A DNA stretch of 57,483 nucleotides, from assembly GCA_024542985.1 (NCBI GenBank), contig JAMXCX010000004.1, positions 1-57,483 of the forward strand, in the 5' to 3' direction. Position 1 is the first letter of the stretch, and the number at the start of each line of letters is the position of its first letter. Of the stretch, positions 1 through 57,483 are shown piece by piece. Position numbers and translations under genes: made by a program. The DNA comes from Candidatus Omnitrophota bacterium (GTDB lineage Bacteria; Omnitrophota; Gorgyraeia; Duberdicusellales; 4484-171). Under the pieces are notes generated by a model that saw nothing but the letters and a program-made list of their open reading frames with translations, searched no databases and was not told where the DNA came from.

Positions 1-1968
1 TTCCCTTTCGGTAATTATGCCTCTTTTGTATTGCTCTTCGACCTTAGCTAATTCTTTATTTTCCTCATCAATACGCGCTCCCTTTTCCTGAGGAACTTCT
101 AAGTCGTCAATCGAGATACTTACGCCTCCTAAAGTCGCATATTCAAATCCTAAGTCTTTTATCTTATCCAAAAGCTCAATAACAGAACTGTGTCCGAATT
201 GCCTATAACATTCGTTGATGATTTCAGATATAACCCTCTTACCAAGAACTTCATTAACAAACCTAAACCCTTTAGGCAAAATTCGGTTAAATATGACTCT
301 TCCCGTTGTAGTTTCCACTAACTTAGTCCGGCCATTTTCTTTTATTCTTAGCGTAATCTTAGCCTGAAGCGAAACCTCGTCATCCTGATAGGCAGTAATA
401 ACTTCCTCTCCATTAGAAAAAATAATACCTTGCCCCTTGCAATCATCCCTATCTAAGGTAAGGTACCGGCATCCAATAACCATATCCTGGCTAGGTGCTA
501 TAACCGGACGGCCGTCAGAAGGAGAAAATATATTATTAACTGAGAGCATTAAAATCCTCGCCTCAGCTTGAGCTTCTAAGGATAAAGGTAGATGAACAGC
601 CATCTGGTCGCCATCAAAATCAGCATTAAAAGCTGCACAAACAAGGGGATGCAGCTTTATAGCTTTGCCTTCAACCAATATAGGATAAAAAGCCTGAATG
701 CTTAAACGGTGCAAAGTAGGGGCACGATTAAGCAAAACAGGATGTCCGTCAATAACACTCTCCAAAATATCCCAAACCTCAATTCGGGCCCGTTCTACCA
801 TTCTGCGGGCGCCTTTTATGGTGTGGACAAAACCCTTTTCTCTTAATTTTTTTATAATAAAAGGTTCAACCAGTTCTAAAGCCATCTGCTTAGGGATTCC
901 ACATTGATGAAGTTTTAAATCCGGACCGACAACAACAACGCTTCTTCCGGAATAGTCTACACGCTTACCTAAAAGATTTTGCCGGAAACGACCCTGTTTA
1001 CCTTTAAGCATATCAGAAAGACTTTTCAGGGGGCGATTCTGAGGGCCCACAACCGGACGGCCATGCCTGCCATTTTCTATAACAGCATCAACCGCTTCCT
1101 GGAGCATTCTTTTTTCGTTTCTGATGATAATATCCGGTGCTCCCAAGCCAATAAGCTTCTTCAAGCGATTATTTCTATTTATAACTCGGCGATAAAGATC
1201 ATTGAGGTCAGAGGATGCGAATCTTCCTCCCTCTAAAGGAACCAGGGGACGCAAGTCCGGAGGAATAACCGGCAAAGCATCAAGAATCATCCACCCAGGT
1301 TTATTGCCTGACCGCCGCATATCTTCGACTATTTTAAGTCTTTTTAAAAGACGCTTGTTTACCCCCACCTTGCCTTTCTCCATGGCCCGGCGTATAGATT
1401 TGCTTAATTTATCCAAACTCATTTCTTTGAAAAATTCTCTTATTGCTTCGGCGCCTATTGAAACTTTAAACTCGTTACCAAATTCTTCTTTTGCTTTGCG
1501 ATATTCGGCTTCACTAAGAAGCTGCAGCTTTTTTAAACTTGTCGTACCGGGATCAATCACAATATGTTCTTCATAGTAAATAACTTTTTCTAATTGTTTA
1601 ATGCTCAAATCCAGGAGTGCGCCGATTCTTGAAGGAAGGACTTTAAAAAACCATATGTGGGTTACTGGCGTGGCTAAATCTATATGGCCCATTCTTTGGC
1701 GACGTACGGAAGAATGCACGATTTCAACTCCGCAGCGATCACACTTACTACCTTTAAACTTTATCCCTTTTAATTTGCCGCAATGGCATTCCCAATCCTT
1801 GGCCGGACCAAAAATCCTCTCACAAAAAAGACCATCTTTCTCAGGCTTTAAGGTTCGGTAGTTTAAAGTCTCGGCTTTCTTAATTTCGCCGGAAGACCAG
1901 CCCTTAATAATCTGGACGGAAGCTAGTTTTATGCTTATAGAATCAAAAAAAGTTCCTCTTTCAATCAT
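1..1968 (-). CDS. rpoC: DNA-directed RNA polymerase subunit beta' (partial, 3' part runs off the left edge)
   Basis: Open minus-strand frame starting at ATG 1968, overlapping the rpoB stop (ATGA); RpoC N-terminal zinc-finger and core-like translation; canonical rpoB-rpoC order. Confidence 0.95.
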
Positions 1969-4900
1969 TTACTCTCCTTTTCTGCTCTAATGTCAAGACA
2001 CAAACCTTGCAATTCCTTTATCAATACGTTAAAAGACTCCGGCACAGACGGTTGAAACTTTTGTTCTCCTCTAACAATTGCTTCATATATCCGCGTTCTT
2101 CCCTCTACGTCGTCACTTTTTACGGTAAGCATCTCTTGCAAAGTAAAAGCGGCCCCATAAGCCTCAAGAGCCCAAACTTCCATTTCCCCGAAACGCTGGC
2201 CGCCAAATTGAGCTTTTCCGCCTAAAGGTTGTTGGGTGATAAGAGAGTAAGGACCGATAGCTCGAGCATGGATTTTATCATCAACCATATGCACTAATTT
2301 CATTATATACATGTACCCTATACCGCACCTCTGGGCAAAAGGTTTTCCAGTATAGCCATCATAGAGAGTAACTTTACCGTCAGGAGAAAGCCCGGCTTCT
2401 TCTAGCAGTTTTTTTACATTCTCCTCGCTGGCACCATCAAAAGCCGGAGACATAATCCTTATCCCCATTTTCTTGGCTGCCCACCCTAGGTGCATCTCAA
2501 GAAGCTGACCTACATTCATTCTTGAGGGAACACCGAGAGGGTTTAATATTATATCTACTGTTCTTCCGTCTACAAGATAAGGCATATCTTCCTGAGGTAA
2601 AATCTTAGAAATTACCCCTTTGTTGCCATGACGCCCGGAAAGCTTATCGCCGGCAGAAATCTTTCGTTTCATTGCCACGAATACAACCACCCTCTTTAAA
2701 ACCCCTGCTGAGAGTTCATCACCTTTCTTGATCTTAGCTATTTCCAAATCCCTTTCTATAGCTAACTCATTAAGTCGTTCATCGTAAATATTAAGGGTTG
2801 CTTTAGCCTCTTCATTATCCTCACAATCAGAAACAGAGATTCTTTTCTCGCTCTTACCTAAAACAAGGCTGAGACGTCTTAACTTTTCAGCCTCCAAGAG
2901 TTTTTTTTCTTCTTCGTAATACTTTTCTATCTCCTTTATCCTGCACAGCTCTTCAGTTTTCACTTTCTTAGAACGCCGGCCTTTATCTTTTCTTTGAAAA
3001 ACTTCTACATTTATAACTACCCCGTTAATCCCGGGAGGAACCCGTAAAGAAGTGTCTTTTACGTCAGCGGCCTTCTCTCCAAATATAGCTCTCAGGAGCC
3101 GTTCCTCCGGAGAAAGCTCTTTCTCTGTTTTAGGGGTAACTCTGCCCACTAAGATATCATCAGGCATAACCTCTGCTCCGATTATTACAACACCGCTCTC
3201 ATCTAAATTGCTTAAGGCTTCTTCGCTAACGTTAGGCATATCCCGGGTGACCTCCTCATTTCCTAGGCGCGTTTCCCTGGCTTCGCATTCAAACCTCTCA
3301 ATATGCACAGAAGTAAGCCTATCTTCTCTGACCAATCGCTCGTTGATAATAATAGCATCTTCAAAGTTATAACCTCTCCAAGGCAAAAATGCCACCAAAA
3401 GGTTAGTGCCCAAGGTGAGCTCTCCGCCGCTAGTCGCCATACCATCAGCAAGAATAGTGCCTTTTTTTATCTCATCCCCTTTGCGCACCAGAGACCTTTG
3501 GTTTACACAAGTATCCGCGTTTGAACGGCTGAATTTCTTTAATTTATAAATAAAATTATCGACTTTAATCGAAGAGGCGTCTACTGCTGTTACCCGGCCC
3601 GACTCTTTACTGGTCACTACTACACCGCTGTCTCTAGCTACTCTTTCCTCTATTCCAGTTCCTACCAAAGGCGCTTCGGGAAACATAAGTGGTACAGCCT
3701 GCCTCTGCATATTCGATCCCATTAGAGCGCGGTTAGCATCATCGTGCTCTAAAAATGGTATCAAGGAAGCAGAAACTGAAATTATCTGCTGGTTAGACAC
3801 ATCCATGTACTCGATATCTTTGGGTTTAAGTTTAGGGAATTTACCTTGATATCGAGCATAAACTTCTTTATCTTTAATCTTGCCATTCTCGTCAATGTTA
3901 GCTGTCACTTGAGCAATCTTCTTATTTTCTTCTTCGTCACTAGTTAAATATTCTGTTTTATCATCAACTATGCCGTTTTCAACTTTTCGGTAAGGTGTGG
4001 TAAGAAAACCTAGAGGATTTATACGGGCATGCGTAGCCAAAGAAGACAAAAGACCGATATTCGCTCCTTCGGGCGTTTCTATAGGGCAAATCTTTCCGTA
4101 ATGCGTAGGATGGACATCTCTAACCTCAAAACCTGCACGCTCGCGAGACAGGCCTCCCGGCCCCATGGCCGAAAGTCTCCTTTTATGAGTTATTTCTGCT
4201 AAAGGATTAGTCTGATCCATAAATTGTGATAGAGGTGACCGGGCAAAGAAATCTTGAATTTGCGTCGAAAATGCTCGGGAATTAATAAGGTGCTGGATAG
4301 AAAAATCGCTTGATGAAATCAAAGAATACCTTTCCATAAAAGTTCTTTCCACACGCAAGAGGCCAACTCTTACTTGATGCTGAAGGAGTTCGCCAATAAG
4401 CTTTACCCTTCTGTTAGAAAGATGATCTATATCGTCTGTTTCTCTTTTTCCGGCCTTCACCTTAAGTAATGATTTGATAATTCCTACAATTGTTGCTATG
4501 TCTAGTGTGCGTTTACTTAAACTTATATCTACCCCTAATTTTTTGTTAATCAGATACCTTCCTACTCTTGCTAAATCATACCTGCGGGGATCAAGAAACA
4601 TCCTGCGAAAAACTTCTTTTGCAGCCTCTAGAGTAATTGGTTCCGTAGGCCGCATCTTTTTATAAAAATCCAGATATGCTTCTTCCTTATTCGTCGATGT
4701 GTCCTTTTTGACTGTATTCACAATTTCCGGGTAAGGTTTGTCAGAAAAATGCTTGTAAATGTCATCGTTAGTAGATAAGCCCATGATACGCAAGATTTGA
4801 GTAGCAGGGAAAGTTTTTCTTCTATCGATAATAGCTGTAATTGTATCATTTATGTCAGTCCTGAATTCCAACCAATAGCCGCGATAAGGAATTATCCGCG

Positions 4901-5387
4901 CAAAATAAATACGCTTACCCGTAGGATGAGTTTCTTCTTCGATAAATACGCCTGGCGAACGCTGCAACTGACTTATAACTGCCCTTTCATCCCCATTAAT
5001 AATAAATGACGCTGTTTCTGTCATCAAAGGCATGTCGCCTAAATAAATCTCCTGTTCTTTTATGCTCTGGGAAGGATCTATCAATCTTAGCCGAATTCTT
5101 AAAGGGGAAGCGTAAGTCTGAGATCTTCTCTTACATTCTTCAACGCTATACCGCGGCCTGCTCAGGGCATAAGAAACAAACTCAAGGCGGTACTGTTTAT
5201 CAGGGCTTTCCATAGGAAAAACCTCTTGCATAATTTCCTGGATACCGGTGTTCTTACGCTTCTCAGCTAAAATATCTGTCTGCAAAAATTCCTTATACGA
5301 ACGCAGTTGATGCTCAAGAAAATGAGGTATAGTTGAGCCTTTCTTAACCTTAGCAAAAGATAGTTTTTTAGCTTTTTTCAAAACCAT
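1965..5387 (-). CDS. rpoB: DNA-directed RNA polymerase subunit beta
   Basis: 1140 aa ORF with RpoB motifs (e.g. [44 protein letters not shown]). Confidence 0.99.
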
Positions 5388-5468
5388 TCTCCCTTTTGTT
5401 TATTATTAATTAATCCTTTACTAACCAAATACCTAGTTGCCATTAGCTAATTACCGAACCCTACAAAT

Positions 5469-5852
5469 TTACTTTAATTCTGCCGTTGCTCCAGCTGCTT
5501 CTAATTTTTTCTTTATTTCTTCAGCCTCTTCCTTAGAAACATTTTCCTTAACAGGTTTGGGAGCGGAATCAACTAAGGTTTTTGCTTCTTTTAAGCCCAA
5601 ATCTGTAATCGCTCTTACCTCTTTAATTACCGCTATCTTATTTGCTCCGGTTCCGGTTAAAATCACTGAAAAGGAAGTTTGCTCCTCTTCTTCGGCAGCA
5701 GTTCCGGCACCGGGAGCTCCGGCAGCAACAGCCACAGCAGGTGCACTTGCGCTTACTCCAAACTTCTCCTCGCAAGCCTTGACCAACTCCGAAAGTTCTA
5801 AAACAGTCATTTCCTCTACCATTTTCAAAACATCTTCCATCTTAGACATCAT
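5469..5852 (-). CDS. rplL: 50S ribosomal protein L7/L12
   Basis: 127 aa; Ala-rich hinge and [24 protein letters not shown]-type C-terminal domain; GGGAGG upstream. Confidence 0.98.
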
Positions 5853-5871
5853 TTCCTCCCTTCAATGAACG

Positions 5872-6048
5872 CACAACTTAGGGAGCACAGCGCTCATAAG
5901 TTGTACGCGCGAATCGAACCCCGCCCTTTTGGGCGGAACTTTTTCGATAAATTCGCATTTATAAAACACACCCCTCTCCCACTTTACCAAAAGGGCGGGG
6001 TCAAATTCGGCCAGATAACTTGCATTCGCTTCGCTCTGTAAGTTATGC
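5872..6048 (-). repeat. Composite palindromic element between rplJ and rplL (two terminal hairpins plus a 23-bp internal inverted repeat)
   Basis: acaactta/taagttgt (5873-5904); cgaatcgaaccccgcccttttgg (5910-5932) vs ccaaaagggcggggtcaaattcg (5987-6009), 3 mismatches; ataactt...aagttat (6015-6046). Confidence 0.7.
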
Positions 6049-6049
6049 C

Positions 6050-6580
6050 TCATTTGACTTTTTTATTCTTTATTTCTTCAACAACCCATAGGAATTTTAA
6101 AATTATCTGGTTTAGGCTATTGGCAAAACCTATCAAAGGTGCTGCCAATCCTGAAACTGCCATACCTAATAATACCTCCCTGGAAGGAAGCTTAGCCATA
6201 ACAGTTAAATCTTTGGGGCCGATTTTTTTATTACTTATTATTCCACCCTTTATTTTCAAACCCTCATTCTCTTTTGCAAAATTAACCAATACCTTGCAAG
6301 CCTTAACAACATCTTTATCTTCAACGAAAACAACACCGGTTTCTGCCTCTAGAAAACTCTCTATATCTTGATATCCTGACTCTTGCAGAGCTCTTTTAAA
6401 AAGGGAATTTTTTGTAACAAAAACCCTAGCGCCTGAATCCTTAAGGTCATTGCGCAGAGTATTAACAGCAAAAGCTCCTACCTTGTTAAAATCGATAAAA
6501 AAGAATCCTTGGGCCTCTTCAACCTTGCCCTTGACTTTTTTTACTATTCTTTCTCTGACTAATAAACCAATTTTTTGCAT
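6050..6580 (-). CDS. rplJ: 50S ribosomal protein L10
   Basis: 176 aa L10-like ORF, position in rplK-rplA-rplJ-rplL operon. Confidence 0.97.
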   Translation of the reverse strand: MQKIGLLVRERIVKKVKGKVEEAQGFFFIDFNKVGAFAVNTLRNDLKDSGARVFVTKNSLFKRALQESGYQDIESFLEAETGVVFVEDKDVVKACKVLVNFAKENEGLKIKGGIISNKKIGPKDLTVMAKLPSREVLLGMAVSGLAAPLIGFANSLNQIILKFLWVVEEIKNKKVK

Positions 6581-6605
6581 CTTTAAATATCTTTTAGTGC
6601 TCTGA

Positions 6606-7286
6606 TTACATAGCTATTTTTACCGATGGGCTAATGGTCGTTGAAAGGAAAAAACTTTCAATAAAATCGCCTTTTAGGCTTTGGGGCTTAGAAGCATTCA
6701 GCGCCTCTATGAAAGCCTCTACATTTTTTATAAGGTCCTCCTTAGCAAAAGACACCTTGCCAACTCCCAGATGAATACAAGATAATTTATCCATACGGAA
6801 ATCAATCTTCCCGCCTTTGGCCTGGGTTATTGCATAAGACACATTTTCAATTACCGTACCTGTTTTAGGAGACGGCATAAGCCCTCTCGGCCCTAAGAAT
6901 CTACCTAGTTTACTAACCAGTCGCATCTGCGACGGGGTAGATATGCAACAATCAAAATCAGTCCAACCATCTTTTAGAATTTTATCTATCATCTCTTGGG
7001 AACCAATATAGTCAGCTCCGGCTTCTTTTGCTTCCTTTTCCTTTTCAGGTTCACAAAATACCAAAACTTTTACATCCTTTCCGGTTCCTGAAGGAAGCAC
7101 AACGGACCCTCTAACTATTTGATCGGACTGCTTCGCATCCACTCCTAACTTAGCGCTAATTTCTATAGTTTCATCGAATTTAGCCGGGGGCATAGATTTT
7201 AATATCCCTATTGCCTCGTCAAGAGAATAAGTTTTATTCTCATCTACTAATTCTGCAGCTTTTAAATATCTTTTACTTCTCTTCAT
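6606..7286 (-). CDS. rplA: 50S ribosomal protein L1
   Basis: 226 aa; [18 protein letters not shown] motif. Confidence 0.99.
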
Positions 7287-7722
7287 TTTTTTTCACCGTA
7301 AGGCCGCAGCTTCTAGCGGTTCCTTCAACTATTCGGGCTGCTGCATCTAGGTCGCGAGTATTTAAATCCGGCATCTTTTCTTTAGCGATATCTAAAACTT
7401 GAGCCTTAGTCACTTCTCCGACAATTTCTTTTCCGGCCTGAGAGCTGGCCTTAGCCAGATTAGCGGCACGTTTTAGCAAAAAGGAAACCGGCGGGCTCTT
7501 AACAATAAAATCAAAAGAACGGTCTTCGTAAACATTAATTATAACCGGTAGAATTATTCCTTCCTTCTGCTTCGTGCTCTCATTAAAGGCCTTACAGAAT
7601 TGCATAATATTTACCCCATGTTGGCCTAAGGCCGGGCCGACAGGAGGCGCAGGATTAGCTGCCCCGGCAGGAATTTGCAGTTTAATCTGACATTTTGGTT
7701 TCTTCTTTTTTTTCTTTGCCAT
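7273..7722 (-). CDS. rplK: 50S ribosomal protein L11
   Basis: 149 aa; [31 protein letters not shown]. Confidence 0.99.
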
Positions 7723-7759
7723 TTTTACCTTACTCCAAATTACTCATAAAAAATTAGCA

Positions 7760-8290
7760 TTATATTTTTTCTACCTGCCAGAACTCCAATTCAACCGGGG
7801 TAGTCCTTCCAAAAATTGATACATTCACTTTGATTTTACCTTTATCAGGATAAACACCTTCAAGCACGCCATTAAAATTAACAAATGGGCCTTCAACTAC
7901 CCGTACACTTTCGCCTTTTTCAAAACTCACCTTGGGTGCCGGCTTTTCTTTACTCTCTTGGGCTTTAACCAAAATCCTGTCTACTTCTTCTTGAGATATA
8001 GGGGAAGGTTTTCTTCGAGGACCTATAAAAGCGGTAATGCCCGGAGTTTGACGGACAAAAAGCCAGGTGTCATCATTCATTTCCATATATATTAAAATAT
8101 AACCGGGAAAAAATTTTCTCTCTAAAATTCTCTTTTTGCCAAGTTTTACTTCTGTAATCTGTTCCTTAGGAATAACAATTTTATCAATGGAATCTTGATA
8201 AGTGCTGGCCTTTACCCTTAGTTCCAGGTTCGACTTGGCTTTATCTTCGGCACCGCTTAAAGTATGTAAAATATACCACTGCTTCACCAT
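7760..8290 (-). CDS. nusG: Transcription termination/antitermination protein NusG
   Basis: WYILHTLSGAEDKAK N-terminus, KOW domain (FEKGESVRVVEGPFVNFNGVL). Confidence 0.98.
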   Translation of the reverse strand: MVKQWYILHTLSGAEDKAKSNLELRVKASTYQDSIDKIVIPKEQITEVKLGKKRILERKFFPGYILIYMEMNDDTWLFVRQTPGITAFIGPRRKPSPISQEEVDRILVKAQESKEKPAPKVSFEKGESVRVVEGPFVNFNGVLEGVYPDKGKIKVNVSIFGRTTPVELEFWQVEKI

Positions 8291-8486
8291 TTAATTACCT
8301 AACTCCTTTTTCAGGTATTGACTTCGAGTTTTTTCGAAAATATCTCTTTTTATAAACGGCAATAACGGCTGTGATGCTCAGTTCTTCAGTTCTACTCTGC
8401 TTAGGCAGATTATATACAGCACTTAATTTCACAACTCTTTAACTCTTTATTGCTATTTTTCTACCTGTCTTGTCTGTTAATGATAA

Positions 8487-8681
8487 TCACTTCAGAACCA
8501 GCTGTATTAATTTTGATAGGCCTATGTCTACTGCGAAAATATAGCCAGTCAATAAAGACATAACAACAATTACGACACGCACAGCTGCCATTAATTCTTG
8601 CCGCGATGACCAGTTTACCTTTTTTAACTCTTCCCGTACTTGCTTGAAAAAAACAGGAATTTTTTTTATCTTCTTAAACAT
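8487..8681 (-). CDS. secE: Preprotein translocase subunit SecE
   Basis: 64 aa; VREELKKVNWSSRQELMAAVRVVIVV; next to nusG. Confidence 0.95.
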   Translation of the reverse strand: MFKKIKKIPVFFKQVREELKKVNWSSRQELMAAVRVVIVVMSLLTGYIFAVDIGLSKLIQLVLK

Positions 8682-8771
8682 CTTTTCCCGGCAACTCTAG
8701 ATCAACAGACCGCCCGGCTGGGTAGCCAACTCAAACAAACATCTAATCTACAATCAGCAAATATATCCTAC

Positions 8772-8843
8772 AGGCGAGGCAGGAGTTGAACCTGCAACCC
8801 CCGGTTTTGGAGACCGGTGCTCCGCCAATTGAGCTACTCGCCT
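8772..8843 (-). tRNA. tRNA-Trp(CCA)
   Basis: AGGCGAG...CTCGCCT cloverleaf, anticodon loop CTCCAAA. Confidence 0.97.
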
Positions 8844-8936
8844 AAAAACGCTAATCTTCGCTAATCTAACGTTGATTTACACGAATAAAATATTCACGTG
8901 AATTTCACGTTCTTCAGATTTGCATTTATTCGCGTT

Positions 8937-9089
8937 TTATGGTTTAGCTTCTTTGTGTTCGGTATGCTTTCGATCAAAACGACAATATTTTTTCATTGAA
9001 AGCTTTTCCGGATGTTTCCGTTTATTTTTTGTAAAGTAATAATTCTTTCGCTTACAAACTGCACAGGCTAACGCAATTAATTCCCTCAT
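8937..9089 (-). CDS. rpmG: 50S ribosomal protein L33 (not in the supplied ORF track)
   Basis: Translated by hand: MRELIALACAVCKRKNYYFTKNKRKHPEKLSMKKYCRFDRKHTEHKEAKP. Confidence 0.95.
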   Translation of the reverse strand: MRELIALACAVCKRKNYYFTKNKRKHPEKLSMKKYCRFDRKHTEHKEAKP

Positions 9090-9174
9090 AGCGAGTTATA
9101 GAAATAATGCAGAAAAGAGGTTGCACTCCCCCCTTCCCACTTTTGTGGTTTTAAAATTATTTTACCCACTGTTT

Positions 9175-9247
9175 AGCCCACGACCAGAATCGAACCGGTG
9201 ACCTCTTCGTTACCAACGAAGTGCTCTACCGACTGAGCTACGTGGGC
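9175..9247 (-). tRNA. tRNA-Thr(GGT)
   Basis: GCCCACG...CGTGGGC acceptor, anticodon loop TTGGTAA. Confidence 0.97.
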
Positions 9248-9386
9248 ATTTTTCTTTAATTTTTTGGAAAAAGTAGACCTATCGATGTTACTATAAAAGA
9301 TGTTTTTGTCAAGAAAAAAATGATTTTTTTTCAGTTTTTCCGCGTCTCGAAAAAAGAGGGGACCTTGGGCGAGATTTAACAAAATA

Positions 9387-11408
<2,022 letters not shown>

Positions 11409-11468
11409 TTAATTTGCGCATTTTTATGTATATATTGGCTTTGAGGCTTGATGCTGATAATTGTTATC

Positions 11469-12242
11469 TCATCGGCCATCATAAAGCCTTAAAGCCAATG
11501 CAGACGGTAAACCTTCTTTGAAAATCTTATCAGCAGCCTTTTTTATATTATAATCTAAACGCATAAATTTTACTAAACCCTTATCGCTATCGTACAAACA
11601 CACCCCCGCCCGGGGGTCTCTATCTCGAGGCTGGCCAATACTGCCGACGTTGATAATATATCTTTCGTTCTGCCCAAGATGCAGTATTTGTTCGCGGGAT
11701 TCAAATATGTTATCATTCTTTAGGGAATAAATACCTATCCTATGCGAATGGCCGATAAAACAAAGCCTCCTATCTAATACAGAAAAACTAGCTGCGGCAT
11801 CAATTCTATTACGGACATAATCGAAATTCTCGGGATTCATTAAGCTTGCATGAACACAAATAAAATCATCCTGCTGGTAAGTAAACTTGAAAGTTTGCAA
11901 ATACTTCTTACTTTTATCATTCAACTGCAAGCTAGTCCAGTCAATAGCTTCCCTGGCATAAGAGTTAAAATTGTATGTAGAAAGTTGTTTGATTGCCGCC
12001 AAGTCGTGATTTCCAGCAACACAAACCGCATTCAAGGATTTAAGCAAAGATGTGCATTCATTCGGATTTGCTCCATAGCCGACGATATCTCCGAGAAAAA
12101 CGAACTTATCCACACTTTCGGATTTCAAATAATCCAGCGCAACTTCAAACGCTTCCAGATTGCTATGAACGTCGGAAAAAATGCCATACTTCATAGTCAG
12201 TTTTACCCTCACAGCATACAACCTTAGAAAAAAATCACACAA
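11469..12242 (-). CDS. Metallophosphoesterase (YfcE/calcineurin-like)
   Basis: GIFSDVHSNLEA, GDIVGYG, GNHD, GHSH motifs; start probably the internal Met of MKYGIFSDVH. Confidence 0.9.
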   Translation of the reverse strand: MCDFFLRLYAVRVKLTMKYGIFSDVHSNLEAFEVALDYLKSESVDKFVFLGDIVGYGANPNECTSLLKSLNAVCVAGNHDLAAIKQLSTYNFNSYAREAIDWTSLQLNDKSKKYLQTFKFTYQQDDFICVHASLMNPENFDYVRNRIDAAASFSVLDRRLCFIGHSHRIGIYSLKNDNIFESREQILHLGQNERYIINVGSIGQPRDRDPRAGVCLYDSDKGLVKFMRLDYNIKKAADKIFKEGLPSALALRLYDGR

Positions 12243-12268
12243 ATGTTTTTTTGTAATTGTGTATCATT

Positions 12269-12544
12269 CTAGAAGCGGATTTGGAAATCTCCAAGGTTCA
12301 TACAATTAGAATTTTCTTGCGACTGAAACTCTGAAATATTTCGGTCGAATATGCCCCTTAAATCTTTAAGAAAAATATCAAGATTATCTTTAGGCCCCTG
12401 AGCAACTAATTCCACACGTCCGTCAGTTAAATTCTTTACCCAGCCCTTTATATGATGCCTATTAGCCAGGTCTTTGGCAGTAAAACGAAAACCTACGCCT
12501 TGTACAGTTCCTGATACAACAATATGATACTGCTTATTATCCAA
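12269..12544 (-). CDS. Acylphosphatase
   Basis: [13 protein letters not shown]...[12 protein letters not shown]; likely TTG start at 12544 after GGAG overlapping the fmt stop (track gives ATG at 12592). Confidence 0.88.
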
Positions 12545-13466
12545 ATTTATCTCCGGCCTTGATTCTGTGACCGCAAACAAATGAAAAAGCATCCATTTCT
12601 TTTTTACCCTGGGGTTTCAATTTTTTTATTTTGAGTGTATTTTTTGAAGTCGCTACATAGATTCCTTCTCTATCTATATCCACGACTGTCCCCGGAGAAT
12701 CCGGATTCATGCCTTCAGCGACATCTGTAGCCAGTACCTTGAGCATTAAATTATTATAATAGGTATAAGCCGTGGGCCAATCCAGGGTAGCGCGAATAAA
12801 ATTGTGTATCTTTACCGCATCGTTATCCCATATTATTCTACCGTCGGTCTTTTTTAATTTATAAGTTAAAGTTGCTTTATTAACATCCTGGGGGGTTAAT
12901 GTGTAGCTATTATCTTTTACTTTGGCTATTGCCTCTATCAATAACTGCACCCCTTCCTGAGCCAATTTATACCTGAGCGAAAAAAAGTTATCATCATCTT
13001 CAATCGATATGGTTTTTTGGATAATAATATCTCCGGCATCGATTTTCTCATTTATTTTAAAAATAGTTACACCGGTTTGCCTTTCTCCGCTTATTATTGC
13101 CTGCTCTATAGGTGTTGAGCCGCGATAAAAAGGTAAAAAAGACGGGTGGACACAAATAGCGAATATTTTTGGCAGAGAAAGTATACTTTCAGGTATTATT
13201 TTTCCATAATCAGCAACAATAAAAAAATCTGCCTGCTCTCTGTCCAGCGAATTATCCAAAGAATACTCTTTTAAAGATTGTGGTTTTATACAAGGGATAT
13301 GTTTACTTTGGGCAAATAAGCTAACTTCTGTTGAGGCGAATTTCAACCCTCTTCCCTTGGGCTTATCGGGCTTAGTGAGAATAAGTGAAGGAATTAATTT
13401 GCTAGTCCAAAGACCGGCCAAGATTTCTTTTGAAAATTTTGAACTCCCGAAATAAATGAATTTCAT
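12537..13466 (-). CDS. fmt: Methionyl-tRNA formyltransferase
   Basis: 309 aa; [30 protein letters not shown]. Confidence 0.97.
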
Positions 13467-13539
13467 GTTCTAGCGAAACTCTACGCCTTAAGGGCCGTGG
13501 CTTCTGGCGAATGGCTGCCTGCTAACCTCTGCTCTATCT

Positions 13540-15372
13540 TCACTGCAGTATAGCTGATAAATTTAAGGAAGAAAAAGTCCGAAACTTCTTGATTTCCTCT
13601 TTAAGTACCTTCCTATAAGCAAGGCCCCGTTTTGTTTTAACGATAAGAGAATACCGGAATTTATCACGCAATCTAAACGGATTTTCCTGAAAAGGTCCAT
13701 AGACTTCTTGTGATCTTTCCTCTAGCCTACTATATAAATCTTCGGCTCTTTTTAAAAGTTTATTTTTATCTTTTGCCCGTAAAGTTAATTTTGCCACTAA
13801 TCCGAAAGGCGGAAGGTTCAATTTTTTTCGGAATGACAGCTCTAAATTATAGAATTTATTCCATTGCTCATTTAGCTGTTCAAAAAGATAATAGTTCCTA
13901 TTGTTAGTGAATATATAAAGTGCATCTCTGAATAAAAAAGATAACTGTTTAAAATAAATAAAGGCACTAAAGGTGGCGTTGTAATCAGTGCGGGCTAAAA
14001 ACGAATCCGCATCAAGAACAAAACCTAGATCAAAAACCTCCCGGTCGTAGAGATGACTCAGTATTTTTGAAGTCGAAAGTATAATTTGTGATTTAGAATC
14101 CTTATCCTGCCAATCACTAACTTTAGCCTCGGGAAACATCTTTTTTAAAATAAGCCCAACTCTCTCAATACCATACCCGGAGTTTTTAAGATAACCGCTT
14201 TGGCAGTAATTGCAAACTTTCGGCAAGGAAGCTTTTTTTTGGCAATAGGGACATATCCCCTCTTTACTTTTAAGAGATAATTGCAGAAAGGCAGAGCAAT
14301 GCTCACATTTAAACACATGACCGCAGCTTGAACAGGAAATGACCCGTGAAAAACCCTTCCTATTCCATAAAACAACCCCTCTTTTATCATCTTTAAGCAT
14401 CTTGCGTAACAGTTCCGACAAAATAGGGCTTATTATCGTTTTTTGCTTGAATCTTCCGGTCTCAATTATTTTTATTGTTTTCGGCAAATTCACACTCTCT
14501 TTTAAAAAAATCAGTTTACGCTTAATACGGTTATAAGTATTCAAAGACGGAAAATCCCCGCTTAAAATCAACTTTATTTTTTTAAGACGAGCCAGCAAAA
14601 AAGCAACATCCAAAAGGTGATAAAACGGTTTTTCTTCCTGGAAATAACAGGCATTATTCTCTTCCTCTACTATGATTAACCCTAAATCATATGGGTAATA
14701 AAATATAGACATCCTTGTTCCCAACATCAAGGCCTTATTTCTTGTTTTTTCCCAATTAAAAAAAATATCTTTTTCTTTATTCTGGCTGCAAATGACTCTC
14801 GCTCTATTGGGAAAATCTTTATCTATTATCTGTTTTGCCTTTAGAAGATAACTGAGCTGAGGAAAACAAATAAGAACCGAGCCTTTGTTAAGCTCTCGGC
14901 TAACCGCATCTTTCCATAACGAGTACCTTTTTAGGAAATCATCAGCTTTTATGAAAACATTTTTCTCGCAATGTTTTGATTCATTTAAATCGGCTGACCC
15001 TGAAGCTTTACTGAGAGTCTTATCTGTTGTGTTTTTATAATTGTATCCGGTTGCCTTTTTAAGATAGGACGGCAACATCATAAATAGAAACTCACCCCTT
15101 GAGTAAGGATAAACTTTACTCAGTTCTTTAGCAAAGTCTATTTTCTCCTGGCTCAACAAGGACTCTTGGTCAAGAACTTTAATGACTGGTTTCAATTTCT
15201 TAATCTTAGAGCTTTTAGGCAGACCGACAACAATAGCTACGCGCTTTCTGCCATTAAAATCCACAAGAACACGCATTCCGCGACTAATTCTTAACTCAGG
15301 ATTAAAACAGTAATCGAACTCTTTATCCAAAGATATCGCCACAACTACTTTTATTATTTTATACATTGTCAA
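13540..15372 (-). CDS. priA: PriA-like primosomal protein with degenerate helicase motifs
   Basis: 610 aa; retained PriA 3'-binding domain, CxxC zinc-binding region (CSSCGHVFKCEHCSAFLQL...CPYC...CNYC); Walker A absent, DEEH replaced by EEEN. Confidence 0.85.
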   Translation of the reverse strand: MTMYKIIKVVVAISLDKEFDYCFNPELRISRGMRVLVDFNGRKRVAIVVGLPKSSKIKKLKPVIKVLDQESLLSQEKIDFAKELSKVYPYSRGEFLFMMLPSYLKKATGYNYKNTTDKTLSKASGSADLNESKHCEKNVFIKADDFLKRYSLWKDAVSRELNKGSVLICFPQLSYLLKAKQIIDKDFPNRARVICSQNKEKDIFFNWEKTRNKALMLGTRMSIFYYPYDLGLIIVEEENNACYFQEEKPFYHLLDVAFLLARLKKIKLILSGDFPSLNTYNRIKRKLIFLKESVNLPKTIKIIETGRFKQKTIISPILSELLRKMLKDDKRGVVLWNRKGFSRVISCSSCGHVFKCEHCSAFLQLSLKSKEGICPYCQKKASLPKVCNYCQSGYLKNSGYGIERVGLILKKMFPEAKVSDWQDKDSKSQIILSTSKILSHLYDREVFDLGFVLDADSFLARTDYNATFSAFIYFKQLSFLFRDALYIFTNNRNYYLFEQLNEQWNKFYNLELSFRKKLNLPPFGLVAKLTLRAKDKNKLLKRAEDLYSRLEERSQEVYGPFQENPFRLRDKFRYSLIVKTKRGLAYRKVLKEEIKKFRTFSSLNLSAILQ

Positions 15373-16417
15373 TTTTCTGAATTAAACTTTTAAGAACAAA
15401 GCTTGCGTCCTTAACCTCTAAAGGGTAATGCTCCTCAAAATCTTTACCTTTATCAGCCAAGTGGTATATCGCCTCTATTAGCTCTTGCTTGCTTCTTGCA
15501 AACTTTGCAACGCCATATTTAATTAACAAATCCATATTCGCTTTTTCTTGGCCGGGAATATAATGAGTGAATATAAACGGTCTTTTTTTATAGATTCCTT
15601 CGAAAACAGTTAGCCCGCCAGGCTTAGCAATGATAACTGAACTCACCGATATCAATTCCCACATTTCCTCATAAAACGGAAAATACCTAAGAGAAGGCGA
15701 ATCGATGCCTTCTAGATACAGCTTTAATCTCCGATTCCTGCCGTAAATTACAAAAATATTAAATTTCTCTAAAAGAACCTTGACTACTTCTTTAAAAAAC
15801 GGGAATCTTCCTCTGGAGGAAGAAACAAAAAGAATAGACGGTTTCGTGCCTAGATAAAATCTCCTAGAAAAATTTTCTCTCGAGAAGGCTGCCAAAAACC
15901 CCTTCCGTAGCGGAACATACCCGGTAATAATCTGCTCTCCCCTTATGCCGGCTTTAAGTAAGTCATTCTTTGTTTCCTCTAAAGCGCACAAATAATAATC
16001 TACGCATCTATTTATCCATAAAGGATGGACCCTTAAATCGGTAATTACAGAAATTAATTTAATATTTAACTCGCTCTTTATATTTTCGATAAGCATGGGA
16101 GGAAAGAAATGGGTAGCTATTATAATCCTCGGTTTTTCCTTTCTCAAGAATGAAAAAAATGAAGCGAATATTTTCTTATGTCTTTTATTGAGTAAAGATG
16201 AAAAGAAATTAATTTTGGTTAAAAAAAATGCGAAGTTCCAGAGACAAGGTAAATATTGTGTAGTTACTAGATAGGCCAAAGAATAAATTTTTTTCAAAAC
16301 TGGATGGGAAAAATCCAGAAGATCACAACAAGAAGAGTCAAAATGCTCGGTTAAGGCCTGGGCCGCCTTTTTATGCCCTTGGCCAAAACTGGCATAAACA
16401 ATTAGAATTTTACTCAT
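15359..16417 (-). CDS. MurG/MGDG-synthase-like glycosyltransferase
   Basis: ILIVYASFGQGHKKAAQAL N-terminus; KPGGLTVFEGI. Confidence 0.85.
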   Translation of the reverse strand: MSKILIVYASFGQGHKKAAQALTEHFDSSCCDLLDFSHPVLKKIYSLAYLVTTQYLPCLWNFAFFLTKINFFSSLLNKRHKKIFASFFSFLRKEKPRIIIATHFFPPMLIENIKSELNIKLISVITDLRVHPLWINRCVDYYLCALEETKNDLLKAGIRGEQIITGYVPLRKGFLAAFSRENFSRRFYLGTKPSILFVSSSRGRFPFFKEVVKVLLEKFNIFVIYGRNRRLKLYLEGIDSPSLRYFPFYEEMWELISVSSVIIAKPGGLTVFEGIYKKRPFIFTHYIPGQEKANMDLLIKYGVAKFARSKQELIEAIYHLADKGKDFEEHYPLEVKDASFVLKSLIQKIDNV

Positions 16418-16973
16418 GACGAGAACAAAGGTAATGCGCGGCTATGAGAAGATTGTCAAATACATAATCAGGTTCAAATTCCCAATTATTGCGATTAGAT
16501 ATTTTTTCTTTACCTGAAAGAACAAGTATTGGCTTAGCTCCGAAACTTCTAGCGGCTTTCATATCTACAAAAGAGTCACCAATAAAAAAAGATACCTGGG
16601 GATTTGCCCCCAACTCAGACACGGCCTTATCTAAAAGGCCTATTTTGGGCTTGCGGCAAGCGCAATTATCCTCAACGAGGTGAGTGCAGCAATAAATGCC
16701 TGAAAGGCTTACGCCGTTCTTTTTAAAATGAGACTGCATCTTTTTGTTAATTTTATCCAAATCTTTCTGGCGATAAATTCCCTTTGCTACTCCGGCTTGA
16801 TTAGAAATAATAAATATCTTAAATCCGCATCTATGCAGATTTTTTATTCCCTCTGTGCTTCCGGGAATAAATTTAAACTCTTTCCAATTCTTTACATACT
16901 CCCCGTTCCCGGGATATTCATTAACTACGCCATCACGGTCAAGAAAAGCTACTTTCATTACTACCCTCCCCAA
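16410..16973 (-). CDS. gmhB: D-glycero-beta-D-manno-heptose 1,7-bisphosphate 7-phosphatase-like HAD phosphatase
   Basis: FLDRDGVVNEYPG, SNQAGVAKG, CRKPKIGLL, GDSFVDMKAA. Confidence 0.88.
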   Translation of the reverse strand: MGRVVMKVAFLDRDGVVNEYPGNGEYVKNWKEFKFIPGSTEGIKNLHRCGFKIFIISNQAGVAKGIYRQKDLDKINKKMQSHFKKNGVSLSGIYCCTHLVEDNCACRKPKIGLLDKAVSELGANPQVSFFIGDSFVDMKAARSFGAKPILVLSGKEKISNRNNWEFEPDYVFDNLLIAAHYLCSRHE

Positions 16974-17044
16974 AATGAAATTATTAACTGGGTTGCTAAA
17001 AAAACTTCTGTAACTTTTTTATACTAACATTAATCCATTTCTTT

Positions 17045-17818
17045 TCAAGATATTTCTGGACGACTACCAGGGAAAAGCGCTCTGTATATCTTATCTTTAG
17101 GTATTATTCTGCATTTACCCAAACCTAACTTACCCAAAATTAACCCCCCGATACGTATTCTTTTTAATTCCCTCACCCGAAAGCCCAAACTCTTAAATAA
17201 GCGTCTTAAGTGCCTCTTCTTGCCCTCGCGGACAATAACTTTACAGACAGTATCATTCCTCTCTTTATTTATTATCTCTATACTATCCACTTTTAGATGA
17301 TCAATTTCGTCACGTACACCCTTCACTGCCATTTGACAATCACAACTTTTTAATATGCCTTTAAGCTTAATCAGATATTCTTTTTCTACAGAAAATTTTG
17401 GGTGGGTGACCCGGTAGCATAAACTTCCATCATTGGTAAGAATAAGCAGCCCGGAAGATTCCTTATCTAGCCTGCCTACGGGATACACACCCTGTTTATG
17501 TTGGCAAACACTGCTGCTACCTTGCGAATTATCTCTAGAAGTCCTTAGGCTTGCGGGCAAAAAATCGGTTACCTTGACTTTGGCAAACTTATCGTAAAGG
17601 GTAGTAGTTACTCCTGATGGTTTATTAAATAAAATATAAATTTTCTCCTTTAAATGAAGTAGACTTTTATTAATCCTCACCTTATCTTTGACGGTCACAT
17701 TAAAAAACGGCTCATGAATAACATTGCCGTTTACTGTTACTTGACCATTTTTTATAAGAGAATCAGCTTTTCTTCTTGCGGCATAACCGCTTTTGGCTAT
17801 AAAAAGATTCAAACGCAT
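17045..17818 (-). CDS. RluB/RsuA-family rRNA pseudouridine synthase
   Basis: S4 domain, YPVGRLDKESSGLLILTNDG. Confidence 0.93.
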   Translation of the reverse strand: MRLNLFIAKSGYAARRKADSLIKNGQVTVNGNVIHEPFFNVTVKDKVRINKSLLHLKEKIYILFNKPSGVTTTLYDKFAKVKVTDFLPASLRTSRDNSQGSSSVCQHKQGVYPVGRLDKESSGLLILTNDGSLCYRVTHPKFSVEKEYLIKLKGILKSCDCQMAVKGVRDEIDHLKVDSIEIINKERNDTVCKVIVREGKKRHLRRLFKSLGFRVRELKRIRIGGLILGKLGLGKCRIIPKDKIYRALFPGSRPEIS

Positions 17819-17870
17819 GAGAGATGCATTAAATTACAGATTCAGCAAACCATATCATAATTGAAATTTG

Positions 17871-19121
17871 CTATTTGACTGCTCTGGCGTAAGCTTTCCC
17901 CTTTACGATTCGCTCTATCCTTACCGGAATAACTTCACCCAAGGTAACATTATCTTTTATGTAGACTTTTATATAATTTTGTGTATATCCTGATATGACT
18001 CTATCCCTCTGGGTCTCTGCGACCATATTGAGAACTTTCCCTAAAAATTTCTCTTTATACTGAAAAGATAAATTATCGGCTAGCCGTCGCAAGAAATTAT
18101 AACGGCATTTGATATCTTTTTTATTTTTTACTTTCAAACCCTCAAAGACAGTTTTTTCTCTGGGAGAAAAAGTAAAAATATGTATACGCATAGGCTTAAT
18201 TCTATTTAAAAATTCTACAGTATTTTTAAAAGTTCCATCGTCTTCATAAGGAAAACCAACCATAACATCACAACTTATAGCAATATCGGGGTTTATTTCT
18301 CTGACCCGGAATACTTTTTCCTCATATAGAGAAACTGTTTCCAACTTATTCATTTTTTCTAAAATCCTGTCATCACCATATTGAAAAGGAAAATGAAAAT
18401 GAGGGCATAATTTATCGCTTTTAAGAAGAGAAAATAACCTGTTGCTTGCAAAAAGTGGTTCTAACGAACTCAGACGTAACCTACCTAAAGAAGGTATGCT
18501 TAGAATATCCTCAGTCAAATTATCCAGGCTTTGAGGGGATTTCAAATCTTTCCCATAAAGCCCTAGGTTGGCTCCGCAAAGCACAATCTCTTTATGAAAA
18601 AAAGAGATTCTTTTAACTTCAGCAATTATATCTTGCTTATCCCGGCTGCGCGATGGCCCTCTTAAATAAGGAATCTTACAGTAAGAACAGAACTTATCAC
18701 AGCCATCCTGGACTTTGACAAAAGCACGTTGATTGGAAAAATGCGTTATTTTTAAAGACCAAACATCTCCGGCAGATTTAACTAACCTTTCAGGAGCTGA
18801 ACCTAAAACAATTTCCGGCAAAAGATGCTTTTTATCCTGAGGGATAATATAGTCAACACCCAAATTGTTTATAAAATCATGATTTAATTGGACGAGGCAT
18901 CCGCAAACAGCGATCTTTGCGTGAGGATTTTCCCTTTTTGCGCGTAAGATAATATCCCGGGATTTTAAATCAGCACGTGCGGTAACCGTGCAGGTGTTAA
19001 CCACACACAAATCAGCTTTTGTTTTTGTTGGCCTAACACCCAACATTTGAAACTTTTCTCGAAGAGCTTGGGTTTCGTATTGATTTACTTTACAACCTAA
19101 TGTTAAAAATTTAACCTTCAT
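17871..19121 (-). CDS. mtaB: tRNA (N6-threonylcarbamoyladenosine(37)-C2)-methylthiotransferase MtaB
   Basis: TLGCKVNQYETQ, CDKFCSYCKIPYLRGPSRSR. Confidence 0.95.
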   Translation of the reverse strand: MKVKFLTLGCKVNQYETQALREKFQMLGVRPTKTKADLCVVNTCTVTARADLKSRDIILRAKRENPHAKIAVCGCLVQLNHDFINNLGVDYIIPQDKKHLLPEIVLGSAPERLVKSAGDVWSLKITHFSNQRAFVKVQDGCDKFCSYCKIPYLRGPSRSRDKQDIIAEVKRISFFHKEIVLCGANLGLYGKDLKSPQSLDNLTEDILSIPSLGRLRLSSLEPLFASNRLFSLLKSDKLCPHFHFPFQYGDDRILEKMNKLETVSLYEEKVFRVREINPDIAISCDVMVGFPYEDDGTFKNTVEFLNRIKPMRIHIFTFSPREKTVFEGLKVKNKKDIKCRYNFLRRLADNLSFQYKEKFLGKVLNMVAETQRDRVISGYTQNYIKVYIKDNVTLGEVIPVRIERIVKGKAYARAVK

Positions 19122-19846
19122 CGTCCATCTAAAAAATATTTCAATAGTCCTGAGCCGAAAATTGCCGCTGTTTCCACCCGTAAAATATTAGATGATAAGC
19201 TGATAAAATTAAAACCATTCTTTTTCAAATCTGAATATTCTTCCGGAGAAAAGTCTCCCTCAGGTCCTACAACAAAAAGAATCTCATTGTATCCCTCACT
19301 GATTTTCTCGGGAATGCTTTTACCGGCGATGGATGCTGCCAATTTAGTCTTATATTTAAGTACAGCGATTTCTGCAAAGTCTAAAATACTATTTACGCGA
19401 GGAACCCATAATCTCTGAGATTGCCGCGTTGCCTCAATGACTATTTTAGACCATCTTTGTATTTTCTTCTGTGAAGGTTTTGCGCTTAGGCTTCTCTGGC
19501 AAAGAAAAGGAATAAATTCATAAACTCCTAATTCAGTACCCTTTTGCAGGATAAAATTAATCTTGCTCTCTCTGGCGACAGGAAACCCCAATATAACTTT
19601 TTTATTTGGCGGCTTTTCATCCATCAACACTTTACATTTATTAAAAAGAGCCTTTTTTTTGTCCAAATTTGCTATTGTATAACTGTATTCTTTACCTGCG
19701 CCGTCAAAAATTAGCACCCTCTCTCCTTTCTTAAGACGCAAAACATCTTTTAGCTTGTGAATAATATCCTTATCGCCTAAACTAATGTTATCATTTATTT
19801 GAGCTGGCTCAATATAAACTCTTGCCTTGCACATATCTCTATCCAT
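19118..19846 (-). CDS. rsmE: 16S rRNA (uracil(1498)-N(3))-methyltransferase RsmE
   Basis: FVVGPEGDFSPEEYSDLKKNGFNFISLSSNILRVETAA. Confidence 0.95.
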   Translation of the reverse strand: MDRDMCKARVYIEPAQINDNISLGDKDIIHKLKDVLRLKKGERVLIFDGAGKEYSYTIANLDKKKALFNKCKVLMDEKPPNKKVILGFPVARESKINFILQKGTELGVYEFIPFLCQRSLSAKPSQKKIQRWSKIVIEATRQSQRLWVPRVNSILDFAEIAVLKYKTKLAASIAGKSIPEKISEGYNEILFVVGPEGDFSPEEYSDLKKNGFNFISLSSNILRVETAAIFGSGLLKYFLDGR

Positions 19847-19861
19847 TACCGTTTAAACTTG

Positions 19862-19934
19862 TGGACCGGAGCGGATTTGAACCGCCGACCTCCTCGTTGC
19901 GAACGAGGCGTTCTCCCAACTGAACTACCGGCCC
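19862..19934 (-). tRNA. tRNA-Ala(CGC)
   Basis: GGGCCGG...CCGGTCC acceptor, anticodon loop TTCGCAA. Confidence 0.95.
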
Positions 19935-20012
19935 GCTTTAAAAACGCCTGTTTGGGATATAATTTTGTCAAAGAAAGCTTCTCTTGTCAAGAAAAGCCGG
20001 AACTAGGCAAAA

Positions 20013-20044
20013 AGGGACTGCTGCTGCAAAATACAACAGTCCCT
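20013..20044 (-). terminator. Intrinsic terminator-like hairpin
   Basis: On minus strand AGGGACTG-N16-CAGTCCCT followed by TTTTTGCC. Confidence 0.65.
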
Positions 20045-20224
20045 GATTACATAGATTAAATACAGATTACAAAGATTAAATTATTCTTAATCGCTGTAAT
20101 CTCCTTTTTAATCATTGAAATCAGGCGCTGGCGCTATTATGTAACAGCGCCGATATTGGTTTATTGCCAGTACTAGTTAACTCTAGTGCTTATTAGGCGG
20201 GTTATAACAGAATAATGTTTAGAT

Positions 20225-20443
20225 TTAGTCTGAAGTCTGCTTTGTATCGCGTAAGCTCACTTTATAGGTCTCGCCCTCTTGTTCAACCAAAACATGACCT
20301 TTTCTAGCCAGCCACCCTAAGCTCATCAAGATTATCTCGCGAGATCTCCCCACTCCAGCTGTCAACTGTTCTAATTCAGCCTTCCCGTGTTTATCCAGAA
20401 AATGCCAAATTTCACCAGCTACTATGCCTATTTCAGTAATCAT
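20225..20443 (-). CDS. Winged helix-turn-helix domain protein (DUF2582-like)
   Basis: 72 aa; GEIWHFLDKHGKAELEQL...GWLARKGHVLVEQEGETYKVSL. Confidence 0.8.
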   Translation of the reverse strand: MITEIGIVAGEIWHFLDKHGKAELEQLTAGVGRSREIILMSLGWLARKGHVLVEQEGETYKVSLRDTKQTSD

Positions 20444-20503
20444 CTTTCCTTTATTACTTATAAATTCCAGAAAAAACCCAGATGGAGCCCCTGGGATGAA
20501 CCC

Positions 20504-20725
20504 TCAAGGTTCCTTGCTCTTTATCTCTTGCAAAGGTAAGGCAACCCTGTACCGATCAGCAAAAAGCATATAAATAGCGAAGAATCTATTTCCATTTATT
20601 TTACTACCCGCCCTAACTTTGTCCAGTGAAATATGCCATTTAAGAAAAGGGCTGCTTTCTGGATATAAGCCTGTAAATATAAGCTGTTTCTCACCCCTGC
20701 TGGATTTATTCCTCGGTAGTAGCAA
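20504..20725 (-). CDS. Hypothetical protein overlapping the exbD 3' end
   Basis: 73 aa ORF in the operon gap; no family recognised. Confidence 0.3.
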   Translation of the reverse strand: MLLPRNKSSRGEKQLIFTGLYPESSPFLKWHISLDKVRAGSKINGNRFFAIYMLFADRYRVALPLQEIKSKEP

Positions 20726-21101
20726 TGGCTATTTTATCAATTCCAATCCTCTTGCACATATCCCATATACTCACTGCTGTCCCTAGGCTAGCATCTCTAT
20801 CTGCTCTTATAAAAATCGACCTGTAAGTGCCTTTTTTTATAAAATCTTCAATTTCATCTATAGTATAAGGCTGATCCTGCAAATAAATTATATCTTCACC
20901 GGAAATAGTAATTGTTAAAGCCCTTGAATCAACTTCTTCGGAAGTTAATGCCTTAGGAAGCTTGATGTTTATGCCGGGTACAATTATAAAACTTGAGGTA
21001 AGCATAAAAAATATAAGCAGCAAAAAAATACAGTCAATCAGCGGGGCTATATCTATCTGCTGCAATCCAGCTTCTAGGCGTGCGCTTTTTCTAAACTTCA
21101 T
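20706..21101 (-). CDS. exbD: ExbD/TolR family biopolymer transporter
   Basis: IDIAPLIDCIFLLLIFFMLTSSF. Confidence 0.95.
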   Translation of the reverse strand: MKFRKSARLEAGLQQIDIAPLIDCIFLLLIFFMLTSSFIIVPGINIKLPKALTSEEVDSRALTITISGEDIIYLQDQPYTIDEIEDFIKKGTYRSIFIRADRDASLGTAVSIWDMCKRIGIDKIAIATTEE

Positions 21102-21106
21102 TGCTT

Positions 21107-21724
21107 TTATCGGCTTCGAGGTAAAATTTCAAGAAGCTCAGTAGCCGCTCTTTCAGCCTCAAGAGTAGCTAGATTAACTCTGTGGACAAAATAATTATAC
21201 ATAATATAGGTAGGGATAGCGACGAATAAACCAGCTACTGTGGTCAAAAGAGCTTCCCATATTCCTCCTGCCAAATCCGCAGGGTTAACAAGCCCAACTT
21301 TTACTGCTTTTTGTTCAATAATATAGAAACATTTTACTAAACCCACCACGGTCCCTAAAAGGCCAAGCAATGGTGAAATATGCGCTATGGTACCCAAGAA
21401 ATTCAAGCCTCGCTCTAACTTAGGCATTTCATACAAAGAAGCATTCTCCATTACTTCCCGCATTACATCCTTTTCCTCTCCGTAATGGCTAAGCCCGGAT
21501 TTTAAGATATTGGTGACGTAAAATGGTTTTTTTTCACAGGAATCAATAGCTTCTGTAATCTCGCGCTTGCGGACTAAATCCAATATGGGTGATAAAACAG
21601 GCATCTTATTGCTTCTGATGTTCCAGTAAAAAAATAGCCTCTCTATTATAATCGCCATAGAAAATATGGAACATAAAAATATCGGTATAATCAATAAACC
21701 ACTTTTAGCTATCAATCCCCACAT
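21107..21724 (-). CDS. exbB: MotA/TolQ/ExbB proton channel family protein
   Basis: LLGLLGTVVGLVKCF...GIWEALLTTVAGLFVAIP. Confidence 0.95.
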   Translation of the reverse strand: MWGLIAKSGLLIIPIFLCSIFSMAIIIERLFFYWNIRSNKMPVLSPILDLVRKREITEAIDSCEKKPFYVTNILKSGLSHYGEEKDVMREVMENASLYEMPKLERGLNFLGTIAHISPLLGLLGTVVGLVKCFYIIEQKAVKVGLVNPADLAGGIWEALLTTVAGLFVAIPTYIMYNYFVHRVNLATLEAERAATELLEILPRSR

Positions 21725-21764
21725 AGAACTTCCTCCTTAGATAATATTACCAGCCAAAATTTCG

Positions 21765-24257
21765 CTATCTGTTTTCTAATTTTTTTAACCTTATTTGGGC
21801 TACCCTGGATTCCTTAACTTTTAATTTAATTATTTGCCTGTAGGTTTTTTTAGCAGCCTCTATATTGGATTTACTCTCGTAAATCCCCGCTATCCGAAAA
21901 TATGCCCTAATTTTATAGCCTCCAGCCCCTTCGTTAACAAGCCCGGTTCTTCTGCCAGGAGAAGAATGTATAAGTTTAAGATACTCATCTATCGCATTTT
22001 GGGAGCGGCCAGACTTCTCCAAACAAAGCGCAAGCGAGAATCTTATCTCGGCACCATCAATACCTTTATTTATAGCCTTCTTAAAAAACTTAATAGCCTC
22101 ATGGTATCGTTTGATTTCTCTAAGAAGATTAGCTTTATCAACTAACGCAATTTTAGAGACAGATGACTCGGATCTTATCAATTCATCATAAAAACCCAGA
22201 GCTTTCTCATACTTTTTTTTCCGGGTAAAAATCTTAGCTAAGTACATCTTTGCTTTAAAGGCCGAGGATGTTTCCTTTTGCGCTAACTCCTCAAAATAAC
22301 GCTGGGCTTTATCGATTTCTTCCTTTTCCATATAAAGACGCCCTAAAGAAATTGCGGCTTCATCAGTCCAAATCGAATCCTTATGTTTTTCGATAATATC
22401 CTTGTAATATTTTTCAGCAACACGATAATCCCTATCTTTTTCATGCAACCCTCCCAAATACAAAATCACAGAAGCTGCGTACTGCGATTTTGGATATCGA
22501 CTCAGGAAATCCCTCCAGGCCTTTTCAGCCCCTTCGAATAAGTTTAAATTTAGATATGCATTTCCTACGTCAATGGCAGCGAGCTCTTTTGTTTTTTTAT
22601 TTTCGGATTTAGCGGCTACTTTTTTAAAAATCGCCAAAGCCTTACGATAATCCTTATCATTAAATAAACACTTTCCGTAAAGATAATTAGCTTCCCATAT
22701 TAACTCTGAATGACTGTATTCGCTTATGAATTCGCGCAACAGAACCTTGGCCTCGGAAAAGTTCTGTTGAGAAAAGTAACCCACGGCTAAATAATATTGA
22801 GCCTGGGGAATGAATTTTGAAGAAGGAAATTTATCTTTAAAATTATTTAAAACAAGAAAGGCTTTTTCCAAATTCTTTGCCTTTAACAAAACCATGCCAA
22901 TTTGAAACTGGATGTAATCAGCATGGACAGTATTAGAGTTTTCTTCCAGAATTCGATTATATACGGTCAAAGCTTTATCATATTTACCGGTTTCTTGATA
23001 AGCATCGGCAATCTGAATTTGTGAGCCCACCTTAACTACAGGATCATTCTCAAAAACAAGAGTAAATTTAAATTCATCTATCGCTTTCTTAAATTCACCG
23101 CTCTTCAGATAAGACCAGGCCAATCCATAGTGAGCCTTGTTAAATACACCCGCATATTGAGGAGGTTTAAAATTTTCTAGAACATATTTATAAGCACTGA
23201 CAGCATCATTTACTCTACCCATCTCATACAAGAGATCAGCCCTATTTAAATAAACGCTTGAGGAAAACTTTCCGTAAGGATAATCTCGCAATACGGCATT
23301 AAAAATATCTAAAGCCCGATTATAATCTTTTAGTTTAAAATAGTAAATACCTTGAGAAAAGAAACGCAATTGCTCATCTCCAATCTTAGCAATGATATCT
23401 TTGGACTTTATACTAATTCCCTTCTCAAGGTAGCTAAAAGCTAACCCTTGATAACACAAATCAACAAAATCTAAAGTTTTATTTGTCAATAAAGAACCTT
23501 GATAATTCTCTATGGCTTTATCCCATTCACCCTGGCCATAATAACTTTCCCCTAAATAAAAATAAGCTTTTTCTTTTATGTTTCCGCCTGGAAAATATTT
23601 AATATACTCCTCAGCCAAAGAAATAACTTTTTGGGATTCTTTCCCGCGAAAATATAGATTTAATAATTTAGAGTACGCCGCATCTTGTATTCCTTTGTCT
23701 GGACTTACATTAATAATCTTTGTTAAGATTTTTTGCGCTTCCTCAATCTCGCCAAGCTCAACATCAATATCAGCGAGCAAATAATATACCCTCCAAAAAA
23801 GCTGAGAATGCGGATAATCGTCAATGATCCGCTGGGCATAAACAGCAGACTCATCTAGATTTCTGTTTTTAAAATTGATCACTGCCAACCAGTAATAAAC
23901 CTGGTCGATAAGATTGTGCCTTATTTTCTTTCGTTCAATTTCGGCAAGAATTTCTAAAGCTAGCGGGTAGTTCTTCCTGTGATAATGAGACCGGGCTATA
24001 TATAATTTAGCCTTATAGAGCCGGTTACTATTCGAAAAATCTTCGACAAACCTTTGAAAAAGTGATAGCGCGACATTATAGAATCCATCATTAAAAGCCG
24101 TAACTGCGATATAATATCTCTCATCTTCTCTCTCTAGAGAAAACCCTTTAAAGGGAATAAGGGAAAACACAATCAAAGCCACGATAAAAATATAACTTTT
24201 TGCTCTTATCTTCATATCCTTCGCCCCGAACTCAAAAGCCTTAAAGTTTCCCCGCAT
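21765..24257 (-). CDS. Exported tetratricopeptide repeat protein
   Basis: 830 aa, N-terminal hydrophobic segment then many TPR units. Confidence 0.9.
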   Translation of the reverse strand: MRGNFKAFEFGAKDMKIRAKSYIFIVALIVFSLIPFKGFSLEREDERYYIAVTAFNDGFYNVALSLFQRFVEDFSNSNRLYKAKLYIARSHYHRKNYPLALEILAEIERKKIRHNLIDQVYYWLAVINFKNRNLDESAVYAQRIIDDYPHSQLFWRVYYLLADIDVELGEIEEAQKILTKIINVSPDKGIQDAAYSKLLNLYFRGKESQKVISLAEEYIKYFPGGNIKEKAYFYLGESYYGQGEWDKAIENYQGSLLTNKTLDFVDLCYQGLAFSYLEKGISIKSKDIIAKIGDEQLRFFSQGIYYFKLKDYNRALDIFNAVLRDYPYGKFSSSVYLNRADLLYEMGRVNDAVSAYKYVLENFKPPQYAGVFNKAHYGLAWSYLKSGEFKKAIDEFKFTLVFENDPVVKVGSQIQIADAYQETGKYDKALTVYNRILEENSNTVHADYIQFQIGMVLLKAKNLEKAFLVLNNFKDKFPSSKFIPQAQYYLAVGYFSQQNFSEAKVLLREFISEYSHSELIWEANYLYGKCLFNDKDYRKALAIFKKVAAKSENKKTKELAAIDVGNAYLNLNLFEGAEKAWRDFLSRYPKSQYAASVILYLGGLHEKDRDYRVAEKYYKDIIEKHKDSIWTDEAAISLGRLYMEKEEIDKAQRYFEELAQKETSSAFKAKMYLAKIFTRKKKYEKALGFYDELIRSESSVSKIALVDKANLLREIKRYHEAIKFFKKAINKGIDGAEIRFSLALCLEKSGRSQNAIDEYLKLIHSSPGRRTGLVNEGAGGYKIRAYFRIAGIYESKSNIEAAKKTYRQIIKLKVKESRVAQIRLKKLENR

Positions 24258-24265
24258 CGAGATAA

Positions 24266-27073
24266 TTATTTTTTTTGTGTTCTTTTCCTTAGTTTGGTTT
24301 TTAAAAATTTGCCGGTATATGACATTTTATTGGAAGCAATATCCTCAGGCGAACCGCAAGCAACAATATTACCCCCACCTTCTCCGCCCTCTGGGCCCAA
24401 GTCTATTACATAATCAGCACATTTTATCACATCCAAATTATGTTCGATAATTAAAATAGTATTTCTTTTATCCACTAATCGCTGTAATACAGAAAGAAGT
24501 TTTTTGACATCATCAAAATGCAAACCAGTCGTTGGCTCGTCAAAAATATAAAGAGTTTTGCCTGTTGCTTTCTTGCGCAACTGAGACGCCAATTTGATTC
24601 TCTGAGCTTCACCGCCGGAAAGGGTAGTTGCAGACTGACCTAAGCCGATATAGCCTAAACCTACATCTTTTAGAGTTTGTAAAACATTTTTTACCCGGGG
24701 AAAATTAACAAATAACTCATAGGCTTCATCTACATTCATTACCAGCACATCGGATATGTTTTTTCCCTTTAGCTTTACTTCCAGAGTTTGTTTATTGAAC
24801 CTCTTGCCTGCACAAATCCCGCAAGGCACATATACATCCGGCAAAAAATGCATCTCTATTCTTTTTGTGCCTTCCCCCCGGCAAGCTTCACACCTTCCTC
24901 CCGCAACATTAAAGCTAAAGCGTGAAGTTTTGTATCCCCGCATCCTAGCCTCCGGCAGACGGCTAAAAATCTCTCTTATGTAAGTAAATACCCCCGTATA
25001 TGTCGAAGGATTGGAACGAGGAGTCCTGCCGATAGGGGTTTGATCTACAATGATCACTTTATCAATATTTTTTAAACCGTCAATCTTTTTGACTTTACCC
25101 GGTTTCTGACGCGAATCGTAAAGATTACGCGCTAGAGTTTTGTAAAGTACATCTTCAACTAACGTCGATTTACCTGAACCCGAAACTCCGGTAACACAAA
25201 CAAAAGACTCTAGAGGAATCTTTACTTCTATATTTTTTAAATTGTGCTCGCAAGCTCCTCGTATATATAAGGCAGGCTTATTCTCATAAATCCTTCTCTC
25301 CAAAGGCAGAGCTATTCGCTCATCCCCTCTTAGATATTTAGCTGTTAAAGTATTGCTGCTAAGTAAATTCTCCTTAGGTCCCGAATAAACAATCCTGCCC
25401 CCTCCTATCCCAGCGCCAGGCCCAAGGTCGATTATCCAATCGCTTGCTTGTATCATCTGTTCATCATGTTCAACAATTATTACTGTATTACCTAGCATTT
25501 TTAACTTTTTTAAAGTATCGATGAGCTTTGCATCATCCCGCGAGTGCAAGCCTATTGTTGGTTCATCAAGAATATATATTACCCCGGAAAGGGATGAACC
25601 AACTTGAGTCGCCAGACGTATCCTCTGAGCTTCTCCGCCGGATAAAGTAAAACTTAATCTGTCCAAAGAAAGATAGGAAAGACCTACGTCAATGCAAAAT
25701 TCAAGACGTCCTTTTATTTCTTTTATAATATAACTGGCTATTTTTTCTTGATAAGCAGTCAGCTTAAGCGAAGAAAAAAAACCAAAACATTCATCAATGC
25801 CCATTCTGACAATATCCCATATTGACTTATCATTAATATATACTGCCAAAGATTCTTTTCTTAGGCGACGGCCCGAACATTGAGGACAGGGTAATTTTGA
25901 CATATATTTGGCGATTTCTGTTTTTCGATATTCGCTGTCTGTAGTCTTAAATATCCTCTCCAGATTAGGAATAACCCCCTCAAAAGGCTTACCCCACACA
26001 TAGGTATCTTCGTCACCATATATAATAGATTTTCTCACTTTCTTAGGCAGCTTACGAAATGCTATATCCATAGAAAATCCTAATTCTTCAGCAAACTCTC
26101 TTAAGAGAGCCCGGTAATACATAATATAACCCCGGCCGCCCCTGCGCCAGACTTCAATCGCCCCTTCTCGCAGAGTTTTACTATCATCAGGCATAATAAG
26201 ATCCCAGTCAAATTCTAGTTTTATACCTAAGCCATTGCAAGAATGACAAGCCCCATAAGGAGAATTAAAAGAAAACATTCTCGGCTGCATTTCCTGTAAA
26301 GATATTCCGCAATGAGTACAACTTAAGTGGGTATTGAAAAAAACCTCATTTCTCGCTGTATCATCATACACCAAGGTATAACCCCCTGAATATTTAAGCG
26401 CAGTTTCAACCGAATCAGCAATTCTCTTTTTGTAATTTGTGCAAACCTTAATCCTATCAACAACTATCTCAATATTGTGCAGTTTGTACTTATCAAGTTT
26501 TATTTTTCCCTCCAGCTCATGTATCTTGCCATCAACCCTGACCCGCACAAACCCTTCTTTAAGCAGCCGTTTAAATAAAGCCTCATATTCACCCTTCTTA
26601 CCCCTAATAACCGGAGAAAGTATCAATATCTTGTGGCCGCAAGAATAAGAAATAACTTTATCAATTATCTCCTCAGAAGTCTGCTTAACAATAGGACGCA
26701 TGCATTTATAACAATAGGGTTTGCCTATACGGGCAAAAAGCAATCTTAGATAATCATAAATCTCTGTCTGGGTAGCGACAATAGAACGGGGGGAACCTCC
26801 GGCTGTCCTCTGTTCAATGGCAATTGCCGGCGAAAGTCCCTCAATATGCTCAACATCAGGCTTTTGCAGCTGGTCTAAAAACTGACGGGCATAGCTAGAT
26901 AGACTCTCTACATACCGGCGCTGGCCTTCAGCATAAATAGTATCAAAAGCCAAAGATGATTTTCCGGAACCGGAAAGTCCGGTAATAACTATTAGTTTAT
27001 TTTTAGGAATTTTTAAGCTAATATTTTTTAAATTATGCTCTTTTGCGCCTCTTATAACTATACAATCGTTCAT
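24266..27073 (-). CDS. uvrA: Excinuclease ABC subunit A
   Basis: 935 aa; two Walker A ([28 protein letters not shown]), LSGGEAQRI signatures. Confidence 0.99.
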
Positions 27074-27120
27074 TTTATGATTTTCTTAGATATAATGCCT
27101 TTTCCGGCTATATTAACCAG

Positions 27121-27948
27121 CTAACTACCTACCTTAAAATTGGAAAACATTTTCCTAAAGAAATATTGCACAGAAAGAATAGCCAAGGAACTAGTCCGGG
27201 GGTTTAATTTTGAAGGGGTATTTTCAACGGTAACGCTCAATTTAGCCTCTTTAGCCTCTACTATTATACAATGCGTATTCCGCTTTAAATTGGGATTTGC
27301 TTTTATGCATACTTCAACATTTTGGGAAGAAGAAGCCAAAACTAAAATAGCAGCTACATTTACATTCTTAGGAAAATACCTTACCGCCTCTTTAACACTT
27401 CCCTTGAATACCACTTTCTCCTTTTTTAGATTTGTTAAGTTTATTTTTTTTCGTTTTAGATAATCTGCGCCTATAAGTCCCCGGGGAGGCTTTGATGTTA
27501 TCAAAGACACTTTTCTTATACTGCCTAAACTTAATGCGCCCAAGCCGTCTATTCCGGAAATCGCTCCGGAAGGCACGTATATATTTATTTTTGCCTTTTC
27601 CGCTTGAGCCAATAAGGGGAAATTTTCAATCAAGGCACCGGCGCTAAGAATAAGCATATCTTTTTTGTAAAGGAGAGCTCTTTCCAAGATAAATCTCGCT
27701 GCCTCAATTGATGCTGTTTCAACCACTAAATCAACTTTTTTTATTAGCTCCTCAACCTCAACAACTGAAAGCACAGACCGTAATTTTCTTTGTAGTTTAA
27801 CGGCTCGCTGTTGATCTTTATCGGCTAAAGCACATAGATTGATTTTGTCACTTAGCTGACTATCAATAAATAAGGCAAGTCCTTCTCCGATAGCACCACA
27901 GCCTACTATTCCGACTCTTAATCTTTGTGTTAACTTCTTACCCAACAT
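27121..27948 (-). CDS. L-aspartate dehydrogenase-like protein
   Basis: GIVGCGAIGEGLA; VPSGAISGIDGL. Confidence 0.88.
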   Translation of the reverse strand: MLGKKLTQRLRVGIVGCGAIGEGLALFIDSQLSDKINLCALADKDQQRAVKLQRKLRSVLSVVEVEELIKKVDLVVETASIEAARFILERALLYKKDMLILSAGALIENFPLLAQAEKAKINIYVPSGAISGIDGLGALSLGSIRKVSLITSKPPRGLIGADYLKRKKINLTNLKKEKVVFKGSVKEAVRYFPKNVNVAAILVLASSSQNVEVCIKANPNLKRNTHCIIVEAKEAKLSVTVENTPSKLNPRTSSLAILSVQYFFRKMFSNFKVGS

Positions 27949-28786
27949 TTAATATTATGTTATCAATTAGCCGCGTTCTTCCTATATATACGGCTAAGGC
28001 AACCACAACCTTACCCCTAAGAGTAGTTAATTCTTTTAAGCTATAGGCATCTAATATTTTTATATAATCTATCTTTGTTAAGTCATTATTTTTAATCTCT
28101 TGACGCATTTTATCTAAAATATTTTTTGAGTTTCTTTCGCCTCCCTTTATAGTTTTCTTCGCCAAAGATAAAGCTCTATAAAGGCAAGAGCTGCTTCTTC
28201 TCTGCCTAAGACTCAAGCAACTGTTGCGAGAACTAATTGCCAAACCGTCATTTTCTCTTACCGTAGGCAAAATTTCTATCTTTATAGGAAAATTCAAATC
28301 CCGCACTATTTTTTTTACTATTAAGGCCTGCTGATAGTCTTTCTGGCCAAAATAAGCAATATCCGGATTAACTATGTTAAATAACTTTGTCAAAATAGTG
28401 CAGACCCCTTTGAAATGTCCGGGCCGGGAATACCCGCACAATACTTTACTTAAATTTACTTCTTCAACGTAAACAGAAAAATCAGCAGGATACATTTTAT
28501 CTGCCTGGGCCCAAAATAATAAATTAACTTTCTCCTTTTCCAGCAAATATTCATCTTGGTTCAAATTTCTGGGATACTTTTTGTAATCTTCGCTCCGGCC
28601 AAATTGCAAAGGGTTAATAAATATGCTCACTACTAAAAAATCACACTCTAATCTTGCCTTTCTAACTAGTGATAGATGCCCCTTATGCAAAGCTCCCATA
28701 GTAGGGACAAAACCTACTGTTTTAGCTTTCGCTTTTTCCTTATTTACTGCCCCTTTTACTATATTCACTTTTTTAGTGGTAAGCAT
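27938..28786 (-). CDS. panC: Pantothenate synthetase
   Basis: GFVPTMGALHKGHLSLV, FINPLQFGRSEDYKKYPR, YFGQKDYQQ. Confidence 0.98.
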   Translation of the reverse strand: MLTTKKVNIVKGAVNKEKAKAKTVGFVPTMGALHKGHLSLVRKARLECDFLVVSIFINPLQFGRSEDYKKYPRNLNQDEYLLEKEKVNLLFWAQADKMYPADFSVYVEEVNLSKVLCGYSRPGHFKGVCTILTKLFNIVNPDIAYFGQKDYQQALIVKKIVRDLNFPIKIEILPTVRENDGLAISSRNSCLSLRQRRSSSCLYRALSLAKKTIKGGERNSKNILDKMRQEIKNNDLTKIDYIKILDAYSLKELTTLRGKVVVALAVYIGRTRLIDNIILNVG

Positions 28787-29240
28787 CCTGATTATGGCAA
28801 CTCCTGTATTTATCCTTTAAGGCGTCTAATACTGTCTTAATCCCCGGTTCAATCTCAAATAAAGGCCTTAGGACGAAATCGCGCTCAAACATTCGGGGAT
28901 GCGGCACTTTAAGGTTCGGTTCATCAATAATATCTCCTCCGTAGAGAAGAATATCCAAGTCTATTACCCGGGGCGCATTTTTAAATGAGGACTTTCGGCC
29001 TATTTGCCTCTCACACTCTTGCAACAATAATAAAATATCCTCTGCAGACAGCATAGTTATTATCTTTATTACTCCATTTAAATAATCAGGGCCGACTGCT
29101 TTGTGGGCTTTAGTCTCAATAATAGAAGATATTTTTTCAACTGATATTCCTTCTTTGCTCTTCAAGCAACAAATAGCTCTTCTGATGTTATCAGCTCTAT
29201 CCCCTAAATTGGAACCAATACCTATAAAAACTGCCGGCAT
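28773..29240 (-). CDS. folK: 2-amino-4-hydroxy-6-hydroxymethyldihydropteridine pyrophosphokinase
   Basis: FIGIGSNLGDR, RVIDLDILLYGG, PHPRMFERDFVLRPL. Confidence 0.98.
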   Translation of the reverse strand: MPAVFIGIGSNLGDRADNIRRAICCLKSKEGISVEKISSIIETKAHKAVGPDYLNGVIKIITMLSAEDILLLLQECERQIGRKSSFKNAPRVIDLDILLYGGDIIDEPNLKVPHPRMFERDFVLRPLFEIEPGIKTVLDALKDKYRSCHNQDAYH

Positions 29241-29246
29241 AATTAG

Positions 29247-30851
29247 TTATTGGAAAAATCGATTAGTAATAGGCATGCGTCTATCTTTTCCAAAAGCGCG
29301 CGGTGTAACCTTTATACCGACCGGAGCCTGACGGCGCTTGTATTCGCTACCATCAATCATCCTGATGACTTTCTTTACTATTTTTTTATCAAACCCGGCC
29401 TTAACTATTTTCTTAAGAGAATAATCATCCTCTACATACAATTTGACAATAGGGTCAAGAATGCCGTAAGAAGGGAGGCTATCGGCATCTTTCTGATTAG
29501 CTCTCAATTCTGCTGACGGCTCTCTCTTTATAACAGAGCTAGGAATAATTTTTTTCTTAGAAATCCTATTTATATAGTGGGCAAGTTTATAGACCAGCAA
29601 TTTCGGCACATCTTTTAAAATACCGAAACCACCGACCATATCGCCATAAAGAGTGCAATAGCCACAAGAAACTTCACTTTTGTTGCCGGTATTAAGAACA
29701 AGATAGCCAAATTTATTGGAAAAAGCCATAAGGATATTGCCTCTAATCCTAGCCTGAATGTTTTCTTCTGTTTTACCGGTTTTTCTACCTTTAAAATAAT
29801 CTTTAAGATTTTTGATATAAGACGAAAAAATTCCTTCTATGCTCACTATACGATATTCTATTCCTAAATTATCGCATATCTTTTTTGCATCGCTGAATGT
29901 ACCCTTAGATGTGTAGCGTGAAGGCATAATTAAAGCGTAAGTATTTCTCTTACCTAAGGCAAGCACAGCTAAAGCTACAACTACCGCAGAATCAATTCCG
30001 CCGCTGACGCCAATAATAACTTTTTTGAAACAATTTTTTCTCACATAATCATAAAGGCCCAAACGCAAAGCAGAAAAAATTTCTTCTTTTTCGGTAATGC
30101 GGATTTTTTGAGAGGAGTATTTTTTCTTTTTGCTTAAATTTACTACCCAAAAATCTTCCTCGAATCTCCTGGCGCACTTGATTACTTTACCGGCTGGGTT
30201 TATAATTTTACTGGTCCCGTCAAAAACAAGGCCGTCTTGGCCCCCCACTAAATTACAATAGACAACAAAACAACCAAGCTCTTTTGCGGCATAAGATAAA
30301 ACTCTTTCCCTCATCTGCACCTTACCTAAATGAAAAGGTGACGCAGAAATGTTAATAAGAAAATCTATTTTCTTAGATTTTAAAACCTGAATATACTCTT
30401 CAGTCCAAACATCTTCACAAATAGTCACTGCAATGTTATAGCCGCTAACAGTAAATATGGGTATTTGTTCTCCTCTCCTGAAATATCTTTTTTCATCAAA
30501 CACACCATAATTAGGCAGACGTATCTTATGATAAATATGCCTTATCTGCTTATTCTGGATAACAGCACAAGAATTATATATTTGACCATTTTGTCTGTCG
30601 GCACAGCCGATAAAAGCGATTATCCCTTTGCATTCTTTGCTTATCAACCTCAAAAACCGTATATTTTCAGAAATAAAATACGGCTTAAGGAGAAGATCTT
30701 CCGGAGGGTATCCTGTCACTGCCAACTCCGGAAAAATAATAAAATCAGCTCTCAATCTTCTTGCTTTTTTTATCGAAGCAATAATTTTAGAGCAATTATG
30801 ATTGAAATCACCCACAATGGAATTGATCTGAGCTAATGCTACCCTAACCAT
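29247..30851 (-). CDS. nadE: Glutamine-dependent NAD+ synthetase
   Basis: N-terminal nitrilase domain plus IGVSGGIDSAVV. Confidence 0.98.
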   Translation of the reverse strand: MVRVALAQINSIVGDFNHNCSKIIASIKKARRLRADFIIFPELAVTGYPPEDLLLKPYFISENIRFLRLISKECKGIIAFIGCADRQNGQIYNSCAVIQNKQIRHIYHKIRLPNYGVFDEKRYFRRGEQIPIFTVSGYNIAVTICEDVWTEEYIQVLKSKKIDFLINISASPFHLGKVQMRERVLSYAAKELGCFVVYCNLVGGQDGLVFDGTSKIINPAGKVIKCARRFEEDFWVVNLSKKKKYSSQKIRITEKEEIFSALRLGLYDYVRKNCFKKVIIGVSGGIDSAVVVALAVLALGKRNTYALIMPSRYTSKGTFSDAKKICDNLGIEYRIVSIEGIFSSYIKNLKDYFKGRKTGKTEENIQARIRGNILMAFSNKFGYLVLNTGNKSEVSCGYCTLYGDMVGGFGILKDVPKLLVYKLAHYINRISKKKIIPSSVIKREPSAELRANQKDADSLPSYGILDPIVKLYVEDDYSLKKIVKAGFDKKIVKKVIRMIDGSEYKRRQAPVGIKVTPRAFGKDRRMPITNRFFQ

Positions 30852-30883
30852 AATCGTTTATTATACATTCTTTCCTAACGCAA

Positions 30884-31627
30884 TCAAGAAGAGCTTCTCT
30901 GGCGATAGAGCATAAAAATACCCGCAGCTATCAAAATGAGAGATATAAATTGAGAAGTAGAGAGAAAAAGAATATAACCCCTGGGGTCACCTCGAAAGAA
31001 CTCCATTACGAATCTAAACAATCCATAAAAAACAAGATAACAAAAGAAAATTTGACCGTCAAACTTCTTAAACTTAATGAAGAAAAAAAGCCCAAAGAAT
31101 ATTAAAAGAAGAACCAAAGACGAAATTAATTGTGTCGGTAGAACTTTCAAGCCCCCAAAACCAGCCGGAGAACTCGGTGGAAAGAGAAGGCATATACCAA
31201 ACTCATAAGCTTTCCCGTAACAGCAACCATAAAAGAAACATCCCAGCCTACCGAACGCGTGGCCTAAAGGAATACCTAAAGCTACACAATCAGCAAATTG
31301 CAAAAAATTAATTTTATATTTCTTGGTCAGAAAATAAAGACAAGCAATGGCAGAGATAATTCCACCATAAAAAACAAAGCCGGTTCGTATCATGGTTAAA
31401 GGAGCCTTTAGAAAATACTGGAATTCTACTAATATATAAAGTATTTTTGCTCCCAAAAACGCAGAAATAATTAGCCAGAAAGCAATATTAGAAAAAATAT
31501 TCTTATCGATACCCTGTTTTTGCGCCTCTCTAGCGGCCACAAAATATCCGGCCACAACCCCTAAAAATACAAAAACACCATAAGTGTAAATCGTAACCGG
31601 ACCTAGTTTAAATAGGATTGGATGCAT
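30884..31627 (-). CDS. lgt: Prolipoprotein diacylglyceryl transferase
   Basis: IPLGHAFGRLGCFFYGCCYGK, TQLISS. Confidence 0.97.
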   Translation of the reverse strand: MHPILFKLGPVTIYTYGVFVFLGVVAGYFVAAREAQKQGIDKNIFSNIAFWLIISAFLGAKILYILVEFQYFLKAPLTMIRTGFVFYGGIISAIACLYFLTKKYKINFLQFADCVALGIPLGHAFGRLGCFFYGCCYGKAYEFGICLLFPPSSPAGFGGLKVLPTQLISSLVLLLIFFGLFFFIKFKKFDGQIFFCYLVFYGLFRFVMEFFRGDPRGYILFLSTSQFISLILIAAGIFMLYRQRSSS

Positions 31628-31645
31628 TTGTTAAACCTCAAATCA

Positions 31646-31691
31646 GGGGATAGGGTTTAGGGAAATCTATTTTCCCTTAACCCTTATCCCC
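31646..31691 (-). repeat. Long imperfect hairpin overlapping the dtd stop codon
   Basis: ggggatagggtttagggaaa / tttcccttaacccttatcccc. Confidence 0.7.
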
Positions 31692-32132
31692 TTTGTCGCT
31701 CTCTAGTATAATATTCACCGGCCCATCTAAATCAAGTTTTATATCCATGTAGGTTCCGAATAGGCCTGATTCAACCGCAACATCCCTTGCCGAAAGCATT
31801 TTTATAAAATTATCAAACAGTTTGCTTGCCTGTTCATAAGGCATGGCATGAGCAAATGAAGGACGTCTTCCACTTTTCGTATCAGCACAAAGGGTGAAAT
31901 TAGGTACGCATAAAATCTGATACCCTTTATCTTTTACGGAATAATTCATCTTGCCGTCTTGGCCTTCAAACACCCGTACATTAGCTACCTTTTCAGCCAT
32001 ATTGTTCAGTATGAGATGGTCATCGCCTTTTTCTATTCCTACAAATACAGCCAATCCCTTACCAACAAACGCAACAGCTTTCTTCGCAACGGCAACTTCA
32101 CCTTTTTTTATTCTCACAACTAATACTTTCAC
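31677..32132 (-). CDS. dtd: D-aminoacyl-tRNA deacylase
   Basis: FTLCADTKSGRRPSFAHAMP; VNIILES. Confidence 0.96.
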   Translation of the reverse strand: MKVLVVRIKKGEVAVAKKAVAFVGKGLAVFVGIEKGDDHLILNNMAEKVANVRVFEGQDGKMNYSVKDKGYQILCVPNFTLCADTKSGRRPSFAHAMPYEQASKLFDNFIKMLSARDVAVESGLFGTYMDIKLDLDGPVNIILESDKGDKG

Positions 32133-33030
32133 AAAAATCTCCTTGATAGCTATTTCTTTTGTGAAGCTCTTTTTTTATCTCCTCTATAACCTTAACTTTA
32201 TCATTCATCCAAAAAGGCGCAAGCAAATAATCTCTAGAAGCAGTAGAAACGAGCCTTAGTATTGCGACCTTAGGCGGTATCCTCTCTAAAAAATCACAAA
32301 CTAAGCGCACATACTCTTTAAGGCTCATTAACTCAACCTCTTTTTGCTTATATAGTTCCTCTAGTTTGCTCCCAACCAGTACATGCAAAAGATGAAACTT
32401 CAACCCCTGGATATCAAGTTCAGAAATTCTTCTAGCATCCTCCATCATCACCTTATATGTCGCAGAAGGCAATCCTAAAATCAGATGAACACCTACATTA
32501 ATTTTATACTTTCTGGTAAGTAAATAAGCCTTTAAAAAATCTTCATAAGTATGGCATCGGTTAATCTTTTCTAGAATATAGTTATTGGTAGTTTGCAAGC
32601 CATACTCTATCCACACTAAATAATCCTTATTGTATCCGGAAATAAATTTTAGTTTATCTTCATCAACGCAATCAGGTCTGGTAGATATAGATAAACCTAC
32701 TATTTGGGGAAATTTTCTTATAACCTCATATCTTTGCCTTAGTTGATACACCTCAGCGTAAGTATTTGAAAAAGATTGAAAATAAGCAATATATTTTTTC
32801 ACTCCTAACTTTTTAGAATAAAATTTAATCGACTCGCTTATCTGTTCCTCCAAAGGTTTCTTGTAACCGCAATACCGAGCAAAAGCTTTATTGTTGCAAT
32901 AAATACAGCCATTTTCATCTAGAGTCCCATCAAGATTGGGACAATCAAACCCGGCGTCAAGGCTTATCCTCTGGACCCGCTCCCCAAAAATCCCCCTTAG
33001 ATACCTGTTAAATGTGTAAAACCTCTCCAT
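32098..33030 (-). CDS. Radical SAM protein (TIGR01212/YhcC-like)
   Basis: FDCPNLDGTLDENGCIYCNN; GLSISTRPDCV. Confidence 0.92.
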   Translation of the reverse strand: MERFYTFNRYLRGIFGERVQRISLDAGFDCPNLDGTLDENGCIYCNNKAFARYCGYKKPLEEQISESIKFYSKKLGVKKYIAYFQSFSNTYAEVYQLRQRYEVIRKFPQIVGLSISTRPDCVDEDKLKFISGYNKDYLVWIEYGLQTTNNYILEKINRCHTYEDFLKAYLLTRKYKINVGVHLILGLPSATYKVMMEDARRISELDIQGLKFHLLHVLVGSKLEELYKQKEVELMSLKEYVRLVCDFLERIPPKVAILRLVSTASRDYLLAPFWMNDKVKVIEEIKKELHKRNSYQGDFCESISCENKKR

Positions 33031-33048
33031 TGTCTCAGTTCCCAGCTG

Positions 33049-33603
33049 TCAGCTTTCGTTGCCCGTACCTTTTTCTATAGTCTTCTTGCTAAACTCACAC
33101 CCACAATAATTCTGTCTATAAAGACTTTCTTTTTTTGCCAAAGCAATTGTTTTTTTAAATCCATCATTTTTTTTAAAATCTATTACAAGAAATCTGCTCC
33201 CCCCTACTGTCTTGGCTATTTCAAAAATAGTGCTGTTTTTTTTATGCGGGCTTACAGTTAAAGTAGTTGTAAAATAGTCAAAGTTTTTTTCTTTTGAGGC
33301 CTCAAAAACCGCCCTCAAGCGCAATTCGTAACATAAACAACACCTCAGGCCTCCTTCTTTATCCTTATTATGCCGTCCGCAGAGTTTGAGCCAATTTGAG
33401 GAGTCATAGGTGTCCTCAACCAAAGCTATGCCGTTTATAGAAGCTACAAATTTTGCGGTTTGTTTTCGTCTTAGATACTCATCACGCGGATGGATGTTCG
33501 GGTTAAAGAAAATACCCTCGACATAAAAACCTTGCCTTTTTAGCTCCTGGATACAATAAGAGGCGCATACACCACAACAGATATGCAACAATACTTTTTC
33601 CAT
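33049..33603 (-). CDS. queH: Epoxyqueuosine reductase QueH
   Basis: LLHICCGVCASYC; RCCLCYELRL; YCGCEFS. Confidence 0.93.
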   Translation of the reverse strand: MEKVLLHICCGVCASYCIQELKRQGFYVEGIFFNPNIHPRDEYLRRKQTAKFVASINGIALVEDTYDSSNWLKLCGRHNKDKEGGLRCCLCYELRLRAVFEASKEKNFDYFTTTLTVSPHKKNSTIFEIAKTVGGSRFLVIDFKKNDGFKKTIALAKKESLYRQNYCGCEFSKKTIEKGTGNES

Positions 33604-33640
33604 TTTATAATGTTAAAGATATCACGATATCGCAAATTTT

Positions 33641-34441
33641 TTATAAATCAAAATATTCCTTTATCGTAATAAATTCTACCTCTTTCTTAAGAGCTGGCAG
33701 TTTTTCTTTGAGGAATTTTATAGTATTTTTTCGAGGATGGGCTATAACAATTATTTTACCTTTCTCCTTAGCCTTGGCAATTAGTCCATTTACCCGTTTC
33801 TGGATCTCTCCAATGTCATCGACAGCGTCCAGGAATCCTTCATTATATCCGCAAATCAAACCTTGCCGACGAGCCTGATCATAGGCTATAGACTCAAGAG
33901 ATGTTCGGCTATCAACAAAAACTAAATTCCTTTTTTTGAGCTCACTTAAAACTATTTTCATTAAATCCGAATCTTCAGTTGCTTTCGAACCCATATGATT
34001 ATTAACCCCTATGGCTATCCTTAAGGAATTGAGATATTGTCTCAAGGTAGATATAATTTCTCTTCTACTTAAATCACCGCTGACAAATCTATATTTATGA
34101 GTCTTGAAAGTTACTCCCTCTGACGGTTCAAGGGGAAGATGAATAAAAACCGAAAAACCGCAGCGTGAAGCTATGTGGGCTATATTTTTTGAAAATTTTA
34201 GATTCGGTATTACTGCCACTGTAATCGGAATACCTAGAGAGTATAATTCCCGCAAATCGCCTAAGCTTTCGCCCAAATCATCGAATATTAAAGCTACAGC
34301 GGGCTTACGGTAACGAGTCTCACCCTTATTTGAAAACAAAGACCTTGCGCTGCGTTCATTTCTTTTATTAAGCGACTTATAAAAAATTATCGGAATAGCT
34401 ATTAAAATTATAAGAAGAATTACTCTTAAATTTTTACCCAT
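33641..34441 (-). CDS. Divergent polysaccharide deacetylase family protein (YibQ-like)
   Basis: IFDDLGESLGDLRELYSLGIPITVAVIPNLKFSK, NNHMGSKATED. Confidence 0.9.
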   Translation of the reverse strand: MGKNLRVILLIILIAIPIIFYKSLNKRNERSARSLFSNKGETRYRKPAVALIFDDLGESLGDLRELYSLGIPITVAVIPNLKFSKNIAHIASRCGFSVFIHLPLEPSEGVTFKTHKYRFVSGDLSRREIISTLRQYLNSLRIAIGVNNHMGSKATEDSDLMKIVLSELKKRNLVFVDSRTSLESIAYDQARRQGLICGYNEGFLDAVDDIGEIQKRVNGLIAKAKEKGKIIVIAHPRKNTIKFLKEKLPALKKEVEFITIKEYFDL

Positions 34442-35063
34442 TCGCTACCTTTAAAATATTCTCATAAGCCTGCTTTGGATTGCTGCTCTGCAATATAGCA
34501 CTACCTACACAAATACAATCCACCCCTGCTTCTCGGGCTAAAACTACTTTGTCCGGTTTTATGCCACCGTCAATTCCAACCTGTTTTTGAGGATATTTAT
34601 TTTTAAACGCTTTTATTTTTTCTAAAACTTCTGGCATGAATTTTGCACCGTAAAATCCGGGATTAACTGACATAAAAAGAACTGTATCAACACTAGATAC
34701 AAGAGAATCAAACTCTTCCAAGGTTGTGGGAGGATTTACCGCTAGGCCTGCGCTTAAACCGGTTTGCCTGATTTTCGAAATTATCTCGAGATGATTTTCC
34801 TTAATTTCAAAATGATAAATTATTCGTTCTGCGCCAAGTTTTTTAAACGGCTTAAGCCAACTAAGCGGATCACTAACCATAAGATGAGCTTCACACCTGA
34901 TTCGGGACTTCCATCCTTTCAGATCTAAAATGCTAATACTTTTTGAAGGCACAAATTTCCCATCCATAATATCTATCTGAACATAGTCAGTAAATTTTGA
35001 ACATAAATCTATCATCTCAATAAGATTTTCTTTTCTATCTGTCAACAATGCCGGAACTATCAT
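34434..35063 (-). CDS. rpe: Ribulose-phosphate 3-epimerase
   Basis: VQIDIMDGKFVPS, EAHLMVSDP, VNPGFYGAKF, VGIDGGI. Confidence 0.98.
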   Translation of the reverse strand: MIVPALLTDRKENLIEMIDLCSKFTDYVQIDIMDGKFVPSKSISILDLKGWKSRIRCEAHLMVSDPLSWLKPFKKLGAERIIYHFEIKENHLEIISKIRQTGLSAGLAVNPPTTLEEFDSLVSSVDTVLFMSVNPGFYGAKFMPEVLEKIKAFKNKYPQKQVGIDGGIKPDKVVLAREAGVDCICVGSAILQSSNPKQAYENILKVANG

Positions 35064-36235
35064 TTCTTAAAAAACTCCTTTAATAAATTGATAATTTTTC
35101 TATTAGGGCTAAAATTTGTTGTATTCCAGAAGTCGACTATTTTCTTTTTCTCCTTACCCCAAAAATCCAAATAAGTATCCCAACCGCGAACTGGCCCCTC
35201 TCTATTTATATATTTCGAGTTTGGAATGTGCTGATAAAGACCGTCAGGAAATACACTGTTAGCTATCGCTTTATAGGTCCAGTAAGTATAACCAAAACCA
35301 TAATTGTCATAAGCTTTAAGCATGTCTCTTAGCCAATCCAACTCTCCCCAAAATCCTCCCCGCCAATTAATTCCAAACTCACCTACAAAAATTTTAACTT
35401 TATTTTTCTGGGAAAATTTAAAGTACGGCTCTAATGACCTGTGAATCGCTGCCTTATCCCAGGTATTTTTACCTATTTTACCAGGAAATTTATAAAAAGG
35501 TGAAAAATTAAAAGTAAACTCTAGGGGGTGATAAGTATGGATACTTATTGATATACCTTCGGCTATTAAAGGCTCAAGAAAATCTATACGTTGGGCCCAT
35601 ATATCACCTTCCAGAAAAATTAAATTCTTTTTATCGATAAGCCGTATACGCTTAATGAGTTGGCGATAAAATCTCTTCAGAACAGCTGCGCTCCTTCTTC
35701 CCAAAACAGGCTCATTTAAAAGATCGTACCCAATCAAAGCCTTTTTGTCTTTAAATCTATCGGCAATTACCTCCCATAAGGCAATTGTTCTTTGCTGATA
35801 TTCTTTATTATTCCACAAAAGCGACTTACCCGCACTATCTGAATGCCAATCACAATTTTGCGCGCCGCAAGCAGCATGTAAATCAAGAATTATTCCCAAA
35901 TTTTGCTCTGTGGCCCAGGCAAAAATTTTCTCTAGATAGTTAAACCCTTCCTCCGAATAAAAATAAGGTCTTTTTTCAATAAGCCTGTAATTAAACGGCA
36001 CCCTTACAGAATTTGCTCCCATATGAGCGATTCTTTTAAAGTCATCCTTGGTTATAAAATTCTTTCTAAACAAATATTCAAATTTTTCCAACTCTTTCTT
36101 TCCGTAAATTTTCTTAAAATTTCCCTTAAAAATACTCTCTGAAATATTCCTGCCTCCGAGGATATAACCCTCCATCAACAACCAACTGCCTAAGTTTACG
36201 CCTTTTATCGTTTTATTTACTTCTAACCTGCTCAT
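35060..36235 (-). CDS. Glycoside hydrolase family 5-like (cellulase/exo-beta-glucanase), no obvious signal peptide
   Basis: GVNLGSWLLMEGYI, GYDLLNEP, VGEFG. Confidence 0.88.
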   Translation of the reverse strand: MSRLEVNKTIKGVNLGSWLLMEGYILGGRNISESIFKGNFKKIYGKKELEKFEYLFRKNFITKDDFKRIAHMGANSVRVPFNYRLIEKRPYFYSEEGFNYLEKIFAWATEQNLGIILDLHAACGAQNCDWHSDSAGKSLLWNNKEYQQRTIALWEVIADRFKDKKALIGYDLLNEPVLGRRSAAVLKRFYRQLIKRIRLIDKKNLIFLEGDIWAQRIDFLEPLIAEGISISIHTYHPLEFTFNFSPFYKFPGKIGKNTWDKAAIHRSLEPYFKFSQKNKVKIFVGEFGINWRGGFWGELDWLRDMLKAYDNYGFGYTYWTYKAIANSVFPDGLYQHIPNSKYINREGPVRGWDTYLDFWGKEKKKIVDFWNTTNFSPNRKIINLLKEFFKK

Positions 36236-36600
36236 GCGTTCTTTTTACGCGATAAAGGCATTTTTAAATATTTTTTACAAGCACAAAGACAATCATTTTT
36301 CCAATAGGTATGCATTATCTCTTTAACCAAGACGCAATCAAACTCTTCACCACCGACAGTCTTTCTTGTCCCCAGCCGGTTAGAATAAATCCGGCAGTGA
36401 AATTTATTATTACCGGATTTCTTTAAATGCCGGCAAGGATCATCATATGCTCCGCAACAGGCGCCACATTTTATGCACAAATTTTCCCATTCATTTTCTT
36501 TAAATTTTAAGTGCCTAAGGTATCTTTTTAATTCGGAGTTCTTATTCATGGCTGATTCATATATTATACGATTTCTAGTCAAAAAATAAAACCTCATCAA
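36232..36600 (-). CDS. YkgJ-type cysteine cluster protein
   Basis: CIKCGACCGAYDDPCRHL...CRIYSNR. Confidence 0.85.
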   Translation of the reverse strand: MMRFYFLTRNRIIYESAMNKNSELKRYLRHLKFKENEWENLCIKCGACCGAYDDPCRHLKKSGNNKFHCRIYSNRLGTRKTVGGEEFDCVLVKEIMHTYWKNDCLCACKKYLKMPLSRKKNA

Positions 36601-36615
36601 ATATTTTCGATGAGG
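36581..36615 (-). terminator. Intrinsic terminator downstream of hppA
   Basis: Minus strand CCTCATC-gaaaatattt-GATGAGG then TTTTATTTTTT. Confidence 0.75.
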
Positions 36616-36642
36616 CTCGTAATTCCAAAAAACTGCTGGTTG

Positions 36643-38763
36643 CTATCGAAATAATGTATAGGTAATAATTAAACCGCTAAAAACTATTGAAACCATAGAC
36701 ATCAGTTTAATCAATATATTCAAAGAAGGTCCGGCTGTATCTTTAAAAGGGTCTCCTACTGTATCTCCGGTAACTGCTGCCTTGTGGGCTGGGGAACCTT
36801 TTCCTCCTAAATTGCCTTCTTCAATATACTTCTTCGCATTATCCCAGGCACCGCCGGAATTTGCCATCATGACTGCCAGAACAAATCCTGAAGATAAAGC
36901 ACCTACTAAAAGCCCTACTTCTCCTCTTACACCTAAAAGTAAACCCGTAGCGATAGGTGCAATTATTGCCAAAAGTGACGGCAAAATCATTTCTTTCTGA
37001 GCCGCTTTCGTTGTTAAAGTTACACAACTCGAATAATCAGCTTCGGCTTCTCCAGAAAGCAACCCTGTTATTTCTCTAAATTGTCGTCTAACTTCTTCAA
37101 TAATAGAACCGGCGGCTCTGCCGACAGCCCGTAAAGATAAAGCACAAAACACAAACGGCATCATTGCCCCAATAAATATACCGATTAAAACATTAGGATT
37201 GAGCAGGCTCAAATCCATATTAACCTTAACTCCTAAACGCACAGCCTCATGAATAACATGATCACGATAGGCAACTATTAAGGCCAGCGCGGTTAAAGCC
37301 GCTGAACCGATTGCGAAACCTTTACCGGTAGCAGCAGTAGTATTACCTAAAGAATCAAGCTGGTCGGTTCTTTTTCTTACCTCAGAAGGCAAATCCGCCA
37401 TTTCAGCTATTCCACCGGCATTATCAGCAATCGGGCCGTAAGCATCAGTAGCTAAAGTTATACCTAAAGTAGATAACATACCTACTGCCGAGATACCTAC
37501 TCCGTATAAACCTTTTGCAAACCCGTCAACAGCGGCAAACCCGCCATTTACAGCAAAGCTCGCTAAAATAGCACCTCCCACAATAAGCACAGGTCCTACC
37601 GGAGAAAGCATACCCAGAGCAATACCTTCAATAACTATTGTCGCGGGGCCGGTTTTTGCAGTTTTGGCTAAATTTCGTGTTGGCTTATAGCCTGTTGAGG
37701 TAAATAATTCAGTAAATCGACCGATTAAAACGCCGGCAAAAAGTCCGATTATTACTGAACCAAATACACCCAAATAATCCTTACCTAGAACAAACCATAC
37801 GATTAAAAAGGAAAAAACTACAACTAATCCTGAAGCCGTCAAAACACCCTTTCTTAATGCTGCCAACAAAGTCTTTTGATCGGCGTCTTCCTTAGTCCGG
37901 ACGAAGAAATATCCGACTAAAGATGCGACTACTCCTCCGGCAGCTATCAGCAAAGGCGTAATTACGCCTTTTAAGCCTAAATGAGCAGCGGCGGCTAAAG
38001 CCATAGTCGCAACTATCGAATCAACGTAAGATTCATATAAATCTGCCCCCATACCCGCAACATCACCAACATTATCCCCTACCAAGTCAGCAATAACCGC
38101 TGGATTGCGAGGATCATCTTCAGGAATACCGGCCTCAATCTTACCCACTAAATCTGCGCCTACATCAGCAGCTTTAGTATAAATACCTCCCCCTAGACGG
38201 GCAAATAAAGCATAACTCGATGCTCCCATTCCAAAACAAAGCATTGTTGAAGTAATCGCGGTTAACAAATCACTCCCTTGCGGCAAAGGATGATGTGCGT
38301 AATACCCTTTAAGAATAAGAAACCAAGCTGCCATCTCAAGCAAACCCAGTCCCACAACTATAAGGCCCATAACTGTTCCGGCACTAAAAGCGACTCTTAA
38401 ACCTTTATTCAAACTTTTAGAGGCCGCATAGGCTGTACGCGCATTAGCGTTAGTCGCAACATACATCCCCAACCAACCGCAGAAACCGGAAAAAATACCT
38501 CCGGTAACAAAAGCAATAGGAACAAACCAAACCAAAAATCCCTTCCAGGCCATAAAAGAAAGAAGAATGAAAACGACACCAAAAAATATTCCTACAACTT
38601 TATACTGCTGCTTTAGATATCCCTTTGAACCTTCAAAAATATACCGGGATATTTTAATCATCTTCTCACTGCCCTGAGGTTGCTTAAACAGCCAGCGTAT
38701 GAGATAGCCGCAAAAACTTAAAGCCAGAAATGACCCCACGAAGACCAATAAAATTGGATTCAT
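36643..38763 (-). CDS. hppA: Membrane-bound (K+-stimulated type) ion-translocating pyrophosphatase
   Basis: 706 aa; [47 protein letters not shown]. Confidence 0.98.
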
Positions 38764-38778
38764 AATTCCACCTCTTTC

Positions 38779-40053
<1,275 letters not shown>

Positions 40054-40141
40054 TTAATTCTGATGTGATTAGGAACAATAATCTGTGTAGGTTTTCCCGC
40101 ATCGGGATAAAAATCCTCTCTTTAAGGCACTGCTCATACTT

Positions 40142-41719
40142 CTAGAGCCTAACAATTTTTAGCGAAATTATGTTAGGGTTGGATTTAATCTGAGTAATTA
40201 CTTCTTCATTCAGGGCATTGTCTAAATTAAGAATAGTTAAAGCTATGCCGCTAGGAGCATCCCGGCCTAAACTCATACCAGCAATATTTATATTGTTAAC
40301 TCCTAAAGTCGTGCCTAAAAATCCGATTACTCCCGGCTTATCCTTATTGTTTATAACCACCATATGTTCAGAGGGAGCAATTTCAATATAAAAATCATCC
40401 ATCTTAACAAAACGAACCTCTTTGTTAGCAAAAAGAGTCCCCTCTAAAGTACGGGTTTGCTTATCAGTAATTACTTTCACTCTTATAGAATTAACATATT
40501 CTTCTTCGCCAACTTTAGTCTGCCTAACCTTAACGCCCCGCTGCTTAGCGATCTCTAAGGCATTGATGTAATTTATATCTTCTTCAAGCTGATTAGCAAA
40601 GAAACCACTCACGAAAGCAGAGCCTAAAACATCTACCTTGTAAGAAGAAATTTCCCCCAAATATGATATCTGTATTTCTTTTAAACCGCCTAGAGTAAGC
40701 TGAGAAATAAATTTTCCCATTTTCTCAGCTAAAGAAAAATAAGGCTCAATAATCTTATAGTCTTGAGAATCAAGCTGAATGTAATTAATAGCATTTTTTA
40801 TTGCTTTGCCTAAAAGAGCATCCTTCATACAATAAGCAACCTCTATGGCAACATTTATCTGAGCTTCTTCTGTAGAGGCGCCTAGATGAGGTGTCACAAT
40901 AAGATTATCTAACTCCAGCAGCTTAGAATCCGAAGGAGGTTCTTTTAAAAAGACATCTAAAGCGGCACCGGCAATTTTCTTATTTCTTAAAGCCTTATAC
41001 AAAGCGTCTTCATCAATAATACCGCCCCGGGCACAATTAATAATAAAAGCCTTGGGTTTCATCAAAGAAAATTCCTTATGCGAAATCAAGTTTTTTGTCT
41101 CACTCGTAAGGGAAGTGTGTATTGTTATGAAATCAGATTCTCCTAAAAGCTCATCCAAAGCAACAAGTCTTACGCCTATATGCCGAGCTGCTTCCTCGGA
41201 AATAAACGGATCTAAAGCCAGAACCTTCATTCCGAAAGCAATGGCCCGTTTCGCTACTTCCTTACCGATACGGCCCAGGCCGATAACCCCGAGGACTTTT
41301 GAATACAACTCTGTTCCCTTGAATTTAGCCCTTTCCCACTGTTTATCTTTTAAAGAAATATGGGCAAATGGTATATTTCTAGCAACAGCAAGTATTAAAG
41401 CAAAGGCCTGCTCACAAGTTGATATAGTATTTCCTCCCGGGGCATTCATAACAATTATTCCCTTCTTAGTCGCAGCCTTAATATCGACATTATCTACGCC
41501 TACACCGGCCCTGCCGATAACTTTCAACTTATGGGCTCCTTTGATGATGTCACTGGTAAGTTTTGTGCCGCTTCGAATAACTATACCTTGATAATTGCCG
41601 ATTATTTTTTTAAGCCCCTCAGGAGTTAATTTGTATTTGCAATCCACTTGGAAACCTGCTTGTTCCAGTATTTTTATGCCTTCCTTTGATAATTTATCGG
41701 AAATAATTATTTTAGTCAT
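40142..41719 (-). CDS. serA: D-3-phosphoglycerate dehydrogenase
   Basis: GVGVDNVDIKAATKKGIIVMNAPGGNT; ASB and ACT domains; start at MTKIIISDK after AGGAGG (track gives 41773). Confidence 0.97.
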   Translation of the reverse strand: MTKIIISDKLSKEGIKILEQAGFQVDCKYKLTPEGLKKIIGNYQGIVIRSGTKLTSDIIKGAHKLKVIGRAGVGVDNVDIKAATKKGIIVMNAPGGNTISTCEQAFALILAVARNIPFAHISLKDKQWERAKFKGTELYSKVLGVIGLGRIGKEVAKRAIAFGMKVLALDPFISEEAARHIGVRLVALDELLGESDFITIHTSLTSETKNLISHKEFSLMKPKAFIINCARGGIIDEDALYKALRNKKIAGAALDVFLKEPPSDSKLLELDNLIVTPHLGASTEEAQINVAIEVAYCMKDALLGKAIKNAINYIQLDSQDYKIIEPYFSLAEKMGKFISQLTLGGLKEIQISYLGEISSYKVDVLGSAFVSGFFANQLEEDINYINALEIAKQRGVKVRQTKVGEEEYVNSIRVKVITDKQTRTLEGTLFANKEVRFVKMDDFYIEIAPSEHMVVINNKDKPGVIGFLGTTLGVNNINIAGMSLGRDAPSGIALTILNLDNALNEEVITQIKSNPNIISLKIVRL

Positions 41720-42845
41720 AAAAAACCTCCTGCAACCGCGAGATGGATTCTCCTGACTTGAATTTATATCCAAATTTTTTCAATACCTGCTCCAGAAAAG
41801 AAAAACACATAATAAGATCCTGCTCATTTATCCAGCCCATATGCGCAATCCTAAAAATTTTGTCTTTAGCTTCGTCCTGACCGCCAGCAATGCTTAAACC
41901 ATAACTTTTTCGTAAAGTCTTTACGATATCGCTGGATTTTATGCCTGTCGGCGACATAATAGCAGTTACTGAAGCTGAAGGATTCCTAGAGAAAAGCTTT
42001 AAACCCAAAGCCCTGGCAGCTTCACGCGTAGCAACAGCCATTTTCCCAAACCTAACCCATCTATTCTCAATACCCTCTTTCTTTATATGCTCCAAAACCT
42101 CCTTCAAGGCTACGATTAAAGAAACAGACGGCGTAAAAGGAGTATCTGACTCATCATAGCTCTTTAAAGCTTTCTTCAAATCAAAGTAATATTTAGCCAA
42201 TTTAGAATCTTCCACAGCACTTTGAGCTTTTTTACTCAAAGTTATGAACCCTAATCCCGGCGTAAGCATAAAACCTTTTTGAGAACCGCCTACAGCCGCA
42301 TCAACTCCCCATTTATCAGTAAGAAGTTTATCTTGGCCTAGACCGCTAATAGCATCTACTACAAGAAGAATCTCTCTTTCCCGCGTTAGCTTTCCTATAG
42401 CTTCAATATCATAAACAGATGCGGTAGATGTCTCACAAAGAGTTGTAAGAATTCCTTTTGCGTCTTTATTGTCGTCTAATATTTTCTTTATTTCCTCACA
42501 AGAAGGAGCCAGGCCCCATTCAATCTTCATCTCTACTACTTCCAACCCTAAAGCTTTGGCAATTTCTGACCAGCGTTCACCGAATTTTCCACCGGAAATT
42601 GTAATCACTTTATCTCTATAAGAAAATAGGTTGCTCACCGCAGCTTCCATTGCTCCGGTTCCCGAAGAAGCTAGAGTCAATACCGGATTCTTCGTGCAAA
42701 ATACATATCCCAGCCCTTCGGAAACATATTTTAAAATTTGCCTAAACTCGTCAGTACGATGATGCAGTATCTCTTTAGAAAGTGCATCTCTTACGAACAA
42801 AGGAACAGGTGAAGGCCCCGGCGTCATTAAATATTTTCGCTTCAT
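41712..42845 (-). CDS. Class V aminotransferase (serine-pyruvate/alanine-glyoxylate type)
   Basis: MTPGPSPVP, GSQKGFMLTPG; overlaps serA. Confidence 0.93.
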   Translation of the reverse strand: MKRKYLMTPGPSPVPLFVRDALSKEILHHRTDEFRQILKYVSEGLGYVFCTKNPVLTLASSGTGAMEAAVSNLFSYRDKVITISGGKFGERWSEIAKALGLEVVEMKIEWGLAPSCEEIKKILDDNKDAKGILTTLCETSTASVYDIEAIGKLTREREILLVVDAISGLGQDKLLTDKWGVDAAVGGSQKGFMLTPGLGFITLSKKAQSAVEDSKLAKYYFDLKKALKSYDESDTPFTPSVSLIVALKEVLEHIKKEGIENRWVRFGKMAVATREAARALGLKLFSRNPSASVTAIMSPTGIKSSDIVKTLRKSYGLSIAGGQDEAKDKIFRIAHMGWINEQDLIMCFSFLEQVLKKFGYKFKSGESISRLQEVFYD

Positions 42846-42874
42846 GTTTGGCTCCTTTCTTGACCTAGCAATCT

Positions 42875-43483
42875 CTATTTTTTCTTATCCGGCTTGCTAG
42901 ATGCTATTACTTCATCTACTATGCCGTATTTTGCTGCCTCATCTGCACTCATAAAATAATCTCTATCTGTATCCTCTCTAATTTTATCAATAGACTGAGA
43001 AGTATTCTGGGATAAGATTTCAATGACTTTTTCCCTCAGGCGTAAAATTTCTTTGGTCTGACGGGAAATATCCTCAGCAGTACCCTGAACTCCTCCCCAG
43101 GGTTGATGAATCATTATCCGGGAATTTGGTAAAGAGTAACGTTTACCTTTTGCGCCGGCGCAAAGCAATACTGCCCCCATAGAAGCAGCTTGACCTACAC
43201 AATACGTTGCCACATCACAGTTAACAAACTTCATAGTATCATAAATAGCCATCCCGGCTGTAATTGCCCCGCCCGGGGAATTAATATATATACTGATATC
43301 TTTATGTATATCATCCATCTGCAAAAACAACATCTGGGCGATGACCACATTGGCAACCGCATCAGTAATCGGTGCACCGATAAAAATTATTCTATCTTTA
43401 AGAAGCCGGGAATAGATATCGTAAGCACGCTCAACTCTTCCGGTCAGCTCAATGACCATTGGAACATATACCTGATTTCTCAT
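42875..43483 (-). CDS. clpP: ATP-dependent Clp protease proteolytic subunit
   Basis: [19 protein letters not shown] catalytic motifs. Confidence 0.98.
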
Positions 43484-43564
43484 TCTATTCCTCCTTTTTG
43501 TTAAGATAAAAGCTTACGTCCGGAGCAAAAGCTCTCTAGGCATTTGATTCCAAACTTTAAACAA

Positions 43565-44452
43565 TTATTTATACTCTGCTTGGCTTAAAATAAAACCCGA
43601 AATAACCTCAGCCAGATTATTATCAATGGTAATATTCTCTTTCTTGGCAATAGCCTCAAAGATATAAAACAACTTTACCTCATTCTCTGCTAAAGGCTTC
43701 AACTTGCTATCTAAGTCAGGCTTATATTTATCTATATCTTCTTGGCTAGCGCCTTTAACGCGTAAATTGTAAATTTCTCTGTTAACTAAGTCTTTATGAT
43801 AGCGTTCGATTTCGCTCTTAGGTAAATCTGTCTTGTGATTTTTTAGAAGATATTCTCTAATCTGGCTGTCTATATTATGTCTTCTCTCTTTCAATTTCTC
43901 TCCGAATAATTGTGCTTTTATGGCTTCCTTTAGAGAACCGGTATCCGGGTATGATGCCCATTTAGCCAACTCTTCATCGCCTAGGTCATTTTTGAAAATC
44001 TTTTTTATACCTTCTTTTAAATTAGTTAATATTTTCTCTATGTCTACTTCTTTTACCTCGATTTTAATATCCTTAATTTTTAGCCCTTTATAAGAATTTT
44101 CTTTAATTTCTATTTGGGGCTTGGTTTCAAAATCTGCAGAAAACGATAATAAATCAGCTGAGCATTTAACATCATAAATCCGCGGAAGGCTAGCTGGTAA
44201 AATATTATTATCCTCAATGGCTTTGCTGTAAAATAAAGATACAGACTCTTTTAAAAATTCTTCCTTCAAAAACTTACCATGATATTTCTCTAGTACCTCT
44301 AAGGGGGCGCTCCCGGGTCTAAATCCGGGCACTTTTAAATTTTTAGCATTTTGGCGATAAACTTCCTTTTTCTTATTTAAAAATTCTTCACCTTTGACTT
44401 CAATTTTAATAGTTCTTTTTAGCTTATCTAGTTTCTTTACCTCAGTCTTCAT
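43565..44452 (-). CDS. tig: Trigger factor, PPIase-less form
   Basis: 295 aa; ribosome-binding LKVPGFRPGSAP; passes directly from N-domain to C-domain. Confidence 0.88.
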   Translation of the reverse strand: MKTEVKKLDKLKRTIKIEVKGEEFLNKKKEVYRQNAKNLKVPGFRPGSAPLEVLEKYHGKFLKEEFLKESVSLFYSKAIEDNNILPASLPRIYDVKCSADLLSFSADFETKPQIEIKENSYKGLKIKDIKIEVKEVDIEKILTNLKEGIKKIFKNDLGDEELAKWASYPDTGSLKEAIKAQLFGEKLKERRHNIDSQIREYLLKNHKTDLPKSEIERYHKDLVNREIYNLRVKGASQEDIDKYKPDLDSKLKPLAENEVKLFYIFEAIAKKENITIDNNLAEVISGFILSQAEYK

Positions 44453-44536
44453 ATTGCAACTTTCCTCTTCTCAATAGTTACTACTAATAAATAAAATAAT
44501 ATTACTCAAACCAGCCCTCACCCTAAACCTTAATCT

Positions 44537-45259
44537 TTACATTCTAAAATCCTGACCCAAGTAAACTCTTCTTGTCTCCTCATGGTTTATTAAATCATCC
44601 GCGGTTCCGGAAACCAATATCTTTCCCTCGGAAATCAAATAAGCTCGGTCAGTTATCGAAAGTGTTTCCCGCACATTATGGTCAGTCACAAGAATTCCCA
44701 TACCCTTGTTCTTAAGATCTTTTATTATCTCTTTCGCCTCACCCACAACTATCGGGTCAATTCCTGAGAAAGGCTCATCTAGAAGAAGAAAAGAAGGTTT
44801 AGTTACCAGAGCCCGCGTAATCTCAAGACGCCTGGTTTCGCCGCCGCTTAAAGTATAGGCTTTGTTTTTCCTTAAATGCGCGATATTTAATTCACAGAGA
44901 AGCTCATCCAGGCGCTTTAATCTCTCTAGCCGAGCTAAAGGCAGAGTTTCCAAAATTGCCATGATATTTTCCTCTACGGTAAGTTTCCTAAATACCGAAG
45001 GTTCCTGGGAAAGATACCCTATGCCAAATTTTGCTCTCATATGAATAGGCATATTGGTAATTTCCCGGTTATCAAATAATATGCTTCCCTCGTCAGGGGC
45101 AATAATGCCTACAACCATGTAAAAAGTAGTAGTTTTACCTGCTCCGTTGGGACCAAGCAAACCTACGATTTCACCCCTCTTAACGGATAAAGACACCCCT
45201 TTTACAACGGTCTTTGTTCCGTAGGATTTGGTCAAATTATTTACCTGCAAGAGCCGCAT
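44537..45259 (-). CDS. lptB: LPS export ABC transporter ATP-binding protein
   Basis: GLLGPNGAGKTTTFYMVVGII, YLSQEPSVFRKLTVEENI, LSGGETRRLEI. Confidence 0.97.
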   Translation of the reverse strand: MRLLQVNNLTKSYGTKTVVKGVSLSVKRGEIVGLLGPNGAGKTTTFYMVVGIIAPDEGSILFDNREITNMPIHMRAKFGIGYLSQEPSVFRKLTVEENIMAILETLPLARLERLKRLDELLCELNIAHLRKNKAYTLSGGETRRLEITRALVTKPSFLLLDEPFSGIDPIVVGEAKEIIKDLKNKGMGILVTDHNVRETLSITDRAYLISEGKILVSGTADDLINHEETRRVYLGQDFRM

Positions 45260-45334
45260 TTTATTAGCTTTTAAGTTCGTTTTTAATATTTTACTGCTGT
45301 TAAAACTTTAAGTTATATCTGTCAATTTATAAAT

Positions 45335-46141
45335 CTATTCTAAATCAGTCTCATCCTCCTGGGAAAAATAAAGCAGTCTGGGCCTACCTTCTAAAATAAT
45401 CTTTCCCTCATCGCCAAGATATGTTGCCTTTTGCGAAAAAATGACATTACCTTCTCTTATTATCTTAACATTACCCTCTGAAACCATTTTTTTCATTTCC
45501 TTGGTTTCAACATCCATATACAAGGTCAATTTATCTGAAAATATTTTACCCTCTTTACCCATAGCCTCTACATTATCGTTAAAAACCGCTATGCCTTTGT
45601 TATACTCGACTTCCAGGGGGCCACTGCAGGTAATTGTAGTAAGGCTGTTATCTTCTTTATTAGGTAAGGTTACTTCGACATTTTTTTGAAAATCAGCTTT
45701 TTTAAATTCTGTATCAGCCAATAATCCTTCAGCTTTTATTTCCATGGAATCATTGCTAACCTTTACCAAGTCATCAGTCATCATTTTGTTCTCATCTCTT
45801 TGCCAATTCAAATAATCGGTGGATAACTTTAAGCCTTCCTTATTCGTAACCACAACATCGTCTTTAAGGTGAACGTTCATATTTTTCGTGTTCATTTTTG
45901 CTTTCCTTGAGACGATATCAATTGTATCATCTTCTGCGTAATATTTAGCATGCATATAGTCAATATCGACATGTTCCTCGTATATAACAGCCTCTTCTCC
46001 CTTTACCTCCCAGGCTCGGGCACCATCTTCCTTGAAGTTAGAAAGGTAAAAACCCTTTATTCTCTGCTGTGAATAAGCCTGAATATTTAGGGATAAGACT
46101 GAAAAAAGAAGGATGCTTATGGCTAAGTTTCTAAAAAACAT
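45335..46141 (-). CDS. LptC-like / LptA(OstA)-like periplasmic protein, probable fusion
   Basis: Signal-anchor; LptC-like beta region followed by ITCSGPLEVEYNKGIAVFNDNVEA OstA-like region; next to lptB. Confidence 0.8.
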   Translation of the reverse strand: MFFRNLAISILLFSVLSLNIQAYSQQRIKGFYLSNFKEDGARAWEVKGEEAVIYEEHVDIDYMHAKYYAEDDTIDIVSRKAKMNTKNMNVHLKDDVVVTNKEGLKLSTDYLNWQRDENKMMTDDLVKVSNDSMEIKAEGLLADTEFKKADFQKNVEVTLPNKEDNSLTTITCSGPLEVEYNKGIAVFNDNVEAMGKEGKIFSDKLTLYMDVETKEMKKMVSEGNVKIIREGNVIFSQKATYLGDEGKIILEGRPRLLYFSQEDETDLE

Positions 46142-46225
46142 AATACTATATCAAATTAGGTTCTAAAGTCAACCTGAAATCAAGTGTTTACTATAATATT
46201 AATAATGTTCAACAAAAAAGCAATC

Positions 46226-46768
46226 TCAATGATGTGGATTCTTTAAAATACTGTATATTTTTTTCTCTAAATTCTGGGCTTTAATAATCAAATCCACCAC
46301 TTCTCTTACCGCGCCTTCTCCGCCCTTTTTCTTCGTAACATATCTCGCAGCCTTTCTAACTACTAGAGACGCATCTGCAACTGCGATACCTAAGCCAACC
46401 CGCTCTATCAGGCGCCAATCGATTAAATCGTCTCCGACGAAGCATATCTGTTCCGTTGTAACTTTGTATTTCTTTTTAATACCTCCTAAGGCGTTTTCTT
46501 TGGGAAGGAATCCTCCAATTACCTCAGCCACTTTCATATCAGCAGCTCTCCTTTTAAGCACCTCGGAATTTCTAGCAGAAAGAAAAATTGTCTTTATTCC
46601 TACCCGGCCTAAAAGAAATATACCCAGGCCGTCCTTAACATTAAATATTTTTAACTCTCTGCCTTGCGAATCATAAATAATCTCACCCCTAGTGAGCACT
46701 CCATCCACATCGAGGATGAGCAATTTTACTCTACGAAATAACTCCTTAATATTTTTGCTCTTCTTCAT
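46226..46768 (-). CDS. kdsC: 3-deoxy-manno-octulosonate-8-phosphatase
   Basis: LILDVDGVLTRGEIIYDSQGRELKIFNVKDGLGI; GDDLIDW. Confidence 0.96.
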   Translation of the reverse strand: MKKSKNIKELFRRVKLLILDVDGVLTRGEIIYDSQGRELKIFNVKDGLGIFLLGRVGIKTIFLSARNSEVLKRRAADMKVAEVIGGFLPKENALGGIKKKYKVTTEQICFVGDDLIDWRLIERVGLGIAVADASLVVRKAARYVTKKKGGEGAVREVVDLIIKAQNLEKKIYSILKNPHH

Positions 46769-46781
46769 CTTTATCTATGGG

Positions 46782-47759
46782 CTAGATAATTCCGGCAGCA
46801 ATCAAATCTTGAATGTCAAGCATACCCACAAGATGACAATCTCCATCTATAACCGGTACTTCATCAATCTTTTTTTTCTCTAAAATCTTCATAGCCTCTG
46901 AAGCTAAATCATCATCTTTTACAATTGTGGGATTTTTGGTCATTACCTCCCCAACCTTCTTCTTTAAAAGCTGTGGGTAACGTTCCAGATTACGCCTTAA
47001 ATCTCCATCAGTAAATATGCCCACCAATTTACCCTCTTTATTAACAATAGAAGCCGCTCCGGCGTGATGAGAAGTAATCTTAACTAAAACGTCCTTTAGG
47101 AAAGTGTCGGTATCGACTACGGGATTGAAACGCTTACGCCTCATAATATCGTTAACTTTAAGAAGCTTCCTCCCTAAAGAACCGCGAGGATGAAAAAAAG
47201 CAAAATCCTTGGCTTTAAATCCTTTAATTTTTTGCAAAACTACTGATATAGCATCGCATATTGCCAGCATTGCTGTGGTAGATGTAGTTGGCGCAAGACC
47301 TAAGGCGCAAGCCTCTTTATCAACTTTAACTTTGACCACGCTGTCGGCATAACGGCCAAGGCTGGATTTTGTATTTCCGGTAATAGCAATGATTTTTGCT
47401 CCTATTTTTTTGATAAACGGGATTAGATTTTTTATCTCATCAGTCTCGCCGCTATAAGAAAGTACTACCACTACATCATTTTCTTTTACGCTTCCTAAAT
47501 CACCATGAACAGCCTCTGCTGCATGCAGCCAAAAGCTGGAAGAACCGGTAGAAGAAAGCGTTGCTGAAAATTTCTGCCCGATAATTCCGGCCTTGCCCAT
47601 ACCCGTAACTACTATTCTCCCCTTAGAATGAGAAATTATATCTATCGTCTTGACAAAATCCCGGTTTAAATTATTCTTAAGGTTATCTATACCTCTTCTC
47701 TCAGTCTCTAAGACTTTCTTTGCCCAGCCTATAATATCTTTGGATTTAACTTTTCGCAT
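46782..47759 (-). CDS. kdsD: Arabinose-5-phosphate isomerase (KpsF/GutQ family)
   Basis: SIS domain (GMGKAGIIGQKFSATLSSTGSSSFWLHAAEAVHGDLG) plus two CBS domains. Confidence 0.95.
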   Translation of the reverse strand: MRKVKSKDIIGWAKKVLETERRGIDNLKNNLNRDFVKTIDIISHSKGRIVVTGMGKAGIIGQKFSATLSSTGSSSFWLHAAEAVHGDLGSVKENDVVVVLSYSGETDEIKNLIPFIKKIGAKIIAITGNTKSSLGRYADSVVKVKVDKEACALGLAPTTSTTAMLAICDAISVVLQKIKGFKAKDFAFFHPRGSLGRKLLKVNDIMRRKRFNPVVDTDTFLKDVLVKITSHHAGAASIVNKEGKLVGIFTDGDLRRNLERYPQLLKKKVGEVMTKNPTIVKDDDLASEAMKILEKKKIDEVPVIDGDCHLVGMLDIQDLIAAGII

Positions 47760-48549
47760 AAAGCGCTCTTCGTACCTTTACAACTTCATCCAGTAAACCC
47801 TTCAGCTTAGCAAGAGGATAAGAAGTGTACTTATCGCTCAAAGCTCGTTCTGGTTTGGGATGAACTTCCATAAAAAGCCCGTCCACGCCGCAAGCTATTG
47901 CCGCTAAAGCTAAAGGCTTAACAAATTCTCTATCTCCGCCGGAAATTCCTCCCCTGGCTGACGGCTGCTGCAGGGAATGAGTCACATCAAAGATAACCGG
48001 ATAACCGAATTTCTTCATAACCAAAAAAGAGCGGAAATCAACTACTAGATTATTATACCCGAAACAACTGCCTCTTTCAGTAAGGAAAATTTTTTTATTA
48101 CCCATAGATTCTATTTTCTCAATTATATATTTAACATCAGAAGGGGAAATAAATTGCCCCTTTTTTATATTCACTACTCTTTTCGTTTTAGCAGCAGCAA
48201 GAATCAAATCTGTTTGACGGCACAAAAAAGCAGGTATCTGAATTATATCCAGAACGTCTTTTAGGTATTTTATTTGTTCAAGGCAATGCACATCGCTCAA
48301 AATTGGAACTTTAAACTTTTTTTTAACTTCCGAAAGTATCTCCAGGCCTTTTTTTAGCCCTGGCCCCCGGGGAGATTTTATTGATGTGCGGTTTGCCTTA
48401 TCAAAACTAGCCTTAAAGATAAACTGAACAGGATAATGTGAAGTTAAATCTTTTAAATAAGCCGCAATGCTTAAAGTCTCCTTTTTACTCTCTATCACGC
48501 AGGGACCGGCAATAAAAGTTAACTTATGTTTATCGTCTATTTTGCTCAT
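47746..48549 (-). CDS. kdsA: 3-deoxy-8-phosphooctulonate synthase
   Basis: FIAGPCVIES, FKASFDKANRTS, DVTHSLQQP. Confidence 0.98.
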   Translation of the reverse strand: MSKIDDKHKLTFIAGPCVIESKKETLSIAAYLKDLTSHYPVQFIFKASFDKANRTSIKSPRGPGLKKGLEILSEVKKKFKVPILSDVHCLEQIKYLKDVLDIIQIPAFLCRQTDLILAAAKTKRVVNIKKGQFISPSDVKYIIEKIESMGNKKIFLTERGSCFGYNNLVVDFRSFLVMKKFGYPVIFDVTHSLQQPSARGGISGGDREFVKPLALAAIACGVDGLFMEVHPKPERALSDKYTSYPLAKLKGLLDEVVKVRRALYAKS

Positions 48550-48557
48550 GGGATATC

Positions 48558-49418
48558 CTATTTAGGATTTTTTAATTTTTCACCCAAGATATTTTCTACC
48601 CGCTTAAGGTCTTCGGCGGTATCCACACCCAAAGAATCAAATTGGGTTTCAATAACCTTTATCTTATAGCCAGACTCAATAGCCCTGAGCTGCTCTAGTT
48701 TTTCTGCTTGTTCTAAATAAGAACGGGGTGAATTCTTAAAAGTATATAAAAAATCCTTTGTGTAAGCATAGACCCCTAAGTGCTTGTAATAAATTGCCTC
48801 TTTAGAGTCTGATTTTAAAATTTCCCTATTATCAGCCTCTCTAACTTCCGAAGAGCAACAAGCTGGCGGCAGTTTAGCCGCAGATACATTATTAACTTCC
48901 GATGTATTGTGATTGCGAAAAAAGGGGAGTGGAAACCTAGAAAAATACACCGCATAATTTGATTTATCGCAAATAACTTTGACTACGTTCGGGTTGGCTA
49001 TTTCTTCCTTGTCCTCAATCCTTTTTTTAGCTGTGGCCATAATTAAATTAGGATTCGACAGCATCTCCTGGGCCAAGTTATTAATTACTGAAGGGTGAAG
49101 AAGAGGTTCATCAGCCTGAATGTTTATAACTATATTTACATCTATATCTCTTACGGCCTCAGCAATTCTATCTGTTCCTGAAGAATGATCGACTGAAGTC
49201 ATAACAACTTCTGCTCCAAAATCCTTCGCTTCTTTTTCTAATTCAAGGTGGTCACAAGCGATAATAAGTTTATCTAAAATTCCGGCTGACGATGCATTCT
49301 CCCAGCTCCACTGCAATAAAGTCTTGCCGCAGAGAGAACGCAACAATTTAAAAGGAAGCCTCTTTGAAGCATAACGCGCCGGTATCACCCCGATTACATT
49401 AAGATTTGTCATCATCAA
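48558..49418 (-). CDS. kdsB: 3-deoxy-manno-octulosonate cytidylyltransferase with an extra internal segment
   Basis: GVIPARYASKRLPFK, NIQADEPLL, YYKHLGVYAYTKDFL. Confidence 0.96.
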   Translation of the reverse strand: MMMTNLNVIGVIPARYASKRLPFKLLRSLCGKTLLQWSWENASSAGILDKLIIACDHLELEKEAKDFGAEVVMTSVDHSSGTDRIAEAVRDIDVNIVINIQADEPLLHPSVINNLAQEMLSNPNLIMATAKKRIEDKEEIANPNVVKVICDKSNYAVYFSRFPLPFFRNHNTSEVNNVSAAKLPPACCSSEVREADNREILKSDSKEAIYYKHLGVYAYTKDFLYTFKNSPRSYLEQAEKLEQLRAIESGYKIKVIETQFDSLGVDTAEDLKRVENILGEKLKNPK

Positions 49419-50388
49419 TTATTTTGAAAAGTTCCTTTTTGTCTACAGTAGCTGCTCCTAATTTGCTTACCACAATTCCGGCAGCGAAATTAGCAATTAT
49501 AGCTGCCTCTTGGAAACCAGCTCCACTCTTTAAAGCCAGGGTAAATGTAGAAATAACCGTATCTCCGGCCCCGGTTACATCAAAAACTTCCAAGGCTTTT
49601 GTTGGCAGATGATAATAATCTTTATCCGAAAACAACATCATTCCGTTTTCCCCCAAGGTCAGCAGTAAAGCTTTAGGGTTCAGTTTCTTCATGATTATTT
49701 TACCCAAAAACGGTATTTGATTTTTATTACGTATTTTTGTATTTGCTGCTGTTTGAGCTTCTTTCAAATTAGGTGTGAGGGCGGTTACGTTTTCGTAATA
49801 ATCAAAATGATCTTCCTTGGGATCGACGGTAATTATTTTATTTTTCTTACGGCATAAATTAACCAAGTCCTCTACTAAAGTTGGATTTATTACACCTTTT
49901 CCGTAATCCTCAATAATAACTGCATCGAACTTATTGATATTATTCTTGATTTTATTAAAAACTAACTTATTTATTCTCTCGGAAAGAAACTCTACTGATT
50001 CCCAATCAACTCTAACCACCTGCTGGTGGCTGGCTATTATCCTTGTTTTTATTGTAGTCGGCCGTTGGATATCTAAAACCACTAAATTGGTATTTATGCC
50101 ACTTTCCCCCATAAGGGAAAATAGGAGCTTGCCAAAATGATCCCGGCCTATCACTCCGCATAAACTAACTTTCGCGCCCAAAGAACGAAGATTCAGCCCA
50201 ACATTAGCCGCACCTCCACAGACAAAATTTTCCCTGTTTGCCCAGACCACAGGCACCGGGGCTTCAGGAGATATCCTCTCTACCCTGCCGAAAATATGGT
50301 GATCTAGAACCAAATCCCCCACTACTAGGATATTCTTGTTTTTAAAACGGGAAATTATATTTTTTAGCTTCTTTTTGTTTATCTTCAT
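49399..50388 (-). CDS. RfaE1/HldE-type heptose 7-phosphate kinase domain protein
   Basis: VVGDLVLDHHIFGRVERISPEAPVPV; DVTGAGDTVISTF. Confidence 0.93.
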   Translation of the reverse strand: MKINKKKLKNIISRFKNKNILVVGDLVLDHHIFGRVERISPEAPVPVVWANRENFVCGGAANVGLNLRSLGAKVSLCGVIGRDHFGKLLFSLMGESGINTNLVVLDIQRPTTIKTRIIASHQQVVRVDWESVEFLSERINKLVFNKIKNNINKFDAVIIEDYGKGVINPTLVEDLVNLCRKKNKIITVDPKEDHFDYYENVTALTPNLKEAQTAANTKIRNKNQIPFLGKIIMKKLNPKALLLTLGENGMMLFSDKDYYHLPTKALEVFDVTGAGDTVISTFTLALKSGAGFQEAAIIANFAAGIVVSKLGAATVDKKELFKIIDDDKS

Positions 50389-50498
50389 AGCTCAATATCT
50401 GTCAGTGGGCAAAACAGCCAAGTAATTATACCATTGTAATAAAAAAAATCTACAATAAAAAACAAAACCTTAAAAATATGGGCAGTATATAAGTTCTA

Positions 50499-51644
50499 TT
50501 ACAAAAAAGACTTAGAAACTGTATCACAAAATAAAAACCCCTTTTTAGTCAAACAAACTCCCCTGGTTACTTTTCTCAGCTTCTTAAGCCTAAGCAGGCC
50601 CGGCTGAATGAGCGAATTCAAGTTTTTAGCTTCTAATTTCATAAAATCAACACCAGTATGGTTCTTAAACCATTTAAAATCTATTCCCTGTTTAGTCCTT
50701 ATCTTCAAGGCAGCGGTTTCTTTTGCTTTTCTTTCTGTTGAGAGCTCTTCGCTCGAGGCAACTGTATTTTGGGCTTGGCTCGTCAAGGTTATATACCTAC
50801 GAACATCAAGACAGTTTTGCGCTCTTATGCCTCCTAGATATGAAACAGCTGAGGGGCCTAATCCTAAATAGGGTTCATTATCCCAATAATTAAGGTTGTG
50901 CCGGCATTGAAAACCGGTTTTAGAAAAACTTGAAACTTCATATTGGCTGAATCCCGCCTTAGCTAAATAGTTCCGATTGTATTTATACATTTGAGCAAGC
51001 TCGTCTTCGGCTAAAGGTACTATTTCCTTTTTGCTCTGCTTTTGAAAAAGGATTGTGTTTTCTTCATAACTTAAACAATAAACAGATATATGGCTGATAG
51101 GAAGCTTAACTGCCTCCTTTAGCTCTTCTTTCCAGCTGTTTAGGCTTTCTCCCCAGACGCCAAAAATAAAATCAATGCTTATGTTATCAAAGCCTTTTCT
51201 TTCTGCCTTTAGCACTGCTCGAATAGCTTCAATCGCAGAATGAATCCGGCCTAATTTCTTAAGCTTATCATCACATAAAGACTGCACTCCGATACTTATT
51301 CGGTTAACTCCCCAATTAGCAAACAGTTTTAACTTACTCGTATCCAGACTCTCAGGATTGGCCTCAACCGTAAACTCACATCCTGGTCTGCGCTTTTTAT
51401 CTAATACCCGCAGTAACTTCTCCCAAAGCTTTACACTTAAAATGCTGGGAGTACCGCCTCCAATATAAATAGTTCTAAAGTCTAAACCCAAACTGCTTAT
51501 TTGCGCACAAAGAACATTCACATAATCAGAAACAGTGCTTAGGTCTAAAGACACACTGTAAAAATCGCAGTAAAGGCACTTCTTTCTACAAAAAGGAATA
51601 TGGATATACAAAGATTCGGCCATTTTCATGGTATAATTATACAA
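50499..51644 (-). CDS. hemW: Radical SAM family heme chaperone HemW
   Basis: YIHIPFCRKKCLYCDFYS; IGGGTPSIL; start likely the internal MAESLYIHIPFC. Confidence 0.94.
   Translation of the reverse strand: MYNYTMKMAESLYIHIPFCRKKCLYCDFYSVSLDLSTVSDYVNVLCAQISSLGLDFRTIYIGGGTPSILSVKLWEKLLRVLDKKRRPGCEFTVEANPESLDTSKLKLFANWGVNRISIGVQSLCDDKLKKLGRIHSAIEAIRAVLKAERKGFDNISIDFIFGVWGESLNSWKEELKEAVKLPISHISVYCLSYEENTILFQKQSKKEIVPLAEDELAQMYKYNRNYLAKAGFSQYEVSSFSKTGFQCRHNLNYWDNEPYLGLGPSAVSYLGGIRAQNCLDVRRYITLTSQAQNTVASSEELSTERKAKETAALKIRTKQGIDFKWFKNHTGVDFMKLEAKNLNSLIQPGLLRLKKLRKVTRGVCLTKKGFLFCDTVSKSFL
51632..51640. promoter_or_regulatory. Palindromic bidirectional -10-like box between hemW and the radical SAM gene
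   Basis: gtataattatac gives TATAAT on both strands immediately before both start codons. Confidence 0.5.
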
Positions 51645-51646
51645 CC

Positions 51647-52903
51647 ATGAAAGAATTAGTCTACATCATTCAAACTCCTCCCTTTTGGCTCAAAACCCCT
51701 CCTCTCTCATTAACCTATCTTAAATTCTATTTAGAAAAAGAAGGCCTTAGGGTAGGCATTCTAGACCTGAATACGCTTCTTTTTCATTCATCAAAAAGTA
51801 CTACCAGCACATGGTTAACTCTGAGCAGCAATTTTGAGAAAAGTCTATTTGAGTTTGTAGAAGATAAATACTCTCAGGTTTTAGATGATGTCTATAAAAA
51901 AATCAAAGATGCCGAATTTATAGGTTTCTCGTTGTTAAAACGAAACACTGAATTTTCTTTGGCTTTAGCCGAAAAAATAAAACAAAGATTTCCTAAGAAA
52001 AAAATAATTTTTGGCGGCCCCCAAACCTCGATTTTAGAACGAGAGCAGAAATTAAATGCTGACTGCTACTGGGTCATTGGGGAAGGAGAAAGGCCTTTCT
52101 TAGATATAATCCGTAACGGCAAAAGGAGAATTTATAGATTCCAAGAATTAGAAAACCTAGACACGCTTGCTTTCTATGATTTTGAATATCTCAATCTAAA
52201 AAATTACTCTCTGCATTTACCGTTATTTTCATCCCGTGGCTGCCCTCATAAATGCCGGTTCTGCTCCGAACGCTTTTTAAGCAAAAAATTCCGCTGCCAC
52301 TCACCTGAGTATATGGTTGATCAAATTAAATATCTCAAAAATAAACATAAGACTCATAATTTTGTCTTTTGCGATTCACTCATAAATTACAAAAGACAAT
52401 GGCTGCATGTTTTCTGCCGGTTATTAATAAAAAACAACCTGAAAATAAACTGGGAAGCCCAAATTAGAGTAGAAAAAAACTTCTCTCTCGAGCTGGCTAA
52501 ACTTATGAAAAAAAGTGGCTGCTATAATCTTTTCGTAGGCTTAGAAAGCGCCTCAGATAAAGTGCTGACCTTAATGGATAAAGGCTTCGATGCATCCTCT
52601 GCCCTTTGTTTCTTTAACACTTTAAGAAGGGGAGATTTACACTTTGAAGTAAGCCTTATCTTTGGCTACCCCGGAGAGGGAGAAAAAGAGTTTGAGGAAA
52701 CTATAAATTTCATTACAAAAAATAAAAAAATAATACCAAAAATAGCGCAAGCTAACTTATTTCTGGACTACCTAAATAATTTTTCCGGCAAATCTCTCCC
52801 GGAGAATAAAATAAAAAAAAGACTCCAGAGCTTTATAAACATAATCGATAAAGAAAAAATAAAATATACCAAAAGCTTCATCGGAAACCTTACTTACAGC
52901 TAA
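51647..52903 (+). CDS. B12-binding-domain-type radical SAM protein
   Basis: SSRGCPHKCRFCSERF; GLESASDKVLTLMDKG. Confidence 0.9.
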   Translation: MKELVYIIQTPPFWLKTPPLSLTYLKFYLEKEGLRVGILDLNTLLFHSSKSTTSTWLTLSSNFEKSLFEFVEDKYSQVLDDVYKKIKDAEFIGFSLLKRNTEFSLALAEKIKQRFPKKKIIFGGPQTSILEREQKLNADCYWVIGEGERPFLDIIRNGKRRIYRFQELENLDTLAFYDFEYLNLKNYSLHLPLFSSRGCPHKCRFCSERFLSKKFRCHSPEYMVDQIKYLKNKHKTHNFVFCDSLINYKRQWLHVFCRLLIKNNLKINWEAQIRVEKNFSLELAKLMKKSGCYNLFVGLESASDKVLTLMDKGFDASSALCFFNTLRRGDLHFEVSLIFGYPGEGEKEFEETINFITKNKKIIPKIAQANLFLDYLNNFSGKSLPENKIKKRLQSFINIIDKEKIKYTKSFIGNLTYS

Positions 52904-52921
52904 AGTAACAGGCTTTTAACT

Positions 52922-53791
52922 GTGGTAAAAATAAAAATAATTAACACCCAGCGCGTATTATCGCCTACACAAATCACTTTAGGAGATTATGTAATTAACC
53001 CCTACCGAGGGTGCGAATTTAACTGCACCTACTGCTACTCTCAGGAAAACAAAAATATAAAAAGAGACGGCTTTAAGCAAACACTCGGCATAAAAAGCAA
53101 TGCCCCTGATATTTTAGAAAAAGAACTCAAATATAAAAAACCAAAAAGGGTGCTTTTGGGCTCGACAACTGAATGTTTTCAGCACCAAGAATTAAAATAT
53201 AAACTTAGTGAGAAAATACTTCAAATTTTAAACAAACACCGAATTCCATATACTATTTTAACTAAATCGCATTTTATCGAAAATTATTTGCCTCTTATAG
53301 CTGAAAACAAAGAAAATAAAATATACTTCACTTTTAATTTTCACAGCGACGATATTATAAAATTATTCGAGAAAAATTCATCCTCTGTCGGAAAGCGTCT
53401 AGCTACAATCAAGGAAATAATCAAAAGCCAAATAGCTTTGCGAATACATATCGGGCCGTTTATACCTTATATTTCTGAGCTGGATAAAATATTTGAACTT
53501 ATCCCTCAAAATATAAAAGAGCTGGACATTGAACTCTACCATCAAAAACAGGGAAATTTCAAAGCCTTAATACTTGCTATAAAACGGAATTTTGATAAAA
53601 CCTTGGCAGAAAGGATAAGGAAGATTTATAAAAATAAACAAAATTACGACCAATATGTCAAAAGCCTAAGGTGTAAAATTAGGCAATTCAGCAAAAAATA
53701 CCCTTATGTCTTTTATTATATTGTTCCGGATTTTGATGAATTCTATAACCCCAGGATTGATTATGCCAGGCCTCTAAGAAATGCCGGCTAG
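52922..53791 (+). CDS. SPL-like radical SAM protein
   Basis: NPYRGCEFNCTYCYSQ; GTG start. Confidence 0.88.
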   Translation: MVKIKIINTQRVLSPTQITLGDYVINPYRGCEFNCTYCYSQENKNIKRDGFKQTLGIKSNAPDILEKELKYKKPKRVLLGSTTECFQHQELKYKLSEKILQILNKHRIPYTILTKSHFIENYLPLIAENKENKIYFTFNFHSDDIIKLFEKNSSSVGKRLATIKEIIKSQIALRIHIGPFIPYISELDKIFELIPQNIKELDIELYHQKQGNFKALILAIKRNFDKTLAERIRKIYKNKQNYDQYVKSLRCKIRQFSKKYPYVFYYIVPDFDEFYNPRIDYARPLRNAG

Positions 53792-53827
53792 TATATAAAA
53801 TCAAAGACACCGAACTCAAATTTTTAA

Positions 53828-54358
53828 TCATTTCCTGCCAAGATCAGAAATTTTTTTCAATATTAAATTAGGCAGCAAATCTCTATTATTAAGAGTTACC
53901 TCGTCTATTTCTATATCGTCTCTCTCTTTTATTCGGAGGATGAATTCATCGCTGCCAAGAGTTATTGTGCCTATAACTATATTGGCAGAATCAAGGGCGC
54001 AAATTGCGGCCTGCCTAAACTTTTGGGAAAAACATTCCATCTTACCGATTTCATCAAGTATTATAGCATTATCCTTGATAGGCATAATTGAAGGCACTGC
54101 TACCTTTTCAATATTCTCAATGCTTACTCCGTAACGCCTTATATGAAAACTAGATTTAATATCTTGATGCGCGAGATAGGCTGTTTTTCCATCAAGAGTC
54201 GTCATTAAAAAACCTACTCTTTTTTTACCTTGCCTTTCTTCTTCGGTGTAAAAGCCATTGGCTAAAAAACTTAAGTCTGCTATCACTTTCTTTATGACGG
54301 TGGTTTTCCCTGACGAAGGAGCACCGGTTAAAAAGATATTTTTCTTTACTTGCTGCAT
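53828..54358 (-). CDS. THEP1-type nucleoside-triphosphatase
   Basis: IFLTGAPSSGKTTVIKKV; NAIILDEIGKME. Confidence 0.92.
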   Translation of the reverse strand: MQQVKKNIFLTGAPSSGKTTVIKKVIADLSFLANGFYTEEERQGKKRVGFLMTTLDGKTAYLAHQDIKSSFHIRRYGVSIENIEKVAVPSIMPIKDNAIILDEIGKMECFSQKFRQAAICALDSANIVIGTITLGSDEFILRIKERDDIEIDEVTLNNRDLLPNLILKKISDLGRK

Positions 54359-54422
54359 AATAATACGTTCCGAATATAAAAATAAAAATATTTCTAATAA
54401 ATTTAATTTCTGAAATTTTCCA

Positions 54423-54484
54423 TTTTAAATCAGCTACCTAACGGGCCGCAAAGCTGCGGAGTTAGGTCAGGTGGATTGTTAGAT
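54423..54484 (-). repeat. attC-like site A (R' box degenerate)
   Basis: ATCTAAC-AATCcAcCTgACCTAAC-tCCGCAgctTTGCGGccc-GTTAGGTAGcTGATTtaaaa. Confidence 0.75.
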
Positions 54485-54488
54485 AATA

Positions 54489-54935
54489 TTATTCAGAAAT
54501 AGATTCTAGGTCGGCTAAATCTTTATGACGCCCGATTGATCTTTTATTAGTAATTAGCTCATCCTTACCTATAAAATATACCCCAATATTTCCGTATTTT
54601 CCTGCAAGGCGATTACTTGAAATCTGCTTCCAACTTACTCCAGTAATAGAGGTAAGAATATCTATACGAATTGGGGGAACGCCTAATTGTATAACTTTTC
54701 CTTGAGAGGAGAGATCTTCAACATTAAGGCTTACTGATTCAAATCCAAAATCTTTTATTGCTTTAAGGATTTTCTTTGCATTACTCAAATCTGGTTTGAC
54801 CAAAATATCTAGATCTCCAGTATATCGAGGGCAGCCGTGGAAGGCTAGGGCGTAGGCACCAACAATTACATATTCAACTTTATGTTTGTTGAATAACTTT
54901 AATAATTCTTTGAAATCTTTTTGTGGTTCCATCAA
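54489..54935 (-). CDS. Nucleotidyltransferase-fold protein (cassette gene)
   Basis: EYVIVGAYALAFHGCPRYTGDLDILV; ends 5 bp before the R'' box of site A. Confidence 0.85.
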   Translation of the reverse strand: MMEPQKDFKELLKLFNKHKVEYVIVGAYALAFHGCPRYTGDLDILVKPDLSNAKKILKAIKDFGFESVSLNVEDLSSQGKVIQLGVPPIRIDILTSITGVSWKQISSNRLAGKYGNIGVYFIGKDELITNKRSIGRHKDLADLESISE

Positions 54936-55053
54936 ATTGCTTCCTTAATATTTCTACTGCTTCGATGCGTTCTTTGGGAGATTTTGAAAGCCAATAGGCT
55001 AGATCATCTCCCTTCTCTTTCAAGCTCAATTTTTTTATAACTTTTTTTATCAT
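54880..55053 (-). CDS. Small 57-aa protein overlapping the nucleotidyltransferase gene (not in the ORF track)
   Basis: Hand translation MIKKVIKKLSLKEKGDDLAYWLSKSPKERIEAVEILRKQFDGTTKRFQRIIKVIQQT; 56-bp overlap in another frame. Confidence 0.75.
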   Translation of the reverse strand: MIKKVIKKLSLKEKGDDLAYWLSKSPKERIEAVEILRKQFDGTTKRFQRIIKVIQQT

Positions 55054-55098
55054 AATATTATTATATCAAATATACCTAACTTTTCTATTTTATTTTCT

Positions 55099-55169
55099 AT
55101 CTAACATAAAAATCAACTGCCAAGACCACGCGAAGCGCAGGATTGGTCAGCTGGATTGCCTTGTTATGC
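55099..55169 (-). repeat. attC-like site B
   Basis: GCATAAC-aaggc-AATCcAgCTgaCCAAtcctgCGCttcGCGtggtcTTGGcAGtTGATT-tttat-GTTAGAT. Confidence 0.88.
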
Positions 55170-55179
55170 ATTAAACTTT

Positions 55180-55899
55180 TTATTCTTTCATCAATTTGAT
55201 TACCCTATAGCCTTGACTGCCTTGTAATTCTGTTGGAGCAAATTCGTCGCCTTCTGCGGTGATGAGAGTAACTTGTGACTCATCATATCCGTGTGCCAAT
55301 AAAAGTTTACTGAACTTTTCCTCATTTTGAATTGGAGGAGCCACCATAAGAAGTGAATCAAATTCGTTCGTATTTTTTTCTATAGCGCGTATCAAAACAT
55401 TGGCACCAGCATACATAGAGAAGCCCATTATCTGTGAGTCAGGGTAGGAAGATTTAAAATGCTTCGCAACTCTTACAACGTAATTACTCGCATTTTCGTA
55501 TAACTGTAAGACATCCTCTGGATAACTGTTTTCCTTTGCCCATTGATAAATATCGCCATGATATCTTAAGGCTACCTCAAGAAGAATTTTGTCATTTTTT
55601 AGAAATATCGTATCAAGCAATTTAATGCCTGGCTCATTTAAATTATCATCTGGATACGAAGGAAAGTGCGTGATTTGAAACACATGAGCATTCCCAAATT
55701 GTTCATTAAGAGCGAACTCAATATGCTGATCTACACGTTGCAGTTCAGCAAATTCTTCCGCCGTGAACCCGTGGATTTCGTCCAACCTAGTAATGCCAGT
55801 TATATGAATAATTAAGACTTTTCTGTTTTCACAATGGCCATTTGAAACAAAGAGAAAACTGATTAGGCATAAAAACACAAAGAACAATTTCTTTTTCAT
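55180..55899 (-). CDS. Exported alpha/beta-hydrolase-like protein (cassette gene)
   Basis: Signal peptide MKKKLFFVFLCLISFLFVSNGHC; GFSMYAG nucleophile-elbow-like; start after GGGAG (track start 55953 is upstream). Confidence 0.7.
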   Translation of the reverse strand: MKKKLFFVFLCLISFLFVSNGHCENRKVLIIHITGITRLDEIHGFTAEEFAELQRVDQHIEFALNEQFGNAHVFQITHFPSYPDDNLNEPGIKLLDTIFLKNDKILLEVALRYHGDIYQWAKENSYPEDVLQLYENASNYVVRVAKHFKSSYPDSQIMGFSMYAGANVLIRAIEKNTNEFDSLLMVAPPIQNEEKFSKLLLAHGYDESQVTLITAEGDEFAPTELQGSQGYRVIKLMKE

Positions 55900-55942
55900 T
55901 ATTACTCCCTTCGTTTTCGCAGATATTTTCAGTTTTATATCT

Positions 55943-55991
55943 GCATAACACAAAAATCAGCGGCGCGTTAGCGTCCGCTGGATTGTTAGAC
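55943..55991 (-). repeat. attC-like site C
   Basis: GTCTAAC-AATCcAGCGGaCGC-taac-GCGcCGCTGATT-tttgt-GTTATGC. Confidence 0.88.
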
Positions 55992-56013
55992 ATGAGAATA
56001 TTGTAATAATTTT

Positions 56014-56706
56014 TTATGCGTCTCTTTGTGACTTTTGCAAAATGACTAGATTACCCGGATTCGCCCATAACTCGAAGCGTCTTAGGGCATAATATGCTGC
56101 TCGTCTACTCCCGGCAAAGCCTGAATTCGCTGTATCATGCAAAGCAAGTAGTCCTCCTGTAATAAGCTTTTGGCTCCATGCATCAATATCAAAACTAACG
56201 TTAGCATAGTCGTGAAGCACATCAATAAACACAAAACTGATTGATCCAAATGGCCAATTCCGCCATGCATCGCCAGAAGTTTTTTTCAGATGCGACACAT
56301 TGTTGCAATCGACGACATTATTTCTAAAAATTTTGCAGGTTTCTTCTGTGGCACCATAACCGAAATAAGGATCTACAGCTATTACCTTTCGATTAGTAGA
56401 TTGGGCCAAACATCTTGTAGTTTCACCTTTATATGAGCCCACCTCGACTACTACTGCGTTACCCATGTGCTCGGTATGTTTCAATGCTGCAATTAAGTAT
56501 TGCATTAATTTTGGTGACACAGCTGTTTGACGTTGATCAAATTCAGGTGGCGAAGCTAACCCAATTAATTCTTTGGAAGGAATATTATAACGCTTGAAAT
56601 TCAAACGCGCCCATTTATCATCAAATCTTGACTTGGCAACAAAAAGAACTCTTAAGGGGTACCACCTGTAATATTTTTTTTTGATACTGAATGGGTCAAT
56701 TACCAT
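56014..56706 (-). CDS. Class I SAM-dependent methyltransferase (cassette gene)
   Basis: VVEVGSYKGETTRCLAQS...VIAVDPYFG...FVFIDVLHDYANVSFDIDAWSQKLITGGLLALHD. Confidence 0.82.
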   Translation of the reverse strand: MVIDPFSIKKKYYRWYPLRVLFVAKSRFDDKWARLNFKRYNIPSKELIGLASPPEFDQRQTAVSPKLMQYLIAALKHTEHMGNAVVVEVGSYKGETTRCLAQSTNRKVIAVDPYFGYGATEETCKIFRNNVVDCNNVSHLKKTSGDAWRNWPFGSISFVFIDVLHDYANVSFDIDAWSQKLITGGLLALHDTANSGFAGSRRAAYYALRRFELWANPGNLVILQKSQRDA

Positions 56707-56731
56707 AATTAAATTTCAATTATTTTTTTAT

Positions 56732-56797
56732 TTCTAACACCCGAAATCACCGGCTGGAAAGCGCAGCTTTACAGTCCGCTGGATTGGTTTGTTATAC
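56732..56797 (-). repeat. attC-like site D
   Basis: GTATAAC-aaacc-AATCcAgCGgaCTGtaAAGCtgcGCTTtcCAGcCGgTGATT-tcgggt-GTTAGAA. Confidence 0.88.
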
Positions 56798-56803
56798 GGA
56801 ATT

Positions 56804-57238
56804 TTATTTCCAAAACTGCCAAATTTTTATACCGGGTATATTTTGTGATTCATTTATTTGTTTTGTTGTTTGATATTTAAAATCGGCAATAACGTTACCT
56901 ATTGTAGGGGCGCGGTTTCCGCGCCCGTTAATTTTATCATTATTGTTATTATTATCCGGGCGGGGTGACCCCGCCCCTACAATATTTATTATTCCATGGA
57001 TATGGTTTGGCATTATTCTATATTCGTCCATGGATATATTATTATATTTTTTAAACATTGCCTGCCACCAGGAATTAACCATAATTCCGGCATCATTTAA
57101 CGCCATTTGATTATTTTCAATGGCACCGAAAATCTCTGTGCGGTTTTGGATGCAAATGGTTACAAAATATTGACCGGGTTTTGAATAGTCATGCTGGGGT
57201 ATACGGTTAGTATTACGGCGGGTGGATAATTTGGGCAT
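56804..57238 (-). pseudogene. IS200-like/REP-associated tyrosine transposase (Y1/RAYT), truncated at the 3' end
   Basis: HDYSKPGQYFVTICIQNRTEIFG, YRIMPNHIHGIINI; expected C-terminal region after KIWQ is missing. Confidence 0.85.
56901..56983. repeat. Inverted pair of GC-rich REP-like palindromes inside the transposase ORF
   Basis: ATTGTAGGGGCGCGGTTTCCGCGCCC ... GGGCGGGGTGACCCCGCCCCTACAAT. Confidence 0.85.
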
Positions 57239-57406
57239 TAATTTTGTTTCTAATTTTTATTATTTTTTCACCTAGCAATTAATAGACAGAATCCGTATTT
57301 TGCCAGAATTTATTAAATTCTTCGGTTTATTATAACACATCTCCAAAAAATCATCTAATAACAAAATTCTTGAATTATAGCCTGATATATTTATAATAAC
57401 CGCATA

Positions 57407-57483
57407 ATGAAAAATCCCTTTTTCAGTGTAATTATTCCTACTTACAACCGGCAAAAATTTTTAAAGATTGCTGTACAATCAGT
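57407..57483 (+). CDS. Family 2 glycosyltransferase (partial, runs off the right edge)
   Basis: MKNPFFSVIIPTYNRQKFLKIAVQS. Confidence 0.85.
   Translation, partial: MKNPFFSVIIPTYNRQKFLKIAVQS

Follow-up and report, generated by a model that had tools for sequence, protein, structure and literature searches.

The window, by which we mean the whole stretch of 57,483 nucleotides analysed here, contains what is very probably a chromosomal integron cassette array of Omnitrophota, one that is headed by an attI-like site, was inserted by IntI, is now static or servable only in trans, and is one of several attI-headed arrays dispersed over the genome. Judged by its sequence, it is a CALIN with an attI-like head of its own, within an integron layout in which multiple attI are dispersed. 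The assembly from which the window comes, as contig C60, totals 1.57 Mb in 106 contigs and is 88% complete; the data base consists of draft MAGs, and E-values are rough throughout. An Omnitrophota host, which the original prediction had guessed, is borne out by a genome of the same family (G005), which matches CP070807.1 (Candidatus Omnitrophota bacterium bin1292) at 100% identity along 1934 bp. The four minus-strand hairpins that it had described are all present at the coordinates it gave, and between positions 54418 and 56797 they bound three cassettes, with a fourth gene, encoding a REP-type transposase, lying past the last hairpin (Table 1). In the proposed order, the attI-like docking site would be followed by the REP-transposase gene and then by the methyltransferase, hydrolase-like, and nucleotidyltransferase cassettes between attC sites.

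Table 1. Features of the window array and its flanks, listed from the array head, with the flanking gene at the contig end last.
Feature	Coordinates	Strand	Evidence
attI-like site at array head	57264..57302	-	R2 match, 25.6 bits, E 1.8e-5
REP-associated tyrosine transposase-like gene, head position	56804..57238	-	NF047646, E 1.1e-5, under curated cut-off
attC site 4	56732..56797	-	R1 70.1 bits (training-set member); ssDNA fold z -2.7
Cassette gene, class I methyltransferase (Methyltransf_24)	56014..56706	-	PF13578, E 4e-15
attC site 3	55943..55991	-	R1 52.3 bits (training-set member); ssDNA fold z -3.95
Cassette gene, exported alpha/beta-hydrolase-like protein	55180..55899	-	signal-like N-terminus and GFSMYAG motif, by eye in translation
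attC site 2	55099..55169	-	R1 64.0 bits (training-set member); ssDNA fold z -0.97, no better than shuffles
Small ORF (57 aa) of nucleotidyltransferase cassette	54880..55053	-	67% identity over 42 aa to copy in G004 array
Cassette gene, DUF6036-type nucleotidyltransferase	54489..54935	-	PF19502, E 4.8e-5
attC site 1, last of array, R' box lost (TTTAAAATGG)	54418..54484	-	R1 18.7 bits, held out; ssDNA fold z -2.8
THEP1-type NTPase, flanking gene marking array end, no cassette	53828..54358	-	PF03266, E 6.9e-41
GT2 glycosyltransferase gene start, rest on contig C64	57407..57483	+	exact 77-base overlap joining C60 and C64

Clustering, covariation, and cassette ends mark the four window sites as genuine integron attC sites, in agreement with the original prediction. 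The sites were searched with R1, a covariance model that stood in for the published attC_4 model of IntegronFinder and was built from 7 attC sites of the same genome, three of which lie in the window and match by construction. Genome-wide, R1 returned its 7 training sites and three weaker matches (C30 at 21973, C84, and the window at 54418), of which the C84 match (23.8 bits, 25% GC) was set aside as probable chance. The held-out window site has an E-value of 0.82 genome-wide and 0.054 locally, its low score being due to the loss of the R' box, and two further held-out sites, on C30 and C46, reach 36.2 and 25.5 bits. All 8 matches above 30 bits are confined to C30, C46, and C60, where they are clustered at cassette spacing; neither a genome-wide scatter of the same hairpins, named beforehand as the outcome that would speak against attC identity, nor the dispersed intergenic copies unrelated to cassettes that define REP/BIME elements were seen. 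Across the family, 19 of 37 genomes contain R1 matches, 119 in total and for the most part in clusters of like orientation. This attC sequence type is not phylum-specific, the pattern being found also in Proteobacteria, Nitrospirae, Elusimicrobia, Planctomycetota, and others, and an Rfam search returned only tRNAs and no attC family.

A first alignment of 8 sites (the four in the window and four from C46 and C30) has the common form TAAC-n-CAATCCAnCnGAC ... GATT-n-GTTA, in which two extrahelical bases are invariant in 8/8 sites: the top-strand C after AATC, already singled out as a shared unpaired base, and the A after the next stem step. Folded as ssDNA, sites 1, 3, and 4 are better than their shuffles (z -2.7 to -4.0) and site 2 is not. 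In an alignment of 65 sites, 87.8% of cells in the R''/R' and L''/L' arms are paired (site 1 has no R'), and 13 of the 18 stem pairs vary on both sides. The alignment was fitted to the model and leans towards structure, which makes slid and shuffled controls the relevant comparison for its covariation score of 0.285, against 0.129 when shuffled and at most 0.061 with the partner slid. The most diagnostic evidence is the mirror between cassette ends, which we read as the trace left when cassettes are excised and inserted at G^TT via a circle. With a crossover at G^TT, a single circle supplies both the left end of a cassette and the R'' on its right, so complementarity between them is expected. 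Over 40 cassettes, 3.18 of the 4 variable bases match between the left end and the cassette's own R'' (permutation mean 1.97; 0/20,000 permutations reach the observed value), while the control, R'' against the R' of the same attC, matches at only 1.78. The three window cassettes score 3, 4, and, with the R'' of site 1, 4. It is scarcely credible that these hairpins represent palindromes such as REP-type repeats or terminators, with no role as recombination sites. The array does have a palindromic repeat and a gene for a REP-type transposase beside it, but the sites are clustered and co-oriented, with variable loops and invariant extrahelical bases, and they are accompanied by the G^TT mirror, by attI heads, and by intact IntI in relatives; on the mirror and the distribution together, we ruled the REP or terminator reading out.

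The original prediction saw no attI, and here it needs correction, since an attI-like site heads the array (Table 1). In 19 of 21 loci of the phylum, attI lies upstream of intI in the form CGTATATTAATTG^TTAGR, with the crossover 94-192 bp from the start codon. R2, a sequence model of 44 positions, was built from 18 intI-linked attI sites of other genomes, with the window's own genome excluded; on that genome it matches C68 (2699 and 143), C30 (22262 and 20523), the C60 site, and C46 (1417), with E-values from 7e-7 to 4e-4. An attI pattern search of the same genome found only the C30 array heads and C60, plus one 3-mismatch site on C38. The C60 head reads ..ACGGATTCTGTCTATTAATTG^CTAGGTG.., with its predicted crossover between 57276 and 57275, where a mutation has turned the usual G^TT into G^CT. 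In 17 arrays from seven genomes, both C30 attI sites and C46 among them, the right end of attI mirrors the R'' of the first cassette (3.18/4, with 9/17 perfect and 0/20,000 permutations as high). At C60, the head cassette does not mirror attC 4 (1/4), which together with the mutated crossover identifies this head as degenerate; the transposase gene may have replaced, or become fused with, the first cassette. The motif GTTATAAT near 57331 (minus strand), first taken for a cassette boundary, was dropped on finding the attI-like site and is at most a -10-like box, and a palindrome left of attI failed as a strictly genome-specific feature, with several variants occurring within G004.

The leaders of C30 and C46 resemble the intI-linked leader of G004 (0/300 shuffles). 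The C60 leader has no significant similarity to intI-linked leaders beyond about 40 bp, and its attI could therefore be a look-alike. Such limited similarity would suit an off-target insertion, in which a trans-acting IntI used an attG-type chromosomal secondary site resembling attI and C60 was never an integron platform, and attG insertion is documented (PMC12901181; reference list of PMC11023631). We regard this as unlikely, because attG sites are described, in the portions of these sources consulted, as divergent from classical att sites, whereas the C60 site agrees with the C30 attI at all but one of 21 bp and conforms to the 44-position attI model (E 1.8e-5).

The locus lacks intI, as had been noted from the window, and the same is true of its continuation on C64, which shares the window's final 77 bases exactly and is the only other contig to have that stretch. 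Past the overlap, C64 carries glycosyltransferase, radical SAM, SpoIID-like, LpxI, LpxA, and LpxC-FabZ genes, which are ordinary genes with no intI among them. The array had been proposed to be either a CALIN or the distal part of an integron; the former holds, and the latter is unlikely given that C64 runs into such genes. It is also very improbable that C60 is an assembly artefact, produced by a break in an ordinary complete integron. The array does sit at a contig end of a draft MAG, but that end is bridged by the overlap with C64, and the attI-like site lies between the array and the C64-side housekeeping genes. In an empty-site comparison of the THEP1 and GT2 flanks, the closest THEP1 loci (G015 and G036) were without the other flanking genes.

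An integron-integrase profile search found no intact intI in the window's own assembly, from which, at 88% completeness, an intI may be missing; the matches on C31 and C52 are XerC/XerD-type proteins, not IntI. The genome-wide search suggested with the original prediction thus turned up more attC sites (C30 and C46) and, as regards intI, a relic at C46 only. This fragment, at C46:1583-1666, reads AIKRAGIVKETTVHTVRHSFVTYLL and is 64-65% identical to the IntI of G004, G008, and G014, against 46% for the genome's own XerC-like protein of C31. It is divergent to the C46 array and lies near RumA- and AMP-ligase-like genes, 59%-identical relatives of which are found near the intact intI of G014. The relic and these shared neighbours make it most likely that the C46 integron decayed in place. 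Intact IntI is present in 5/37 genomes of the family and 18/384 of the phylum. As there is no local integrase at C60 and no intact intI in the assembly, the window array would now be static, or filled and servable only in trans.

Several attI-headed loci can be identified in the window's own genome (C30, C46, C60, and a degenerate one on C68), and many related genomes appear, from sequence comparison, to have several attI-headed arrays spread over the chromosome with at most one or two intI. With R2 at E at most 1e-3, the family has 38 attI sites in 16 genomes. Only 5 of these lie beside intI, 19 are followed on their own strand by an attC no more than 3 kb downstream (against an expectation of 0.12 for all 38), and 18 of the 33 intI-less sites head attC arrays. 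In other families, 13/13 tested intI-bearing genomes have attC and 10/13 have more than one attI match, some with two intI. G004 has its intI on C29 and attI-headed arrays inside the long contigs C13, C18, C22, and C27, so contig breakage is not the cause. Within a single genome, leader homology to the intI-linked copy extends over 107-168 bp in G004, 130-145 bp in G014, up to 204 bp in G016, and 146 bp at 95% in G029, and the leader copy of G016:C25 retains 24 intI codons. The attI leaders were most likely dispersed by duplication of the leader or of the whole platform, together with intI loss.

How cassettes came to lie at these platforms can be proposed from the anatomy of the sites. An IntI-type tyrosine recombinase would have recombined folded bottom-strand attC sites with attI, with a G^TT crossover, laying cassettes at several attI platforms. 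In the present strain, intI would have been lost or left unassembled, and the arrays would be fixed, or movable only with IntI from elsewhere, action in trans being a presumed step. Another course of events, in which C60 began as a complete integron and, as at C46, lost its own intI by deletion, with no trans action ever, is tenable, though we put it somewhat short of even. A degraded-integron origin has been proposed for CALINs (PMC9024848, as far as its consulted text goes), C46 has its intI relic and, like C30, an intI-promoter-like leader, and intI codons persist at G016:C25; C60 itself, however, yielded no intI remnant, and G004, with one intact intI, has its four attI-headed arrays inside long contigs without intI. 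We tentatively entertain, leaning slightly against it, a distributed integron in which several attI platforms across the chromosome, each with a short array, share a single IntI that acts in trans and has an additional N-terminal domain, the window being a satellite platform.

The Omnitrophota IntI is extended at its N-terminus by approximately 105 residues, which precede the part that TIGR02249 and the solved IntI4 structure (2a3v) match, as seen at L161 3722-5047, L163 4579-5886, L162 1363-2745, and other Omnitrophota intI loci. The IntI of other phyla aligns only from approximately residue 104-125, with the exception of one Gammaproteobacteria case that was compared with a shorter query. 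The extension has no Pfam match, and an AlphaFold model of the extended IntI, mostly of low confidence (mean pLDDT 51), suggests that it forms a four-helix domain.

The cassette content of the window is mixed, comprising by its predicted products a nucleotidyltransferase and small-ORF pair, a methyltransferase, and an exported hydrolase-like protein, the last without a Pfam or NCBIfam match. Cassette exchange within the family is supported by G004, whose intact integron contains the nucleotidyltransferase cassette in decayed form (L161 8103-8301). One attC of the C46 array (L015 902-969, minus strand) differs from the rest in being of a classical sequence type, which suggests a cassette from another source. 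Relatives of the window's transposase sit in arrays of G004:C13, G025:C188, and G035:C11, and REP-type transposase genes recur in or beside arrays of several genomes (window 56804-57238; L212 2389-2640; L202 2082-2519; L169 9701-10054; L019 2369-2569). On C30 (L016 5304-5541 and 7043-7280), a 237-bp direct duplication at 94% identity covers the GlnRS 3' end, an intI-promoter-like leader, and attI, and both copies stop exactly at the G^TT crossover. C68 (L019 143-180, 520-555, and 2699-2737) has three tandem attI-like sites, each located before a gene, and the repeat lying between them (GGTGGAGGGATGGGG...) seems to halve attC sites.

Integrons and CALINs are known from many phyla (PMC9024848, PMC9668308). 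In the parts of this literature consulted, attI is described as adjoining intI, and degradation of integrons is the origin proposed for CALINs. The window shares with CALINs as delimited by IntegronFinder at least two attC sites and no intI nearby, and it differs from those described in the sections consulted of PMC9024848 in its attI-like head and in the presence of several such loci in one genome. Its attC type, attI consensus, and crossover are those of the sedentary chromosomal integrons with Omnitrophota intI (G004:C29 and G014:C68); unlike these, it has no intI adjacent to attI, and the crossover base of its attI is mutated. With attG insertions, as cited in PMC12901181 and PMC11023631, it has in common cassettes outside a complete integron, but the window site fits the attI model of its lineage, whereas attG sites are there called divergent. 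In class 1 and 2 integrons, Delta-attI-type cassettes also place attI-like sequence away from intI; in the account consulted (PMC12901181), a partial attI replaces attC within one array, whereas in Omnitrophota a near-full attI heads arrays at separate loci. In the open-licence literature, we found no report of Omnitrophota integrons, nor of several attI-headed, intI-less arrays in one genome.

Omnitrophota have real integrons, with attI sites spread over the chromosome, mostly without intI and each with its own array. In an active system, a single integrase could supply cassettes to many separate expression sites; in an inactive one, the arrays would show integron decay at stages that are unusually well preserved. 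In both cases, a lineage-specific attI model makes intI-less arrays readable and testable.
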